NCBI GenBank assembly: GCA_019356535.1
Contig: CP037918.1
Coordinates: forward strand, 744,001-808,000
Source of the DNA: Chromatiaceae bacterium
GTDB taxonomy: Bacteria > Pseudomonadota > Gammaproteobacteria > Chromatiales > Chromatiaceae
Direction: 5' to 3'
DNA length: 64,000 nucleotides
The translations under genes and the position numbers were made by a program. The notes beneath the pieces were generated by a model. The model was not told the DNA's origin, made no database searches, and saw only the letters and a list, made by a program, of their open reading frames with translations. How positions within the stretch are numbered: position 1 is the stretch's first letter; the number at the start of each line of letters is the position of its first letter. Shown one piece after another: positions 1-64,000 of the stretch.

Positions 1-689
1 TGAGCCGGTACACGCGTGGTCGGTTTCTGAGCTGGGCACAGGTGCCGCCGAACCATGTCAAGGTGCTGTCCAATACCGTGGCCGAACCCGGACCCGAGGC
101 TGGTGTTGCGGCGTTGCGCGCCACCTTGAAACTCGATGGAAAACGGGTATTGCTGACCGTGGGCAGACTGGCGGCCAGCGAAGCCTACAAGGGGCAGGAC
201 CGGGTCATACGTTGCCTGCCCGGGCTGTTACAACGCCATCCGGAGCTGGCCTATGTGATCGCGGGTGATGGTGACGATCGCCCCCGACTGGAGCGCCTGG
301 CCGCAGAAAACGGCGTTGCCGATAAGGTGTTGTTCCTCGGCAAGGTCAGTGCCAAGGATCTCGACGCCCTCTATCGCATTGCCGACCTGTTCGTCATGCC
401 CAGTATCGGAGAGGGCTTCGGCATCGTCTTTCTCGAGGCCATGGCGCGTGGCACCCCGGCGCTGGGTCTGGATGTCGATGGCAGTACCGACCCCCTGCAG
501 GATGGTGAACTCGGCCTGGTGAGCAGTGAATCCGGGTTGTACGAGGCCATTGAGCAGGGGCTTCAGGCACCGCCGCCACCCGACCTGGCCGAAAGGGTCC
601 AGAATACCTTTGGCCAGGCGAATTTCCGGCAACAGGTTCAGCGGCTCATGCGGTCGCTTGGCCAATCCCCCTCCGCTGTCTGTCATTGA
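1..689 (+). CDS. Glycosyltransferase family 4, C-terminal part (5' end outside window)
   Basis: The reading frame is open from base 3 to the TGA at 687-689 with no stop upstream, so the gene begins before the window. What is visible is the C-terminal Rossmann half of a retaining GT-B enzyme: a GRLAxxExYKGQD segment typical of the start of the second domain, then a VIAGDGDDRPRLE stretch and the E-x7-E-type nucleotide-sugar motif (EGFGIVFLEAMARG). It would add a sugar from a nucleotide donor to the lipid-linked polysaccharide repeat on the cytoplasmic side of the membrane. It is followed within 3 bases by asnB, so the two are probably co-transcribed. Donor and acceptor cannot be read from the sequence. 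Confidence 0.88.
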   Translation, partial: SRYTRGRFLSWAQVPPNHVKVLSNTVAEPGPEAGVAALRATLKLDGKRVLLTVGRLAASEAYKGQDRVIRCLPGLLQRHPELAYVIAGDGDDRPRLERLAAENGVADKVLFLGKVSAKDLDALYRIADLFVMPSIGEGFGIVFLEAMARGTPALGLDVDGSTDPLQDGELGLVSSESGLYEAIEQGLQAPPPPDLAERVQNTFGQANFRQQVQRLMRSLGQSPSAVCH

Positions 690-691
690 CC

Positions 692-2605
692 ATGTGTGGT
701 ATCGCCGCCATCTTTGCCTACCATTACGCCGCTCCCGGCATCGACAGGGAAGAACTGCGCAAGATCCGCGATCACATGATCGCCCGTGGCCCGGATGGCA
801 TGGGCGAATGGGTCTCCGCCGACAACCGTGTCGGCCTAGCGCACCGCCGCTTGTCCATCATCGACCTGACAGACGATGCCGCCCAGCCTATGAGCAGCCC
901 CGATGGCCGGCTGGTCATCAGCTTCAATGGCGAGATCTACAACTATCGGGAGCTGAGAAAGGTTCTGGAAGCCAAGGGGCGGCGCTTCCGGACACAGTCC
1001 GACACCGAAGTCCTGTTGCATCTGTACGATGAAAAAGGCGAAGACATGGTGCATGAGCTGCGCGGCATGTTCGCCCTCACCATCTGGGATGCGGCCAGAA
1101 ACGCCCTGTTCATGGCACGTGACCCCTATGGCATCAAGCCCCTGTACTATGCCGACGACGGCTGGACGGTACGGGTGGCCTCGCAGGTCAAGGCTATTCT
1201 CGCGGGAGGGCAGGTCTCCCGTGAGCCCGAGCCGGCGGGTATCGTCGGCTTCTACCTGCTTGGCAGCGTGCCCGAGCCCTGGACCACCTGGCAGGCCATC
1301 CGCGCCGTCCCGGCCGGCCATACCCTGTGGGTCACCGCCACCGGCCCCGGCGAACCAAGACAATACTTCTCCATCGCCAGGGTATGGCGCGAGGCCGCAG
1401 ACCAGGCCCCGAACGCTATCGATCCCCAACAACAGATCCGCGAAGCCCTGCTCGATTCCGTCCGGCACCACATGGTCGCCGATGTCCCCGTAGGCGCCTT
1501 TCTGTCTGCTGGCATCGACTCCAGCGCCCTCGTCGCCCTGATCACTGAGAGCCCCCGCTCCCTTGAGGGAGAGAGCTGGGGAGAGGGTGAAAAGCCAACC
1601 TCTCATTCCCTGAAAACCATCACCCTCGCATTCGAAGAGTTCAGAGGCACGCAACACGACGAAGCGCCTCTGGCCGAACAGGTCGCCAAACGCTACGGAA
1701 CCGATCACCGCACCCGCTATGTGACCGAACAGGAGTTCCAGCAAGACCTGCCGGCCATTCTGGAGGCCATGGACCAACCGACCATCGACGGCATCAACAC
1801 CTGGTTCGTCGCCAAGGCCGCCAGGGAACAGGGCCTGAAGGTGGCGATCTCGGGCCTGGGGGGCGACGAACTGTTTGGAGGCTACCCCTCATTTACGGAT
1901 GTGCCTCGCTGGGTCAAACGTTTCAGCCTGCCATCCCGCCTGCCGTTTCTGGGTGATGCCGTGCGCATCATTGGGGAAAGACTCATCCCGCATACCGGGA
2001 TCAACCCCAAGGCGGCGGGCATGGTCAAGTACGGCGGGCGCTGGACCACCGCCTGGTACCTGCGCCGGGGCCTGTTCATGCCCTGGGAGCTGGAGCAGGT
2101 CATGGGCAGGGAAATGGCGCAGAAAGGCCTGGAACGCCTGAATCTGGAACACACCATTGCCTCGGCCTTGCATCCGGTGCCCCCATCGGCCTATGGCAAG
2201 GTCGCCACGCTGGAAGCCTCTCTGTACATGCGCAACCAGTTGCTGCGCGATGCCGACTGGGCGGGCATGGCGCATTCACTGGAGATCCGGGTGCCGCTGG
2301 TGGATACGGTATTGCTGCGGAAGCTGGCCGGGGTATTGAACGGCCACAGGGAAAACCCCAAGCGCCCTTTGGCAGAGGCGCCCCAAAAACCATTGCCGGG
2401 GGTCGTCACGGCAAGGGCCAAGACCGGCTTTACCACCCCGATAGGAACCTGGCAGAAGAAAATGGAGGGTGCGAATGCCGATTCGGTTGCAAACACCCCT
2501 TGGGCCAGGCAATGGGCGCGCCATGTCACTGCCCTGATTGGTTCTCCATCGGCAAGTAATGAGCCCAGGGCGGCCGCCTCATTCGTGACTGAAGAATGTG
2601 GGTAA
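692..2605 (+). CDS. asnB: Asparagine synthase, glutamine-hydrolysing (AsnB family) of a polysaccharide locus
   Basis: I start at ATG 692 rather than an in-frame TTG at 686, because the family needs Cys directly after the initiator Met as glutaminase nucleophile (MCGIA). An N-terminal class II glutamine amidotransferase domain (RGPDG, SFNGEIYNY) is followed by a C-terminal ATP-PPase synthase domain (about residues 245-600). The PP-loop reads SAGIDSS instead of the usual SGGxDSS. Just after this loop there is about 20 residues of extra sequence (ESPRSLEGESWGEGEK) encoded by a palindromic repeat fragment. In polysaccharide loci AsnB homologues may amidate sugar carboxyls rather than make asparagine. 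That role here is inference from context. The gene is packed between a glycosyltransferase and a flippase. Confidence 0.88.
   Translation: MCGIAAIFAYHYAAPGIDREELRKIRDHMIARGPDGMGEWVSADNRVGLAHRRLSIIDLTDDAAQPMSSPDGRLVISFNGEIYNYRELRKVLEAKGRRFRTQSDTEVLLHLYDEKGEDMVHELRGMFALTIWDAARNALFMARDPYGIKPLYYADDGWTVRVASQVKAILAGGQVSREPEPAGIVGFYLLGSVPEPWTTWQAIRAVPAGHTLWVTATGPGEPRQYFSIARVWREAADQAPNAIDPQQQIREALLDSVRHHMVADVPVGAFLSAGIDSSALVALITESPRSLEGESWGEGEKPTSHSLKTITLAFEEFRGTQHDEAPLAEQVAKRYGTDHRTRYVTEQEFQQDLPAILEAMDQPTIDGINTWFVAKAAREQGLKVAISGLGGDELFGGYPSFTDVPRWVKRFSLPSRLPFLGDAVRIIGERLIPHTGINPKAAGMVKYGGRWTTAWYLRRGLFMPWELEQVMGREMAQKGLERLNLEHTIASALHPVPPSAYGKVATLEASLYMRNQLLRDADWAGMAHSLEIRVPLVDTVLLRKLAGVLNGHRENPKRPLAEAPQKPLPGVVTARAKTGFTTPIGTWQKKMEGANADSVANTPWARQWARHVTALIGSPSASNEPRAAASFVTEECG
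1549..1606. repeat. Palindromic repeat-like fragment inside asnB
   Basis: CTCCCTTGAGGGAG forms a hairpin and is followed by GCTGGGGAGAGGGTGAAAAG. The composition and layout are those of an intergenic repeat, yet it sits in frame inside the synthase domain of asnB and encodes a low-complexity Glu/Ser/Gly stretch. It looks like an insertion tolerated in a surface loop. Confidence 0.55.
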
Positions 2606-2611
2606 GTCACA

Positions 2612-4108
2612 GTGACGGATAACACACTCACAGCCAGGACAGATACAAAGGGCTCGCTTCGCGAGAGCGCCAAATCGGCCGTTCTCTGGGGCGGTGGTTC
2701 CACTATCGTCAGGGACATAATGCAGTTTGGCACCATGCTGATCCTGGTGCGGCTGCTCACCCCGGAGGACTACGGTCAGGTCGCCCTTGCCCAGTCGATC
2801 ATCGGGCTGATTTCGGTGTTTTCTTTTCAGACCTTTGTTAGTCATGCCTTGCAGGTAAGAAACCCCGATACTATAGACTGGCAATCGCATTTCACTGCGG
2901 GCTTCGTCATTAATACTCTGCTCTTTCTTGTGACTCTGGTGGTTGCGTGGCTGCTGTCTCTAACGGACCAATATGCTCGTGTCGCCTATCCCTTGGTTGG
3001 CATGGGATTCGTATTGTTAGTTGAGATCCTAGCAACGTTGCGGTACAGGATGCTGGAGAGCCGGCATGAGTGGAAACAATTTCGGTTGTTGACGATCTAT
3101 GGTGCTCTGCTTGGGAGTGTCGGGGGTATCCTTGTGGCCATCGCTGGGGGCGGATATTGGGCGCTAGTGGTCCAGGTGCCATTGTTTATGCTACCTGCTG
3201 CGGTGGATCTTCTTCATAAGGGTAAGTGGCGTGCCCGCTGGCATTTTTCATGGGCAACCTACCGGGCAGCCTTCCATTTCGGTTCCCAACGCATGGGCAG
3301 TAGCCTAGCCACACGGGGCAGGCAAACCGTGGAGCAATCCGTCCTGGCTGCTACCTATGCCTATACGGACCTGGGGGTCTTTACCCGAACCATCGGCTTG
3401 GGCACCCTGCTGATTGGGCGGATAGGGGGGATTTTCGCCCAGATGCTCTACCCGGTGATCACGCGCGTTGAGCCAAGCAGCCAGCGCTTTCGGGAGATAG
3501 CCCGCAAGGTCTTTGGTACCGTTTTGCTCGTAACTGTGCCCATGGCCTGCTTTCTTGCTTGGGAAGCAGAGGCGGTTGTAGACCTGTTGTATGGTGATCA
3601 ATGGCATGCAGTCGCTGGCTTGCTGCCTCTGGGCGTGGCAAGCGTGGCGGTATCGGGCCTTTCGGGGGTTGTCAATAGCCTGTTGTTGGCCAATGAGCAG
3701 GTGCGTTACTGCTTTCTGTTGGACCTAGCCTCGGCGGTGAGCGGCGTCGTCCTGGTTTTCTGGCTTCTCCCCCTTGGAGTCGAGTTATACCTGTTTGGCC
3801 TTGTGATACATGGCTTGGTTTTTCTTGGTGCCACATTGGTGCTGTTGGCCAGAACAAAAGGCATAACAATCGGTGCGGTTTTTCCGCTGGGACTCAAGGT
3901 GACGGGCGGTGGTCTGGTGGCCATAGGATTGATCGCATGGCTTCCGTCGACTGGTCTTTTCGAGGTGGTCGATTTGTTGGGTCGCCTCTTGGTCTTCGTA
4001 ATGGGAACATTTGTGGTGTTTCGGCTTCTGGTGCCGGAAATGATGAGGGAAATGTTGTTAGTCTTGCCTGGGGGTGAGGTGTTGGCAAAATTGGTGCGAG
4101 TTAGATAA
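2612..4108 (+). CDS. Polysaccharide flippase / lipopolysaccharide biosynthesis membrane protein (Wzx-like)
   Basis: A 498-residue polytopic membrane protein of the MATE/MOP flippase superfamily. After a charged cytosolic start the motif SAVLWGGGSTIVRDIMQFGTM and the LLTPEDYGQVALAQ segment are typical of the PST/Wzx-like branch, and hydrophobic stretches compatible with 12-14 helices follow to the end. It would move lipid-linked repeat units across the inner membrane. The start is a GTG six bases after asnB. Length is normal for the family. Base composition falls through its second half toward the low-GC gene that follows. Confidence 0.87.
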   Translation: MTDNTLTARTDTKGSLRESAKSAVLWGGGSTIVRDIMQFGTMLILVRLLTPEDYGQVALAQSIIGLISVFSFQTFVSHALQVRNPDTIDWQSHFTAGFVINTLLFLVTLVVAWLLSLTDQYARVAYPLVGMGFVLLVEILATLRYRMLESRHEWKQFRLLTIYGALLGSVGGILVAIAGGGYWALVVQVPLFMLPAAVDLLHKGKWRARWHFSWATYRAAFHFGSQRMGSSLATRGRQTVEQSVLAATYAYTDLGVFTRTIGLGTLLIGRIGGIFAQMLYPVITRVEPSSQRFREIARKVFGTVLLVTVPMACFLAWEAEAVVDLLYGDQWHAVAGLLPLGVASVAVSGLSGVVNSLLLANEQVRYCFLLDLASAVSGVVLVFWLLPLGVELYLFGLVIHGLVFLGATLVLLARTKGITIGAVFPLGLKVTGGGLVAIGLIAWLPSTGLFEVVDLLGRLLVFVMGTFVVFRLLVPEMMREMLLVLPGGEVLAKLVRVR

Positions 4109-4138
4109 ATAGATTTATCTTTCCCGGGGTAATGTGAA

Positions 4139-4969
4139 ATGATAAATATTATTATATCTGGCGGTCTTGGAAATCAGCTTTTTCAGTATGCTGCTGGATG
4201 GTCATTAGCGAATAGGTTGGGTGTTGGTCTGCGAATCGACACGCGATTTTATACCGAATATGAAGGGCCAAGGTCTTTTCGTCTATCAATGTTGCCAATT
4301 TCCGCAGAAATAAAAAGTTATCGTGAGCGGGGCATATTTCGTGCGCATGGTATTGTGTATAGAATGAAAAGGATTTTATGGGATAAGTGGATTTATGACC
4401 TGTATAATGAGCCATGTCTTGGGTTTGATCCAGGGTTTTTTGAATTGTCGGATGGTGTGTGGGTATCAGGGTTATTTCAATCCTACAGATACATCGACTT
4501 TTGTAGCGATATTAGGTCTGAGTTGTCGATAGAGAGCTTGGTTTCTTCTGGCGTAAAAAGTGACCATTACTCTCGTTATATATCTCTTCATGTGAGAAGG
4601 GGTGACTACACGTCTCTTCCTGGCTTCTGGATGGAATATTTCGATAAATATTATTCTGAGGCCATGAGGCGAGCGTCCGTCATGTTTGGATGTGATCGTT
4701 TCTTGGTCTTTTCTGATGATGTCCAATGGTGCAAGTCACAATCCTTGTTCCAAGATAATTGCGATTTCTTTGAGGATTCATCTTATACGGATATAGATGC
4801 ACTGTATGCGATGGGAGAATGTAAAGGGCATGTTATTGCTAATAGCAGTTTCTCTCTATGGGCCGCCTTGATGAGCGGGAAGGGAGGGGTGGCGCCATCT
4901 AAGTGGATAAAGGGGGTTGATACGAGAGAAGCAGAGATTGTTCCATCGGAGGGATGGGTTCTAATATGA
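4139..4969 (+). CDS. Alpha-1,2-fucosyltransferase family protein (GT11)
   Basis: A 276-residue protein beginning with the GT11 signature GGLGNQLFQYAAG (residues 8-20) and carrying the HVRRGDY donor-binding motif at residues 151-157. A conserved C-terminal stretch (VIANSSFSLWAALMSG) is also of this family. GT11 enzymes transfer L-fucose (or a related 6-deoxy sugar) from GDP-fucose to galactose-type acceptors. The donor can be made by the gmd-fcl pair at 24-25 kb in the same locus. The gene is clearly lower in GC than its neighbours, with many A/T third positions, which suggests separate acquisition. It lies 30 bases after the flippase. Confidence 0.9.
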   Translation: MINIIISGGLGNQLFQYAAGWSLANRLGVGLRIDTRFYTEYEGPRSFRLSMLPISAEIKSYRERGIFRAHGIVYRMKRILWDKWIYDLYNEPCLGFDPGFFELSDGVWVSGLFQSYRYIDFCSDIRSELSIESLVSSGVKSDHYSRYISLHVRRGDYTSLPGFWMEYFDKYYSEAMRRASVMFGCDRFLVFSDDVQWCKSQSLFQDNCDFFEDSSYTDIDALYAMGECKGHVIANSSFSLWAALMSGKGGVAPSKWIKGVDTREAEIVPSEGWVLI

Positions 4970-5025
4970 TGCACTGTGTGAAAGTGGACAATGCGGTTCG
5001 TCCGGCAGCGTAAGAGAGCGGGACG

Positions 5026-6255
5026 GTGAACAGTCGGATCTTAATCATGATCGGGGGGCATCTCGCGTTCGCACCGCGGGCACAAAAAGAGGCAAAGGCA
5101 TTGCGGAACGCCGGTCATGACGTCATGGTTAGGGGCGGTTGGTGGAGCGATGCGCTCGCACAGGAGGATGTTGAACTGGCGCAGCGGATGGACATTGATT
5201 TCGCGCCCGTTATTGACACAAGAAAAAAAGACATTGGAAGCTTTCTCTTTCGATTCAAACAGCGTCTAACAAGGGAACTGTTTTTGCGTACGGGAATTTG
5301 CAGCCCCCGTATCTTTGGTCCGGGGGCACCGGAGTTTCTGCGGGAGGCCCGTCGGTTGCAGCCGGATGTGGTCATGGTGCATTCGGAAACCGGGCTGTGG
5401 GTTGGAAAACAGTTGCTCGATGAGGGCTATCGGGTCGGTATCGATTTTGAGGATTGGTTCTCCCAGGACCTGCTGCCGCAGGATCGGGGTGGGCGCCCTA
5501 TCGAGGCGCTGCAGGCGTTGGAACGGGAGTTATTGCAGCGCGCCTGTTGCATCGTTACCACGACTAGGGTGCTGGCCGAAAAATTGGCCGAGGATGCCCG
5601 CTGTGCCCGGATTCCTATTGCAGTCCCGAACTGCTTTCCGGCTGGGGAAAGAGAAAGGGCACTGAGGGTTCAGAAGGATGAAGTACCGCCGGGGACGGTT
5701 TCCTTTTACTGGTTTTCCCAAACCATTGGGCCGGGTCGTGGTCTCGAGACACTGGCAGAGGCGTTACAGCAACTCGAAGGGAATTGGTCTTTAGCGCTGC
5801 GTGGGGCATTGCGTGGTTATCGGGACTGGTTCGAGGCCACCTTTCCGCCAGCGGTCAGAGATCGGATAGCACTGCTCGATACGGTGCCGAATGAAGCGCT
5901 GCTGGCGAGAAGCATGGGGCACGATGTTGGTTTGGCTCTGGAAGAGCCATTTTGTCCCAGCAGGGATCTGACAGCGACCAACAAGATCTTCGAATATCTG
6001 CGCGCCGGCCTTGCGGTTATCGCAACCGAGACCCAGGGCCAGATGGAGGTTATGGCGGAGTGTCCTGATGCCGGCCTGACCATACCGCCGGGCAATGCTC
6101 ATGCACTTGCGGCAGTGATGCAGCGCATGATCGATGACTCGGATTACCGAATGTCATGCAAGAAGGCGGCCTGGGAGGCGGGCGCCGGCCCATGGGCCTG
6201 GGAGACCCACGCCCCCCGGCTTGTCGAGGCCATTACTGGGTCGTGCCTGTCATGA
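5026..6255 (+). CDS. Glycosyltransferase, GT4-like
   Basis: A 409-residue GT-B fold protein. The N-terminal half has a short hydrophobic ILIMIGGHLAF start and the DVVMVHSETGLWVG segment of an acceptor domain. The C-terminal half has YWFSQTIGPGRGLETLAEAL and NKIFEYLRAGLAVIATE, which are the sugar-nucleotide domain features of family 4. The start is GTG at 5026, the stop overlaps the next gene as ATGA. Composition returns to the GC-rich local norm after the fucosyltransferase. Sugar specificity is unknown. Confidence 0.82.
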   Translation: MNSRILIMIGGHLAFAPRAQKEAKALRNAGHDVMVRGGWWSDALAQEDVELAQRMDIDFAPVIDTRKKDIGSFLFRFKQRLTRELFLRTGICSPRIFGPGAPEFLREARRLQPDVVMVHSETGLWVGKQLLDEGYRVGIDFEDWFSQDLLPQDRGGRPIEALQALERELLQRACCIVTTTRVLAEKLAEDARCARIPIAVPNCFPAGERERALRVQKDEVPPGTVSFYWFSQTIGPGRGLETLAEALQQLEGNWSLALRGALRGYRDWFEATFPPAVRDRIALLDTVPNEALLARSMGHDVGLALEEPFCPSRDLTATNKIFEYLRAGLAVIATETQGQMEVMAECPDAGLTIPPGNAHALAAVMQRMIDDSDYRMSCKKAAWEAGAGPWAWETHAPRLVEAITGSCLS

Positions 6256-7559
6256 AAAAGCTCCTCATTGTCTCGCCTCATTTCCCGCCGTCGAGCACTG
6301 CCGATTCGCAGCGGGTGAGGATGCTGTTGCCGTTTTTCCGGGAGCATGGTTGGGAACCGGTGGTGTTGGCGGTGGAACCCAAGCAGGTTGCCGCGCCACA
6401 AGACCAATGGCTGGTCGGGGGGCTGCCCAAAGATATCCGCATTGTGCGCGTCACGGCGATGGGGCTCGGCTGGTCACGGATCCCCGGCCTGGGGGTGCTT
6501 GATTATCGGGCCCTGCCTGCCCTGCGGCGTGCCGGTGATGCCCTGTTGGGGAGTGAGTCCTTCGACTTGGTCTATTTTTCCACCACCGTGTTCGGTGTCC
6601 ATGTGCTCGGGCCGCGCTGGAAAAGGCGTTATGGCGTGCCCTTCGTTCTGGACTACCAGGATCCCTGGGTTTCCGACTATTACCGAGAGCATCCCGACAT
6701 CCGCCCTCCGGGGGGGCGGCTTAAATACAATCTCATGCAGGCCAAGGCCCGGCGGGACGAGCGACGGGTGCTGGCTGCCTGTGCTGGTATCACCTCGGTC
6801 TCGCCTGATTATCCGAGACAGTTAAAGGAACAATACCCCTGGTTGGCCGATTTCCCGGCCCTGGTGCAACCCTTTCCAGGCTCCAGGGCCGATTTCGAAC
6901 GATTGGAAAAGCGCAGTATGTCGCCGTCAGATTTTGGACTGGATTGGGGCGACACGAAGCGCAACTGGGTGTATGTCGGTGTGGTAGGCCCCTATATGCA
7001 CTTTTCATTGACTGCCCTGTTCCTAGCAATTGCGCGCTGGCGGAAGGAAGCGCCGGAGCAGGTACGCGGGCTGCGCCTGCACTTCGTCGGGACCTCCTAT
7101 GCCCCAGCGGGCACAGCGGAGCCGGCGGTGCTGCCGCTGGCCAGACGATTCGGACTGGACGACGTGGTTCACGAACAGACGGACCGTTTGCCGCTCTCCA
7201 AGGCCTTGCAGCTGCTTTTGAGTGCCGATGCATTGATCGTCCCGGGATCGGATGATGCTGCTTATACGGCATCCAAGATATATCCGTATCTCTTGGCGAG
7301 AAAACCGTTACTGGTGGTTTTCCATCGCCAAAGCTCGGTAGTGAACTTGATAGAGGAAGCGGGTGGTGGTGTGGTTGTAGGCTTTGGTGGGAATGAGACG
7401 CCAGAGGAACTCGCTGGGAAGATTTACCGGGCTTGGTTACAGAGCGGTGCGTACTATGAAGCCAAAGAGTTGAACGAAGAAGCGTTCGCACCTTATATGG
7501 AAAAGGAGAGTGCGAAGCAGCTTTGTGGCTTCTTGTGTGATCTCATAGACACTATGTGA
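6252..7559 (+). CDS. Glycosyltransferase, GT4-like
   Basis: The start is ATG 6252, overlapping the previous stop as ATGA. An in-frame start 96 bases earlier lies inside the previous gene and is rejected. The 435-residue product begins MKKLLIVSPHFPPSSTADSQR, the usual N-terminal strand and glycine/proline loop of family 4 enzymes. It contains a DYQDPW motif near residue 135 found in a subgroup of polysaccharide glycosyltransferases, and a C-terminal domain with VGVVGPYMHFSL and SADALIVPGSDDAAYTASK. It probably acts on the growing cytosolic repeat unit. The specificity is not readable. Confidence 0.82.
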   Translation: MKKLLIVSPHFPPSSTADSQRVRMLLPFFREHGWEPVVLAVEPKQVAAPQDQWLVGGLPKDIRIVRVTAMGLGWSRIPGLGVLDYRALPALRRAGDALLGSESFDLVYFSTTVFGVHVLGPRWKRRYGVPFVLDYQDPWVSDYYREHPDIRPPGGRLKYNLMQAKARRDERRVLAACAGITSVSPDYPRQLKEQYPWLADFPALVQPFPGSRADFERLEKRSMSPSDFGLDWGDTKRNWVYVGVVGPYMHFSLTALFLAIARWRKEAPEQVRGLRLHFVGTSYAPAGTAEPAVLPLARRFGLDDVVHEQTDRLPLSKALQLLLSADALIVPGSDDAAYTASKIYPYLLARKPLLVVFHRQSSVVNLIEEAGGGVVVGFGGNETPEELAGKIYRAWLQSGAYYEAKELNEEAFAPYMEKESAKQLCGFLCDLIDTM

Positions 7560-7616
7560 TATAAATATAACAATATCTATCCTTATCGGGTAAAGTTTTA
7601 GGAATCTATTTAAGAA

Positions 7617-8591
7617 ATGAAATATCCGTTGAATGTGTTCTATGGGGAGCCAGATCCAGATCGCTGGTTTTTATATGACAGGTACCCGCGTCGAGTTATT
7701 CGTAGAATAGTGCGAGGTAAAAGTAGGCCGGGTGGGCAAAAAATGGTATTCATTAATCTTGTTAAGGGTCTTAGAAAAATAGGTGTGCCCTATAGAATTA
7801 ACAATTTCCGATATATTAGCAGACACACAAATGAGCCGGCCTGTATAATTGGAAAGTCTCACATGCTTTTTAATTATGATTGGAAGAATCCGATTATTTT
7901 AGGTAGTGCAGGCTCTTGTCATCCTGTGGATTGTCAAGGCTTGTTGGAAAGATATGTCATTCGGAAAATATTGGTGCCAGGACCATGGGTTTATAGCATG
8001 TTTAAGCCATTTTATGGGGACAGGTTGAAGATCTGGCCGGTTGGGATTGATACAGAATATTGGGCGCCAAGAAACGTGAAAAAGAGTATTGATGTTCTAG
8101 TATACGATAAAATATATTGGAAGCGAGATATATATGAAGACAAACTAATAGATCCCATTGTGGAGTCTATTAGGCGCAGGGGGCTTACTGTGGAGACTAT
8201 ACGGTATGGACTCTACAAGCCGGAAGAGTTAAATCATGCCGTGCAGAGATGTCGTTCCGCAATCTTTCTCAGTAGGCACGAGACGCAGGGTCTGGCGTAT
8301 CAGCAAATACTTTCTGCAGGGGTGCCGGTGTTCGCATGGGATCCAGGCGGGTTTTGGGAGGATCCAGAATATTACCCGGATAGAGTAAAGTTTCGTCCAG
8401 TCAGTTCTGTTCCATACTGGGATGAAAGGTGCGGAATGAAATTCGAGGATGCTCACACTTTTGAATCACGCTTTGATCAATTTTATGAGGGCGTAAAAAG
8501 GTCAATATTTTGTCCACGGGATTACATATTGGACAATTTGACACTCGAAAAATGCGCATCACAATATATTGATATAGTGAGGTCGCTATAA
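7617..8591 (+). CDS. Glycosyltransferase-like protein of a low-GC cassette
   Basis: A 324-residue protein without membrane segments. The C-terminal half reads AIFLSRHETQGLAYQQILSAG followed by VPVFAWDPGG, which is the nucleotide-sugar site pattern of GT-B enzymes. The N-terminal half (FYGEPDPDRWFLYDRYPRR, GGQKMVFINLVKGL) is less familiar. It is AT-rich relative to flanking genes and overlaps the sulfotransferase by one base (TAATG), so these two form a transferred pair. A 57-base AT-rich spacer precedes it. Confidence 0.72.
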   Translation: MKYPLNVFYGEPDPDRWFLYDRYPRRVIRRIVRGKSRPGGQKMVFINLVKGLRKIGVPYRINNFRYISRHTNEPACIIGKSHMLFNYDWKNPIILGSAGSCHPVDCQGLLERYVIRKILVPGPWVYSMFKPFYGDRLKIWPVGIDTEYWAPRNVKKSIDVLVYDKIYWKRDIYEDKLIDPIVESIRRRGLTVETIRYGLYKPEELNHAVQRCRSAIFLSRHETQGLAYQQILSAGVPVFAWDPGGFWEDPEYYPDRVKFRPVSSVPYWDERCGMKFEDAHTFESRFDQFYEGVKRSIFCPRDYILDNLTLEKCASQYIDIVRSL

Positions 8592-9451
8592 TGACATTGC
8601 CAAATTTTATTATATCTGGTGCGCCAAAGGCAGGAACAACTTCGTTATACCGATACTTGGCAGAACACCCTGGTGTTTATATGTCTCCAGTGAAAGAACC
8701 GGATTTCTTTCATCTGCATTATGATCGTGGTCTGGAATGGTATGCAAGTTTATTTGAGGGTCGTGTATCAGAGGAAGCCATAGGAGAGGCATCTCCTGAC
8801 ACTATGGCGTCCATAGAGGCGATGGAGCGCATACATTCTATTGTGCCGGAGATGCGGTTTATATATATCGTAAGAGACCCGATAGATCGTGCGTACTCGC
8901 ATTATCTTTTTGAAGTTAATATGGGCACTCAATCAGCCTTGGTAAAATTTAGCGAATTTATTCGCGATGAGGAGAATGCAAGGAGAAATAAAGTGGTAGA
9001 TCTTGGAATGTATTCAAAGCATATAGAGAATTGCATGAAATACTTCGATAGAGGGCAGATATTCGTAGGATTATTTGACGACTTAAAAAGTGATCGCAAG
9101 GGGTTTCTTCGTAGCGTTTATGATTTTTTGGGGCTGGAAGAGTATTGGAGTGATGAGGAGGGGCTCGGTAATGTATATAATGTGACATATTATCCTAGAA
9201 GTCTTGCAGGGTATAGGTTTGTTCGTTCATTATGGGATCCTATAAAGGCAAGAATGAGCGAACGAACTCTCCAGAAGATTGCTCCTATTAAAGATTTTGT
9301 GCATAGTTCGTTCTTTACTGCCAATCGCAATAAGCGTCCACGGATTAATGATGAAGATATAGAATATTTATATGACATATATAGAGACTCAAATAAAGAT
9401 CTAGAGAGATTGTTGGGACGCGACTTGTCGGCGTGGCATGGCATGAGCTGA
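8591..9451 (+). CDS. Sulfotransferase (PAPS-dependent)
   Basis: A 286-residue protein with the 5'-phosphosulfate-binding loop GAPKAGTTSLYRYLAEHP near residues 9-26 and the 3'-phosphate motif YIVRDPIDRAYSHY near residues 95-108, both diagnostic of the PAPS-dependent sulfotransferase family. It would transfer sulfate from PAPS to a sugar hydroxyl of the polysaccharide, giving a sulfated and acidic product. Its start overlaps the stop of the glycosyltransferase before it by one base, so they are translationally coupled. Low GC, like its partner. No PAPS synthesis gene lies in the window. Confidence 0.88.
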   Translation: MTLPNFIISGAPKAGTTSLYRYLAEHPGVYMSPVKEPDFFHLHYDRGLEWYASLFEGRVSEEAIGEASPDTMASIEAMERIHSIVPEMRFIYIVRDPIDRAYSHYLFEVNMGTQSALVKFSEFIRDEENARRNKVVDLGMYSKHIENCMKYFDRGQIFVGLFDDLKSDRKGFLRSVYDFLGLEEYWSDEEGLGNVYNVTYYPRSLAGYRFVRSLWDPIKARMSERTLQKIAPIKDFVHSSFFTANRNKRPRINDEDIEYLYDIYRDSNKDLERLLGRDLSAWHGMS

Positions 9452-9503
9452 CTATGTACGGATAAGGATGGACAGCAAGAGTTGGTGAGGCTACACCTGC
9501 GCC

Positions 9504-9511
9504 GATTGGTA
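9504..9511. repeat. Left 8-bp target-site duplication of the ISL3 element
   Basis: GATTGGTA directly abuts the left inverted repeat. The matching GATTAGTA lies at 10852-10859, a 7/8 match. ISL3 elements usually duplicate 8 bp. Confidence 0.7.
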
Positions 9512-10851
9512 GGCTCTTCGTCGTTTCGTGTGGAATTGTCCCCACAAGCTGTACCAGGGTATCCGGAGAATCAGCGATGAGGGGCCGGAATGGACGGCAA
9601 CCAGATCTTGCTCCTGGGCTTGGGCATAGAGCCCCCCTGGAAACTGGTGGATCAACGATTGGATACCGACAAGCAGCCGCATGAGTTGCACCTGGAGGTG
9701 AAGGCCGAGCGCGGCGCCAAGTACGCCTGCCCTGTCTGTGGCAGGGAATGCCCCGCCCATGACTTCCAGGAGAAGACTTGGTGGCACCTGAACTTCTTCC
9801 AACACCACTGCTACATCCACGCCTCGGTGCCGCGGGTGAAGTGCCCGTAGCACGGTGTAAAACTGGTCAATGTGCCCTAGGCGCGGAAAGGCAGCGCCTT
9901 CACCCTGCTGTTCGAGCAGGCGGCCCTGACGCTGGCACGGGAGATGCCGGTCAACGCCGCGGCACGGATCATCGGCATCAACCACAAGCGGCTGTGGCGC
10001 ATCGTGCAGCACTATGTGGGCAAGGCGGTTGCCGCCTTCGACCTGTCGGCTGTGCAGGCCATCGGGCTGGACGAGACGGCCAGCAAGCGGGGCCAGAACT
10101 ATGTAATGGTTTTCATCGACATGGAACGCAAGGACAAGCCGGTGCTGTTCGTCACGCCCGGCCATGGCAAGGACACTTTGAAGGCATTCCGTGCGTTCCT
10201 GGAGACCCACCGGGGGGAACCGGAGCAGATCCTGGAAGTCGTCTGTGACATGTCTGGGGCCTTCCTCAGTGGCGTGGCAAAACACCTGACAAAAGCACAA
10301 GTGACAGTGGATTGGTTCCATATCGTGCAGATCTTCACTCGGGCGCTGGATGAGGTGCGCAAGCAGAGAATCGGGTCAAACCCCTTCCAAAGCACCTGCG
10401 CTGGGGGGTGCTCAAGCAGGGAGACGTGGATCACCTGACGACCAACCAGCTCATGGCCATGGCAGAGCTGTTGGACCAAGGGTTGGATACAGCCGCCGCC
10501 TGGCGGGTCAAGGAGCGTCTGCGCTGGGTTCGCCAGGCCAAAACGCCTCAAGCGGTGCGGTGGCGAATCACTCGCTTCATCAACTATGCATCCGAGCTGG
10601 TCGGTGAAGGCGCTCTGCTCGAACCAGTGCGCAAGGCATTGCAGACCCTGCGCACCCATGCAGAGCGTGTGGTCCGTCGATGGACCTCAACCTATACCAA
10701 TGCCCGCTTAGAGGGACTGAACGGAGTCTTCCAGGCGGCCCGCGCCAGAGCCAAGGGATACCGCAACGACGAAACCTTACATCACCATGATCTACATGAT
10801 CGGCAGCCCCGTGGGCGCCGTGTTCAAATCCACTTGAAATGACGAAGAACC
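9512..10851 (+). mobile_element. ISL3-family insertion sequence, degenerate
   Basis: The element is 1340 bp. The left end GGCTCTTCGTCGTTTC pairs with the inverted right end (GGTTCTTCGTCATTTC on the other strand), extending about 27 bp with several mismatches. It encodes one ISL3-type transposase that carries two stop codons and two frameshifts. An imperfect 8-bp target duplication flanks it. It is inserted between the sulfotransferase and a glycosyltransferase of the polysaccharide operon. The decay of gene, ends and target duplication suggests an old, immobile insertion. Confidence 0.88.
9590..10837 (+). pseudogene. ISL3-family transposase, inactivated
   Basis: The N-terminal zinc-finger region (CPVCGRECPAHDF, then HCYIHASVPRVKCP) is followed in the same frame by TAG at 9848 and TAG at 9878, where the family has Glu and Trp codons. 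The frame continues through the helix-turn-helix and DDE regions (IGLDETASKRGQ, VVCDMSGAFLSG, VDWFHIVQ). A one-base deletion near 10364 shifts the frame, restoring it reads AENRVKPLPKHLRW. A one-base insertion near 10780 shifts it back, giving ETFITMIYMIGSPVGAVF and a TGA at 10835-10837. No complete transposase can be made. Confidence 0.9.
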
Positions 10852-10859
10852 GATTAGTA
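10852..10859. repeat. Right 8-bp target-site duplication of the ISL3 element
   Basis: GATTAGTA immediately follows the right inverted repeat and matches GATTGGTA at 9504-9511 except for one base. Confidence 0.7.
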
Positions 10860-10890
10860 TTGGTTAAGGAATGAAAGAGAGTGAGGATTT

Positions 10891-12108
10891 ATGGAACGCC
10901 TGAAGTATGAGGGTTCGCCGCGCTTGGCCATCTGCGTCAGCCATCCAATCCAGTATTACTCACCGCTGTTTCGAGAGCTGGCCGGGCGGGTCGATTTAGA
11001 GGTGTTCTATGCCCATCGACCGACTGGCACCGACCAAGCGCGCGCGGGGTTTGGGGTAGGCTTCGAATGGGATCTCGATCTGCTCTCCGACTATTCTCAT
11101 GTATTTCTGGAAAACCGCGCGAGCGATCCGGGGCTGCACCACTTTGGCGGTTGCGATACCCCCAGGGTGGGGCGCCATCTTGCCGAGGGTAGCTTCGAGG
11201 CGGTACTGGTGATGGGGTGGCACCTGAAGAGCTATGTACAGGCAATCTGGGCGGCCAAACGGCTCGGCCTGCCGGTGATGGTGCGTGGCGACAGTCAATT
11301 GGGTACGGCCCGGTCGCTGGCCAAGCGCGCCGTCAAGCACCTGCTCTATCCGCCCTTGCTGCGGCGGTTCGATGCCGCGCTCTATGTGGGTACGCGCTCG
11401 AGAGCATATTACGAGCATTACGGCTATCCAACGTCGCGGCTATTTCATTCGCCCCATTGCGTGGACAATGACTGGTTCGCTGAACGCGCAACGCCCGAGG
11501 CGAGAGGCGAGTTGCGCGCCCGACTGGACATCGGTGACAACACCGCCCTGGTCTTGTTCGCCGGCAAGTTGGTGCCCTTCAAACGCCCCCTCGATGTAGT
11601 GGAGGCCTGCACCCGGCTGCGCGACCAAGGCAAGGACGTACAGTTGCTGATTGCGGGCGCCGGGGAATTGGAGGAACAGATCAGGGCAAATGCGCACCAA
11701 ACTGGTCTTCCCCTTCACTTGTTGGGTTTTTGCAACCAGACTGAAATGCCCGCGGCCTATGCGGCGGCAGATGTATTGGTGCTTCCTTCTTCTGCTTACG
11801 AGACCTGGGGATTGGTGGCCAACGAGGCGCTGGCATGCGGCACGCCGATTGTGGTCTCCGATGCCTGTGGTTGTGCGCAGGACCTGGCCAATTCCGACAA
11901 CGCCGGTCGCTCCTTTCCTGTTGGCGACATCGATGCCCTAGCGCAGGCATTGGCGCAAGTATTGCACCATCCGCCCGATGCATCATCCATACGTGACTTG
12001 GCCGAGACACATTCCATCCCGAAGGCTGTGGATGGGATCGTCACCGCCCTGCATGCCGTCAGCGCTGCGCGACATGGGCAGTCTGCAATTGGGGGTACTC
12101 GGGCATGA
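10891..12108 (+). CDS. Glycosyltransferase family 4
   Basis: A 405-residue GT-B enzyme. The N-terminal strand LAICVSHPIQYYSPLFREL and the later LVLFAGKLVPFKRPLDVVEA, LLIAGAGELEEQ and SSAYETWGLVANEALACGTP segments give the full family 4 pattern including the ExWGLVxNEA donor site. ATG 10891 is preceded by GTGAGGA. It is the first gene after the ISL3 insertion and overlaps the next gene as ATGA, so it needs either read-through across the IS or a promoter in its right end. Composition is GC-rich again. Confidence 0.87.
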   Translation: MERLKYEGSPRLAICVSHPIQYYSPLFRELAGRVDLEVFYAHRPTGTDQARAGFGVGFEWDLDLLSDYSHVFLENRASDPGLHHFGGCDTPRVGRHLAEGSFEAVLVMGWHLKSYVQAIWAAKRLGLPVMVRGDSQLGTARSLAKRAVKHLLYPPLLRRFDAALYVGTRSRAYYEHYGYPTSRLFHSPHCVDNDWFAERATPEARGELRARLDIGDNTALVLFAGKLVPFKRPLDVVEACTRLRDQGKDVQLLIAGAGELEEQIRANAHQTGLPLHLLGFCNQTEMPAAYAAADVLVLPSSAYETWGLVANEALACGTPIVVSDACGCAQDLANSDNAGRSFPVGDIDALAQALAQVLHHPPDASSIRDLAETHSIPKAVDGIVTALHAVSAARHGQSAIGGTRA

Positions 12109-13586
12109 GCACAGGCATGGAGCAAGGCGTGGTTTTATCACCGGGTGGTGTGCGCAATCCCTCCTTGGGCAGGCGCCGATTGCCCGCGGGCGTTTCCCTG
12201 TTGGGGCTGGCCCTGTCACTGCTGGCACTCGTCGGGCCGAATTGGCCCTTGGCGTTGGTGGCCACTGCGGTTGTGATGCTGGGGATCTGGCTGTTATGGC
12301 GGCCGGGTGAGTCGCCCATACTGCTCTTCGTGTTTCTCTTCGCCTGGCTGCAGGCTGCGGTACAGCTCTATGTTGCCAACATCAAGGGCGTGTCCGCTGT
12401 CGAGTTGAACCAATTTGTGGGGGATACCGATCAGGCGACCCTGCTTTCCCTGCTTGCCTGCCTCATGCTGGCAGTGGGGCTGCGCGTGGGGGCGGGTCCC
12501 TGGCGATTGAATGATGGGATATTGGCGAAGTCGGTTGCCCAGGCCGTGTCACTGCGTCGCTGGTTCATACTGTACCTGGCGGCGCTGGGGATTTCGACTC
12601 TTCTGACAGGTACGGCCTGGAGCTTCGGTGGAGTGCGTCAGATTATCTTGGCCTTGGCGAGTCTGAAATGGGCCTTTTTCTGGATGCTCGCCTACGCCAC
12701 TTTTGCGCGGCGGCAGCCGGCGGGGCTGTATTTGGCGATCGCCTTTGGCATAGAGCTAATACTTGGGTTCAGCGGCTATTTTTCAGGCTTTAAGACGGTT
12801 TTCTTTTTCACCTTTCTTGCGATGGCTGCCGCGGGATTTCGAATAGCACCAAAACAATCCATGGTATTGGCCATCTCGGGTGGACTGCTCCTTGTTATCG
12901 GTGCTCTCTGGTCAGAAATCAAAGTGGAGTACCGGCAATTCATCAGCGGATATACGGGACAACAAGTGGTGGTGGTTGGCCCTGTGGAGCGATATGAAAA
13001 ACTGATCGATCTTGCTAGCGATATAGATGCCGGTAGTTTGAGGAATGGTTTTGAAAAGCTTTTTTTACGGATAGCCTATGTCGATTTTTTTTCTGTCGTA
13101 CTGGATACTGTGCCGGGCAGCTACCCTCATACCTATGGTGCTCTCTGGTGGGATGGGATCCGGCGCTCGTTCATGCCCCGTTTATTTTTCCCGGATAAAA
13201 AGGCGATAAACGATTCTGAATTGGTTAACCGCTATACCGGATTGGGTGTTGCCGGTGCCAAGCAGGGCACCTCCATCAGCCTGGGCTACCTAGCGGAGTC
13301 CTACATCGATTTCGGACCATGGCTAATGTTTGCGCCCCTGTTCCTTCTTGCTTGGGCGGCGGGCCGTGTCTACCGCTGGTACTTGAAAAATCCGGCTAGC
13401 GCGGGGCTGTTGGGAATGGCGATCGCAACCGTGATGTTGTTCCCACTGGCGGGCCTGGAAACCAGTATCGTCAAGCTCATCGGGGCACTTTTGCTACGGT
13501 TTCTAGCATCGCTCATCGTCATCTACTACTTGGTTCCTAGGTTTTTGCCCTGGGTGCTCACCACGACACAAGGAAGGGGGAGATAG
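12105..13586 (+). CDS. O-antigen/exopolysaccharide polymerase-like membrane protein (Wzy candidate)
   Basis: A 493-residue polytopic membrane protein with about ten or more hydrophobic segments and a large, more polar loop around residues 280-380 (KVEYRQFISGYTG, SFMPRLFFPDKKAINDSE). This layout fits Wzy-type polymerases, which join flipped repeat units in the periplasm and share little sequence. It overlaps both neighbours closely (ATGA upstream, one base before the next GTG). No other multi-spanning protein in this first block besides the flippase could serve as polymerase. The role is inferred from topology and context. Confidence 0.7.
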   Translation: MSTGMEQGVVLSPGGVRNPSLGRRRLPAGVSLLGLALSLLALVGPNWPLALVATAVVMLGIWLLWRPGESPILLFVFLFAWLQAAVQLYVANIKGVSAVELNQFVGDTDQATLLSLLACLMLAVGLRVGAGPWRLNDGILAKSVAQAVSLRRWFILYLAALGISTLLTGTAWSFGGVRQIILALASLKWAFFWMLAYATFARRQPAGLYLAIAFGIELILGFSGYFSGFKTVFFFTFLAMAAAGFRIAPKQSMVLAISGGLLLVIGALWSEIKVEYRQFISGYTGQQVVVVGPVERYEKLIDLASDIDAGSLRNGFEKLFLRIAYVDFFSVVLDTVPGSYPHTYGALWWDGIRRSFMPRLFFPDKKAINDSELVNRYTGLGVAGAKQGTSISLGYLAESYIDFGPWLMFAPLFLLAWAAGRVYRWYLKNPASAGLLGMAIATVMLFPLAGLETSIVKLIGALLLRFLASLIVIYYLVPRFLPWVLTTTQGRGR

Positions 13587-13587
13587 T

Positions 13588-14814
13588 GTGGTGCGTGTCC
13601 TGCAGGTCATACCGTCGGTATCGATGGTGCATGGGGGGCCAAGTCGTGCCATACGTGCTATGGAATCAGCACTCGCTAGGCGTGGGGTTGAGGTTGAGAC
13701 AGTCACTACAGATGACGAGGGCACCGGACGCCGTAACGGCATACCGGACGGCGGGGCAATCGAAGAAAACGGTGTGCTACGCCGCTATTTCCGAAAAAGG
13801 ACCGAGTTTTACAAGGTCGCGCCCGGTATGGCGCGTTGGTTGTCAAGAAACATTCAGAACTATGACCTGGTGCATATTCATGCGCTGTTTTCCTTTTCCA
13901 GCACCATGGCGGCGAGCGCAGCACGGCGGCAAGGTGTGCCCTATATCGTTCGGCCGTTGGGCGTATTGAACCGTTACGGGATCGAAAACCGCCGGCCCGG
14001 GCTTAAACGTTTGTCCCTCCGGTACATCGAGGGACCGATCTTGCGGGAAGCGGCGGCGATACATTTCACCGCCTGGGCAGAAAGAGAGGAGGTGAGCCAT
14101 TTGGGCATCGCGATGCGCAGGGCGGCTGTGATCCCGCTTGGTGTGGTCGAGGTCGATCCGAATGTACCGCCACTAGGTAGTAACGGTGAGGCCGTCAGCC
14201 CTGCACGGGAACGCCGGCTGCTTTTTCTGTCGCGGCTGGACCCAATAAAAAATATCGAGGGTCTGCTGTCTGCCTTTCGGCAGGTGCTAGACAGGATGCC
14301 AGAAGCGCGGTTGTCCATTGCGGGGAGCGGCCAGGAAGGCTACGTTGCGGCTTTGCAAGCCCAGGCAAAATCTCTCGGAATACAGGATCGCGTGGATTGG
14401 CTGGGGTACGTCGAAGGCGCGGCGAAACAGGCGGTGATGAGGGCAGCCGATCTGTTCGTCTTGCCGTCGTTTTCGGAGAACTTTGGCATTGCCGCTGTAG
14501 AGGCCCTGGCCGCCGGCCTGCCCTGCGTCCTAGGGCAGGGGGTTGCGATAGCGGAAGATGTAGCAGCGGCTCAGGCTGGTGTTGCTGTCGCTCCCAAGGC
14601 CGATGCGATCGCTGAAGGAATCCTGGCGGTAATGGCGGGTCGGGAAAGGTGGCATGCCATGGCTTTGAATGCGATGCAATTGGCGAGGGAGCGCTATTCG
14701 GTGGGCGCTATGAGCCGGGCTTTGGCCGCGCTCTATGAGGAGATCCTTACGGATGGCGGGCAATTGGCTGGCGATCTTTGCAGTGATGCACGAGGAAGGG
14801 GGACGGATGTCTGA
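13588..14814 (+). CDS. Glycosyltransferase family 4
   Basis: A 408-residue enzyme with the N-terminal VLQVIPSVSMVHGGPSRAI loop (acceptor/diphosphate side), the domain-joining LLFLSRLDPIKNIEGLLSAF and the donor site SFSENFGIAAVEALAAGLP. It starts at GTG 13588 (a second GTG follows immediately) and ends 8 bases inside the next gene. It is a typical repeat-unit assembly glycosyltransferase. Sugar unknown. Confidence 0.86.
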   Translation: MVRVLQVIPSVSMVHGGPSRAIRAMESALARRGVEVETVTTDDEGTGRRNGIPDGGAIEENGVLRRYFRKRTEFYKVAPGMARWLSRNIQNYDLVHIHALFSFSSTMAASAARRQGVPYIVRPLGVLNRYGIENRRPGLKRLSLRYIEGPILREAAAIHFTAWAEREEVSHLGIAMRRAAVIPLGVVEVDPNVPPLGSNGEAVSPARERRLLFLSRLDPIKNIEGLLSAFRQVLDRMPEARLSIAGSGQEGYVAALQAQAKSLGIQDRVDWLGYVEGAAKQAVMRAADLFVLPSFSENFGIAAVEALAAGLPCVLGQGVAIAEDVAAAQAGVAVAPKADAIAEGILAVMAGRERWHAMALNAMQLARERYSVGAMSRALAALYEEILTDGGQLAGDLCSDARGRGTDV

Positions 14815-15643
14815 AAAGACGGGACGTTCGGTGAGTGTCATGATCTTCACTCTTGATGAGGAACTGCATCTCCCGGTATGCCTCCAACATCTTGGCTGGT
14901 GTAATGATGTCATCATCGTCGACTCCTTCAGCACGGACCGGACAGAAGAAATCGCAAGAGGGCACGGGGCCCGTTTTTTTCAGCATGCCTTCGAGGGCTT
15001 TGGCAAGCAGCGAAATTGGGCGCTGGACAACATCGATGTGAAGCACGACTGGGTGCTGATCCTGGATGCCGATGAACGGGTGCCGGAAGAGTTGGCCGAC
15101 GAACTGTGTCGAATCGCCGCGCAGGCACCCGAGGGTGTCGGGGCGTTTCGTGTGCGCAGACGTTTCTACATGTGGGGCCGTTGGTTGCGGTACAGCAGCT
15201 TGTATCCCACCTGGGTCGTGCGCTTCCTTCACAAGGAGCGTGTGCGCTATATCAACCGGGGGCACGCGGAGACCCAGGAGGTCCAGGGAGAGATTCGGGA
15301 TCTCGAGCATGACCTGATCGATGAGAACCTCAAGGGAATCGATGAATGGTTCGAGCGGCAGAACCGCTATTCGACCAAGGATGCAATGTACGAGTTGCGG
15401 CAGCAGGGTGATGCGCTGCGAATTGGCGAATTGTTGTCGCGAGACCCCCTGAAGCGTCGTGCCGCCCTCAAGCGTCTTGCCTGGCGCATGCCGGCAAGGC
15501 CACTGATCTATTTCCTGTACAGCTATATCTGGCGGCGGGGATTCCTGGATGGGAAAGACGGGTTGGTATTTTGCCTGATGAAGGCGCTGTATCAGCGAAT
15601 GGTTGCGATAAAGAAATACGATGCAAGACGAAGATCGAGTTAG
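14807..15643 (+). CDS. Glycosyltransferase family 2
   Basis: I start at ATG 14807, preceded by AGGAAGGGGG. Longer in-frame starts lie within the preceding gene. The 278-residue GT-A protein has the N-terminal VSVMIFTLDEELHLP strand, the VDSFSTDRTEEIA motif, WVLILDADERVP containing the DAD metal-binding motif, and the RGHAETQEVQGE segment. This is the WaaE/KdtX-like branch of family 2 that often adds a sugar to lipopolysaccharide core or polysaccharide. The link to that branch is by pattern only. Confidence 0.85.
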   Translation: MSEKTGRSVSVMIFTLDEELHLPVCLQHLGWCNDVIIVDSFSTDRTEEIARGHGARFFQHAFEGFGKQRNWALDNIDVKHDWVLILDADERVPEELADELCRIAAQAPEGVGAFRVRRRFYMWGRWLRYSSLYPTWVVRFLHKERVRYINRGHAETQEVQGEIRDLEHDLIDENLKGIDEWFERQNRYSTKDAMYELRQQGDALRIGELLSRDPLKRRAALKRLAWRMPARPLIYFLYSYIWRRGFLDGKDGLVFCLMKALYQRMVAIKKYDARRRSS

Positions 15644-15652
15644 CGGTGTGGT

Positions 15653-16728
15653 ATGAAATACCGAAACCTGGAAAAACTTGAGGCACTTAGGGGCAGGCTG
15701 CCGTTTATGTTGTGCTCTCGCATGTCATTCCGCATCATGGATTGGTGGTTTTTGGTATTGATCTTGGGGGTTTTTTCAGGTTTGGCCAGGAAGCGGTCAT
15801 ATTGTTCTTTATTCTGTCGGGATTTGTCATAAATTACTCCTTTTCTTGCAGTAAGAGAAAAACATTTGGAGACTATTTTTTCAAGCGCTTCTCCAGGATA
15901 TATATACCCCTTGTGATTGTCATGTTTGTTGGCTGGGCTGTGGAGTGTGTTGGCGTTGGTGAGATTGTGGATCCGCAAGTTAGAGAATTGATTCTGAATC
16001 TCCTTATGCTGCAGGATGTTAGTGATCTCAAGCCTGGCGTTGTAGTTGATCCATATATGCATAACACCCCTCTGTGGTCATTGTCCTATGAGTGGTGGTT
16101 TTATATGATCTATTTCCCGTTGAAGAAGTATGTGGGTGATGACGAGGCCAGGGATCTGGTGGTGTTTTTATTGGTCGTTGTGTCATCTCTTGTGTATATG
16201 TGGAAACCTGGGTTTCCGCAGAGAGTCCTGATGTATATGAGCATCTGGTGGCTTGGTGTGGCCTTGTCAAATTTATATATTAGGGAAAGAAGGCTGCACT
16301 TGGGTGGTATTCTTGTGCCACTTTTGGCTGTGGGTGTCGTGGCCATGGTGAATGGCGTAAATGTTTATCAGTCTTTTGTTTCTGGTGGATATCGTGGTCT
16401 TGGGGTCCACCCGGTATTGGAGATGCGGCATCATGTGTTTGGGGCGTTGGCGGTGGTGCTGGCTTTGGTTTGGATGTCGAAGGGGTGGATTGGGTTTAAT
16501 AAAATTGTCCGTCCATTTCGGGTGTTTGCGCCAATCTCTTATGTCATATATATAAGCCACCATTATCTGGTTGTGGGGGCCGGGTATCTTTCATTTGTTG
16601 GGAGCAGGTATCTCGAGCTTGCCGGTTATTTTGTTGTCATGGTGGGCTTTGCATATTTTCTGGAGGTCGTCTTGTATCCTTATTTACGCTCAATGGCGTT
16701 GAGGGTAATGGTTCCTTCAGTGATTTAG
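15653..16728 (+). pseudogene. Acyltransferase 3 family membrane protein, frameshifted near its start
   Basis: ATG 15653 opens with MKYRNLEKLEALRG, the classical family start, but the frame then departs. The next frame continues with AAVYVVLSHVIPHHG and runs through an intact multi-spanning acyltransferase (FGQEAVILFFILSGFVI, YEWWFYMIYFPLK) to 16728. Restoring one G in the short G run at 15690-15693 gives LRGQAAVYVVLSH, an excellent family match. Either the gene is inactivated, slippage-controlled, or the base is missing from the assembly. Acyltransferase 3 proteins O-acetylate polysaccharides. GC is lower than in neighbouring genes. Confidence 0.82.
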
Positions 16729-16744
16729 GCGCTTTGGAGGGGGT

Positions 16745-17764
16745 ATGTCATCAATTCTCGTAACCGGCGGCGCCGGTTATATCGGCTCCCATATGGTCAA
16801 GATGCTGTCGCAGGCAGGCCATGAGGTGGTGGTTTTCGACAACTTGTCCCGTGGCTTTCGTGATGCGGTGATTGCCGGACAACTGGTGGAAGGCGACTTG
16901 CGCAATGCAACTGATATTCAGAGCCTGTTCAATGGCAGGTCGTTCGATGCGGTCATCCATTTTGCGGCCTTTGCCTATGTGGGCGAGTCGGTCTCCGCAC
17001 CGCGGGAATATTATGAGAACAATGTTACCGGGACCTTCAATCTGCTGTCCGGGATGCTCGATGCCGGAGTGAAGCAGTTTGTGTTCTCTTCGACCTGTGC
17101 CACATACGGTGTGCCGGAGTCCAATCCGATCACAGAGGACCATCCCCAGCAGCCGATCAATCCCTATGGCTATACGAAACTGGTCATCGAACGCATGCTG
17201 GCGGATTTTTCGCAGGCCTACGGGATGCGCAGTATCGCGCTGCGCTATTTCAATGCGGCTGGTTGCGACCCGGATGGCGAGCTGGGGGAACGGCACGATC
17301 CCGAAACCCACCTGATACCCTTGGTCCTTCAAGAGGCCTTGCGGGTGCTCGAGGGGGGCGATCCTGCCGATACCCGGCTGGAAGTGTTCGGGGACGATTT
17401 CGATACTCCCGATGGTACCTGTGTGCGTGACTACATCCATGTAACCGATCTGTGCACGGCACACATGGCGGCGCTGGATCGGTTGGCTTCGGGCGCCGTG
17501 GCAGGTACCGAGGCCTACAACCTGGGCAATGGCAATGGCTTCTCGGTCAGGGAAGTCATCGATGCTTGTCGCCGGGTGACAGGGGTCGATATTCAGTATC
17601 GGGTATCCGACCGTCGACCCGGTGACCCGGCTGCGTTGGTCGGTGCCGCGGACAGGGCTCACGATGCGTTGGATTGGCGGCCAGTGTATTCAGATCTCGA
17701 TGTCATCATCGAGACGGCCTGGCGCTGGATGAATAAGCGGTTTGGCCCCAAGCAGGATGGATGA
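16745..17764 (+). CDS. galE: UDP-glucose 4-epimerase
   Basis: A 339-residue short-chain dehydrogenase/reductase with the NAD-binding GGAGYIGSHM at residues 8-17, the FSSTCATYG segment and the catalytic YGYTKLVIE (YxxxK). It also has the ALRYFNAAGCDP and VRDYIHVTDL stretches specific to GalE. It interconverts UDP-glucose and UDP-galactose (possibly also the N-acetyl forms), providing galactose-type donors for the glycosyltransferases around it. TTGGAGGGG precedes ATG 16745. The length is normal. Confidence 0.93.
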   Translation: MSSILVTGGAGYIGSHMVKMLSQAGHEVVVFDNLSRGFRDAVIAGQLVEGDLRNATDIQSLFNGRSFDAVIHFAAFAYVGESVSAPREYYENNVTGTFNLLSGMLDAGVKQFVFSSTCATYGVPESNPITEDHPQQPINPYGYTKLVIERMLADFSQAYGMRSIALRYFNAAGCDPDGELGERHDPETHLIPLVLQEALRVLEGGDPADTRLEVFGDDFDTPDGTCVRDYIHVTDLCTAHMAALDRLASGAVAGTEAYNLGNGNGFSVREVIDACRRVTGVDIQYRVSDRRPGDPAALVGAADRAHDALDWRPVYSDLDVIIETAWRWMNKRFGPKQDG

Positions 17765-17765
17765 A

Positions 17766-19529
17766 ATGATTGTTTTGGGCGTCAACGCCTTCCACGGTGA
17801 TTCGGCTGCCTGCCTGGTGCGGGATGGTGAAATGCTGGCCGCGGCAGAGGAAGAACGTTTCCGTCGCATCAAGCACTGGGCGGGCTTTCCCTCCGAGGCG
17901 ATTCGTTACTGCCTGGAAGAGGCCGGGGTGGGTTTGGATGCCGTGGATGTGGTGGCGCTGAACCAGGATGCTTGGGCGAATCTGGGCAAGAAGATCGGCT
18001 TTACCCTGGCCAGGCGGCCGGATCTCAAGCTGGTGCTCGACCGCATTCGCAACAAGCGGGAGCGGGCCGGGGTGGATCGCTTGCTGGCCGAGGCTTTTCC
18101 CGATCAATCCTTTCGGGGGCGGGTGGTGCCGGTGGAACACCATCTGGCGCACCTGTCTTCGGCCTTTCATGTGTCGCCTTTTGATCAGGCGGCGGTGGTC
18201 TCGGTGGACGGCTTTGGCGATTTTGCCAGCGGTGCCTGGGGCGAGGGCTTGGGGAGCCACATCGAGATCTCCGGGCGGGTGTACTTCCCGCATTCGCTGG
18301 GGATCTTCTATCAGGCATTAACCCAGTTCCTGGGTTTTCCTCACTATGGCGATGAATACAAGGTGATGGGTCTGGCGCCCTATGGCAAGCCAAGCTACCT
18401 GGAGGCCATGCGCGAGATCGTCAAGCTGGAAGCAGACGGGGGCTATCGCCTCAACCTCGACTATTTCCGCCACCACAAGGAGAAGGTGGAATACGAATGG
18501 GAAAACGGCGTGCCTGTGGTGGGGCAGCTCTACAGCGACGCGCTGGAATCCCTGCTGGGTCCGGCGCGCGCCGCCGACGAACCGCTGGAACAAAGGCACC
18601 GGGACATCGCTCATTCCATTCAGGCCATGTACGAAGAGGCCTTCTTCCACCTGTTGAACCACCTGCATGCGCAATACGGGCACGATGCGCTGTGTCTGGC
18701 CGGTGGTTGCGCCATGAACTCGGTGGCCAACGGCAAGGTGCGGCGCCACACGCCGTTCAAGCAGGTCTACATCCAGTCGGCGGCCGGGGATGCCGGCGGG
18801 GCGATTGGCGCGGCCTTTGTGGCTTGGCACGAACAGGCTGGCAAGGAAAATGCCGGGGCTTCGGCAAGGCGCTTCGTGATGGACCATGCCTACTGGGGGC
18901 CGAGTTTCTCCGATGAGCAGATCGGTGAGATCCTGGACCAGCGACAGGCCGAGATCGAGCAGGCCGGGTGCCGTATCGAACAAATCGCTGACGAAGCCGC
19001 GCTCTGTGAGCGCACGGCAGCGGCGATCGCGGATGGCCAGGTGGTGGGTTGGTTCCAGGGGCGCCTGGAGTGGGGACCGCGTGCCTTGGGTAATCGCTCC
19101 ATCGTCTGTGATCCACGCCGCGCGGACATGAAGGATATTCTCAACCTCAAGATCAAGCGTCGTGAGTCCTTCCGTCCGTTCGCGCCTTCCATTCTGCGCG
19201 AGGCCGTGTCCGCATGGTTCGAGGAAGACGATGAGGTCCCCTTCATGATGAAGGTGTTCCAGATTCGTGAAGAGAAGCGCGCCGAAATACCCGCCGTGAC
19301 TCATGTGGATGGGTCTGGTCGCCTGCAGACCGTATATGCCGAAACCAACCCGAGATACCATCGTCTGATCCAGGCATTCAATGAACAGACCGGTGTGCCC
19401 ATCGTGCTGAATACCTCCTTCAACGAGAACGAACCGGTGGTCTGCCGGCCCGAGGAAGCGCTGGACTGTTTTCTTCGGACCCGCATGGATGTGCTCGTTC
19501 TGGGTAGCTGGTTCATTCACCGCCAGTGA
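17766..19529 (+). CDS. Carbamoyltransferase (NodU/TobZ family)
   Basis: A 587-residue protein starting MIVLGVNAFHGDSAACLV. ATG 17757 is a possible earlier start that overlaps galE. The N-terminal ASKHA-fold Kae1-like domain carries VVPVEHHLAHLSSAF (metal-binding His) and SVDGFGDFASG. The C-terminal domain carries GPRALGNRSIVCDPR and NTSFNENEPVVCRPEEA, both diagnostic for the family. These enzymes make carbamoyl-AMP from carbamoyl phosphate and ATP and transfer the carbamoyl group to a sugar hydroxyl. In this locus it probably carbamoylates the polysaccharide or a precursor. It follows galE directly. Confidence 0.9.
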   Translation: MIVLGVNAFHGDSAACLVRDGEMLAAAEEERFRRIKHWAGFPSEAIRYCLEEAGVGLDAVDVVALNQDAWANLGKKIGFTLARRPDLKLVLDRIRNKRERAGVDRLLAEAFPDQSFRGRVVPVEHHLAHLSSAFHVSPFDQAAVVSVDGFGDFASGAWGEGLGSHIEISGRVYFPHSLGIFYQALTQFLGFPHYGDEYKVMGLAPYGKPSYLEAMREIVKLEADGGYRLNLDYFRHHKEKVEYEWENGVPVVGQLYSDALESLLGPARAADEPLEQRHRDIAHSIQAMYEEAFFHLLNHLHAQYGHDALCLAGGCAMNSVANGKVRRHTPFKQVYIQSAAGDAGGAIGAAFVAWHEQAGKENAGASARRFVMDHAYWGPSFSDEQIGEILDQRQAEIEQAGCRIEQIADEAALCERTAAAIADGQVVGWFQGRLEWGPRALGNRSIVCDPRRADMKDILNLKIKRRESFRPFAPSILREAVSAWFEEDDEVPFMMKVFQIREEKRAEIPAVTHVDGSGRLQTVYAETNPRYHRLIQAFNEQTGVPIVLNTSFNENEPVVCRPEEALDCFLRTRMDVLVLGSWFIHRQ

Positions 19530-19541
19530 GCCGTCGCAGCG

Positions 19542-20315
19542 GTGCTTTTCCTGCAAAAACTGGTCAGCTTGTTCCTCAGCCCGCTGTTGCAGGCGCAGCT
19601 CTTGTGGGCAGTGGCGCTGCTGGCCTTCGGAGTCGGACGCCGACGCATGGCCTGGGGGGCCGGCCTCGGCGGGCTGTTGTGGCTGGTCGTAGCCGCCATG
19701 CCGCTGACCTCCAGGGGGCTCTTGCAGGGTCTCGAAAGGGATTATCCGCCCGTTCCGATGGCGCAGGCGCCCAAGGCTCAGGCCATCGTGCTGCTCGGGG
19801 GCGGGCTGTCGGGCGCGCCCGATGGGCTGGCCGACATGAATCTGCACGAGTCGGTGGATCGGGTCAGGCAGGCGGCACGCCTGTTTCACGCCGGCAAGGC
19901 GCCGCTGGTGGTCATTTCCGCGGGCAATCTCCCTTGGCGTGATGCGGTGGAAACCGAGGCAGCGGCAACCGCGAGGCTGTTGCAGGAGTGGGGCGTGCCC
20001 CGGTCTGCCTTGGTGCTCGAGGGACGCAGCCGGACGACGCGAGAAAATGCCGTCAATGCGTGGCGCCTCTTGTCACCGCGGGGGATTCGCTCCGTATTGC
20101 TGGTGACCTCTGCCTGGCATATGCGCAGGGCGGAGGCGGCCTTCACCCACGTCGGCTTCTCCGTTATTCCCTCGGCGACCGATTGGGCAGGCTGGCAGCA
20201 GACAACGACGATCCAGGACTGGCTGCCGCAGGCTCAGGCCCTGTCCTGGACTGAGGCGGTTTTCCATGAGTGGGTGGGTTACTGGGTCTACCGGCTGCGT
20301 GGCTGGATGGATTGA
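19542..20315 (+). CDS. YdcF/ElyC-family (DUF218) membrane-anchored protein
   Basis: A 257-residue protein with two N-terminal membrane segments (about residues 8-28 and 35-52) and a DUF218 domain marked by AIVLLGGGLSG, LFHAGKAPLVVISAGN and SVLLVTSAWHMRRAEAAF. ElyC/SanA/YdcF relatives affect envelope and polyprenyl-phosphate metabolism. The exact reaction is not established. It starts at GTG 19542, 12 bases after the carbamoyltransferase, and its stop overlaps the next start (TGATG). Confidence 0.82.
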   Translation: MLFLQKLVSLFLSPLLQAQLLWAVALLAFGVGRRRMAWGAGLGGLLWLVVAAMPLTSRGLLQGLERDYPPVPMAQAPKAQAIVLLGGGLSGAPDGLADMNLHESVDRVRQAARLFHAGKAPLVVISAGNLPWRDAVETEAAATARLLQEWGVPRSALVLEGRSRTTRENAVNAWRLLSPRGIRSVLLVTSAWHMRRAEAAFTHVGFSVIPSATDWAGWQQTTTIQDWLPQAQALSWTEAVFHEWVGYWVYRLRGWMD

Positions 20316-21067
20316 TGGCGCTGAAGATCTCCATTGTTACCCCGACCTATCAGGCGGCGCAGGTGCTGCCGGACTGCCTCGCCTCTGTTGCTGTCCAGGA
20401 TGTGGAGGTCGAGCACATCCTCATGGACGGTGGCTCCACCGATGAGACCCTGGCGGTGGCGAAAGCCCATGGTCGTCACCTGGCAAAGGTGGTGTCCGAG
20501 CCGGATCAGGGGATCTACGATGCCATGAACAAGGGCATTGAGCTGGCGACTGGAGAGGTGGTCGGCATTCTGAATGCCGATGATTTCTATCCTTCTCCGC
20601 AGGTCCTGAGGCAGGTGGCGGCCTGTTTCGAAGATCCCGCCGTGGATGCCTGTTACGGTGATCTGCGTTATGTAGAGGCAGGTGATACCGGACGTACGGT
20701 ACGTTTCTGGCGTTCCGGCGATTTTGATCGGGCGAAGTTCTACTGGGGCTGGATGCTGCCGCATCCGACCTTTTTTGTGCGTCGCTCGGTGTATGAGCGT
20801 TTTGGCGGTTTTCGGCTGGACATGGGATCGGCGGCGGACTATGAAATCATGTTGCGCTTTCTCCTCAAGCAGGGCTTGAAGGCGGCCTATGTGCCACAGG
20901 TGTTGGTGCACATGCGTACCGGTGGGGTGAGCAATGCCAGCCTGGGTAATCGGGTTCGCGCGAATCGCATGGATCGCAAGGCGTGGGAGGTGAACGGTCT
21001 GAGGCCGTATCCCTGGACGTTGATGTTTAAGCCCTTGAGAAAGCTTGGGCAGTGGGTGGTGCGGTAG
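20315..21067 (+). CDS. Glycosyltransferase family 2
   Basis: The start is ATG 20315, overlapping the previous TGA by one base. A longer in-frame start lies within the previous gene. The 250-residue GT-A enzyme begins ISIVTPTYQAAQVLPDCL and has MDGGSTDETL, SEPDQGIYDAMNKGI and GILNADDFY (the DxD-like metal site), a combination seen in the WcaA/colanic-acid type of family 2. It is the last gene of the first + strand block and ends just before repeat elements. Confidence 0.88.
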   Translation: MALKISIVTPTYQAAQVLPDCLASVAVQDVEVEHILMDGGSTDETLAVAKAHGRHLAKVVSEPDQGIYDAMNKGIELATGEVVGILNADDFYPSPQVLRQVAACFEDPAVDACYGDLRYVEAGDTGRTVRFWRSGDFDRAKFYWGWMLPHPTFFVRRSVYERFGGFRLDMGSAADYEIMLRFLLKQGLKAAYVPQVLVHMRTGGVSNASLGNRVRANRMDRKAWEVNGLRPYPWTLMFKPLRKLGQWVVR

Positions 21068-21074
21068 GGTCGGT

Positions 21075-21255
21075 CCCGTCCTTCTCCCTCCCCGCTTGCG
21101 GGGGAGGGGCTTTCTGATCAGGTGCGTTTTGCGTGTGCTAAGCTCACGCAGGCGAAGGCGGTGGGCGCCCCCTCCCGGCCTCCCCCGCAAGCGGGGGAGG
21201 GGGGGCACAAGCGGGGAGGGGCGGATGGTGGTCCCTCCGCGAGTGGGGAGGGGCT
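21075..21255. repeat. GC-rich palindromic repeats (two hairpin units)
   Basis: Two units with CCCCGC/GCGGGG stems at about 21086-21112 and 21168-21205 fill the convergent gap between the family 2 glycosyltransferase and the wecA-like gene. The second matches the window-wide core (CCTCCCCCGCAAGCGGGGGA). They may serve as bidirectional transcription stops. Confidence 0.75.
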
Positions 21256-21270
21256 TGATCGGAGCGGACT

Positions 21271-22536
21271 TCAGGCCTGCCCCAAGGCCCCGGCTTTTTC
21301 CCTGGTGCTTTGCGGGGTACTCGGAGTGGGTAAGTTGGGCGCGGTGGCGCCGGATGCTCTCCGGTCAGGCGTTCGCCGCCGGTCGGCCAGGTGGCGGCGT
21401 TCGGGACCAACCCACGGGATCTGTTGCTGTCGCCGGTCCTTGAGTTGTCGGCGGTCTTGCTTGTGTCGGCAGCAGATGGGGCGCTTGAAGAAGCGCATCA
21501 TCTTCCACGAACGCGTGATCAGTGTGTAGTAGGTAGCGAATACGGCGAGAAAGGCGGTGAGCATGACCGGTTCGGGTACGCGGTACAGTTCGCCGGCGAT
21601 GCCGATGGCGCTGAATACCAGCGAGACGCCCAAAATGATGAAGACGGTCTCGCGGCGGTTGAAGCCGGCGTATTGCAGCACGTGGTGAAAGTGCTCGCGG
21701 TCGGCGGTGAACGGAGACCGGCCCTTGCGGATGCGCCGTACCATCACGACGATGGTGTCGATCAGCGGGATGGCCACCAGCCACAGCGCGGTGGTGGGTG
21801 CCATGGCGCGGTGCTCCCCTTGGCTGAGCTTGATCAGGAACCAGGTCAGTACAAAGCCCAGCAGCAGGCTGCCGGCGTCGCCCAGGAACATCAGTGGCTT
21901 CTTGTCGAGCTCGAAGCGCCAGTTGAAACCGAGAAAGGCCGTCGCAGCGCTGGCCAGCAGGAGCAGCACGCTGACGTCGGCCAGGTCGTGCGACAGCCAG
22001 GCCAGCAGGGCCAGCGACAGCAGGGCATTGAGGACGACAGAGCCGGCCAGACCGTCCACGCCGTCGATCATGTTCAGCGCGTTGATCACGCCGACGGTGG
22101 CAAAGAGGGTGAAGGGGACGCATGCCCATGCCAGTGTCACGGGGTGGTCGATGCCCGGCAGCAGGGAGCCCAGGTCGTTCAGCTCGATGCCGCCCCAGTA
22201 GACCATCAGCAGTGCGGCGATGATCTGGGCGACAAAGCGTGCCCGTGGAGGCAGTTCGCGCAGATCGTCCACGAGGCCAACGGCGACCAGGATCAGCCCG
22301 CCGACGATCAGCGCGGCGTATTCGTGCAGCGGAATGTCGAGCAGCAGGCAGCTCAGTACGAACCCGGCGTAGATGCCCAGTCCCCCGACCAGGGGAATGG
22401 CGCCTTCGTGTTGCTTGCGGCTATCGGGGCGATCAAGCAGATCGATGCGAAACGCGATCTTGCGCAATGAGAGGAGGATGAGGGCGGTAACGCCTGCCCC
22501 CAACGGCATTCCTGCCAACAACTCCCTGATGTCCAT
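21271..22536 (-). CDS. Polyprenyl-phosphate N-acetylhexosamine-1-phosphate transferase (WecA/MraY family)
   Basis: I start at ATG 22536 because the frame upstream of it is repeat DNA. The 421-residue polytopic protein has the family motifs VGLVDDL (DDxxD-type), NALNMIDGVDGLAG and FLGDAGSLLLGF, plus the HFHH cytosolic loop. It would start repeat-unit assembly by placing a sugar-1-phosphate on undecaprenyl phosphate, and no other initiating enzyme is visible in the locus. The C-terminal about 60 residues (RRQLKDRRQQ, RRHLADRRR) are an unusual strongly basic, Arg-rich tail. It is on the - strand, convergent with the first gene block. Confidence 0.9.
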   Translation of the reverse strand: MDIRELLAGMPLGAGVTALILLSLRKIAFRIDLLDRPDSRKQHEGAIPLVGGLGIYAGFVLSCLLLDIPLHEYAALIVGGLILVAVGLVDDLRELPPRARFVAQIIAALLMVYWGGIELNDLGSLLPGIDHPVTLAWACVPFTLFATVGVINALNMIDGVDGLAGSVVLNALLSLALLAWLSHDLADVSVLLLLASAATAFLGFNWRFELDKKPLMFLGDAGSLLLGFVLTWFLIKLSQGEHRAMAPTTALWLVAIPLIDTIVVMVRRIRKGRSPFTADREHFHHVLQYAGFNRRETVFIILGVSLVFSAIGIAGELYRVPEPVMLTAFLAVFATYYTLITRSWKMMRFFKRPICCRHKQDRRQLKDRRQQQIPWVGPERRHLADRRRTPDRRASGATAPNLPTPSTPQSTREKAGALGQA

Positions 22537-22599
22537 CGTAAAATCCTTTTCTTCCTTGCCGACTCCCTGTGCCAGCTGAGATGTCCTTGAAGTAAGTTG

Positions 22600-22815
22600 A
22601 AAGTGCACTTTTCCTCCCCTGTGCATGGGGGAGGTAGGGAGGAGGTGCCCCCTCCTGGCCTCCCCCACAAGCGGGGGAGGGATTGGTACGGAGGTTCCCT
22701 CGTTGCCTCCCGGCCTCTCCCGCAAGTGAGGGAGGGACTTGTTCAGAGGCTTCCTTGGGAAGTCCTGAAAACGTGCACTTTCTCCTCCCCCGCAAGGGGG
22801 GAAGGGACTTGATCG
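22600..22815. repeat. GC-rich palindromic repeats (about four units)
   Basis: Hairpin units at roughly 22612-22645, 22660-22685, 22705-22735 and 22785-22805 share CCTCCC and GGGGAGG arms, separated by short phrases such as GTGCACTTT that recur here. The remaining sequence between 22815 and 23077 holds nothing I recognise. Confidence 0.75.
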
Positions 22816-23077
22816 TAGGTTCCTTGGCGGGACCTGCTTCCTGCCAGGTCGGTCATCCCCGACAACGATAAGGGAATTTTACTCCGAAGTGTGAAGTGCT
22901 TTGCAAGCAGGGTTCGAGCATTCGGGAATTTCAGGCGCAAGGAAATTGTGGCTTAACGACATGGCGTCAGAATCCACATTGTTTTGGCGTGGCATGTTGT
23001 TGTCCTGGCTTTTCGGTGGGGAGTGAGCATGGTCGCCCTGCCGAGGCTCCCGACAATCTTTGGATTTTTACAGTGGC

Positions 23078-24040
23078 TCACCGGGCCTGCCCGCGCAGGT
23101 GGTCGCGATTTTCCAGGTACCAGCGATAGGTTTCGCGCAGGCCTTCTTCCAGGCCGATGCGGGGATGCCAGCCCAGGGCATTGATTTTGGTTGTATCGAC
23201 CAGCTTGCGGGGGGTGCCGTCGGGCTTGCCGGGGTCGAAGGCCAGTTTTCCCTGGTAGCCGACGACCCGGGCGATGGTCTCGGCTAGTTCGCGGATGCTC
23301 AGGTCCTGGCCGACACCGACATTGACGTGCTCGGCGTCGCTGTAGTGCTGCATCAGGAACAGCAGGGCCTCGGCCAGGTCGTCCACATGCAGGAATTCGC
23401 GCAGCGGCTTGCCCGTGCCCCACAGCGGCACCTCGACTTCGCCCCGTTCGCGCGCTTCGTGCATCTTGCGCATCATGGCCGGCACCACGTGTGATTTCTC
23501 CAGGTCGAAGTTGTCTTCGGGGCCGTACAGGTTGGTGGGCATGGCCGAGATGAAGTCGTCGCCGTGCTGCTTGCGGTAGGCCTGGCACAGCTTGATGCCG
23601 GCAATCTTGGCTACCGCGTACCACTCGTTGGTGGGCTCCAGCGGACCGGTGAGCAGGTATTCCTCTTTCAGGGGCTGCGGGGCCAGCTTGGGGTAGATAC
23701 AGGTGCTGCCGAGAAACAGCAGCTTTTTCACGCCCATGCGATGCGCGGCGTGGATGATATTGGTCTCGATGGCCAGGTTGTCATAGATGAAGTCGGCCGG
23801 GTAGTTGTCATTGGCCAGAATGCCGCCCACCCGTGCGGCAGCCAGGAAGACATAGTCCGGCCGTTCCTGCGCGAAAAAGTCCTCGACCTCGGCCTGGCGG
23901 CGCAGGTCCAGTTCGGCGCTGGTGCGGGTGAGAATGTTGACAAAGCCGGCGCGCTTAAGGGCACGCACGATGGCCGAGCCCACCATGCCGCGATGCCCGG
24001 CGACATAGACCCTGGCACCGGTGTCGTCCAGAAAGGCCAT
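23078..24040 (-). CDS. fcl: GDP-L-fucose synthase
   Basis: A 320-residue short-chain dehydrogenase/reductase with [11 protein letters not shown] (NADP loop), FLGSTCIYP and the catalytic YAVAKIAG (YxxxK). The [13 protein letters not shown] segment is characteristic of Fcl/WcaG. It performs the epimerase-reductase step from GDP-4-keto-6-deoxy-D-mannose to GDP-L-fucose. It follows gmd by 9 bases on the same strand. The product feeds the GT11 fucosyltransferase at 4139. Confidence 0.94.
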
Positions 24041-24049
24041 GCGCTGCTC

Positions 24050-25141
24050 CTATTCGTAGTGCTGGAACGCCTTGAATCCCTGGGTCTCCACCAGGTGGTC
24101 GCGTTGTGCCAGTGCCAGATCGTTCTCCATCATCTCCTGCACCATCTCCTCGAAGGTGATGCGGGGTTGCCAGCCCAGCTTCTCGCGTGCCTTGCTGGCA
24201 TCGCCGAGCAGGGTCTCCACCTCGGTGGGACGGAAGTAGCGCGGGTCCACCTCGACGATGCAGTTGCCGTCCTGGTCGTAACCCTTTTCATCCACGCCCT
24301 GGCCTTCCCAGCGGATCTCCAGGTCCGCGTGGCGGGCGGCAATCTCGACGAACTGGCGCACCGAGTACTGCTTGCCGGTGGCAATGCAGAAGTCTTCGGG
24401 TTCGTCCTGTTGCAGCATCAGCCATTGCATCTCGACATAGTCGCGGGCGTGTCCCCAGTCGCGTTTGGCGTCCAGGTTGCCCAGGTAGAGCCGGTCTTGC
24501 AGGCCCAGCTTGATGCGCGCCAGGGCACGGGTGATCTTGCGGGTGACGAAGGTCTCGCCACGGATGGGCGATTCGTGGTTGAACAGAATGCCGTTGCAGG
24601 CGTAGATACCGTAGGCTTCACGGTAGTTCACTGTGATCCAGTAGGCATACAGCTTGGCCGCAGCATAGGGCGAGCGCGGGTAGAAGGGGGTAGTCTCCTT
24701 CTGCGGGATCTCCTGTACCTTGCCGAACAGCTCGGAGGTCGATGCCTGGTAGAAGCGGGTTTTGTCTTCCAGGCCCAGGATGCGGATCGCCTCGAGCAGG
24801 CGCAGGGTGCCGATGGCGTCGGCATTGGCGGTGTACTCGGGTGACTCGAACGAGACGGCAACGTGACTCTGTGCGGCCAGGTTGTAGATTTCGTCGGGCT
24901 GGACGTCCTGGATCACGCGGATCAGGCTGGCCGAGTCGGTCATGTCGCCGTAGTGGAGAATGAACCGCTGGTCCTCGACGTGCGGGTCCTGGTAGATGTG
25001 ATCGATGCGGTCGGTGTTGAACAGGGAAGAGCGGCGTTTCAGGCCGTGGACCTCGTACCCCTTGTCCAGTAGAAGTTCGGCGAGATAGGCGCCGTCCTGG
25101 CCGGTGATGCCGGTGATGAAGGCAGTTTTCTTGTGTGACAT
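24050..25141 (-). CDS. gmd: GDP-mannose 4,6-dehydratase
   Basis: A 363-residue enzyme starting [20 protein letters not shown]. In-frame upstream codons translate repeat DNA and are rejected. The GITGQDG nucleotide loop, the [13 protein letters not shown] segment and the [12 protein letters not shown] (YxxxK) motif identify Gmd. It converts GDP-mannose to GDP-4-keto-6-deoxymannose, the substrate of Fcl. No GDP-mannose synthesis gene is present, so mannose activation must be encoded elsewhere. Confidence 0.95.
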
Positions 25142-25164
25142 GCCACTATCTTGTCCATGTGTGA

Positions 25165-25330
25165 ATGTTGGGGAAGCGCCCCCTCCTGGCGGCCCTCGCA
25201 GCGGGGGAGGGACCCTCGAGGCCAGCTCGGTGGCGGGCCTCTGTCCCTCCGGGCTTTCCCGCAAGTGGGAAACGGTTGGAGCCGGGCTGGGTGAGGGGCC
25301 GACGGGAGGCTCCCTGGGGCGCCGCCGACA
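25165..25330. repeat. Diverged GC-rich palindromic repeats
   Basis: CCCCCTCCTGGCGGCC...GCGGGGGAGGG at about 25178-25212 and a weaker copy with CCCGCAAGTGGGAAA at 25257-25272 belong to the window-wide family but are more diverged. They lie between divergent gmd and the secreted-protein gene. From 25330 to 25480 I see nothing else. Confidence 0.6.
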
Positions 25331-25483
25331 CGGGTCTTCCTGGGTACGTGGTCGCGTATTTTAACGATTTTGCCCGGGAGTGCATCACGGATACCGGTTG
25401 CACGAAATCCCCGGGCGTATTGAACCGAGCCTGTCCGGTCAGGGTTTTCCATGGGCAGGGCTTTCCGGGAAGCGGCTTTCGAG

Positions 25484-25513
25484 TTGTTGTTGTGGAATGG
25501 CCTCGTATAGAAT
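25484..25513 (+). promoter_or_regulatory. Putative sigma-70 promoter of the secreted-protein gene
   Basis: TTGTTG (25484-25489) and TAGAAT (25508-25513) are spaced by 18 bases, with TATAGA as an overlapping -10 alternative. A small hairpin (ATCGGC/GCCGAT, 25524-25541) lies in the expected leader, before an AAGGAGA ribosome-binding site. Confidence 0.45.
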
Positions 25514-25565
25514 TGTTATCGGTATCGGCATAGGAGCCGATCGGTTTTCAAAGGAGACTAAGGGA

Positions 25566-26084
25566 ATGAAGAGAAGGATCGGTGTAGTGCTGGCACTGTG
25601 TTTGATGGGCTTGGCCATTCCTGGCACGGTGCTGGCCGCTGAAGACAAGGGAGGTCAGGCGGCCGAGCAGGTCCAGGCGGCCGAGGCCATGCTGCGGGCC
25701 CTGCTGGATCAGGGCGTGCCTGTAGAGAAGGCCGTGAAGAAGGTGCTTGAGAAATATCCAGAAGCGGCCCCACCCCTGATCGCCGACGTCGTGCAGATTG
25801 TCTTGGCGCAGGGGGAGGATGCCGACAAGGCCGTGGAGAAGGTCGTCGAAGTGGTGCGCGAAGTGCTGGGCGAGGAGGCCAAACAGGTCGTCGCACAGGG
25901 ATTGCTGCTGGCGGGGGTAGATCCTGAGCCCTACCTGGAGGTGATCGCTGCGGGTAACAAGGACGCGGGAAGGGACAACGACAACGCAAATGAAGACAAC
26001 ACGGACACCGTAACGGGTGTCGAGCTGCCCGACGGAGGCACCACCGGTGCTGGTGGCGGCGGTGGTGCTGTCAGCCCTTCGTGA
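25566..26084 (+). CDS. Small secreted protein of unknown function with Gly-rich tail
   Basis: A 172-residue protein starting at ATG 25566 behind AAGGAGACTAAGGGA. A signal peptide (KRR, then a hydrophobic core ending VLAAE) covers residues 1-about 23. The middle is alanine/valine/glutamate-rich with a loose repeat: LLDQGVPVEKAVKKVLEKYP, then VLAQGEDADKAVEKVVEVV, suggesting two helical repeats. The tail is Asp/Asn-rich then Gly-rich (GAGGGGGAVSPS). I do not recognise a family. Its place beside the polysaccharide genes suggests an envelope or matrix role (inference). Confidence 0.72.
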   Translation: MKRRIGVVLALCLMGLAIPGTVLAAEDKGGQAAEQVQAAEAMLRALLDQGVPVEKAVKKVLEKYPEAAPPLIADVVQIVLAQGEDADKAVEKVVEVVREVLGEEAKQVVAQGLLLAGVDPEPYLEVIAAGNKDAGRDNDNANEDNTDTVTGVELPDGGTTGAGGGGGAVSPS

Positions 26085-26114
26085 TTGATCAACCACTTGG
26101 GGGTCCTCCCCAAC

Positions 26115-26330
26115 CCTATCCACTAGCAGGGAAGGAGTAAGGCCCCTCCCCGCCCTCCCCGCACGCGGGGAGGGCGCAACCTTCTCCCCGACCTTCCTCG
26201 CGAGTTGGGAGTGAGTCGCGTCTTTCCCGGGCTTTGACGGGCGGAGAGGGGAGTACTCGTGGGCGGGAAAGGAGTAGCCCCTCCCCCACTCGTGGAGGAG
26301 GCTGGGAGGGGGCCCCGGGGCAAGGTGGCA
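26115..26330. repeat. GC-rich palindromic repeats (three units)
   Basis: Units at about 26135-26172 (CCCCGCACGCGGGGAGGG), 26195-26255 and 26278-26315 (CCCCTCCCCCACTCGTGGAGGAGG). The gap from 26085 to 26418 contains no gene, the remaining 90 bases before the ligase gene show nothing recognisable. Confidence 0.72.
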
Positions 26331-26418
26331 TCGGGATGCGTTCCACACAAGACACTGAAGCCTCAATCCTGTATGTCGAGACCTGTCTTCGGGCGGGTCT
26401 CTTTGCGCGCGGATTGGC

Positions 26419-27825
26419 ATGACTTCAGCGCAAGCGACTGGCACTCCTGCAGACCGTGGGGTCTATGCGGGGTTTCTGGCATTGCTGCTCTGGTTGCCGC
26501 TGCCGGTTGGCAGCAACCGGGTATGGGCCGTGGTGCTCATGTACATTCTGTTATCGCTGCTGGCGGTATGGTGGCTGGGGTTGTGGCTGAGACGCCGGGT
26601 GGCGCCAGGGCTGGCACTGGTGCAGGCGCGCTGGGTACTCCTGGTCTTCGTGTTGTGGCTGATCTGGCTGGCGCTGCAATGGTTGCCCTTGTCGCCCGAT
26701 CTGCTTTCCTGGCTGTCGCCCCGTGCCTGGCAGGCCTGGCGGGAGGTCGATCCGCAAGGGGCGGCACCGGTATCGTTCGAGCCCTGGGCCGGGGGGCTGT
26801 TCTGGTTGAAGAGCCTGTCTTATCTGCTGGTCTTTGTGCTCACGCTGGCGTTGGTCAATAGCCGTGTTCGACTGCGGCGCTTGATGCTGGTACTGGTGTT
26901 CAGCGGGGCATTCCAGGCGGTGTACGGCAGCCTGATGGTGATGTCCGGCCTGGAGTGGGGCTTCTTTTTTCACAAGGATACCGGCCAGGGAGTGGCGACA
27001 GGTACTTTCATCAATCGCAATCATCTGGCGGGTTATCTCGAACTCTGCCTGGCGCTGGGCATCGGACTGTTGCTGGCCAGGCTGGAAGAAGAACAGGTTC
27101 TCGGGTGGCGCCAGCGCCTGCGTAACTGGGTGCGCACCCTGTTGGGCCCCAAGCTGCGTTTGCGGGTGTTGCTGGCTGCCATGGTGGTTGGGCTGGTGAT
27201 GACGCATTCGCGCATGGGCAACAGCGCCTTCTTTACCAGTCTGCTTGTTGCCGGCGGGATGTGGCTGGTGGCGACCGGCAGGCGTTCGTGGTCGGGCCCC
27301 CTGTTGTTGCTGGGCAGCCTGCTGCTGATCGACACCTTTATCGTGGGGCACTGGTTCGGCGTCGAGCGCGTGATGCAGCGGCTTGAGCAGACCCGCATCG
27401 AAACCGAGCAGCGGCGTTATGTTGCCGAAGACACGCTCGCGCCCGTGCGCGATTTCTGGCGTACTGGCAGTGGAGCCGGCAGTTTCTACACGGTGTATCC
27501 CGCCTACCGGGATGGCATTGTCCAGGGGTTCTATGACCATGCACACAACGATTACCTGGAACTGGCCGTCGAGACCGGCCTGCCCGGCAGTATCCTGCTG
27601 CTGCTTATCGCACTGCCGTCGTGGTGGATGGGGGTGCGATCCATGTGGCGCCGCCGGCGTCGCCTGTACCGTGGGGCAGGTTTCGCAGTGACCATGGCAG
27701 GCATCGCCTTCGCCATGCATTCGAGCGTGGATTTCAATCTGCAGATCCCGTCTAACGCAGCGTTGTTCGTGGTGCTGTTGGCGCTGGGCTGGATAGCGGC
27801 GTATCAGAGGCCATCGGAGAACTGA
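26419..27825 (+). CDS. O-antigen ligase / polymerase family membrane protein (Wzy_C domain)
   Basis: A 468-residue polytopic protein with roughly 11-12 hydrophobic segments. The large periplasmic loop contains THSRMGNSAFF, SGAGSFYTVYPAYRDG and YDHAHNDYLELAVETGLPGS, which are the conserved stretches of the Wzy_C/O-antigen ligase family including the HAHNDYLE motif. It could join finished polysaccharide to an acceptor or act as an additional polymerase. The family does not separate the two. ATG 26419 is followed by about ten polar residues before the first helix. Confidence 0.85.
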   Translation: MTSAQATGTPADRGVYAGFLALLLWLPLPVGSNRVWAVVLMYILLSLLAVWWLGLWLRRRVAPGLALVQARWVLLVFVLWLIWLALQWLPLSPDLLSWLSPRAWQAWREVDPQGAAPVSFEPWAGGLFWLKSLSYLLVFVLTLALVNSRVRLRRLMLVLVFSGAFQAVYGSLMVMSGLEWGFFFHKDTGQGVATGTFINRNHLAGYLELCLALGIGLLLARLEEEQVLGWRQRLRNWVRTLLGPKLRLRVLLAAMVVGLVMTHSRMGNSAFFTSLLVAGGMWLVATGRRSWSGPLLLLGSLLLIDTFIVGHWFGVERVMQRLEQTRIETEQRRYVAEDTLAPVRDFWRTGSGAGSFYTVYPAYRDGIVQGFYDHAHNDYLELAVETGLPGSILLLLIALPSWWMGVRSMWRRRRRLYRGAGFAVTMAGIAFAMHSSVDFNLQIPSNAALFVVLLALGWIAAYQRPSEN

Positions 27826-27829
27826 TCAC

Positions 27830-27958
27830 ACGCTTCCCCGCCTGCGCAGGAGGGCGGGATGAATGCTCCTCCCCCACTTGTGGGGGAGGCCGGGAGGGGT
27901 GAACGCACCCGATCGGCAGGCCCCTCCCCAACCCTCCCCGCGAGCGGGAAGGGAGTAC
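27830..27958. repeat. GC-rich palindromic repeats, target of the IS3 element
   Basis: Two units (CTCCCCCACTTGTGGGGGAG at about 27869-27888, CCCTCCCCGCGAGCGGGAAGGG at about 27932-27953) end in GAGTAC, where the IS3 element begins. A similar GGGGAGTACTCG phrase occurs at 26248, so the element entered a repeat unit. Confidence 0.7.
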
Positions 27959-28026
27959 TGATGTGGTCTAGTGATTTTGGACACCCCAAGGAGCGCTCAA
28001 CTCTCCAAATGACTGAGGTGTTCAAG

Positions 28027-28332
28027 ATGACAAGAAAGAGCTACACGACGGATTTCAAACGAGAAGCGGCCAGCCTGGTGCTGGACCAAGGGTACAGCGT
28101 ACGGACAGCCTGCGAAGCGATGGACGTTGGCCACACGGCGATGCGGCGCTGGGTTAATCAGCTCCGTCAGGAACGCGAGGGCATCACGCCAGAGAAAAGC
28201 AAGGCACTGACCCCCGAGCAACAACGTATCCAGGAACTGGAAGCCCGACTGAGGAAGGTCGAGCGGGAGAAAGAAATCCTAAAAAAAGCCACCGCGCTCT
28301 TGATGTCGGATTCGCTGGGAAACGCCAGTTGA
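28027..28332 (+). CDS. IS3-family transposase OrfA
   Basis: A 101-residue protein with an N-terminal helix-turn-helix (YTTDFKREAASLVLDQGYS, then ACEAMDVGHTAMRRWVNQL) and a C-terminal leucine-zipper coiled coil (QRIQELEARLRKVEREKEIL). It binds the inverted repeats and forms the fused OrfAB transposase after ribosomal frameshifting at the A7 run near its end. The start ATG 28027 lies 68 bases inside the element. Confidence 0.93.
   Translation: MTRKSYTTDFKREAASLVLDQGYSVRTACEAMDVGHTAMRRWVNQLRQEREGITPEKSKALTPEQQRIQELEARLRKVEREKEILKKATALLMSDSLGNAS
28281..28288 (+). other. Programmed -1 frameshift site of the IS3 element
   Basis: Seven A then G (28281-28288) reads A AAA AAA in the orfA frame. A -1 slip continues KKSHRALDVGFAGKRQ without a stop straight into orfB, giving the OrfAB fusion expected for this family. 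Confidence 0.75.
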
Positions 28333-29168
28333 TCAACAAGTTGAGAGCGCATTACTCGGTGGGGGAGCTGTGTGAAGTACTGGAGCTGCCGCGCAGCAGT
28401 TATTACTACGGAGAAAAACGCCAGGGCCGAGTGGACCCGATGCGAGAGCGCCTGAAAGCCAAGGTGGTCGCGCTGCATGCGGCCAGCCGGGGCACGGCGG
28501 GTTCACGGACCCTGTCGGCGGCGCTACGGGCGGAAGGTGAGGCGGTAGGCCGTTACAAGGCCCGGCATCTGATGCGGGAAGCCGGGATTGTCAGCCGCCA
28601 ACGGCGTCCCCATCGGTATCGAGTGGCCGCTCCGGCGTCGCGAATTGCGCCCAACCGGCTGAATCGGGCATTCAGGGTGGCACGCCCTGATGCCGTCTGG
28701 TGCGGGGATGTGACCTACATCTGGACGGGGAGTGGGTGGCTGTATCTGGCCGTGGTGCTGGACCTGTATGCCCGTCGGGTGGTGGGCTGGGCCATGTCCC
28801 GCAGCCCCGACTCCGAGCTGACCAAACAGGCCCTGGCGGTGGCCTACGAGGCCCGGGGGTGTCCGGAGGGGGTCCTGTTTCACTCGGACCAGGGCTGTCA
28901 TTACAGCAGCCAGGCGTTTCGTGAACGGCTAAAAGAATACGGCATGATTCAGAGCATGAGCCGACGAGGAAACTGCTGGGACAATGCGCCAATGGAGCGG
29001 TTTTTCGGGAGCCTCAAATCCGAGTGGATTCCAGAGAGAGGCTATCGCAGTTACCAGGAAGCGCAGAGCGATATCCTTACTTACCTCACCCACTACTACA
29101 ATCGGGAGCGTCCACACAGTTTTAACGACTACCTGCCTCCGGTCTCCGTAGAGGCCAGGGCCGCATAG
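28329..29168 (+). CDS. IS3-family transposase OrfB (DDE integrase)
   Basis: Seen as a 279-residue frame overlapping the orfA stop by 4 bases. It has the HTH_21-like N-terminal part (LCEVLELPRSSYYYG) and the retroviral-integrase-like core: VWCGDVTYIWT with the first Asp, LFHSDQGCHYSSQAF with the second Asp, and NCWDNAPMERFFGSLKSEW with the catalytic Glu. It is normally made as a fusion to OrfA by the -1 frameshift. All three DDE residues are present, so the element may still be mobile. Confidence 0.93.
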   Translation: MINKLRAHYSVGELCEVLELPRSSYYYGEKRQGRVDPMRERLKAKVVALHAASRGTAGSRTLSAALRAEGEAVGRYKARHLMREAGIVSRQRRPHRYRVAAPASRIAPNRLNRAFRVARPDAVWCGDVTYIWTGSGWLYLAVVLDLYARRVVGWAMSRSPDSELTKQALAVAYEARGCPEGVLFHSDQGCHYSSQAFRERLKEYGMIQSMSRRGNCWDNAPMERFFGSLKSEWIPERGYRSYQEAQSDILTYLTHYYNRERPHSFNDYLPPVSVEARAA

Positions 29169-29217
29169 CGACCCAACCCATGAACCTGTCCAACATTACT
29201 TGACCAGATCAGTACTT

Positions 29218-29325
29218 CTTCTTCGCCCGTGGGGTGAGGCAGGGAGGGAGCACTCCTCCCCCGCTTGCGGGGGAGGCCGGGAGGGGGATCTCCTCCTCCC
29301 TCACAAGTGGACGAGGAGACTTTGT
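29218..29325. repeat. GC-rich palindromic repeats right of the IS3 element
   Basis: CTCCTCCCCCGCTTGCGGGG with GGGGAGGCCGGGAGGGGG at about 29248-29290 is a standard unit of the window-wide family. A partial one (CCTCACAAGTGGACGAGG) follows. Confidence 0.7.
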
Positions 29326-29369
29326 GGGTTGAGCGATGCTGTCGTCTGTTGCTGTATGCAGTAATGTAA

Positions 29370-29399
29370 TTGCCAATAGCCTGTGATAGCCAGTAGAAT
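29370..29399 (+). promoter_or_regulatory. Putative sigma-70 promoter of the export operon
   Basis: TTGCCA (29370-29375) and TAGAAT (29394-29399) spaced by 18 bases lie about 48 bases before the start of the outer-membrane barrel gene. The nearest coding region upstream is the IS, so this is the likely start of the barrel-wza-wzc-capC-vpsP transcript. Confidence 0.5.
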
Positions 29400-29446
29400 C
29401 TCGCCCGACCTCGGAATAAGGATGTGGCAACTACAAGGGGATGGAT

Positions 29447-30637
29447 ATGGCGCTGCAAGGGAAGAACAGGGACTGGATGGCAGCAGTGGTGCTGTCGTCG
29501 CTGGTTGCGGGTCAGGCGCATGCGATCAAGGGCGGAGAGCCCAGTAGCGTGATCCTGGATGGTGGAGTGTTTTATCCGTCCATTGGGATCGCGCTGACAC
29601 ATGACGACAATATCTTTCGAACGGCTACCAACAAGAAGTCGTCAACCTTGTTGGTGCTCACTCCCACGGCCCGGCTCGAGTACGATGCAGGGGAAGCCAC
29701 GCAGGTGGCCTTCGAGGTCGACATGGAGCGGGGCGTCTATTTCTCTAGTAGCGACGACAACTACCTGGATGTCGATCTGGTCGGTGAGGCAGCTTATCTG
29801 CCGACCGAACGCCTCACCCTCTACGGTCGCTTGGGCTACAAGCGTGGGCACGAGGCCCGTGGTACGGGTACCAGTGCCGGCAACCCGCTGACCATTACCG
29901 AGCCCGACCGCTTCCATCTCTGGTCCGGCGAGGCGCGGGTCAGTTACGGCATCGGTGAGCAGAAGCTGGAGTTCGGCTACGTTCACGAAAACCGCAAGTA
30001 CGACAACAACCGCGCCAATACCGTCTTTCAGGATCGCAAGTCCGACGCCGTGTCGGCCGGGCTGTCGATGAAGGTGGCGCCGAATACCGCCATGACCCTC
30101 GATCTGGATCTGCAAAAGATCAACTACGACGTGGCGGCGCTCGACAGCACCGAGCTGCGTGGCCTGGTTGGGGTGCGTTGGGAGGCGACCTATCAGACCG
30201 CGGGTTTTGCGAAGGTTGGCTGGCAGAAGAAGAACATGTCCTCGGCTGCCCTGAATGATGCCTCGGGTGCCTCTTGGGAGCTCGGCGTGGACTGGAAGCC
30301 GTTGAGCTATTCCTCTTTCCAGTTGTCTACCTCGCGGGACTTCGGCGAGTCTGACGGTGTCGGCTCCTACCAGGATACGCGCAACCTGGGACTGGCATGG
30401 AGCCACGACTGGACCGATGTGCTCGGTACCCGTTTGTCGCTGGACACGTCGAGCATCAAGTACGGTGGTAATACCCGCAAGGACAAGAATCGCTCGTGGG
30501 GCGTCAATGTGGAATATCGCGCGCGTCCCTGGCTGTTGCTGGGGGCCTCGCTTTCGCACAGCCGGCGCGACAGCAACACTGCGGGGCTCGACTACAAGGA
30601 CAACCAGATCGGTGTGCAGATCGGCATCAACATGTAA
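29447..30637 (+). CDS. Outer-membrane beta-barrel protein of the polysaccharide export operon
   Basis: I choose ATG 29447 because AAGGGG lies 6 bases before it, while ATG 29441 directly abuts that site. The 396-residue protein has a signal peptide ending AGQAHA and then alternating amphipathic strands throughout, ending in the Met/aromatic-type outer-membrane terminus (VQIGINM). The start GVFYPSIGIALTHDDNIFRT is typical of the BBP2-type barrels (PF10082-like) found beside Wza/Wzc genes. It may act in secretion or anchoring of the polysaccharide at the outer membrane. It is the first gene of a five-gene operon. Confidence 0.82.
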   Translation: MALQGKNRDWMAAVVLSSLVAGQAHAIKGGEPSSVILDGGVFYPSIGIALTHDDNIFRTATNKKSSTLLVLTPTARLEYDAGEATQVAFEVDMERGVYFSSSDDNYLDVDLVGEAAYLPTERLTLYGRLGYKRGHEARGTGTSAGNPLTITEPDRFHLWSGEARVSYGIGEQKLEFGYVHENRKYDNNRANTVFQDRKSDAVSAGLSMKVAPNTAMTLDLDLQKINYDVAALDSTELRGLVGVRWEATYQTAGFAKVGWQKKNMSSAALNDASGASWELGVDWKPLSYSSFQLSTSRDFGESDGVGSYQDTRNLGLAWSHDWTDVLGTRLSLDTSSIKYGGNTRKDKNRSWGVNVEYRARPWLLLGASLSHSRRDSNTAGLDYKDNQIGVQIGINM

Positions 30638-30667
30638 GGGCGACCTCCGGGGGTAGAGGTGGACTGC

Positions 30668-31216
30668 ATGAATACGCGCGGCAGGAGGCCGTGGGCGTGG
30701 CTGGTCGTGCTGTTGTTCAGCCTGGTGGGCAACGCGGCATTGGCCGCGTCGGGGCTCGACAATTATCGTCTGGGTGCGGGTGACAAGATCCGTATTCAGG
30801 TTTACGGCGAGGAAGATCTCTCGATCGAGACCCTGGTGGACGACAGTGGGACCATTTCCTACCCCTTTCTGGGCGAGATCCAGGTCAAGGGCGGTACCCT
30901 GCGCGAGGTGGAGCAACGCATCACCGAGGGGCTGAAGGGGGATTACCTGGTCGATCCCGAGGTGACCGTCTCCATTGTCGAATATCGCCCTTTCTACGTG
31001 AACGGCTGGGTCAAGAAGCCCGGTTCGTTCCCCTTTCAGCCGGGCATGACGGTACGCAAGGCCATCTCGCTGGCGGGTGGTTTTGCCGAGCGCGCCAACA
31101 AGCAGGCGCTGACCGTCGTGCACGGTGACGACCCCTCTGGCAAACCGCAGCAGATCCGCCTGGACGATCAATTGCAGCCTGGAGACATCCTCTCGGTAGG
31201 GCGTAGCTTCTTCTGA
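30668..31216 (+). CDS. Polysaccharide export protein, short Wza-like (Poly_export/SLBB)
   Basis: The start is ATG 30668 with GAGGTGG upstream, giving 182 residues. A signal peptide (residues 1-about 28, ending ALAAS) lacks a clear lipobox Cys. The Poly_export domain follows (YRLGAGDKIRIQVYGEEDLS, SYPFLGEIQVKGGTLREVE), then one SLBB domain (FYVNGWVKKPGSFPF, AISLAGGFAERAN). It is about half the length of E. coli Wza and lacks the C-terminal outer-membrane helix region, so an outer-membrane partner, perhaps the barrel encoded just upstream, is likely needed. Confidence 0.88.
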   Translation: MNTRGRRPWAWLVVLLFSLVGNAALAASGLDNYRLGAGDKIRIQVYGEEDLSIETLVDDSGTISYPFLGEIQVKGGTLREVEQRITEGLKGDYLVDPEVTVSIVEYRPFYVNGWVKKPGSFPFQPGMTVRKAISLAGGFAERANKQALTVVHGDDPSGKPQQIRLDDQLQPGDILSVGRSFF

Positions 31217-31275
31217 GAGGGGCGGAAAACACGGACAAATCGGATCAAGGAGAGGGCCGGTGCCTAGCTGGCTCG

Positions 31276-33504
31276 ATGCTTATGGACGCTTACGATATCA
31301 GCAGGGAGCCGGTTCGCGAGGAGTTCGATGACGAGGCCATCGATCTACGTGAATACTGGCGCATCATACATTCTCACAAGTGGAGCATCATCGGTATCGC
31401 CCTGCTGTTCGTGCTGGTGGCCGTGTTGGTGGTGTTCAATCAGCGGCCTGTCTACCAGGCCACGGCCTCGCTGCTGATCGAGCCGGAATCAAACAAGATC
31501 GTACAGATCGAAGACGTGTATGCGGTTACTGGCGACGACGCCTACTACCGCACCCAGGTCGAGATCCTCAAGTCGCGTGCACTGGCCGCCAGGGTGATCG
31601 ACAAGCTCTCGCTGGCCAAGCACCCGGAGTTCCAGCCAGGAGAGGATGGAGGGGGGCTCAATTTCCAGTTCAATTTCAACTGGCGCGACTGGTTTGCGGC
31701 CTGGCTGCCGGCAATGGGCGAGGGGGTGCCCGACCCCGAGGCGGAGGCCCTGGCGGTGCGCGAGGCATTGATCGGCGACTTTCTCGAGCGCCTCAAGGTG
31801 ACGCCGGTACGCAAGACCCGTTTCGTGCGCATCAGCTTCGAGGCGCATGATCCCGCGCTGGCGGCGCACATTGCCAACACCCTGGCCGATACCTACATCG
31901 AGAGCGATCTCGACGCCCGCCTGGAGATGACCAAGAAGGCGACGGCTTGGCTGGCCTCGCGCCTGGAGGAGCTCAAGAAGAAGCTGCGCGATTCCGAACA
32001 GGCATTGCAGGCTTACCGAGAAAAGGAAAAGTTGGTCGATTCTGGCGGCGTGGGCACCCTCACCGCCGAGCAGTTGCAGGACCTGCGGCAGAATCTGGTG
32101 GTGGCTCAGCAGGAGCGCATTCGCGCGCAGGCCGCCGTCAGCCAGGTCCGCGCCGCCAAGGGGGATCCCGACAAGCTCGCCTCCATTCCGGCAGTGCTCA
32201 ACGACCCGGTCGTCAGTTCGCTGAAGGCGGCCGAGGTGGAAGCCGAGCGTCGCCTCAAGACCTTGGCCAAGCGTTACGGGGCCAAGCACCCCAAGATGGC
32301 CGCGGCCCGGGCCGATCTGCAGGAGGCGCGCGCGGCGGTGCGCAAGCGCGTCAGCAGCGTGATCGCCGGCCTCGAAAAGGAATACCAGGTGGCGCTCACC
32401 AACGAGCGGGCGATCCGCGCCTCGCTGGAGAATGCCAAGGGCGAGATGCAGTCCATCCATCGCAAGAGCTACCAGCTCAATGTGCTCGAGCGCGAGGTGG
32501 AGTCCAACCGCCAGCTCTATGAGCTGTTCCTCAAGCGTTTGAAGGAGACCAGCGAGACCGGCGATCTGCAGAAGGCCAACGCCCGTATCGCCGACCCGGC
32601 GGTGGTGCCGGTAGTGCCGGTCAAGCCGAAGAAGTCGCTGATCGTGAGTATTGCCGGCGTGCTGGGGCTGCTGTTCGGTATCGGTCTGGCCTTTTTGCTG
32701 GAGCGGCTGGACAACACCTTCAAGCGGGCATCTGACGTGGAAGAGCGTCTCGGATTGCCGTTGCTGGGGGCAGTGCCGCACCTGAAGCTGAGCAAGAACG
32801 AGACCCCACTGGGCTACGCGCGTAGTCACGCCCAGTCCCTGTTCGCCGAGTCCGTCCGCACGGTGAGGACCTCGGTGTTGCTGTCCGGCCTGGATGAGCC
32901 CTACAAGGTGATCGTCGTGACCTCCTCGGTGCCGGGTGAGGGCAAGAGCACGCTGGCCATGAATCTCGCCGATTCCCTCGGCGACATGCATAAGGTGTTG
33001 CTCATCGATGCCGACCTACGGCGGCCGACGGTGGCGAGCACCTGGGGCCTGGATCGCAAGGCCAGGGGCCTGTCGGAGTTCCTGTCGCAGTCGGCCAAGG
33101 CCTCGGACTGTGTGCACCAACTGGGCGAGCGCAATGTCTACGTGATGCCTTCGGGGGTGGTGCCGCCCAATCCGCTCGAGCTGTTGTCCTCGCGGCGCTT
33201 CAAGGAGGCATTGGACACCTTGGGGCGGACCTTTGATCACATTATCATCGACAGTGCGCCGGCTCTGGCGGTCAGTGATGCCCTGGTGCTTTCGCGCAAT
33301 GCCAGCGGGGTGATCTACGTGATCAAGGCCGACAGCACGCCATATCCTGCTGCCCAGGAGGGTGTCAAGCGACTGCGCCAGTACAAGGCACACCTGATTG
33401 GTGCCGTGCTCAACGACGTGCCGCAAAAGAAGAAAAAGGGTTACGGCTATTACGATAGCTACGGTGGCAGTTACTACGGTTCTTACGGCTACACCCAGGG
33501 CTGA
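31276..33504 (+). CDS. Polysaccharide co-polymerase with BY-kinase domain (Wzc-like)
   Basis: A 742-residue inner-membrane protein: Wzz domain with first membrane helix near residues 36-55, long periplasmic coiled coils, a GNVR-type segment (NVLEREVESNRQLYELFLKRL), a second helix near 455-475, then a cytosolic tyrosine autokinase. The kinase has Walker A VPGEGKST (K557), Walker A' LLIDADLRRP (D578, D580) and Walker B IIIDSAP (D659). The C-terminus is a tyrosine cluster (GYGYYDSYGGSYYGSYGY), the autophosphorylation target. It controls chain length and export together with the phosphatase encoded next. ATG 31282 is an alternative start. Confidence 0.93.
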   Translation: MLMDAYDISREPVREEFDDEAIDLREYWRIIHSHKWSIIGIALLFVLVAVLVVFNQRPVYQATASLLIEPESNKIVQIEDVYAVTGDDAYYRTQVEILKSRALAARVIDKLSLAKHPEFQPGEDGGGLNFQFNFNWRDWFAAWLPAMGEGVPDPEAEALAVREALIGDFLERLKVTPVRKTRFVRISFEAHDPALAAHIANTLADTYIESDLDARLEMTKKATAWLASRLEELKKKLRDSEQALQAYREKEKLVDSGGVGTLTAEQLQDLRQNLVVAQQERIRAQAAVSQVRAAKGDPDKLASIPAVLNDPVVSSLKAAEVEAERRLKTLAKRYGAKHPKMAAARADLQEARAAVRKRVSSVIAGLEKEYQVALTNERAIRASLENAKGEMQSIHRKSYQLNVLEREVESNRQLYELFLKRLKETSETGDLQKANARIADPAVVPVVPVKPKKSLIVSIAGVLGLLFGIGLAFLLERLDNTFKRASDVEERLGLPLLGAVPHLKLSKNETPLGYARSHAQSLFAESVRTVRTSVLLSGLDEPYKVIVVTSSVPGEGKSTLAMNLADSLGDMHKVLLIDADLRRPTVASTWGLDRKARGLSEFLSQSAKASDCVHQLGERNVYVMPSGVVPPNPLELLSSRRFKEALDTLGRTFDHIIIDSAPALAVSDALVLSRNASGVIYVIKADSTPYPAAQEGVKRLRQYKAHLIGAVLNDVPQKKKKGYGYYDSYGGSYYGSYGYTQG

Positions 33505-33518
33505 CCGGAGAGGGCCGC

Positions 33519-34238
33519 GTGATCGATCTGCACTGCCACCTGTTGCCCGGTATTGACGATGGTGCCAAGGATCTCGACGAGGGCCTGGCGCTGGCGCGGG
33601 TCGCTGTCGATGCCGGTATCCGTCATGCCGTGGTGACACCGCATGTGCATCCCGGTCGCTATGACAACCACCGTGACGCTATTGCCCAGGCTTGCGAGGC
33701 GTTCCAGCAGGCCCTCGAAGCCGCGGACATCGCCCTGCATGTTTCGCCTGGTGCGGAAGTCCGGGTGAGCGACCAGATCCTGTTGCAGGTGCAGCAGGGC
33801 ACCTTGCCGACCATCGGTGAATGGGAAGAGCGCTCCGTGGTGCTGCTCGAATTCCCTCACAGCCATATCCCTCCGGGCAGTGAAAAGCTGATGGCCTTTC
33901 TGCTGCGCCAAGGCTATCAGCCGATGATCGCTCACCCGGAGCGCAACAAGGATGTGATCCATCGTTTCGAGAAGATCTATCCCTTTGTGGAGCAAGGCTG
34001 TCTGCTGCAGGTCACGGCGGCAGCGGTCGCAGGGGGCTTCGGCCCCCAGGCCCTGAAGCGTGCCTGGCAGTTGCTCGAGAAGGGGTGGGTGACGGTGCTG
34101 GCCAGTGATGCCCACAATCTGCACGCCCGTCCGCCCGACATGCGCCCCGCTTTCAAGATCGTGCGTGAGCGTCTCGGTGAGGCCTCGGCATGGAGTCTGG
34201 TCAGGGACAACCCGGCACGGATCTGTGGGCTGGCCTGA
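33519..34238 (+). CDS. CpsB/CapC-family (PHP) tyrosine phosphatase
   Basis: A 239-residue metal-dependent PHP-fold protein starting at GTG 33519. Metal ligands are visible in MIDLHCHLLPGIDDGAKD, VTPHVHPGRYDN, EFPHSHIP, IAHPERN and ASDAHN. The family is Mn-dependent phosphotyrosine phosphatases that dephosphorylate the BY-kinase, here the product of the gene just upstream. Gram-negative loci more often use Wzb-type enzymes, so a CapC type is a mild peculiarity. The stop overlaps the next start (TGATG). Confidence 0.9.
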   Translation: MIDLHCHLLPGIDDGAKDLDEGLALARVAVDAGIRHAVVTPHVHPGRYDNHRDAIAQACEAFQQALEAADIALHVSPGAEVRVSDQILLQVQQGTLPTIGEWEERSVVLLEFPHSHIPPGSEKLMAFLLRQGYQPMIAHPERNKDVIHRFEKIYPFVEQGCLLQVTAAAVAGGFGPQALKRAWQLLEKGWVTVLASDAHNLHARPPDMRPAFKIVRERLGEASAWSLVRDNPARICGLA

Positions 34239-34903
34239 TGGGAGTGCCAGCTCTCGGGCTGCGGATCCTGGCGGGCGGCATTGTGGTGGCCTTGCTTGTC
34301 GTTGCCGTGTCTGCCTTTCCTCGCGGGGTTGCCGATGTCTATGCCTATTTCGTGCAGGCCCACCTCGATACCTGGGCCAAGCGTCGGCAGCTTCCGAAAG
34401 AGCAGGAATGGCAACAGGTGCGTGAACTGGTACGGACGGCACTGGACTGGACGCCCGAAGATCCGCGGTTGTTGCAGCAGGCCGGGCGCTTGTACGAATG
34501 GGGTGCCCTGATCGGGGAGGCGCGTGAGGAGCGCAGCGAACGGGCCTTGCGCTATTACCGAGCCTCGCTGTCACGTCGTCCGGCCTGGCCCTATGCCTGG
34601 GCGGACCTGGCAGCGGCCAAGGCGCGGTTCGGGCAGATCGACGCGGAATTCCAGCGCGCCTTCGCCCGCGCGCTGGAGACTGGCCCTTGGGAACCCGAGG
34701 TACAACTCAATATCGCCCGGGCCGGCTTTCTTGCCTTCAAGCAACTGGACCGTGCCAACCGCGCGGCTCTGACGCGTACCCTCCAGCGAGTCTCGCCGCG
34801 TCAGCTTCCCGAGCTGATCTTGATCGCCAGGGAGAGCGACAGCCTGTGGATTCTGTGTACCCTGCGTGGCGATCAGCGGGTAGTGCAACGCGCCTGCCGG
34901 TAG
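34238..34903 (+). CDS. VpsP-like polysaccharide biosynthesis protein
   Basis: The start is ATG 34238, overlapping the phosphatase stop. The 221-residue protein has an N-terminal membrane helix (residues 8-27), followed by soluble helical repeats resembling TPRs (DPRLLQQAGRLYEWGAL, ALRYYRASLSRRPAWPYAWADLAAAKA). This layout fits the VpsP family found at the end of vibrio-type exopolysaccharide operons, whose biochemical role is unknown. It is the last gene of the export operon. The assignment rests on architecture and position. Confidence 0.65.
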   Translation: MGVPALGLRILAGGIVVALLVVAVSAFPRGVADVYAYFVQAHLDTWAKRRQLPKEQEWQQVRELVRTALDWTPEDPRLLQQAGRLYEWGALIGEAREERSERALRYYRASLSRRPAWPYAWADLAAAKARFGQIDAEFQRAFARALETGPWEPEVQLNIARAGFLAFKQLDRANRAALTRTLQRVSPRQLPELILIARESDSLWILCTLRGDQRVVQRACR

Positions 34904-34936
34904 GAGGCTCGTCCCCGGGGCGAACCATTCGGCAAA
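34899..34936. repeat. Short REP-like repeat, second family
   Basis: GGTAGGAGGCTCGTCCCCGG and the bases after it (GGCGAACCATTCGG) match the phrase TGTAGGAGGCCCGTCCCCGG at 57303. It begins inside the vpsP-like stop codon region and is unrelated to the CCCCTCCC family. Confidence 0.6.
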
Positions 34937-34970
34937 GGAACTTTTGCTGGGCGATTTCGTCCCACAGTGC

Positions 34971-34976
34971 TAGAAT
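34971..34976 (+). promoter_or_regulatory. Possible -10 element for the EF-G2 gene
   Basis: TAGAAT followed by a GC-rich ACGCGCC discriminator, as in stringently controlled promoters. No good -35 lies at 16-19 bases (TTGCTG at 34944 is 21 bases away), so this is weak. Confidence 0.3.
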
Positions 34977-35010
34977 ACGCGCCTATTTCTCTGCGGATTG
35001 TGACGAATTT

Positions 35011-35038
35011 CAGCAAAATCAATTACTTGGTTTTGCTG
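35011..35038 (+). promoter_or_regulatory. Strong leader hairpin upstream of the EF-G2 gene
   Basis: CAGCAAAATCAA and TTGGTTTTGCTG form a 12-bp stem (one G-U pair in RNA) with a TTAC loop, about 120 bases before the start codon. No T tract follows, so it does not look like a terminator. It could be a regulatory leader element or a protein-binding palindrome. Confidence 0.6.
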
Positions 35039-35160
35039 TCCGGTGGCCTGTTGCATACGTTCGGCCGTTGTCTGGCAGTCCGGAGCCGTCGGGAGGCGAT
35101 TCCCGTGGTGGCAGCAGATTTGGATTAACTGGAATTTGAACGCTTTTAAAGAGACCCAAC

Positions 35161-37245
35161 ATGACTGATCTCACCCTGTATCGCAACATCGGCATCTTCG
35201 CCCACGTGGACGCGGGCAAGACCACCACCACCGAGCGCATCCTCAACCTCACCGGCAAGACCCACAAGATCGGCGAGGTGCACGACGGCGAGGCCACCAC
35301 CGACTTCATGGACCAGGAGCGTGAGCGCGGCATCACCATCCAGTCGGCGGCGACCACCTGTTTCTGGAAGGATCATCGCCTGAACATCATCGACACCCCC
35401 GGACACGTGGACTTCACCATTGAGGTGTACCGCTCGCTGAAGGTGCTCGACGGCGGCATCGGCGTGTTCTGCGGCTCCGGCGGCGTGGAGCCCCAGTCCG
35501 AGACCAACTGGCGCTATGCCAACGAGTCGGAGGTGGCGCGCATCATCTTCGTCAACAAGCTGGACCGCATGGGCGCCGACTTCTACCGCGTGGTCAAGCA
35601 GGTCGAGGACGTGCTGGGCGCCAACCCGCTGGTGATGACCCTGCCGATCGGCATCGAGGACGAATTCGCCGGCGTGGTCGATCTGCTCACCCGCAAGGCC
35701 TGGATCTGGGACGACTCGGGCGATCCGCACAAGTACCACATCGAAGATGTGCCCGCGGACATGGTCGACAAGGTCGAGGAGTACCGCGAGAAGCTGATCG
35801 AGACCGCGGTCGAGCAGGACGATGACCTGATGGAGGCCTACCTCGAGGGCGAGGAGCCTTCCATCGAGGACGTCAAGCGCTGCATTCGCAAGGGCACCAT
35901 CAACCTGGATTTCTTCCCGACCTACTGCGGCTCGGCGTTCAAGAACAAGGGTATCCAGCTGGTGCTGGACGCGGTGGTGGACTATCTGCCGAACCCGACC
36001 GAGGTCAAGCCCCAGCCGGAAGTCGATCTGGAGGGCAACGAGACCGGCGAGTACGCCATCGTCGATCCCGACCGCCCGCTGCGCGCCCTGGCATTCAAGA
36101 TCATGGACGACCGCTTTGGTGCTCTCACCTTCACCCGTATCTACTCGGGGCGGCTGAAGAAGGGCGACACCGTGCTCAACACCTACACCGGCAAGACCGA
36201 GCGTATCGGCCGCATCGTCGAGATGCACGCCAACGAGCGCAAGGAGCTGGATTCCGCGCAGGCCGGTGACATCATCGCCCTGGTGGGCCTGAAGAACACC
36301 CAGACCGGTCACACCCTGGCCGATCCCAACAACCCGGCGACCCTCGAGCCGATGGTGTTCCCCGATCCGGTGATCTCCATCGCCATCAAGCCCAAGGACA
36401 AGGGTTCGACCGAGAAACTGGGGGTGGCGCTCAACAAGATGATGCAGGAAGACCCCTCGTTCCGCGTCGAGACCGACGAGGACTCGGGCGAGACCATCAT
36501 CAAGGGCATGGGCGAGCTGCACCTCGACATCAAGGTGGACATCCTGCGCCGCACCCACGGTGTGGACGTGGAGATGGGCAAGCCGCAGGTGGCCTATCGC
36601 GAGACCATCACCAAGCGGGTCGAAGACAGCTACACCCACAAGAAGCAGACCGGTGGTTCGGGTCAGTTCGCCAAGATCGACTATGTGATCGAGCCGGGCG
36701 AGCCCAACAGCGGCTTCCAGTTCGAGTCCACTGTCACCGGCGGCAACGTGCCGCGCGAGTTCTGGCCTGCGGTCGAGAAGGGCTTCGAGGTCAGCATGCA
36801 GGAAGGCCCGCTGGCCGGCTTCCCGCTGCTGGACGTGAAGGTGACCCTGGTCGATGGTGGTTTCCACCCGGTGGACTCCTCGGCCATCGCCTACGAGATC
36901 GCCGCCAAGGGTGCCTACCGCCAGTCGGTGCCCAAGGCCGGTCCGCAACTGCTCGAGCCGATCATGAAGGTGGACGTGTTCACGCCCGAGGACCATGTTG
37001 GTGACGTCATCGGCGACCTCAACCGCCGCCGCGGCATGATCCAGGGCCAGGAGTCCGGTCCCACCGGCGTGCGCGTGAAGGCCGAATGCCCGCTCTCGGA
37101 GATGTTCGGCTACATCGGCGACCTGCGTACCATGACTTCGGGTCGTGGCCAGTTCTCGATGGAGTTCTCGCACTATGCGCCCTGCCCGGCCAACGTGGCC
37201 GAGGAGGTCATCAAGGAGACCAAGGCGCGCAAGGAAGCCGAGTGA
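35161..37245 (+). CDS. fusA2: Elongation factor G, EF-G2-type paralogue
   Basis: A 694-residue translational GTPase with all G motifs: [14 protein letters not shown] (G1), RERGITI (G2), DTPGHVDF (G3) and NKLD (G4). Domains II-V run to the end. The segment [20 protein letters not shown] differs from the housekeeping EF-G pattern and matches the second EF-G type of Pseudomonas, Vibrio and Shewanella. It stands alone, away from rpsL, rpsG and tuf, which also supports a paralogue. It would catalyse translocation and/or ribosome recycling. It has a long leader with a hairpin and a strong terminator behind it. It is monocistronic. Confidence 0.9.
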
Positions 37246-37270
37246 ACATTCCGCGCGCCGCTATTGGCAA

Positions 37271-37301
37271 GGCCGGACCCGGGTAGGGTCCGGCCTTTTT
37301 T
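37271..37301 (+). terminator. Rho-independent terminator of the EF-G2 gene
   Basis: GGCCGGACCC and GGGTCCGGCC form a perfect 10-bp stem with a 5-base loop, followed by TTTTTT. It lies 25 bases after the EF-G2 stop. Confidence 0.93.
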
Positions 37302-37330
37302 ATGCTCTGGCGTCTGTCACGCCTTGGCGG

Positions 37331-38158
37331 CTATCTCGGGTGGTATCGCCCGCTGCGCAATGCCTGCGCGTTCTGTCGCCAGAGGTTGCGTGCCAGGCGT
37401 TGCAGGGGGATGTCCAGGCGGAGCCCAAGGGCCTGTGCCGTGGAGAACAGCCGGTTGCGATCGATCACCGGCAGGTGCTCGCGGAAGGCGAAGATGATGC
37501 TGTTGCCGCCCTGCACGTGCAGGGCCAGGCGGGACTCGCCGAACACTGCGTCCAGCGCCTGGAGGGCGGCCTGGGCATCGCGGAATTCACTGCACCAGGC
37601 GTTGAGCAGCAGCAGACCATGGCTGGCGAGGCTCTCCCGAGTGTGCTCGAGGAAGTCGATCCGCATCTGTACGGGGTTGACGCCTTCGGCCAGGTAGAGA
37701 TCGGCGAAGATCAGGTCGAAACGGTCCTGCGTGCCGGCGATGAAATCGGCGGCATCGGCACAATGCAGGCGCAGCTGAGGGTCGTCGGGATGGACGCCGA
37801 ACCATTCGATGGCCAGATCGATCACGGCCTGGCGATACTCCACGGCCGTCAGGTTCAGGTCGGGGACGGCGTGGCGCAGGGCGCGTACCAGGCTGCCGCC
37901 TCCCAGGCCGAGGATCAGTGCCGAGGCGGGTGCCGGGTGCAGCAATAGCCCGAGCATCATCGCCTGGGTGTAGACATGCTCCAGCCGCCACGGCCGGGCT
38001 GTGTTGCAGCAGCTCTGTTCTACGGCATTGCCGAAGGTGAGGAAGCGGTGCTGCCCCAGTTCGCGGACTTCCACGGGGCCGCAGGAGTCCTGGCGGTGTG
38101 CGACGATCCGGCCGAGGGGATGCGGCTTGTCTGTGGTCTCAGCCACCCAGGCTGGCAA
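37331..38158 (-). CDS. Spermidine synthase-like protein
   Basis: A 275-residue Rossmann-fold protein of the polyamine aminopropyltransferase/methyltransferase type: ALILGLGGGSLVRAL (motif I), LTAVEYRQAVIDLA, and FDLIFADLYLAEGV at the catalytic position. It lacks the canonical N-terminal beta-domain of SpeE, so polyamine synthesis is not assured. TTG 38158 is the longest start, GTG 38146 (MAETTDKP) is equally possible. Both overlap the upstream DUF302 gene, suggesting translational coupling. Confidence 0.75.
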   Translation of the reverse strand: MPAWVAETTDKPHPLGRIVAHRQDSCGPVEVRELGQHRFLTFGNAVEQSCCNTARPWRLEHVYTQAMMLGLLLHPAPASALILGLGGGSLVRALRHAVPDLNLTAVEYRQAVIDLAIEWFGVHPDDPQLRLHCADAADFIAGTQDRFDLIFADLYLAEGVNPVQMRIDFLEHTRESLASHGLLLLNAWCSEFRDAQAALQALDAVFGESRLALHVQGGNSIIFAFREHLPVIDRNRLFSTAQALGLRLDIPLQRLARNLWRQNAQALRSGRYHPR

Positions 38159-38528
38159 CCACCCGTTGCAGTTTGTCCCGGGCCTCCTCGGCTACCGCGC
38201 GCACCTCGGCCGACTCGCTCAGTCCCAGCACGGCGACCGGGTCCATGAAGCTGACCACGGTCTTGCCGTCACCGGTGTCACGGACTACAAAGTTGCAGGG
38301 TAGCAGGGTGCCGGCATTGGGTTCGACCGCGAGCACCCGGTCGGCGAGTTGCGGGTTGCAGGCACCCAGGATGCGATAGGGCGGGATGTCCTTGTCCATC
38401 TTGGCCTTGAAGATGGCCTGCACGTCCACTTCGCTGACGATGCCCAGGTGTTCGGACATCAGGGCCTCGCGGACCTTTTCGAGTGCTTGTTCGAAGGGCA
38501 GGTCGAGGGTGAGGTTGAATTCGTACAT
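38139..38528 (-). CDS. DUF302 domain protein
   Basis: A 129-residue cytosolic protein beginning MYEFNLTLDLPFEQALEKVREAL, with SEVDVQAIFKAKMDKD, YRILGACNPQLADRVL and LLPCNFVVRD, which together are the DUF302 pattern. The family is widespread in sulfur- and metal-handling bacteria, its reaction is unknown. A conserved Cys is present in ACNP and another in PCN. It is the first gene of a two-gene - strand unit and is divergent from the sulfur-globule-like gene. Confidence 0.87.
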   Translation of the reverse strand: MYEFNLTLDLPFEQALEKVREALMSEHLGIVSEVDVQAIFKAKMDKDIPPYRILGACNPQLADRVLAVEPNAGTLLPCNFVVRDTGDGKTVVSFMDPVAVLGLSESAEVRAVAEEARDKLQRVVASLGG

Positions 38529-38570
38529 GGCGGGCTCTCCTGTGAGCGGACGGATGGTCCGGGGAAAGGC

Positions 38571-38625
38571 AACATTATAAATAAATATTTGATAGCATAA
38601 GCATATCTTTGATTATTATTTATTA
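38571..38625. promoter_or_regulatory. AT-rich divergent promoter region
   Basis: This AT-rich stretch contrasts strongly with its surroundings. On the - strand it has a perfect TATAAT (38574-38579) for the DUF302 gene. On the + strand TTGATA (38589-38594) and TATTAT (38614-38619, 19-base spacer) could drive the secreted-protein gene. Confidence 0.5.
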
Positions 38626-38675
38626 TTATGATGTCGGCGGGCTGTCCGCCTTTCGAGGGCATCGGGAGCGCACCA

Positions 38676-39566
38676 GTGAAACAATCGATCAAATCCCTTT
38701 CTGCCGCTATCCTGCTCGGGCTTGCGAGCGGCGCCGGTCAGGCGCTCGCGCAGGGTTATCCGCAAGGCGGTGGCTCCGCGCCCCAGCAGCCACCGGCCGC
38801 TCCCTATGGTTATGCCCAGCCGGGCTATGGTGATTACGGCTATGGCCAATACCCGGGCTATGGTTACCAGGCCCCGCCGCCGGCCGGTGCCTACGCCTAT
38901 CCGGGGGGGCAGGGGTATTACCCGCCGGCCTATGGATACAGCATGCCTTACGGTGGCGCTCCGCGCGGCTTTGGCAAGAAGCGCTGGGACGATTGGGACC
39001 TGTTTGGAGGCGACAATCCGCTGCAGAATCCCCTGGACCACGAAGGCTACTGGGCACATCCGCGGTTCCAGCCCTGGCGCAGTGGGCCCTTCGCGCACGA
39101 CAAATGGCGCGATCACCCCATGAAGCAGATGCCCTGGGGCAATTTCCCGGGCTGGGGCGAGGGCTTCTTCGGTGGCTATGGCCCCGACCGCTGGAAGGGG
39201 GTGACGCCGTGGGGCAATGATGTGCCTTTCAAGTGGATCGACCCCTCCGATCCCGAAGAGTCCATAGCCAACATGTGGGAGGACGCCATCAACACCCCGT
39301 ACAACATGGGGCGCATGCCGCCGGGCTGGACCGCGCCCCAGATCAGCGTGCCCAACCCCATCGACGTGGAAAACGAGTTCGAGCGCAACTTCCGTAACGC
39401 GCCGACCGAGTTCCGCAACATGTGGAGCGAGGAGGGGGCGGGCTTCGGCTCCGCTGGCAAGCCCAAGGAGAAAAAGGCAGAAAAGAAGCCGCAGCAGAAG
39501 CCGGCTGCCGCAAAGCCGGGTCCGGGGGTTGAGCAGGCTGCATCGGCTCCGGCCGCGTCCCGCTGA
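38676..39566 (+). CDS. Secreted Pro/Gly/Tyr-rich protein, sulfur-globule-protein-like
   Basis: The start is GTG 38676 behind GGGAG, giving 296 residues with a clean signal peptide (KQS, hydrophobic core, AQA-type cut near residue 26). Residues 27-90 are a low-complexity Gln/Pro/Gly/Tyr region with repeated PGYG, YGYGQYPGYG and PAYGYS units, as in sulfur globule envelope proteins. The second half has conserved-looking aromatic blocks (WGNDVPFKWIDPSDPEES, NTPYNMGRMPPGW). The tail is Lys/Ala/Pro-rich. A structural role on periplasmic sulfur globules is a plausible inference, not shown. Confidence 0.65.
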   Translation: MKQSIKSLSAAILLGLASGAGQALAQGYPQGGGSAPQQPPAAPYGYAQPGYGDYGYGQYPGYGYQAPPPAGAYAYPGGQGYYPPAYGYSMPYGGAPRGFGKKRWDDWDLFGGDNPLQNPLDHEGYWAHPRFQPWRSGPFAHDKWRDHPMKQMPWGNFPGWGEGFFGGYGPDRWKGVTPWGNDVPFKWIDPSDPEESIANMWEDAINTPYNMGRMPPGWTAPQISVPNPIDVENEFERNFRNAPTEFRNMWSEEGAGFGSAGKPKEKKAEKKPQQKPAAAKPGPGVEQAASAPAASR

Positions 39567-39599
39567 TCCGCAGTCACTGGCCGACAGTACACGCACGCC

Positions 39600-39810
39600 T
39601 CATTCCTCCCGTGCAAGCGGACGCTGATCATAGGCCCAGCAAGCGGAGAGGGTTTGGTTTGAGGCAGCCTGGAGGCCCATGTGTCCTTTGAGCTCTTTGC
39701 GGTTTGCCCCCTCCCGGCCTCCCCCGCAAGCGGGGGAGGAGTGACAGTCCTTTCGGCAATCGGGAGTCGTCCCCTCCGCGTGTGCGGGGGAGGGTCGGGG
39801 AGGAGCTACT
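39600..39810. repeat. Composite repeat block leading into the tandem array
   Basis: 39622-39740 resembles 47259-47367 (shared phrases include GTTTGAGGCAGCCTGGA versus GTTTGAGGCTGCCTGGA, and CTTTGCGGTTTGCCCCCTCC), ending in a CCTCCCCCGCAAGCGGGGGA hairpin. A second hairpin (CCCCTCCGCGTGTGCGGGGG) follows at about 39770-39795. Confidence 0.75.
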
Positions 39811-40290
39811 CGGCATGGCTAGGACTCGACACCTTCGTCATCGCGATCAGCCTCTATCCCTTACGTCAGTGGAGCCGCAAGCGGGGGCCAACCCTCGGTA
39901 ACCGGGGAAACCGCCCCCTCCCCGTGAGCGGGGAGGGCCGGGGAGGGACTACTCGGCATGGCCAGGACTCGACACCTTCGTCATTGTGACCAGCCTCTAT
40001 CCCCAAGGTCAGTAGCGCTGCAAGCGGGGACCAACCCTCGGTAACCGGGGAAACCGCCCTTTCCCCGTGGGTGGGGGCGGGGAGGGACTACTTGGCATGG
40101 CCAGGACTCGACACCTTCGTCATTGCGGCCAGCCTCTATCCCTTAGGTCAGTAGCGCTGCAAGCGGGGACCAACCCTCGGTAACCGGGGAAACCGCCCCC
40201 TCCCCGCGAGCGGGGAGGGCCGGGGAGGGGCCGCCCGGCATGGACAGGCATCGCACCTTCGTCATCCCGACCAGCCTCTACCCGTTCCGC
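39811..40290. repeat. Tandem array of a ~140-bp composite repeat (three copies plus a partial)
   Basis: Copies begin at 39811, 39954, 40093 and 40236 (periods 143, 139, 143). Each holds GGCATGGCCAGGACTCGACA, then CCTTCGTCATxGxGxCCAGC, CTCTATCCC, a GTCAGTAG phrase, ACCAACCCTCGGTAACCGGG, and a CCCCTCCCCG/CGGGGAGGG hairpin. The fourth copy stops after CTCTACCCG. No open frame spans it. The gap from 39567 to 40406 has no gene. Confidence 0.9.
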
Positions 40291-40406
40291 AAGTGTAGGA
40301 GGACCTTGTTAGAGGGTTCCCTTGCGGTCTGGATGCTACTGGATTTGCAATTCGGGGCGCCATGCATTAAATATTTGCGCGGCATTCCCGGATTGCGGTG
40401 GTATCG

Positions 40407-42353
40407 ATGCACGCTCCCCTTTGGCAACCTGATGACTCTCTCCGGCAAGCGGCCGAGGTCACCCGCTTCATGGCCTGGCTGCGCGAGCGCGGTCTGTACC
40501 GAGAAAGCGACGATTTCCAGGCGCTTTGGCGTTGGTCGGTAGACCAGCCCGAGGTCTTCTGGTCTGCACTTTGGGAGTGGCACGGTATCCTCGGCGAGCG
40601 TTCCGGTCCGGTGCTGGTGGATGGCGAGCGCATGCCGGGTGCGCGTTTCTTTCCTGAGAGTCGTCTCAATTTTGCGCAAAATCTGTTGCGTGAGGCCGAC
40701 GGCCAGCCTGCACTGGTGTTTCACGGGGAGGACGGTCGGCGGATCGAGCTGAGCCGCGCCGAACTGCGGCAACGCGCCCTGGCGCTGGCGGGTTGGCTGC
40801 GCGAACAGGGTGTGGGGCCCGGCGACCGGGTGGCCGCCTATGTGCCCAACATCCCGGAGGCGGTGATCACCATGCTCGCCACGGCCAGCCTGGGGGCTGT
40901 CTATTCCAGCTGTTCTCCGGATTTCGGCTTTGAAGGGGTGCTGGACCGCTTTGGCCAGATCCGCCCCAAGGTGCTGGTTGGCGTGGATGGCTACCACTAT
41001 GCCGGCAAGCGCATCGAGCGCCTGGACACGCTGTCCCGCCTCGCCGCCGCCTTGCCTGACCTGCAGGCCGTGCTGGTGCACGGCTACCTGGAATCGCAAC
41101 CGGACCTGTCCGGCGTGCCGGGGGCCATGCCTTTCGACCAGGCACTGGCACATGAGCCGCTGGATGACTTCGTGCCGGTCGGTTTCAACGATCCGCTCTA
41201 TATCCTGTATTCCTCCGGCACGACCGGGGTGCCCAAGTGCATCGTGCATGGCGTGGGCGGTACGTTGCTGCAACACGTGAAGGAACTGCGACTGCATTGC
41301 GACGTGCGAGCCGGCGACCGGGTGTTCTACTTCACCACCTGTGGCTGGATGATGTGGAACTGGATCGTCTCGGCGCTGGCGTTGCGCGCCACAGTGGTGC
41401 TGTATGACGGCAACCCCCTGTACCCGGGCCCGGAACGCCTGTGGGAGATGGCGGCCCGCGAAAGACTGAGCTTGTTCGGGACTTCCGCGAAATACCTCGA
41501 TACCGTGCGCAAGTCGGGCTACCGGCCCGGCGATGAGCAGGATCTCTCGGCGCTGCGTGTGCTGTGCTCGACTGGTTCTCCCCTGAGCCCGGAAGGCTTC
41601 GAATTTGTCTACGACGCGGTCTCTCGTGACCTGTTGCTGGCCTCGATCTCCGGCGGCACGGACATCATTTCCTGCTTCGTGCTGGGCACGCCGCTGCAGC
41701 CGGTCTATGCCGGCGAGATCCAGACTCGGGGGCTCGGCATGGACGTGGCGGTGCTCGACGAGGACGGCAAGGCGGTGGTCGGCGAGGCAGGGGAGCTGTG
41801 CTGCCTGAGTCCTTTCCCGAGCATGCCGGTCGGCTTCTGGAACGATCCCGATGGCAGCCGCTATCGGGCAGCCTATTTCGAGCACTTCCCCGGTATCTGG
41901 CGGCACGGTGACTGGGCCACGCTCACCGAGCGGGGCGGCGTGGTCATTCATGGACGCTCCGACGCGGTGCTGAACCCTGGCGGCGTGCGCATCGGCACCG
42001 CCGAGATCTATCGCCCGGTGGAGGCCTTCGAGGAGGTTGCCGAGGCGCTGGTGGTGGGGCAGCAGTGGGAGGGCGACGTCCGGGTGATCCTGTTCGTGCG
42101 TCTCGTGCCCGGTGCGCGGCTGGACGCAGACCTGGAGCAACGGCTGCGTCGCGCGATCCGGGAACGCGCCTCGCCCCGGCACGTGCCCGCCAGGATCCTG
42201 GCAGTGGACGATATCCCGCGCACCCGTTCAGGCAAGATCAGCGAGCTGGCGGTGCGAGATGTGATCCATGGCCGGCCGGTGAAGAATACCCATGCGTTGG
42301 CTAATCCCGAAGCCCTGGCCTGCTTCCGGGATCGCCCGGAGCTGCAGTCATGA
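40407..42353 (+). CDS. Acetoacetyl-CoA synthetase (acetoacetate-CoA ligase)
   Basis: A 648-residue ANL-superfamily adenylating enzyme (GTG 40398 is an alternative start). The N-terminal SRLNFAQNLLR block, the AMP motif YSSGTTGVPKCIVHG, FYFTTCGWMMWNW, and the C-terminal GRSDAVLNPGGVRIG and RSGKISELAVRD with the catalytic Lys identify the acetoacetate-CoA ligase family. It activates acetoacetate with ATP and CoA to acetoacetyl-CoA. It overlaps the thiolase gene as ATGA, which would split acetoacetyl-CoA into two acetyl-CoA. The nearby BKACE gene would supply acetoacetate. Confidence 0.9.
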   Translation: MHAPLWQPDDSLRQAAEVTRFMAWLRERGLYRESDDFQALWRWSVDQPEVFWSALWEWHGILGERSGPVLVDGERMPGARFFPESRLNFAQNLLREADGQPALVFHGEDGRRIELSRAELRQRALALAGWLREQGVGPGDRVAAYVPNIPEAVITMLATASLGAVYSSCSPDFGFEGVLDRFGQIRPKVLVGVDGYHYAGKRIERLDTLSRLAAALPDLQAVLVHGYLESQPDLSGVPGAMPFDQALAHEPLDDFVPVGFNDPLYILYSSGTTGVPKCIVHGVGGTLLQHVKELRLHCDVRAGDRVFYFTTCGWMMWNWIVSALALRATVVLYDGNPLYPGPERLWEMAARERLSLFGTSAKYLDTVRKSGYRPGDEQDLSALRVLCSTGSPLSPEGFEFVYDAVSRDLLLASISGGTDIISCFVLGTPLQPVYAGEIQTRGLGMDVAVLDEDGKAVVGEAGELCCLSPFPSMPVGFWNDPDGSRYRAAYFEHFPGIWRHGDWATLTERGGVVIHGRSDAVLNPGGVRIGTAEIYRPVEAFEEVAEALVVGQQWEGDVRVILFVRLVPGARLDADLEQRLRRAIRERASPRHVPARILAVDDIPRTRSGKISELAVRDVIHGRPVKNTHALANPEALACFRDRPELQS

Positions 42354-43528
42354 AACCGGTTTACATCCTCTCCGCAGTGCGCACCGCCATCGGCCGCTTC
42401 GGCGGCAGCCTGCGCGATGTGCCACCGGCCGAACTGCTCACCCCGGTGATGCGGGCCGCCATCGAACGCTCGGGGCTGCCGGCCGGGCGGCTGGAGACAG
42501 CCATCCTGGGCAATGTGCTGCATACCGCACCTGGCGATCCTTACCTGGCGCGCCGTTGCTCGATCGAGGCCGGTCTGCCGCATGCGGCCACCGCGTTGGC
42601 GATCAACCGGCTGTGCGGCAGTTCGCTGGAGGCGATTATCGATCTGGGGATGCGGATCCGTCTTGGCGAAGTCCGTGCCGGCATTGCCGCAGGGGTGGAG
42701 TCGATGAGCCGCGCGCCCCATATACTGCCGAACTTGCGGTTCGGCAAGAAGCTCGGGGACGTGGGCATGCTCGACATGCTGCCCGGACCGCTGACCGATC
42801 CCTTCGGCCACGGTCACATGGGCGAAACGGCCGAGTACCTGGCCGAACACTTCGGTATCGACCGCGAAACCATGGACGCTTTCGCACTGGATTCCCAGCG
42901 CAAGGCGCTCGCGGCCATCGAAGCCGGTCATTTCGAGGAGCAGATCGTACCGATCGAGGTGGGTCCCCCGGGGCGGCGCCATGCGTTTGCACAAGATGAG
43001 CATCCGCGTGCTGACGTCACGCCCGAGCGGTTGGCCGCCCTGCCGCCGGCCTTCTGTGAAGGGGGGCGGGTGACGGCCGGCAACAGTTCGGGGATCAACG
43101 ATGCGGCCAGTGCCCTGGTGCTGGCCGATGAGGATGCGGTGGCAGGGCTGCGGCCCATGGCCCGGGTGCTTTCCTGGGGGCATGCGGGTACCGATCCCCG
43201 GCTGATGGGCATCGGGCCGGTCGGCGCCAGCCGTCAGGCCTTGCAGCGCGCCGGCCTGGATGCGGGCGACCTGGATGTTGTCGAGTCCAACGAGGCATTT
43301 GCCGCACAGGCCTGTGCGGTCAGCCGTGAGCTGGGGCTGGATGCCGCCATCGTCAACCCGAATGGCGGCGCGATCGCGCTGGGACACCCGATCGGCGCCA
43401 CTGGCGCCATCCTGGTCACCAAGCTGGTGCACGAACTGGCACGCAGTGGCGGCCGCTATGGCCTGGCCACGCTCTGCATCGGCGGCGGCCAAGGGGCGGC
43501 GCTGGTGGTCGAGAACCTGTTGCGCTGA
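42350..43528 (+). CDS. Acetyl-CoA acetyltransferase / thiolase
   Basis: A 392-residue thiolase with the acyl-accepting Cys in NRLCGSSLEA (C89), the catalytic His in GHPIGATG (H346) and the second Cys in LCIGGGQG (C376). NEAFAAQACAV carries the NEAF motif. It reversibly cleaves acetoacetyl-CoA with CoA to two acetyl-CoA. The ATGA overlap with the acetoacetyl-CoA synthetase argues for that substrate here. Confidence 0.93.
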   Translation: MKPVYILSAVRTAIGRFGGSLRDVPPAELLTPVMRAAIERSGLPAGRLETAILGNVLHTAPGDPYLARRCSIEAGLPHAATALAINRLCGSSLEAIIDLGMRIRLGEVRAGIAAGVESMSRAPHILPNLRFGKKLGDVGMLDMLPGPLTDPFGHGHMGETAEYLAEHFGIDRETMDAFALDSQRKALAAIEAGHFEEQIVPIEVGPPGRRHAFAQDEHPRADVTPERLAALPPAFCEGGRVTAGNSSGINDAASALVLADEDAVAGLRPMARVLSWGHAGTDPRLMGIGPVGASRQALQRAGLDAGDLDVVESNEAFAAQACAVSRELGLDAAIVNPNGGAIALGHPIGATGAILVTKLVHELARSGGRYGLATLCIGGGQGAALVVENLLR

Positions 43529-43534
43529 CCCCCG

Positions 43535-44530
43535 GTGATGGCAATGCGCCCGGCGGGCACGCATAATCCCCGGTATCTCGAGGATGTCATCGACGGATTG
43601 GGGATCTTGGCTCGCAAGCAGACAACCCGAAAGCGCCGCCTGCGTCGCGCCCCCGCCTCGCTGCAGGAACTGCGCGAGCTGCTGGCCCGGTTTCGCGCCG
43701 GCGAGGGGCCGGTTGCGCCAGGCGAGAAAAGCATCGCCGCTCTGTCCTTCATGCTGGACAACCCGACCGAGGCGGCGGTGTACTCGATCTCGCGTCTGGC
43801 CGAGGAGCTGGGGGTCAATCCTTCCACCCTGACCCGCCTGGCGAAGCTGCTGGGGTTCCCGGGGTTTTCCGCCTTCCAGGCCTTGTTCCGCGCCGAGCTG
43901 ACGCATCCGGGGGCGCCGTTCTCCGAGCGGGCCAGTCAATGGCTCAACCTCGATTCGCCGCTGGATACCTTGCAAAGGGTGGCGAAGGACGAGCTGAACA
44001 ACCTGCAGATCCTGATGTCGCATCTCGACCCCGAGGTATTCGACCGGGTGGCGGGCATGCTGGTCGAGGCCGAGCGGATCCGGATCTACGGCGCACGGCT
44101 CTTCCATTCGCTGGCCTCGTTCATCGCTTACTGCCTGGGCCTGATACGTGAGGAGGTCGCGCTGCTCGCCGACTCCAGCGAGGGACTGGCCCACGGCCTG
44201 CTGCAGTTGCGACCTGGCGACCTGCTGTTCCTGATCGGCACGGCGCCCTATACCAGTTCGGCGCGCGAGCTGGCCCAGCTGGCGCGCGAGCAGGGGATTC
44301 GCGTGGTGGCGCTGACCGATGCCTACAGTTCTCCGCTGGCCCAGCATGCCGAGCAGACCCTGATCGCCAACACCTCCGGCGCGTTCTTCGCCAACAACGT
44401 CGCTTCCTCGTTCATTCTCTCGGAGGCGCTGCTGCTGGAAACGGCCACCCGCCTGGGCCCGCGGGCGGTGGAGAGACTGAGACTGCATGAAAAACTCGTG
44501 AGCGACCTGCGCATCAGTCCTTCTCCCTGA
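43535..44530 (+). CDS. MurR/RpiR-family transcriptional regulator
   Basis: The N-terminal HTH_6 domain is visible (AALSFMLDNPTEAAVYSISRL, AEELGVNPSTLTRLAKLLGF) and the C-terminal SIS sugar-isomerase-fold domain follows (IRIYGARLFHSLASFIAYCL, LLFLIGTAPYTSSARELA). The start is uncertain: GTG 43535, ATG 43538 or TTG 43598, as residues before about 25 look non-conserved. RpiR proteins sense phosphosugars or other metabolites. Its position between the acetoacetate genes and the aminotransferase-BKACE pair suggests that it controls this cluster (inference). Confidence 0.88.
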   Translation: MMAMRPAGTHNPRYLEDVIDGLGILARKQTTRKRRLRRAPASLQELRELLARFRAGEGPVAPGEKSIAALSFMLDNPTEAAVYSISRLAEELGVNPSTLTRLAKLLGFPGFSAFQALFRAELTHPGAPFSERASQWLNLDSPLDTLQRVAKDELNNLQILMSHLDPEVFDRVAGMLVEAERIRIYGARLFHSLASFIAYCLGLIREEVALLADSSEGLAHGLLQLRPGDLLFLIGTAPYTSSARELAQLAREQGIRVVALTDAYSSPLAQHAEQTLIANTSGAFFANNVASSFILSEALLLETATRLGPRAVERLRLHEKLVSDLRISPSP

Positions 44531-44539
44531 TTGCCCCAG

Positions 44540-44645
44540 GGAACCTCCGAACAACGTCCTCCCCCGCAAGAGCGGGGGGCGGGTGGGGGCTAAGTCCTTG
44601 TTTGAAAGCCCCCTTCCAACCTCCTCCATTTCATGGAGGGGTGAA
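44540..44645. repeat. GC-rich palindromic repeats (two diverged units)
   Basis: CTCCCCCGCAAGAGCGGGGGG at about 44560-44582 and CCTCCTCCATTTCATGGAGGGG at about 44620-44642. The latter is AT-richer in its loop than other units. Confidence 0.65.
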
Positions 44646-44702
44646 TGAGGAGGTCCTGGCGTTGCATCCTTTACGCAAATCTACATTTTTCTCCATTTTT
44701 AG

Positions 44703-44731
44703 TTGCAATAACGTTTTGCGTTAGCTATAAG
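44703..44731 (+). promoter_or_regulatory. Putative promoter with operator-like palindrome in the spacer
   Basis: TTGCAA (44703-44708) and TATAAG (44726-44731) have an ideal 17-base spacer. Inside the spacer lies the inverted repeat TAACG-TTTTG-CGTTA (44709-44723). A repressor bound there would block RNA polymerase. The RpiR-type regulator encoded just upstream is the obvious candidate. About 140 bases of leader precede the aminotransferase start. Confidence 0.5.
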
Positions 44732-44871
44732 GCATGCAAATATGTGGTGCATCGCGTTGTGCGCGGCTTTCAGTCTCTTGTCGCGATCATGACAGACGTT
44801 CCGCAAGAAGCGGCCAGTCGTGCCGGTCCCTTTCCGATAGTGTCACCAACCAAAGAGGATGCAAAAAAGAA

Positions 44872-46242
44872 ATGCTTCAGAATGCCGCCGTTGCTGAGGA
44901 GCCTCCGAGTCGAGTCTTTCACCGCCGTTGCGATGCGGCGTTGCCGCTGGCCGTGACGGGCGAAGGCCCCTGGGTGATCGATGACCGGGGCAAGCGCTAC
45001 CTCGATGCCTGTGGCGGTGCGGCGGTCTGTTCGCTGGGCTATGGCCATCCGCGGGTGGTAGAGGCGGTGCAGCGCCAGATGGCGACCATGCCCTATGTGC
45101 ATTCGAGCTTCTTCACCACCGAACCCTGCGAGCGCCTTGCCGACCTGCTGGTGGAGCAGGCGCCTCCGGGACTCGATCGCGTGTATTACCTGTCCGGCGG
45201 TTCCGAGGCAGTGGAGGCCGCGCTCAAGCTGGCCCGCCAGTATCACCTCGAGGCGGGCGAGTCGCAGCGGCGCTGGTTTGTAGCGCGTGAACAGAGCTAT
45301 CACGGCAATACGCTCGGCGCGCTGGCGGTGGGCGGCAATCGCTGGCGGCGCGAATCCTTCGACCCCCTGTTGATGCCCTCGCATCACATCCCGCCCTGTT
45401 ATGCCTACCGGCATCGGCGGCCTGACGAGACCCCGGAGGCCTACGGGCGGCGTGCGGCGGACGAGCTGGAGCGCAAGCTGCAGGAGCTCGGGCCCGAGAA
45501 TGTCATCGCCTTCATTGCCGAGCCGGTGGTGGGCGCTACCGCGGGGGCCGTGCCGCCGGCACCGGGATATTTTCGACGCATCCGCGAGATCTGCGATCGT
45601 TACGGCGTATTGTTGATCTTCGATGAGGTGATGTGTGGCATAGGCCGCACCGGCAGCTTCTATGCCTTCGAGCAGGAAGGCGTGGTGCCGGATATCGTGG
45701 TGTTGGCCAAGGGGCTGGGCGCCGGCTACCAGCCGGTGGCGGCCCTGCTGGTATCCGAGGCGATCCACGAGCGCATCCGTAGCGGCACGGGTTATTTCCA
45801 GCATGGCCACACCTATATGGCACACGCTTCTGCGCTGGCCGCCGCCCTGGCCGTGGGGCAGACGATCCTGGAAGAAGGGCTGGTCGAGCAGGTGCGTTTG
45901 CGCGGACAGCAGTTGCACGAGCGCCTTGTCGCGCGCCTCGGCGATCATCCGCACGTGGGGGACATCCGGGGGCGCGGGCTGTTGCTCGGGCTGGAGCTGG
46001 TGCGTGACCGCGCCAGTCGCGAACCCTTTGCACCCGAGACCCGCCTGGATGCGCGGATTCGCTCACTGGCACTCGAGCGCGGGCTGATGTGCTATCCCAT
46101 GCACGGCACCATCGATGGCCGCCGGGGGCACCATGTGCTGCTTGCGCCGCCGTTCATCGTCACCGAGGAGCAGCTCGACGAGATTGTCGAACGCCTCGCC
46201 CCAGCCATCGAGCAGGCGATTGCCGGGACCGGCGATGTCTGA
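44872..46242 (+). CDS. Class III (omega) aminotransferase
   Basis: I start at ATG 44872, after AGAGGA. Upstream in-frame codons read through the promoter region and show no family similarity. The 456-residue fold-type I PLP enzyme has YLSGGSEAVEAALKLARQY, the cofactor Asp region IFDEVMCGIGRTG, and the Schiff-base Lys in LAKGLGAGYQP (K280). The family moves amino groups from beta-, omega- or alkyl-amines to a keto acid. Overlap with the BKACE gene by 8 bases suggests that its product is a beta-keto acid processed by BKACE. Confidence 0.9.
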   Translation: MLQNAAVAEEPPSRVFHRRCDAALPLAVTGEGPWVIDDRGKRYLDACGGAAVCSLGYGHPRVVEAVQRQMATMPYVHSSFFTTEPCERLADLLVEQAPPGLDRVYYLSGGSEAVEAALKLARQYHLEAGESQRRWFVAREQSYHGNTLGALAVGGNRWRRESFDPLLMPSHHIPPCYAYRHRRPDETPEAYGRRAADELERKLQELGPENVIAFIAEPVVGATAGAVPPAPGYFRRIREICDRYGVLLIFDEVMCGIGRTGSFYAFEQEGVVPDIVVLAKGLGAGYQPVAALLVSEAIHERIRSGTGYFQHGHTYMAHASALAAALAVGQTILEEGLVEQVRLRGQQLHERLVARLGDHPHVGDIRGRGLLLGLELVRDRASREPFAPETRLDARIRSLALERGLMCYPMHGTIDGRRGHHVLLAPPFIVTEEQLDEIVERLAPAIEQAIAGTGDV

Positions 46243-47038
46243 GCCCGTGATCGTGGCGGTCGCCCCCAACGGGGCGCGCCGTACGGCAGCGGATCACCCG
46301 GCCCTGCCGCTGACTCCCGAAGCACTGGCGCGTGAGGCTGTCGCCTGTGCCGCGGCGGGGGCCTGCATGTTCCATCTTCACGTGCGCGACGACGCCGGCC
46401 GGCACAGCCTGGATCCCGGGCGCTACCGCGAGGCCATCTCGGCGATCCGGGATGCGGTGGGGGACACCCTGCTGATCCAGATCACCTCCGAGGCCGCGGG
46501 GTGTTACGGACCCGAGGAGCAGCGCGATAGCGTTCGTACCCTGATGCCGGAGGCTGTGTCGTTGGCGATTCGCGAGTTGATGCCGGACCGGGAACAGGCG
46601 CGGGAGACGGGGCTCCTGCTGCGGGCATTGCTCGAGGCCGGTTGTCTGCCGCAGCTGATCGTCTATCACCCGGACGATCTGCGCCGTTACCGGCAGTGGC
46701 AGGCGGAGGGATTGGTGCCGGATGTTTCCCTGCCGCTGTTGCTGGTGCTGGGACGTTTCCCGGGAGGCACGCTCGAAAATTTCTTGCGAGAGGGATGCCC
46801 CGGACCCAACTGGATGGCATGCGCCTTTGGCGAGCAACAGCTGACCGCGGTACTCGACGCAGCTGCGAAGGGCGGTCATGTGCGGGTCGGTTTCGAGAAC
46901 GGACTGGAGCTGCCGGACGGGCGTCGCGCGCCTGGCAATGCCGCGCTGGTCGAAGCCGCAGCTCACGCCTTGCGCTCCCGGGGCCAGTCATTGGCTGACG
47001 CCGCGACCTGTCGGGCACTGATGCGCCCGGTCGCCTGA
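46235..47038 (+). CDS. BKACE-family beta-keto acid cleavage enzyme (DUF849)
   Basis: The start is ATG 46235, overlapping the aminotransferase gene by 8 bases, giving 267 residues. Family features: VAVAPNGARR near the start, the zinc-ligand motif MFHLHVRDDAGRHSLD, QITSEAAG, and a late VRVGFENGL segment where relatives have a Glu near the metal. BKACE enzymes condense a beta-keto acid with acetyl-CoA, giving acetoacetate and a new acyl-CoA. Substrate varies across the family and cannot be read here. It is slightly shorter than typical members. Confidence 0.85.
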   Translation: MSEPVIVAVAPNGARRTAADHPALPLTPEALAREAVACAAAGACMFHLHVRDDAGRHSLDPGRYREAISAIRDAVGDTLLIQITSEAAGCYGPEEQRDSVRTLMPEAVSLAIRELMPDREQARETGLLLRALLEAGCLPQLIVYHPDDLRRYRQWQAEGLVPDVSLPLLLVLGRFPGGTLENFLREGCPGPNWMACAFGEQQLTAVLDAAAKGGHVRVGFENGLELPDGRRAPGNAALVEAAAHALRSRGQSLADAATCRALMRPVA

Positions 47039-47084
47039 AGGCACCCGCCCGGATATTGCGCCCGCATCGCGATTGCCTCTGGTC

Positions 47085-47350
47085 TGGAGTTTCCTCCTGC
47101 TTGCGGGGGAGGGGTGACAACCCTCGACAACCCGGGAAAAACGCCCCCTCCCTGCTTGCGGGGAGGGCTGGGGAGGGGCCGCCTGGCATGGTCGGGAATC
47201 ACCACCTTCATCATCGCGACCGGCCTCTATCTCTTATGTCAGTAGAGCTGAAGGCAGGCGCTGATCTGAGTCCGCAAGCAGAGAGGATTCGGTTTGAGGC
47301 TGCCTGGATACCTTTGTGTTCTTTGCGGTTTGCCCCCTCCCAGCCTCCCC
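47085..47350. repeat. Composite repeat modules, diverged copy of the 39.6-40.3 kb block
   Basis: Hairpin and ACAACCCTCGACAACCCGGG phrases (47100-47170) are followed by one diverged unit of the 140-bp repeat (GGCATGGTCGGGAATC, CACCTTCATCATCGCGACC; 47185-47257) and by the 47259-47367 block shared with 39622-39740. Confidence 0.78.
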
Positions 47351-47351
47351 C

Positions 47352-47495
47352 GCAAGCGGGGGAGGAGTTGATTGGTAGGTGTCTGCAAGCGGGGGAGGAG
47401 CTGATCAGGCGGTGTCCGCAAGCTGGGGGGAGGAGCTGATCAGACGGGTGTCCGCAAGCCGGGGGAGAGTTGATCAGGCGGTGCCTGCAAGCGGG
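47352..47495. repeat. Short tandem repeat array, ~33-bp unit
   Basis: The phrase (C/T)GCAAGCGGGGGAGGAGCTG followed by ATCAGGCGGTGTC recurs at 47352, 47384, 47417, 47453 and (partly) 47486, spacing 32-36 bases. Each unit is half of the window-wide hairpin plus a TGATCAG-like linker, so the array arose by amplification within a repeat element. Confidence 0.82.
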
Positions 47496-47499
47496 GACT

Positions 47500-47642
47500 A
47501 ACCCTAGGCAACCGGGGAAAACCGCCCCCTCCCCGCGTGCGGGGAGGGCCGGGCCGAGGTTGGCGTAATCGAACAGCCGCAGGTGCCCCCTCCCCGCTTG
47601 CGGGGAGGGCCGGGGAGGGGCCCTCCCGGCATGGCCAGTATC
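47500..47642. repeat. GC-rich palindromic repeats before argA
   Basis: Two hairpin units (CCCCTCCCCGCGTGCGGGGA and CCCCTCCCCGCTTGCGGGGA) with a CTAGGCAACCGGGGAAAACC module lie after the argA stop on the opposite strand. With the preceding arrays they fill the gene-free gap 47039-47674. Confidence 0.78.
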
Positions 47643-47674
47643 TCTAGTGAAGTCTTCGGCCGCGTCGTGTGTGA

Positions 47675-48994
47675 TCAGAGCGGCTTGATGAACACCTTGC
47701 TGCGGCGCTGCCAGTTGTAGAGATCGCGCCGGCGACCGGGCAGGCGTTCCACACCAGCCGGCTGGAAGCCGCGTTCGCGGAACCAGTGCGCGGTACGGGT
47801 GCTGAGCACGAACAGCTCGCGCAAGCCCTGGGTGCGTGCCTGCCACTCGATGCGCTCGAGCAATTGCGCGGCACGGCCCTCGCCCCGGTAGTCGGGGTGT
47901 ACAGCCAGGCAGGCCAGCTCGCCCATGGCCTCCTTCTCGAAGGGGTAGAGTGCGGCACAGCCGATGATGCCGCCGTCGCGTTCGATCACCACGAAGCGGT
48001 CGATCTCCTGTTCCAGGCGCTCGCGCGAGCGCCGTGCCAGTGTCCCGGCCTGCTCCAGCGGCTCGATCAGTTCGAGGATGCCGGCCACGTCGTCGATGCT
48101 TGCCGAACGGATCTGTTCGTAGGGTTCCTGGGTGATCAGCAGGCCGGCGCCGTCGCGGGTGAACAGCTCGCGCAGCAGCACGCCGTCGTGCTGGCGGTCG
48201 AGTACGTGTACCCGACGCACCCCGGCCCGGCTGGCGGCAGCCGCGCGCTCGAGTACCCGGCGCAGGCCCTCGCGCAGGCTGCGCCGGCGGCGGATCAGGG
48301 TCTCGACCTCGCTGGGGATCAGGCTGCTGGCGACAGGCTTGCCGCGTCCCAGCGGCGGTCCCTCGGTCAGGTAGACCAGCTTGTCGGCGGACAGGGCCTC
48401 GGCCACCGCGGCAGCCACGTCGGTGGCGTTGAGGTTGAACACCTCGCCGGTCGGTGAATAGCCCAGCGGTGGCAGCAGCACGATCTGCTCATTGTCCAGG
48501 TGGCGGCGGATGGCTTCGGCGTCGATGCGCCGCACCTCGCCGGTGTGCTGGTAGTCGATGCCGTCGAGCACGCCGATAGGGCGTGCGGTGACATGATTGC
48601 CCGAGGCCACGCGGATGCGCGTGCCGGCCATGGGTGAGTTGGCCAGGCCCATCGACAGCAGGGCCTCGATCTCGACGCGTACCGCGCCGGCCGCGTCCTT
48701 CACGCATTGCAGCGCGGTCTCGTCGGTCACCCGCAGGCCGTTGACGATCTGCATGTCGGCGCCGCGCAGGCGCAGGCGCTCCTCGATCTGCGGGCGTGCA
48801 CCGGGCACCAGCACCAGCTTCATGCCCAGACCGTCGAGCAGGGCGATATCGTGAATCAGGTGCGGAAAGCGCTCGTCCTGCAGTGCCTCTCCGGCGAACG
48901 ACAGCACCAGAACCTTGCCGCGGTGGGCGTGTATATAGGGCGAAGACTGGCGAAACCAGTGCACGAAGTCCGGGTTGTCGCTTTGTGCAGGCAT
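47675..48994 (-). CDS. argA: Amino-acid N-acetyltransferase (N-acetylglutamate synthase)
   Basis: A 439-residue classic ArgA: an N-terminal amino-acid-kinase-like domain (KVLVLSFAGEAL, LVPGARPQIEERL, KLVYLTEG) that binds arginine in the family, and a C-terminal GNAT domain (LACLAVHPDYRGEGRAAQLLERIE with the acetyl-CoA R/QxxGxG/A loop; ELFVLSTRTAHWFRERGF). It makes N-acetylglutamate from glutamate and acetyl-CoA, the first step of arginine synthesis. argE is 1.6 kb away in the same orientation. Confidence 0.95.
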   Translation of the reverse strand: MPAQSDNPDFVHWFRQSSPYIHAHRGKVLVLSFAGEALQDERFPHLIHDIALLDGLGMKLVLVPGARPQIEERLRLRGADMQIVNGLRVTDETALQCVKDAAGAVRVEIEALLSMGLANSPMAGTRIRVASGNHVTARPIGVLDGIDYQHTGEVRRIDAEAIRRHLDNEQIVLLPPLGYSPTGEVFNLNATDVAAAVAEALSADKLVYLTEGPPLGRGKPVASSLIPSEVETLIRRRRSLREGLRRVLERAAAASRAGVRRVHVLDRQHDGVLLRELFTRDGAGLLITQEPYEQIRSASIDDVAGILELIEPLEQAGTLARRSRERLEQEIDRFVVIERDGGIIGCAALYPFEKEAMGELACLAVHPDYRGEGRAAQLLERIEWQARTQGLRELFVLSTRTAHWFRERGFQPAGVERLPGRRRDLYNWQRRSKVFIKPL

Positions 48995-49104
48995 GCGATG
49001 GGTCCATTAGAATGCCGTTTGCAAACAAGCATATCGGCCGCGCGCTGTCAGGGAAAGCATCCGGCCGGTGATCCTTTACCCAAAGTACAAAGGGAGCCTG
49101 AGCC

Positions 49105-50022
49105 ATGGATATCTTCGTCGTCGCGCTGGTTGTCCTTGCCGTCGTGGTCGTGGTGCTGGGCGTCAAGCGGGTGCCGCAAGGCATGGAGTACACGGTCGAG
49201 CGCTTCGGGCGTTACACCCGTACTTTGCGGCCCGGCCTGAACCTGATCGTGCCGGTTATCGATCAGATCGGGCATCGCCAGAACATGATGGAACAGGTGC
49301 TCGACGTGCCCTCGCAGGAGGTCATCACTCGCGACAACGCCATGGTCACGGTCGACGGCGTGGTGTTCTTCCAGGTGCTGGACGCGGCCAAGGCGTCCTA
49401 CGAGGTGAACGACCTGTACCGTGCCATTCTCAACCTCACCATGACTAACATCCGTACCGTCATGGGCTCGATGGATCTGGACGAACTGCTCTCCCAGCGC
49501 GATCACATCAATGCGCGCCTGCTCAGCGTGGTGGACGATGCCACCACTCCCTGGGGCGTGAAGGTGACGCGCATCGAGATCAAGGACATCGCGCCACCCA
49601 AGGACCTGGTGGACGCCATGGCCCGGCAGATGAAGGCCGAGCGCGACAAGCGCGCCGCCATCCTCGAGGCCGAGGGCCTGCGCCAGGCCGAGATCCTCAA
49701 GGCCGAGGGCGAGAAGCAGTCGGCCATCCTCACTGCCGAGGGTGAGAAGGAGGCCGCCTTCCGCGAGGCCGAGGCACGCGAACGCCTGGCCGAGGCCGAG
49801 GCACGCGCCACTGCCATGGTCTCGCAGGCCATCGCCCAGGGCGACATCAACGCCATCAACTATTTTGTCGCTCAGAAATACACCGAGGCCCTGCAGGCCA
49901 TCGCCTCGGCCGAGAACCAGAAGGTCATCATGATGCCGCTGGAGGCAGCCAACCTGATCGGCTCGGTGGCCGGCATCGCCGAGATCGCCAGGCAGGCCGG
50001 CCAGAAAGGGGACGCCCAATGA
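49105..50022 (+). CDS. SPFH/Band 7 protein (QmcA/stomatin-like)
   Basis: A 305-residue protein with one N-terminal membrane helix (residues 4-20), an SPFH domain (GVKRVPQGMEYTVERFGRYTRTLRPG, VDGVVFFQVLDAAKA) and a long Ala/Glu/Arg coiled coil (residues about 170-250) with an IAQGDINAINYFVAQKYTEAL end. It assembles into membrane microdomain cages. The stop overlaps the nfeD start (ATGA), the standard partner arrangement. GGGAG precedes the start. Confidence 0.92.
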   Translation: MDIFVVALVVLAVVVVVLGVKRVPQGMEYTVERFGRYTRTLRPGLNLIVPVIDQIGHRQNMMEQVLDVPSQEVITRDNAMVTVDGVVFFQVLDAAKASYEVNDLYRAILNLTMTNIRTVMGSMDLDELLSQRDHINARLLSVVDDATTPWGVKVTRIEIKDIAPPKDLVDAMARQMKAERDKRAAILEAEGLRQAEILKAEGEKQSAILTAEGEKEAAFREAEARERLAEAEARATAMVSQAIAQGDINAINYFVAQKYTEALQAIASAENQKVIMMPLEAANLIGSVAGIAEIARQAGQKGDAQ

Positions 50023-50462
50023 GCTGGCTGGAACATGTCGACTACTGGCACTGGCTGGTGCTGGCGGTGGCCCTGGTGGTGCTGGAGATCGTCTCGCCCG
50101 GCGTGTTCTTCCTGTGGCTGGGGCTGGCTGCCCTTGGGGTCGGCGCCATCCTTTGGTGGATGCCCGATCTCGTCTGGCAGACGCAATTGGTGATCTTCGC
50201 GGTGCTCTCGGTGCTGAGCATCGGGCTGGTGCGGCTGGTGTTGCGGCATCGCCCGATCGCCACCGACGAGCCGACGCTCAACCGGCGCGGGGAGCAATAC
50301 CTCGGGCGTGTGCTCACCCTCGGCGAACCCATCGAGAACGGTGTCGGCCGGGTGCGCGTGGACGATACGCTGTGGCGGGTGAAAGGCCCGGACGCCCCGG
50401 CCGGCAGCCGGGTACGGGTGGTCGGTGTGGATGGCACCGTGTTCCGCGTCGAGCTAGTGTAA
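50019..50462 (+). CDS. NfeD-family membrane protein
   Basis: A 147-residue short NfeD: three to four hydrophobic segments in residues 10-80 (LVLAVALVVLEIVSPGVFFLWLG) and a C-terminal OB-fold domain (RRGEQYLGRVLTLGEPIENG, GSRVRVVGVDGTVFRV). It lacks the ClpP-like protease domain of long NfeDs. It works with the SPFH protein encoded immediately upstream, probably supporting its assembly. Confidence 0.9.
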   Translation: MSWLEHVDYWHWLVLAVALVVLEIVSPGVFFLWLGLAALGVGAILWWMPDLVWQTQLVIFAVLSVLSIGLVRLVLRHRPIATDEPTLNRRGEQYLGRVLTLGEPIENGVGRVRVDDTLWRVKGPDAPAGSRVRVVGVDGTVFRVELV

Positions 50463-50504
50463 GGACCCAGGGGAACCTTTCTACTTTTTTGCATTCCGGC
50501 TTGC

Positions 50505-50602
50505 GGCGTCCGCCCCTCCCCGGCCCTCCCCACAAGCGGGGAGGGGGGCACGGTCTCTCCTCCCCCGCTTGCGGGGGAGGCCGGGAGGGGGGCGGGCCGG
50601 AT
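50505..50602. repeat. GC-rich palindromic repeats (two units)
   Basis: CCCCTCCCCGGCCCTCCCC-type arms at about 50513-50545 and CTCCTCCCCCGCTTGCGGGG with GGAGGCCGGGAGGGGG at 50558-50595 separate the convergent nfeD and argE genes. Confidence 0.75.
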
Positions 50603-50617
50603 CTCAGACCGACGTCT

Positions 50618-51763
50618 TTACAGGCAAAACCGTTCGATCAACCGGCGGACGATCTGCTGCGCCGGTTCGAGCTGGGCGAGTTCGATGTACTCGTCAGGCT
50701 GGTGGGCCTGGTCGATGTGACCGGGCCCGAGGATCACGGTATCCATGCCCATGGCATTGAGGAAGGGGCCCTCGGTGGCGAAGGCGACAGCGCCCGCGGT
50801 ATACCCGGTGAGCGCCTCGACCGCGCGCACGATCTCGGCTTCGGCGGGTGTCTCCATGGCAGGCACGCCCTCGAACAGGGGCTCGCGCTGGATGCGCAGG
50901 CCCGTCGCTTCCTGCAGACGGGCCAGGCGGCTGTCCAGTTCCTCGCGCAGCCCCTGGAGCGACATGCCGGGCAGGGGGCGGATGTCGAAGTGCAGCTCAC
51001 ACTGGCCGCAGATGCGGTTGGGGTTGTCGCCGCCGTGGATGTGGCCGAGGTTGAGTGTCGGCACTTCGACCGCGAACAGCGGGTTATGGTGATGCCGCTG
51101 CAGCTCGTCGCGCCAGGCCAGCAGTTCGCCGATCACCTGGTACATGCCTTCGAGCGCGTTGTTGCCCAGTGCGGGGTCGCTGGAATGCCCGGAGCGGCCG
51201 ATGACGCGGATCGCCTCCATGGTGATGCCCTTGTGCATGCGTACCGGGCGCAGGCCGGTGGGCTCGCCAATCACCGCGTGGCGCCCCAGTCGGCGGTGGA
51301 GGTCGAGCAGGCTGCGTGCACCGCACATGCTGCTCTCCTCGTCGGCGGTGGCCAGCAGCACCAGCGGCTGCTTCAGGGTGTGCAGGTCGAGATCGCGGAT
51401 CGCCTCGAGTACCACCGCAAAGAAACCTTTCATGTCGGCGGTGCCCAGGCCGTACCAGCGGCCGTCGGCTTCGCGCAGGCGCAGCGGGTCGCCGTTCCAG
51501 CGGCCCTCGTCGAAGGGCACGGTGTCGGTGTGCCCCGAGAGCACCAGGCCGTCGGGGCCACTGCCGGCACTGGCGATCAGGTTGTACTTGCCAGGACGGC
51601 CCGGTACCTCGAGGATCTCGACCGTAAAACCGGCATCGCGGCACCATTCGGCCAGGTGTTCGATCACCTGGCGGTTGGACTGGTCCCACTCAGGGCTGAC
51701 ACTGCTCACCGAGGGCGAGCCGATCAGCCGCCGCATCATCTCTGGCAGGTCGGGGTAGTGCAT
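50618..51763 (-). CDS. argE: Acetylornithine deacetylase
   Basis: The start is ATG 51763 (MHYPDLPEMMRRLIG). The longer in-frame extension covers the oppositely oriented neighbour and is rejected. The 381-residue M20-family metallopeptidase has the metal ligands in LSGHTDTVPF (H78, D80), GTADMKGF (D110) and TADEESS (E142, E143), plus the dimerisation domain. It hydrolyses N-acetylornithine to ornithine in arginine synthesis, matching argA nearby. Related succinyl-diaminopimelate desuccinylase is less likely by the GRWNGDPL and ADMKGFFAVVLEA stretches. Confidence 0.9.
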   Translation of the reverse strand: MHYPDLPEMMRRLIGSPSVSSVSPEWDQSNRQVIEHLAEWCRDAGFTVEILEVPGRPGKYNLIASAGSGPDGLVLSGHTDTVPFDEGRWNGDPLRLREADGRWYGLGTADMKGFFAVVLEAIRDLDLHTLKQPLVLLATADEESSMCGARSLLDLHRRLGRHAVIGEPTGLRPVRMHKGITMEAIRVIGRSGHSSDPALGNNALEGMYQVIGELLAWRDELQRHHHNPLFAVEVPTLNLGHIHGGDNPNRICGQCELHFDIRPLPGMSLQGLREELDSRLARLQEATGLRIQREPLFEGVPAMETPAEAEIVRAVEALTGYTAGAVAFATEGPFLNAMGMDTVILGPGHIDQAHQPDEYIELAQLEPAQQIVRRLIERFCL

Positions 51764-51808
51764 GTGTCGAGATTGCACTAGTGACGGGGTTTCGTCCAGT
51801 ATGAGCGC

Positions 51809-52528
51809 ATGATGCGGATTGCCGACTGGCGCGATGAGACAGGTTACCAGGCACTGCGAGGCTGCGACGGCGCGGCCTGGGCCTGGGAGTTTCTGCGCCG
51901 CAATCCCGACTACCAGCGCGAATGGCAGGCCTTCATGAATACCTGGGAGGCGCTGGAGGCGGCCTATGGCCGGCCGCCGGACCGTGACTTCTGTGCCTGG
52001 AAGAACGATCCTCGCGCCTGGGTGCGGGTGAGCGACGAGACGGCGGGTGACTGTCGCATCGACCAGGACAAGGTGCTGATCGAGTGTGCTCTGGGCGCAC
52101 GCTGGGGCTTCCACAAGTTTCCGCCCGACCCGCGTGACGACGATGCCGTGGTCGCGGGACGTCTGAGCTGGCGGCCACGCGAGCAGTCGGTGGCGCGCCT
52201 GGTCGAGCCAGGCGAGGCCGACGTGCTCGATCCCCGGTGTGAGGCCCTGGTGCGTTTCGACCTGGCCCTGCCGTTGCGTGAACAGCTCGAGCAGGCCAAG
52301 CGCGCCCTGCAACTAGAACAGCGCCGGCGCCGTCGCGAGGAGGGGCTGGAAATACGCCGTATCGGGATCCTCGAGCCGCAACTGGTGCGTGAATTGCGCC
52401 TGCTCGACGCGCTCGCCGCCGATGCCGGGGAGGTGGCTATCGAGCGTCTGGGCGGGCGGGCGATGCTGGATTCGGCCATGGCACGGCGGGACGGCGGTTA
52501 TCTCGAGTTGCCGCTGTTACCGGCCTGA
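51809..52528 (+). CDS. Conserved hypothetical protein with DUF6499-like start
   Basis: A 239-residue soluble protein, divergent from argE with only 45 bases between starts. The N-terminal DWRDETGYQALRGCDGAAWAWEFLRRNPDYQREW pattern resembles the small transcription-regulator-like domain DUF6499. The middle (WGFHKFPPDP) is unfamiliar and the C-terminal half has a basic, coiled-coil-like segment (LEQAKRALQLEQRRRRREEGL). DUF6499 proteins usually also have a DUF2285 domain, which I cannot recognise here. Function unknown. A role in DNA binding is only a guess. Confidence 0.6.
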   Translation: MMRIADWRDETGYQALRGCDGAAWAWEFLRRNPDYQREWQAFMNTWEALEAAYGRPPDRDFCAWKNDPRAWVRVSDETAGDCRIDQDKVLIECALGARWGFHKFPPDPRDDDAVVAGRLSWRPREQSVARLVEPGEADVLDPRCEALVRFDLALPLREQLEQAKRALQLEQRRRRREEGLEIRRIGILEPQLVRELRLLDALAADAGEVAIERLGGRAMLDSAMARRDGGYLELPLLPA

Positions 52529-52534
52529 CGCCCT

Positions 52535-52775
52535 GCCGGGGAATGCCCCCTCCCGGCCTCCCCCATGCCTGGGGGAGGAGTAAAGTGCACTTTTTCAGCT
52601 CCGCTCGGAATGACCTAAGGGGCGGATGCTGGCCGGGATGACGAAGGTGTCGACTCCTGGTCACGCTGGGCGCCCCCTCCCCGCCCCCGTACGCGGGGAG
52701 GGGGCGGTTTTCCCCGGTTGCCGAGGATTCACCCCTCCCCCGCCTGCGGGGGAGGACGGGAGGGGGCGGCTCAGA
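52535..52775. repeat. GC-rich palindromic repeats including an inverted composite unit
   Basis: A hairpin at 52548-52578 is followed at about 52634-52735 by a reverse-complement copy of the 140-bp repeat: GGATGACGAAGGTGTCGACT at the start and GGTTTTCCCCGGTTGCCGAG near the end. A last hairpin (CCCCTCCCCCGCCTGCGGGG) abuts the tetR stop. Confidence 0.78.
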
Positions 52776-53379
52776 GACAGTCCCCGCTGCCGTCGGCGAG
52801 CTGATCGATCCAGCGTCCAAGCCGTTGGCGTTCGCGTTTCAGCAGGTTGGTGTCGTGATGGACGTGCGCCATCATGCTGATGCCCTGGCCGATGGCCATC
52901 ACTCGGAGCGCCAGTTCGTTGGCGCGCCCGGCATAGCCCAGTTCTGCGAACTGGTCGGTCAGCCACTCCTGGAATACCTGGAACAGCTGGGCGGCGTGCT
53001 CCTGCAGGGCGAGGTCAGTCTTGCCCAGCTCGGCGTTGAGCGAGCCCATGGGGCAGCCGTATTGCACCAGGGCTTCGCTGGTATCGTCGAGCAGGGCAAC
53101 GAAACGGTGCAGGCGTTCGATAGGCGTGCGGAACTGGCCGTTCCAGCCCTCGAGCATGCTGCGGATGCGTTCCAGCCGGTAGTCGATGGCTGCATGCAGG
53201 ATGGCGTCCTTGGTCTTGAAGTAATAGTAGATATTGCCGCGTGGCACACCGGCGGCACGCACCACGTCGCTGAAAGAGGTATTGTGATACCCCTGGTGAT
53301 AGAACAGCCGGTTGGCTGCTTCGACGATACGTTGCCGGGTGCGTTCACTTTTTCGGGCCATGGACAAAGAGGCGTTCAT
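52771..53379 (-). CDS. TetR/AcrR-family transcriptional regulator
   Basis: A 202-residue regulator with the N-terminal HTH (RQRIVEAANRLFYHQGYHNTS, VVRAAGVPRGNIYYYFKTKDAI) and a C-terminal ligand domain of the TetR_C type with GCPMGSLNAEL, as in the NemR/YcdC-like branch with a Cys at the sensor position. ATG 53361 is a possible shorter start. A perfect TATAAT on the - strand (53400-53405) lies just before it. The divergent neighbour encodes the binding protein/c-di-GMP pair, which may be its target (inference). Confidence 0.88.
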   Translation of the reverse strand: MNASLSMARKSERTRQRIVEAANRLFYHQGYHNTSFSDVVRAAGVPRGNIYYYFKTKDAILHAAIDYRLERIRSMLEGWNGQFRTPIERLHRFVALLDDTSEALVQYGCPMGSLNAELGKTDLALQEHAAQLFQVFQEWLTDQFAELGYAGRANELALRVMAIGQGISMMAHVHHDTNLLKRERQRLGRWIDQLADGSGDCL

Positions 53380-53511
53380 GTACTAGTTGTTGACCTTAGA
53401 TTATAGTGCGGCACTCACAAAGTGTGGTGGTATGCCAGGGATGGAAGGATGGGGTGCCACTGCCGCTACGGGTTCAGGACCCTGCCTGTCGTCAGGGAAG
53501 GATATGCTCTC

Positions 53512-54474
53512 ATGAGACAGTGCTGGTTCTGGCTCGCCTGCCTGGCATTTTTTGGGGCCTCCCCGTCTTGGGCAGAGCTTCCTCGTTGCCTTTTCGTGTC
53601 GTCCTATCACCCGGGGTATGCCTGGTCGGATGGCGTGCAGCGCGGCATCGAGCTGGTCTTGCGGGGGCGTTGCCAGCTGCGCCAGTTCGATATGGACACC
53701 GAGCGCCACAAGACGCCGGCGGACATGGAAGCTGCAGCCCGGCGTGCCAGGGCGCTGATCGAACAATGGCACCCCCAGGTGGTGATTGCCTCGGACGACA
53801 ATGCCGCGCGTTATCTGGTCAAGTCCTATTTCCGCGATGCCGCCATCCCTTTCGTCTTCTGCGGAGTGAACTGGTCGGTCGCCGAGTACGGTTTCCCCTA
53901 CAGCAACGTGACCGGCATGATCGAGGTCGCCCCGGTGCGTGCCATGATCCGCGAGGCGCAGATGTTGACGGGCAATGGCGACCGGTTCTACTACCTGAGT
54001 GCCGATACCGCGACTGAGCGCAAGAATCTGGCGCGTTTCCAGAAGGTCGCCGAGGCACTGGGCCTGGGCATCGAGTACCGCTTGGTCTCCAGTCGTGATC
54101 AATGGGTGACGGCTTACCGGCAGGCCCAGGATTACCCCTATCTGGTGATCGGCAGTCATGCCGGTATCGCCGATTGGGACTTCGCTGCGGCGAGGCGGGC
54201 GATTGTCGGGCATACCCGGCGGCTCACCGTGACCAACCAGGAGTGGATGATGCCCGTGAGCATGCTGGGATTCACCAAGATCCCGGAGGAGCAAGGGCGT
54301 TGGGCGGCCGAGGCCGCACTGGCGATCCTCGATGGTGTGAAGCCCTCGGAGATCCCCATCATTGCAAACCAGCGATGGGATCTGTGGATGAACGAGTCTC
54401 TTTGGCGCGAGGCTGGTACCGAGCTGCCAGCCTGGTTGCGCGGCAAGGCCAAGCGTTTCGGGATCCTGCAATGA
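53512..54474 (+). CDS. Periplasmic ABC-type substrate-binding protein (PF04392-like)
   Basis: The start is ATG 53512 with GGGAAGGA upstream, giving 320 residues. A signal peptide (residues 1-about 21, ending SWAEL) is followed by a type I periplasmic-binding fold: CLFVSSYHPGYAWSDGVQRGI, VVIASDDNAARYLV, PFVFCGVNWS, FYYLSADTATERKNL. No ABC permease or ATPase is adjacent. Its stop overlaps the start of a membrane PAS-GGDEF-EAL protein (ATGA), so it may be the periplasmic sensor partner of that protein rather than a transport component. The ligand is unknown. Confidence 0.83.
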   Translation: MRQCWFWLACLAFFGASPSWAELPRCLFVSSYHPGYAWSDGVQRGIELVLRGRCQLRQFDMDTERHKTPADMEAAARRARALIEQWHPQVVIASDDNAARYLVKSYFRDAAIPFVFCGVNWSVAEYGFPYSNVTGMIEVAPVRAMIREAQMLTGNGDRFYYLSADTATERKNLARFQKVAEALGLGIEYRLVSSRDQWVTAYRQAQDYPYLVIGSHAGIADWDFAAARRAIVGHTRRLTVTNQEWMMPVSMLGFTKIPEEQGRWAAEAALAILDGVKPSEIPIIANQRWDLWMNESLWREAGTELPAWLRGKAKRFGILQ

Positions 54475-57176
54475 GCCGGCAGCGCTGGGCAGCGCGCTGG
54501 TTCGGTCGCGTATTGGCGTTCCTGCTGCCGGCGCTACTCACCCTGGCCATGGTGTTGGCGGTCCGCATCGAGGGTTATCGTCAGGTCTTTCTGCACGTCG
54601 GGCAGAGTGCGATCGAGGAACTGCAACTGGTACGCGGCACCACTGTGGCAATGCTCACGGCCATCGGTTCCAGCTACCAGGTCATGAACGAATTCGATGC
54701 TTCGCGTCTTTCTGCCCTGGCCAGCTCCATGCGTTACAACACCCCGGGCGTGCAGCTGGTGGCCTTTGCCACCTGGGTGGATCATGGCGAAGAAAACGCG
54801 TTTGTGGCGGAGATGGTCGAGAGTGGCTATCCCAGCTATCGTATCCGCGGCCAGGACGCACAGGAGCTGATTCCCGGCAAGCGTGGGCACCTGCCCATCC
54901 GTTTCATCGAGCCGAATAATCCCCGGTTGTTGCGCCTGCTGGGTCTCGACGTGTTGCAGGATGACGACAGCGTTTACCAGGTGCGCGAGCTGGCGGCTTC
55001 GGGCCTGCCGGCCGTGCTCGAAGGGTGGCGCCCGGGACCCGTGGCCGATGGGTTGGTGTTTTATGTCATGCCCACCTACCGGGGGTTTTTCGCACCGAGC
55101 GACACGCACGGCCGTCTGGTTCAGCTGGATGGTCTGTTCCTGTTCGGGGTGGACCCGCAGATGGTGGTCAGCAAGCTCGAAAGGTTGCATCCGGAAGTTG
55201 CCTTCGTGCTCGGCCCCATGACCGCTGGCGAGGCAGTGGGCAGTGGTGTGACGATGAGACCGGTATCCGAAGGTGGGGGGCTGGGGCTGCGTCTGACCGC
55301 CGTGCAGGCCACGCTGGACGGACTGGGGGGGCTGCACATGAGTCGTTATCTGCGCCCGGGTGAGCTGCTGTCCCCCATTGCGCTCTTTCTGCCGTTGTTC
55401 GTCGGGATGGCCTCGCTGTCTCTGCTCGTGGCCCTTCAGAAAAGGGAAGAGGTCCGCGTAGAACTGGTGCGCAAGGAACGCGAGCTCGAGGACGAGCGGC
55501 GGCGGGCCGATGGAGCGATGCGTTCCATCTCGGATGCCATCCTGATGCTCGACGAGAACTTTCGCATTCGTTATGTCAACCGGGTGGCCGAACGTATGCT
55601 GGGCCTGGATGCCGCGGAACTCTCGGGGCGCCTTGCCGAAGAGGTCCTGGTGCTGCTGGATGCGCGCACCCGGGCACCCCTGGAGGCCCTGCATGGCTGG
55701 CTGCAGCGGATGAGCGGGCAAGAGCAGTTTCCGGATCTGCTGCTGCACACGCCTGCACGCGATTGCATCCCAGTGAACATCCGGGTCTCTCGGCTTCGCG
55801 AGATCGAGCGTCAGGGGGTCGTGGTAGCGATCCGCGACATCAGTCACGAACACGAACTGACGGCACGTCTTACCTACCAGGCCAACCATGACGCGCTCAC
55901 CGGCCTGCTCAATCGCGCGGCCTTCGAGGCGCGGGTGCGCCGCGCGCTGGCGCGTTCGATAGAGGAGGGTATATCGTACGCCCTGATCTTCATCGACCTC
56001 GATCGTTTCAAGCTCATCAACGACACGCACGGTCACCAGGCCGGGGATCGCCTGCTGAAGCAGGTGGCCGAAGTCCTGCAGCAGGTTCTACGCGAAGATG
56101 ATTGCCTGGGGCGCTTGGGAGGTGATGAGTTTGCGGTGCTCATGCGCACCCCCGATCTCGAGGCAGCATCGGAGATGGCGCACCGCCTGCGCGAGCGTTT
56201 GCAGACCATCCGCTTCCTGTGGGACGGCCAGGCCATGGAGATCCACGCCAGCCTGGGCGTGGTGCCGGTGGACGCGACTTCCGGCTCTTTCGAGGAGCTG
56301 ATGATGAACGTGGACCTCGCCTGCCACGCGGCCAAGGAAGCCGGGCGCAACACGGTGCACGTGTTGCGCGCCGACGATCGCGTGGTCGGTGAACGCAAGC
56401 GCCAGATCCAGTGGCTGCCGCGCCTGCAGGAGGCATTGGACGAGAACCGTTTCGTGCTCTACCGGCAGCCGATCTGGCGTGTGCTTGCCCTGGACGGCGA
56501 GCCCGCCATGTACGAGTTTCTGTTGAGGCTGCGCGATGCCGATGGCAACGATCTGCTGCCTGGCGTCTTTCTCCCCTCGGCCGAGCGCTTCGACCTGATG
56601 CGCGCCATTGACCACCACGTGATCGAGTTGGCGATGCAGGCGATGAGCGACCCATCGGTGATGCCGCGGGAAAGCGTCTGCACCATCAACCTGTCGGGCC
56701 AGACCCTGACCGACGAGAACCTGCTCGACCACATCCATGCCCAGGCGCAACGTCATGGTGTGGATCCGCGCCGGGTCTGTTTCGAGGTCACAGAGACCGT
56801 GGCGATCAGCAATCTGCAGGTTGCGGGGCGCCTGGCGACACAGTTGCGTGAGCGCGGTTACCGTCTGATGCTGGACGACTTTGGCGCGGGCATGAGCTCG
56901 CTGGGTTACCTGCACCAGATCCAGGTGGATTTCATCAAGATCGACGGCCAGTTCGTACGCCGCGCCCTGACCGATCCCTTGTCGGCCGTATCGGTACGTA
57001 TGATCTGCGAGATCGCCCATGTGCTGGGGGTGGAAACGATCGCGGAGATGATCGAGGATCAGCAGACGGTGCAGTGCATGCGCGGTTTCGGGGTGGATTA
57101 CCTGCAGGGTTTCCACCTGGCCCGCCCCGAGCCCCTGTCCGATCTCGGGCAGCTGCGCATGATGCGCAGCGATTGA
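54471..57176 (+). CDS. Membrane PAS-GGDEF-EAL c-di-GMP protein
   Basis: The start is ATG 54471 (a longer frame lies in the previous gene), 901 residues. Order: membrane helix near 14-32, periplasmic sensor domain to about 290, second helix near 300-322, coiled coil, PAS (SISDAILMLDENFRIRYVNR), GGDEF with intact GGDEF at 550-554, EAL domain. The EAL signature reads EFL (E682). Other catalytic residues look present: NLSGQ, FEVTET, DDFGAG (D802, D803), KIDGQF, ETIAE, YLQGF. It could both make and degrade c-di-GMP. The net activity is not predictable. The coupled binding protein likely provides the signal. Confidence 0.92.
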   Translation: MSRQRWAARWFGRVLAFLLPALLTLAMVLAVRIEGYRQVFLHVGQSAIEELQLVRGTTVAMLTAIGSSYQVMNEFDASRLSALASSMRYNTPGVQLVAFATWVDHGEENAFVAEMVESGYPSYRIRGQDAQELIPGKRGHLPIRFIEPNNPRLLRLLGLDVLQDDDSVYQVRELAASGLPAVLEGWRPGPVADGLVFYVMPTYRGFFAPSDTHGRLVQLDGLFLFGVDPQMVVSKLERLHPEVAFVLGPMTAGEAVGSGVTMRPVSEGGGLGLRLTAVQATLDGLGGLHMSRYLRPGELLSPIALFLPLFVGMASLSLLVALQKREEVRVELVRKERELEDERRRADGAMRSISDAILMLDENFRIRYVNRVAERMLGLDAAELSGRLAEEVLVLLDARTRAPLEALHGWLQRMSGQEQFPDLLLHTPARDCIPVNIRVSRLREIERQGVVVAIRDISHEHELTARLTYQANHDALTGLLNRAAFEARVRRALARSIEEGISYALIFIDLDRFKLINDTHGHQAGDRLLKQVAEVLQQVLREDDCLGRLGGDEFAVLMRTPDLEAASEMAHRLRERLQTIRFLWDGQAMEIHASLGVVPVDATSGSFEELMMNVDLACHAAKEAGRNTVHVLRADDRVVGERKRQIQWLPRLQEALDENRFVLYRQPIWRVLALDGEPAMYEFLLRLRDADGNDLLPGVFLPSAERFDLMRAIDHHVIELAMQAMSDPSVMPRESVCTINLSGQTLTDENLLDHIHAQAQRHGVDPRRVCFEVTETVAISNLQVAGRLATQLRERGYRLMLDDFGAGMSSLGYLHQIQVDFIKIDGQFVRRALTDPLSAVSVRMICEIAHVLGVETIAEMIEDQQTVQCMRGFGVDYLQGFHLARPEPLSDLGQLRMMRSD

Positions 57177-57210
57177 GATCCTCCCCCGGCCCATCTGCAC
57201 TGGCCCTTGT

Positions 57211-57331
57211 TAAGGAGGTCCGCCCTCGGGCCGAAGGTTCGTGGCGGGGGCGCCGCTCCTACGGGAAGAGGGGGCGCCACCGGGCTGAATCGTCCTTGCC
57301 CTTGTAGGAGGCCCGTCCCCGGGCCGATAAT
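57211..57331. repeat. REP-like repeats, second family (one full, one partial)
   Basis: 57211-57261 is an imperfect palindrome (AAGGAGGTCCGCCCTCGGGC at the left, GGGGGCGCCGCTCCTAC at the right). TGTAGGAGGCCCGTCCCCGG at 57303 repeats its outer part and matches 34899-34936. It lies between the c-di-GMP gene and ilvD. Confidence 0.65.
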
Positions 57332-57365
57332 GCCCCCTCAGCTAACCCGTTTCGGAGAGTCTGGC

Positions 57366-59225
57366 ATGCCGCAGTATCGTTCCCGCACCACCACCCACGG
57401 TCGCAACATGGCCGGCGCCCGCGCGCTGTGGCGCGCCACCGGCATGAAGGAAGGCGATTTCGACAAGCCCATCATCGCGATCGCCAACTCCTTCACCCAG
57501 TTCGTGCCCGGGCATGTGCACCTCAAGGACATGGGGCAACTGGTGGCGCGCGAGATCGAGAAGGCCGGGGGCGTGGCCAAGGAGTTCAACACCATCGCGG
57601 TGGACGACGGCATCGCCATGGGGCATGGCGGCATGCTCTATTCGCTGCCTTCGCGCGATCTCATTGCCGATTCGGTCGAGTACATGGTCAACGCGCACTG
57701 CGCCGATGCACTGGTGTGCATCTCCAACTGCGACAAGATCACCCCCGGCATGCTGATGGCCGCGCTGCGCCTGAACATCCCGGTGATCTTCGTCTCCGGC
57801 GGGCCCATGGAGGCGGGCAAGGTGCGGCTGGCGAGCAGGGGCGAGATCAAGCTCGACCTGGTGGATGCCATGGTCGCTGCTGCCGATGACCGCGAGAGCG
57901 ATGAGGAGGTCGAGCAGATCGAGCGCTCCGCCTGTCCCACCTGCGGCTCCTGTTCGGGCATGTTCACCGCCAACTCCATGAACTGCCTGACCGAGGCGCT
58001 GGGGCTCTCGCTGCCAGGCAATGGCTCGCTGGTGGCTACCCACGCCGAGCGCCGTGAGCTATTTCTGGAGGCGGGGCGGCGCATCGTCGAGCTCGCACGG
58101 CGCTACTACGAGCAGGACGACGAGACGGCGCTGCCGCGCAACATTGCCACCTTCGAGGCCTTCGAGAACGCCATGGCGCTGGACATCGCCATGGGCGGCT
58201 CGACCAACACCGTGCTGCACCTGTTGGCCGCGGCGCACGAGGCCGGGGTGGACTTCACCATGAGCGACATCGACCGCATGAGCCGCAAGGTGCCGCACCT
58301 GTGCAAGGTGGCGCCCTCGACGCCGCAGTACCACATGGAGGACGTGCACCGTGCCGGCGGAGTGATGGGTATCCTCGGCGAGCTCGACCGTGCCGGACTC
58401 GTCCACCGTGACGTGCCCACAGTGCATGCGTCCTCGATGGGCGAGGCGCTGGAGACCTGGGACATCCGGCGCGATCCCGACGAGACGGTGCGCCGGCGCT
58501 ACCTGGCCGGCCCGGGCGGGATTCCTACCCAGGTGGCCTTCAGCCAGGACGCGCAATGGCCCGACCTCGACACCGATCGCGCCAAAGGTTGTATCCGCGA
58601 CCTGGAACACGCCTATTCACGCGATGGTGGGCTGGCCGTGCTCTACGGCAACCTCGCCGAGGACGGCTGCATCGTCAAGACCGCCGGGGTGGACGAGTCC
58701 ATCCTGGTTTTCTCGGGGCCGGCACGCATCTTCGAGAGCCAGGATGCGGCCGTGGAGGCCATCCTTGGCGACCGCATCCAGCCGGGCGACGTGGTCATCA
58801 TCCGCTACGAAGGCCCCAAGGGCGGGCCGGGCATGCAGGAGATGCTCTATCCCACCAGCTATCTCAAGTCGAAGGGGCTGGGCAAGGTCTGTGCCCTGAT
58901 TACCGACGGACGCTTCTCGGGCGGGACCTCGGGGCTGTCGATCGGTCACTGCTCGCCTGAAGCGGCCGAGGGTGGCAACATCGGCCTGGTCGAGGAAGGT
59001 GACACCATCGAGATCGATATCCCCAATCGCCGTATCCACATCGCGGTGAGCGACGAGGAGCTGGCGCGGCGGCGTGCGGTCATGGAGGCGCGCGGGGAGG
59101 CCGCTTGGCAGCCGGTGGACCGGGAGCGCTCGGTGTCGCAGGCATTGCAGGCCTATGCGGCACTGACCACCTCGGCGGCGCGCGGTGCGGTGCGCGACCT
59201 GTCGCAGTTGCGGTGCAAGTCCTGA
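57366..59225 (+). CDS. ilvD: Dihydroxy-acid dehydratase
   Basis: The start is ATG 57366 ([19 protein letters not shown]), 619 residues, the usual length. Fe-S ligand cysteines lie in [10 protein letters not shown] and [11 protein letters not shown], and [17 protein letters not shown] follows. The C-terminal part has [14 protein letters not shown] and the catalytic-serine region. It dehydrates 2,3-dihydroxyisovalerate and its homologue in valine, leucine and isoleucine synthesis. It is separated by repeats from the upstream gene and by 23 bases from the kinase gene after it. Confidence 0.96.
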
Positions 59226-59248
59226 GCCATACCTGCTGAGGCAGGGCC

Positions 59249-62200
59249 TTGCTCGGCGCCGAGCTGATTGTCGCGGTCGTTGCCCTCTACCTGGGGGTGC
59301 TGTTCTACATCGCCTATCGTGGCGATGCCCAGCCCGAGGGCCACGTCTCGCGTTATCAGCCGCTGATCTACACCCTGTCGCTGACCGTCTACTGCACCTC
59401 CTGGACTTTCTTCGGCGCAGTCGGCAATGCCGCCCAGGGCGGCTTTTCGTTCTTTGCCATCTACCTGGGACCCATCCTGGTGTTCGTGCTGTTCGCGCCC
59501 TTCGTCAAGAAGCTGCTGCGCGTGGCCAAGCGCCAGAAGGCGACCACCATCGCCGACTTCATCGCCAGCCGCTACGGCAAGAGTCACCTGGTGGCGGCGC
59601 TGGTGACCCTGATCGCGCTGCTTGGTACGCTGCCCTACATCTCCCTGCAGATCAAGGCGGTGGCCAGCGCCTACGACGCCCTGAGCCCTGCGGGTTCCCC
59701 CGCACTGCCCTTGCTGCACAACCTGGACACTGCCTTCGTGCTGACCCTGATCCTGGCGGTGTTCGCCATCCTGTTCGGCGCGCGTACCATCGACGCCACG
59801 GTGCACCATCGCGGCATGATCCACGCCATCGCCTTCGAGTCGATCATCAAGTTGGCGGCCTTTGTCGCCATCGCGGTGTTGGCCTGGCATCTGCTGACCC
59901 GCCTGGCGGCCACTCCCGACCGGTTGGCCGCCCTGTCCATGGCCGCCGCCCCCTTCCGTGACTGGACGCTGGATACCGGTTTTCTCACCCGTACCCTGTT
60001 GGCGGCCGCCGCCATCCTCTGCCTGCCGCGCCAGTTCCACGTGCTGGCGGTGGAGGGGCGGGGCAACGAACTGCCGTTTGCGCGCTGGGGTTTCCCGCTG
60101 TACCTGCTGCTGTTCAGCATCGCGGTGATTCCGATTACTGCCGCCGGCCTGCAACTGTTGGGGAACAGCGGCAATGCCGATCTGTTCGTGCTGTTCCTGC
60201 CGTTGCGCACCGATCACGAGCTGCTCACCTTGCTGGCCTACCTGGGCGGCTTTTCGGCCGCCACCGGTATGGTGATCGTCTCCACCCTGGCGTTGAGCAC
60301 CATGGTCTCGAACGACCTGATCTTCCCGTTGATGGTACGTTACGGGCGACCTTCCGAAGGGCAGGAGTTGCACTGCCGCCTGTTGCTCATCCGGCGCCTG
60401 ACCATCCTCGGCCTGATGCTGCTGGCCTATGGCTACTACCTGGCGGCCGGTAGCGACAAGTCGCTCAACAGTATCGGCCTGTTGTCCTTTGCCGCGGCCA
60501 TCCAGTTCCTGCCGGCGCTGGTAGGGGGGCTGTACTGGCGGCGCGCGCACCGCAGCGGTGTAATCGCCGGCCTGCTTGCCGGATTCGCGTTGTGGGTCTA
60601 CCTGTTGTTGCTGCCGTCGCTGGCCAGTTCGGCCTGGATTCCCGACGGCTTCGTGAACGATGGGCCCTTCGGTCTGACCTGGCTGGCGCCGCGCGCCCTG
60701 TTCGGCTGGTCCTTCGACGACTACCTGACCCACGGGGTGTTCTGGAGTCTGGGCGCCAACCTGGTGCTCTACGTGCTGGTGTCACTGCGTGCGCGCCATT
60801 CCTTCATCGACCGCCTGCAGGCCAGCGCCTATGTCGATCTGCACGAGGCCCCGCACGAGCGCCCTGATCATCGCCTGCGGGTGACCGATCTGTTCGAGCT
60901 GTGCAGCCGTTTCACCGGCGAGGAGCGCGCCCGCCAGTTCTTCCTGGAACAGGGCTGGGATCCGGCGCGTCAGCACAACGAGCGGGTGACCGACGAGCTG
61001 CTGCGCCAGGCCCAGCACCTGCTCGCCGGCAGTATCGGCACTGCCACCGCCGGGCATCTGGTGGAGACCGCACTGCGCGGCAGCGTGGATGAGGGGCCCG
61101 ACAATCTCTACCGCCTGCTCGACACCGCCGGCCAGGCCTTGCAGTTCAACCGCGAGATCCTGCAGGTGACGCTCGATCACATCGGCCAGGCAGTGAGCGT
61201 GGTGGACATCGACCTGCGCCTCCTGGCCTGGAACCGGCTGTATCTGGAGCTGTTCGATTTTCCGCCCGATTTTCTCTACGTGGGCAAGCCCATCGAGGAA
61301 GTGATCCGTTTCAACGTCACTCGGGGGTTGGGGCCGCCGCTGGAAGGTTCGGTGGAACACAATGTGCGCAAGCGCCTGGATTTCCTGCGCCATGGTCGGC
61401 CCTATACCTATGTGCGCGAGTGGCGTGATGGCCGGGTGATCCAGACCCAGGGGGCGCGTCTCCCGGACGGGGGCTTCATCACCACCTTCACCGACATCAC
61501 CGCGATCAAGGCTGCTGAGCGCGAGTTGGCGCGGGTCAACGAGAGTCTGGAATCCAAGGTTGCCGAGCGCACCCGCCGGCTGTCCGAGCTCAATGCCCAG
61601 CTCGAGGAGGCAACGCGCAGCAAGTCCCGCTTTCTTGCGGCGGCCAGCCACGACCTCACCCAGCCGCTGGGTGCTTCCAAGCTGTACCTGGGCGCGCTGT
61701 ACGAGGACCTGGCCGGCGATGAACGCCAGGCGCTGGCGCGCAATGCGCTCTCGGCCCTGTCTTCGGCGGAGAACCTGCTGCGCGCGCTGCTCGACATCTC
61801 CAAGCTGGATGCCGGCGCTATGCACCCGGAGATCACCGAGTTCCCCATCCAGCCGCTGTTCGATGCCCTGTACAACGAGTTCTCGGTGCTGGCCCGCCAG
61901 AAGGGGCTGAACCTGCGTATCCGCGGCAGCGAATGCGGTACTCGCTCGGATCGCAACCTGCTGCGCTCCATCCTGCAGAATTTTCTGTCCAATGCCATCC
62001 GCTACACCAGCGAGGGCTGCATCCTGGTAGTGTGCCGCCGCGCTGGTCCCGATGCCATCCGCATCGAGGTGCGCGATTCCGGGCGCGGCATCCCGCCGGA
62101 CAAGCTGGAGGCCATCTTCCGCGAGTTCCAGCAGCTCGATCACGCCACCGAGGGAGTGGGCCTGGGGCTGGCGATCTGCGAGCGCATGGCCGAGCTGCTG

Positions 62201-62740
62201 GGGCACCGCCTGCAGGTGCGTTCACGCGAGGGCGAGGGCAGTACCTTCAGTGTGGTCGTGCCACGTGTGCAGGTGGCCCAGCGTCCGGCCCGTGCCGGCG
62301 ACCGCCGCAGCTTCAAGACCCGTTGGCTGGAGGGCCGGCGCATCCTCTGCGTGGACGACGACCCCGACATCCTGGAAGCCACGCGCACCGTGCTCGAACG
62401 CTGGGGTGGGGAAGTGTGTTGCCTGGACAGCCCCGAGGCCTTCCTCGATGCCGTCGAGGGCCAGCCGGTGCACGACATCGTGCTTATGGACTATCGTCTG
62501 CACGACCACACCAACGGTCTGGACCTGCTGCATCATTACCGCGCGCGTCACGGCGAAGACTTCCTGGGTGTGCTGATCACCGCCGAGCAGGACCCGGCGG
62601 TGGAGCGCACTGCGCTGGAGGCCGGTTTCCAGTTCCTCGCCAAGCCGGTGGAGCCGGCCAAGCTGCGCTCGGTGCTGCATGCAGCCATGCTCGGGCGCAG
62701 GCAGGCGGAGGGCTGGCGGAAGATGGGCGAGGCTTCCTGA
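59249..62740 (+). CDS. Hybrid sensor histidine kinase with sodium/solute symporter domain (CrbS/MxtR-like)
   Basis: A 1163-residue protein from TTG 59249 (weak start, but the translated N-terminus LIVAVVALYLGVLFYIAYRGD fits the family). Residues 1-about 515 form a 12-13 helix symporter-like domain. Then come a linker, a PAS domain (about 630-745), a coiled coil, HisKA with H801 in ASHDLTQPLG, HATPase (LQNFLSNAIRYT, GVGLGLAI) and a C-terminal receiver (CVDDDPD, D1081 in LMDYRLHD). The layout is that of CrbS/MxtR/NahK-type kinases that in other gammaproteobacteria work with a LuxR-type regulator on acetate or small-carbon use. Such a regulator is convergent here. Confidence 0.88.
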   Translation: MLGAELIVAVVALYLGVLFYIAYRGDAQPEGHVSRYQPLIYTLSLTVYCTSWTFFGAVGNAAQGGFSFFAIYLGPILVFVLFAPFVKKLLRVAKRQKATTIADFIASRYGKSHLVAALVTLIALLGTLPYISLQIKAVASAYDALSPAGSPALPLLHNLDTAFVLTLILAVFAILFGARTIDATVHHRGMIHAIAFESIIKLAAFVAIAVLAWHLLTRLAATPDRLAALSMAAAPFRDWTLDTGFLTRTLLAAAAILCLPRQFHVLAVEGRGNELPFARWGFPLYLLLFSIAVIPITAAGLQLLGNSGNADLFVLFLPLRTDHELLTLLAYLGGFSAATGMVIVSTLALSTMVSNDLIFPLMVRYGRPSEGQELHCRLLLIRRLTILGLMLLAYGYYLAAGSDKSLNSIGLLSFAAAIQFLPALVGGLYWRRAHRSGVIAGLLAGFALWVYLLLLPSLASSAWIPDGFVNDGPFGLTWLAPRALFGWSFDDYLTHGVFWSLGANLVLYVLVSLRARHSFIDRLQASAYVDLHEAPHERPDHRLRVTDLFELCSRFTGEERARQFFLEQGWDPARQHNERVTDELLRQAQHLLAGSIGTATAGHLVETALRGSVDEGPDNLYRLLDTAGQALQFNREILQVTLDHIGQAVSVVDIDLRLLAWNRLYLELFDFPPDFLYVGKPIEEVIRFNVTRGLGPPLEGSVEHNVRKRLDFLRHGRPYTYVREWRDGRVIQTQGARLPDGGFITTFTDITAIKAAERELARVNESLESKVAERTRRLSELNAQLEEATRSKSRFLAAASHDLTQPLGASKLYLGALYEDLAGDERQALARNALSALSSAENLLRALLDISKLDAGAMHPEITEFPIQPLFDALYNEFSVLARQKGLNLRIRGSECGTRSDRNLLRSILQNFLSNAIRYTSEGCILVVCRRAGPDAIRIEVRDSGRGIPPDKLEAIFREFQQLDHATEGVGLGLAICERMAELLGHRLQVRSREGEGSTFSVVVPRVQVAQRPARAGDRRSFKTRWLEGRRILCVDDDPDILEATRTVLERWGGEVCCLDSPEAFLDAVEGQPVHDIVLMDYRLHDHTNGLDLLHHYRARHGEDFLGVLITAEQDPAVERTALEAGFQFLAKPVEPAKLRSVLHAAMLGRRQAEGWRKMGEAS

Positions 62741-62762
62741 GGCTGCCTGGCCGCCCAGGCGT

Positions 62763-63407
62763 TCAATCGGTGACGTCCGGTTTCGGCAGGTCCAGGTCGC
62801 GGGTGGCGAGCACCGCCTGGGTGCGGTTCTTGACCTTCAGCTTGCGGAAGATCTCGGTGAGGTGCGCCTTGATGGTCGCTTCGGTGACCGACATGATGGC
62901 CGCCATCTCCTTGCTCGGCTTGCCGTCGCGCAGCAGGGCCAGCACGCGCAACTGGGCCGGGGTGAGGGTCTCGACCAGGGTATGGATGTCTGCTGGCGTG
63001 TCGTCTTCAGAGGCGCCCAGCTCGGGAAACCACATGTCGCCGGCCAGGACCGCCTGGATGGCTTCGGCCATGCGTTCCATCTCCAGGCTCTTGGGCACGA
63101 AGCCGCTGGCTCCGCACTGCATGCTCATCTGCACCACCTTGCTGTCGTCGTAGGCCGAGATGATGAGGATGGGCAGCGAGGGATATTGTTTCTTGAGCAA
63201 CAGCAGGCCATCCAGGCCGCGGGTATCGTCGAGCTTGAGATCCAGCAGCACCAGGCTGGGCAGTGCGTTGCCGGACAGGGTCGCGCTGAGCTGTCCCAGG
63301 GTCTCGACCTGGCTGACGTGTACGCCCGGGATGCTGCGCTTCAGCAGGTGGGTTACGGCGTCCCGGAACAGGGGATGGTCGTCGGCTACGATGATATGTG
63401 TGCTCAT
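62763..63407 (-). CDS. NarL/LuxR-family response regulator (CrbR/ErdR-like)
   Basis: I choose ATG 63407 (MSTHIIVADDHPLFRDAV) over an in-frame start 18 bases earlier. The 214-residue protein has a receiver with acidic pocket ADDHP and phospho-acceptor Asp in LLDLKLDD, then a LuxR HTH (LTPAQLRVLALLRDGKPSKEMA, VTEATIKAHLTEIFRKLKVKNR). It is convergent with the symporter-domain kinase, 22 bases apart at their ends, its probable partner. It is divergent from the transporter binding protein gene, a possible target. Confidence 0.9.
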   Translation of the reverse strand: MSTHIIVADDHPLFRDAVTHLLKRSIPGVHVSQVETLGQLSATLSGNALPSLVLLDLKLDDTRGLDGLLLLKKQYPSLPILIISAYDDSKVVQMSMQCGASGFVPKSLEMERMAEAIQAVLAGDMWFPELGASEDDTPADIHTLVETLTPAQLRVLALLRDGKPSKEMAAIMSVTEATIKAHLTEIFRKLKVKNRTQAVLATRDLDLPKPDVTD

Positions 63408-63667
63408 GATCTTGTGTATCTGCAACCGCTACCGGCCGGTGAGGCGCCGTTCCGCGATTATGGTGCCACGGGGGGCTTTCGGGGTATTCGACTAAAGTCT
63501 AATTGTTCGTCGGCTTGCCTGTTGCCATAGTCGCGCGGTGGCACCGTGAAGCTGCGCGCCGCCCCGCGGGGCGACTCCCGCCGCACGGTGTCGGACGCGT
63601 CCGTGCCAGGACCACCATCTCAGCGCCGTCCCGTCGCGGGCCGGCAGAATCGGGAGGATTGCAGAAC

Positions 63668-64000
63668 ATGTCTGACGACGATAAGAAATTCGGGACCCTG
63701 TCCCGCCGTGGATTCCTCAAGGCATCCATTGCCACCGCAGCGGCCGCCGCTGCCCCCACCATCCTGATCCGTAACGCGCACGCCTTCGTCAACGAGCCCA
63801 AGGGGGCAACCGTGACCCTGGGCTTCAACGTGCCCCAGACCGGTCCCTATGCCGACGAGGGTGCCGACGAGCTGCGCGCCTTCAAACTGGCGGTCAAGCA
63901 CCTCAATGGCGAGGGTGACGGCGGCATGCTCAATACCATGAAGCCGCTCAGCCTGAAGGGCAACGGCATCCTGGGCAAGAAAGTGGTCTATGTGACCGGT
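63668..64000 (+). CDS. Tat-exported ABC transporter substrate-binding protein (3' end outside window)
   Basis: The first 111 codons are present. The start ATG 63668 follows GGGAGG. A Tat signal is clear: SRRGFLKASI then a hydrophobic alanine-rich stretch and AHA-type cleavage. The mature start GATVTLGFNVPQTGPYADEGADELRAFKLAVKHLNG is that of type I binding proteins for urea, amides or branched-chain amino acids. Which ligand, and whether permease genes follow, cannot be seen. The 260-base gap before it contains a GACTAAAGTC palindrome at 63490-63499 and no gene. Confidence 0.87.
   Translation, partial: MSDDDKKFGTLSRRGFLKASIATAAAAAAPTILIRNAHAFVNEPKGATVTLGFNVPQTGPYADEGADELRAFKLAVKHLNGEGDGGMLNTMKPLSLKGNGILGKKVVYVTG

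Follow-up and report, generated by a model that had tools for sequence, protein, structure and literature searches.

The window analysed here is a 64,000-nucleotide stretch from the genome of a Chromatiaceae bacterium (G000; a single contig, C1, of 2,745,378 bases); positions are those of the window unless prefixed with C1. On its forward strand, at 39771-40290, a tandem array of a 143-bp composite unit lies between two forward-strand genes. The upstream gene (38628-39566) encodes a 312-aa protein with no Pfam match, for which the label sulfur-globule-like is unsupported; the downstream gene (40398-42353) matches only AMP-binding domains in Pfam, and its description as acetoacetyl-CoA synthetase-like is our reading of the sequence. 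TRF reports one tandem array at 39771-40280 (period 143, 3.6 copies, 86% matches), bearing out an earlier note on this DNA that described three full copies and a partial of a 140-bp composite, with starts at 39811, 39954, 40093 and 40236; the module spacings are 143, 139 and 142. The two non-palindromic 20-mers singled out in that note are likewise where it placed them: GGCATGGCCAGGACTCGACA at 39812, 39955 and 40094 with 0-1 mismatch each, a fourth copy near 40237 having more than 4 mismatches, and ACCAACCCTCGGTAACCGGG at 39887, 40030 and 40169. At up to 4 mismatches neither had a match in three Markov-1 shuffles.

The array is flanked upstream, at 39622-39742 on the forward strand, by the 3' (tail) half of a full-length, Y-type composite, 81% identical to the full-length copy at 47118-47400; this flank includes a triplex motif (TM) of a larger hairpin class on the reverse strand (39706-39739; class II scan, 0 mismatches, loops 6 and 3), opposite in orientation to the array hairpins. 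All further elements are on the forward strand. Unit 1 has a degenerate TM at 39772-39806, recognized from the sequence and a composite match at 39763-39863 but missed by the class II scan, followed by the first copy of the non-palindromic module (39811-39863; GGCATGG...CACCTTCGTCAT...). A spacer (CCAACCCTCGGTAACCGGGGAAACCG; 39887-39912), recurring at 40030 and 40169, then leads into unit 2, with a TM at 39915-39948 (scan, 1 mismatch) and a module at 39954-40006. The TM of unit 3 (40057-40086), placed by alignment, is degenerate and about 4 nt shorter, the same columns being absent in the copy at 52610, and is followed by a module at 40093-40146; unit 4 has a perfect TM at 40198-40230 and a module at 40236-40286. 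Half of the array's four hairpins are degenerate, and the repeated part of the composite is limited to spacer, hairpin and module. Two readings were rejected on this anatomy: a coding repeat, as the spacings of 143, 139 and 142 break a single frame, and a CRISPR, as the stretches separating the hairpins are repeats too.

The array junctions consist of GCAAGCGGGG followed by (A/G)CCAACCC, and the full-length copies have a GCAAGC-like sequence where the array junction falls; at the corresponding point the full-length copy at C1 725161 has AGCAGCAAGCAGG and a partial copy near 47485 has CTGCAAGCGGGGACTAACCC. From these junctions we infer that slippage or recombination at the shared GCAAGC may have given rise to the 143-bp unit. 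Pairwise identity among units 1-3 is 85-89%, and these three have in common GGACTCG and TACT variants that are not shared by the dispersed copies compared; unit 4 is 79-84% identical to units 1-3, and 87% identical to the dispersed copy L003, its nearest relative. Because these changes are common to units 1-3 and unseen in the dispersed copies compared, the three units were probably amplified in place, and slippage or unequal recombination is therefore the likely local mechanism; judged by their sequences, the units are too diverged for a very recent amplification. Hence, the claim that the repeat is not simple slippage holds for the repeat family but not for the array.

The earlier note made no mention of a triplex motif. 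As defined by Holder et al. 2015 (PMC4666352), the G/C-rich class II intrastrand triplex motif has three stems of 6-15 nt (pyrimidine, complementary purine and mirror purine), loops of 1-6 nt and at most one mismatch. The conserved hairpins here comprise a C-rich arm, a 6-nt loop, a complementary G-rich arm, a 3-nt loop and a mirror-image G-rich arm, and the one at 40198 falls within that definition (stems 8, loops 6 and 3, 0 mismatches); by sequence, then, the array hairpin belongs among the G/C-rich class II intrastrand triplex motifs. A scan that allowed first loops of up to 8 nt found 17 such motifs in the window, whereas all five Markov-1 controls had none; those at 39915 and 47145 are reported with loops 8 and 1, and the sequence of the match at 44621 looks unrelated to the others. 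In G000 the exact hairpin core is found 74 times and its reversed pattern once. Counts of the core range from 2 to 44 in the seven congeners and from 0 to 4 in the remaining 46 of the 55 genomes, while G028 has 52.

The hairpins fall into two classes, whose tails were counted in 282 kb of G000. The larger class (arm GGGGGAGG), with 60 hairpin strands, has a mirror-only tail in 30, direct-only in 0, both in 1 and neither in 29; as each hairpin was counted on both strands, this amounts to about one tail found per hairpin. The second loop in this class is CCG in 16, TTG in 5 and CTG in 4. The array hairpins are of the smaller class (arm GGGGAGGG), in which 14 of 34 strands fit both readings, 0 are mirror-only, 1 is direct-only and 19 fit neither; this class therefore cannot distinguish a mirror from a direct tail. 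Five (-)/(+) hairpin pairs are present in the window, at 26174/26280, 39739/39915, 47365/47588, 50545/50559 and 52578/52734. The whole 143-nt unit folds no better than its shuffles (z -0.95 and +0.24 for the two strands), and isolated motifs folded as DNA had no clear excess stability (z -0.10 to -1.75) in a program without a triplex model. In the E. coli study, no triplex signal was obtained from the motif in double-stranded form, and DMS footprinting in vivo gave no support for a stable triplex (PMC4666352).

The composite is a dispersed family in G000. BLAST with the array gave at least 27 matches, and a composite sequence model built on 11 copies gave at least 25, of which at least 12 exceed 60 bits: 4 in the array and at least 8 dispersed (C1 791119, 1890582, 1159920, 796612, 725151, 1888092, 2607179 and 1093390). 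The modules are thus dispersed in the genome; confinement to the array, which would have counted against the earlier note, was not seen. The diverged copy it had placed at 47185-47257 does exist, and is larger than described: the forward-strand segment 47118-47640 contains, besides a full-length composite and two further partial copies, a tandem array of period 33 (TRF and sequence searches). The full-length composite (47118-47400) runs from spacer through hairpin, non-palindromic module and a longer tail to a reverse-oriented larger-class hairpin; this second array (47349-47496) has a TM next to its start, and half of that hairpin is contained in each unit. Similarly, the inverted copy given as about 52634-52735 is present but extends over about 52610-52745, in a reverse-strand feature at 52610-52770 (sequence searches and class II scan) with a TM on the other strand at 52734. 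A longer module beside some copies has 12 matches in G000, 2 in G005 and 0 in six other congeners. The composite model has matches in at least 15 of the 142 genomes searched, G000 included; most of those outside G000 cover mainly the hairpin, and among the matches listed one exceeds 60 bits, in G005. A third palindrome family (CCCTGACAGGG...CCCTGTCAGGG) was seen inside the composite copy at L187, about C1 2049260-2049300, and a like palindrome recurs at the orthologous G005 site (in L182). The full-length composite at C1 725157-725420 (L007, L140) ends 9 bp ahead of a G005 synteny block, and the sequence upstream of it has no match in the G005 stretches compared.

The sister species G005 is about 92% identical to G000, and many of the compared stretches are collinear. 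G005 has no array, so that a copy number fixed in all relatives, the other outcome that would have refuted the earlier note, was likewise not seen; nor is the array present upstream of the orthologous gene in G006 and G003 (one genome per species). The array site, moreover, lies in an interval (39525-40306; C1 783525-784306) between the end of one synteny block and the start, in inverted orientation, of the next; on this breakpoint the earlier note was also silent. C1 779611-783525 corresponds to G005 736001-739921 in the same orientation, and C1 784306 onward corresponds to G005 1858440 downward; at the other end, C1 1995373 downward pairs with G005 740241 upward, and C1 1995498 upward with G005 1858649 upward. 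The synteny pattern corresponds to an inversion of about 1.21 Mb between G000 and G005. Its second breakpoint in G000 (C1 1995373-1995498) overlaps a larger-class TM hairpin at 1995387-1995431; of the G005 junctions, 740089-740183 holds GTAG-type repeats and a piece of composite tail, and about 1858534-1858613 a weak, degenerate composite match (E 1.6e-4). The module orientations at the four breakpoints allow no crossover to be reconstructed from these residues. The array site and the inversion breakpoint coincide; the repeats may or may not have caused the inversion, and either species may carry it.

A broader comparison with G005 covered 18 intergenic regions of at least 40 bp from about 22.2 to 63.6 kb of the window, with genes called by codon-position substitution bias; the calls are approximate, and a likely reverse-strand gene at 50618-52312 was called on the other strand. 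The aligned fractions of the seven TM-bearing regions (0.76, 0.81, 0.16, 0.11, 0.03, 0.87 and 0.00) all fall below those of the 11 TM-free regions (0.90-1.00; one-sided Mann-Whitney p = 2.5e-4, against one sister genome). Two long alignment gaps in coding sequence, 49345-49613 and 51454-51690, have no TM; thus, TM sites are not the sole variable places. On an alternative reading, breakpoints may lie in repeats only because repeats sit between genes. Two sites illustrate the form that change takes. At site F (C1 1858176-1858774) two CCCGGCCTCC repeats, of which one lies within a TM, are joined in G005, which lacks the roughly 0.6 kb found between them in G000; at site D (C1 794512) G005 has a single fused palindrome as against two hairpins in G000. 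Further comparisons outside the window concerned sites chosen for carrying these repeats and are not a fair sample. Fusion of inverted pairs was described by Holder et al., who also report that the TM_ECO loci of E. coli are more variable than controls (PMC4666352). The G005 sites B, C and E are filled with other sequence, at B and C other repeats, and therefore offer no clean empty site.

Several further differences from G005 were observed in the window. An IS3-like element at 28025-29168 (integrase core, Pfam rve), with GTAC on each side, lies amid TMs at 27868, about 27914 and 29255, where G005 has a single motif and no element. The first 21,168 positions (1-21168) have no collinear counterpart in the G005 stretch compared, and the boundary falls on TM hairpins at about 21087-21200; between the blocks flanking this segment G000 exceeds G005 by about 20 kb. 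About 270 bp (49345-49613) in the ORF 49105-50022 are absent from G005, adjoining a 33-bp repeat at 49633-49774.

Taken together, we propose, with a probability of roughly 0.68, that the array arose by local amplification of a REP/BIME-like intergenic mosaic, and that the triplex-motif hairpin of this mosaic promotes slippage or recombination at microhomologies. Briefly, the following mechanism is plausible. When single-stranded during replication, the motif might fold as a hairpin or triplex and stall the fork; the nascent strand could then slip or switch template at short homologies. Slippage or template switching of this kind would account for the in-place amplification of units 1-3, and through it sister sites might also be deleted, fused, rearranged and occasionally inverted. 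As published footprinting did not support an in-cell triplex, a plain hairpin would serve equally. A precedent comes from starved E. coli, in which 22 of 90 junctions were reported in REPs, with short homologies (PMC3161906). A link between triplex motifs and instability has been reported in E. coli; the present proposal would carry it over to another genus, whose motif differs in sequence, and would add concrete outcomes: a tandem array formed in place, an apparent microhomology junction and an inversion on the megabase scale. The sister pair also supplies defined loci for separating the role of the mirror arm from that of the hairpin.

Slippage leaves the dispersal of the long composite unexplained. 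A rival reading is a transposase-moved element, a REPIN or MITE in which an inverted hairpin pair plus module is moved in trans by a RAYT or other transposase and the array forms by serial insertion. The inverted (-)/(+) hairpin pairs recur, five of them in the window, the composites are dispersed and are missing at the orthologous G005 sites B and C, and tandem REPIN clusters including flanks are known (PMC3116915). Against this, we found no match to Y1_Tnp (PF01797), the only transposase family in the search, in G000 at E<=0.001, with the E. coli control positive; 15 of the 16 motifs examined have no GTAG within or shortly ahead of them (the search ran from 12 nt ahead of the motif start to 45 nt past it, with the match at 44621 left out); no target duplication was seen in the sites compared and none is a clean empty site; and array units 1-3 share derived changes. 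We consider this transposase reading, serial insertion included, improbable. As Y1_Tnp genes occur in 5 of the 8 genomes of the genus, though none was detected in G000, a past transposase supplied from elsewhere could possibly have dispersed the composite. The claim that the unit is mobile or recombining thus stands as to the dispersal of the modules but not as to transposition, given the lack of a clean empty site with target duplication and of a detected Y1_Tnp. Conversely, TM mosaics might both spread and amplify without any transposase, only by template switching at stalled forks, the same events having made the inversion of about 1.2 Mb; we regard this as improbable, though if it were true one small repeat family would shape chromosome structure between sister species.

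The units stand head-to-tail and in register, and the window has a second array of a different period, as expected of an ordinary minisatellite produced by plain slippage of any 143-bp sequence, with the hairpin irrelevant. However, that 33-bp array also begins beside a TM and includes half of its hairpin in the unit, instability goes with TM-bearing regions as a group, and the composite occurs elsewhere in the genome; we hence view a minisatellite of this kind as distinctly unlikely. The least credible of these readings is that the array was selected as a terminator, mRNA stabilizer or upstream regulatory region, as might be suggested by its G/C-rich hairpins and its position between two same-strand genes. 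A consensus scan of 39500-40450 found no terminator-like or sigma-70-like site, and a terminator or promoter was rejected on this ground; the G005 alignment resumes at 40306, so that G005 retains the stretch immediately ahead of the synthetase gene without having the array; and in G006 and G003 apparent coding sequence directly precedes the orthologous gene, with no array. E. coli TMs are likewise reported to be without promoter or terminator activity (PMC4666352). A non-coding RNA was also rejected: at gathering thresholds the window gave no Rfam match, and the unit is not unusually stable on either strand. We found no sign of a host function, and the array can be explained without one.

In terms of known systems, triplex-motif repeats with inverted pairs (PMC4666352) and tandem REPIN clusters with flanks (PMC3116915) are already on record. 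The closest parallel is with the TM_ECO or potential intrastrand triplex (PIT) elements of E. coli and other proteobacteria, with which the present motifs share the class II purine-motif geometry, a second loop of 3 nt (mostly CCG, TTG and CTG here; CCG or TTA in TM_ECO), intergenic location, opposite-strand inverted pairs, a very uneven distribution between relatives and high local variability (PMC4666352). They differ in stem sequence and length (8 here versus 9; PMC4666352), and in that some motifs here are joined to non-palindromic modules and one motif is tandemly amplified. TM_ECO proper was rejected, with 0 exact matches in the window to CCCTCNCCCN3-6GGGNGAGGGN3GGGNGAGGG, the published tolerance being one mismatch. 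As with BIMEs and REPINs (REP doublets; PMC3116915), there are inverted intergenic palindrome pairs and tandem clusters including flanks, and two inverted REPs, the defining arrangement of a REPIN, have a counterpart in the five (-)/(+) pairs; unlike them, the present elements have no GTAG in 15 of 16 motifs, no Y1_Tnp detected in G000, two hairpin classes and longer modules. A RAYT-driven REPIN was rejected, as Y1_Tnp was not detected in G000.

The Neisserial intergenic mosaic elements, in which several repeat families are interleaved in intergenic regions, are alike in arrangement only. A literature search by words rather than by sequence, and of partial coverage, found no published description of the motif sequence or the composite. 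Short intergenic stem-loops that occur as dimers and clusters also characterize the GTAG- and CGTC-tagged REPs (PMC3733652), from which the triplex motifs here differ in being without tags. GTAG-type repeats nevertheless occupy or adjoin some of the orthologous sites in G005, and the two genomes have different repeat complements: the GTAG-type repeat GGGCCTCCTAC occurs 23 times in 154 kb of G005 (L181, L182, L196, L197 and L233-L237) versus once in 282 kb of G000, and triplex hairpin cores occur 8 times in the former versus 49 times in the latter, in stretches partly chosen for the cores.
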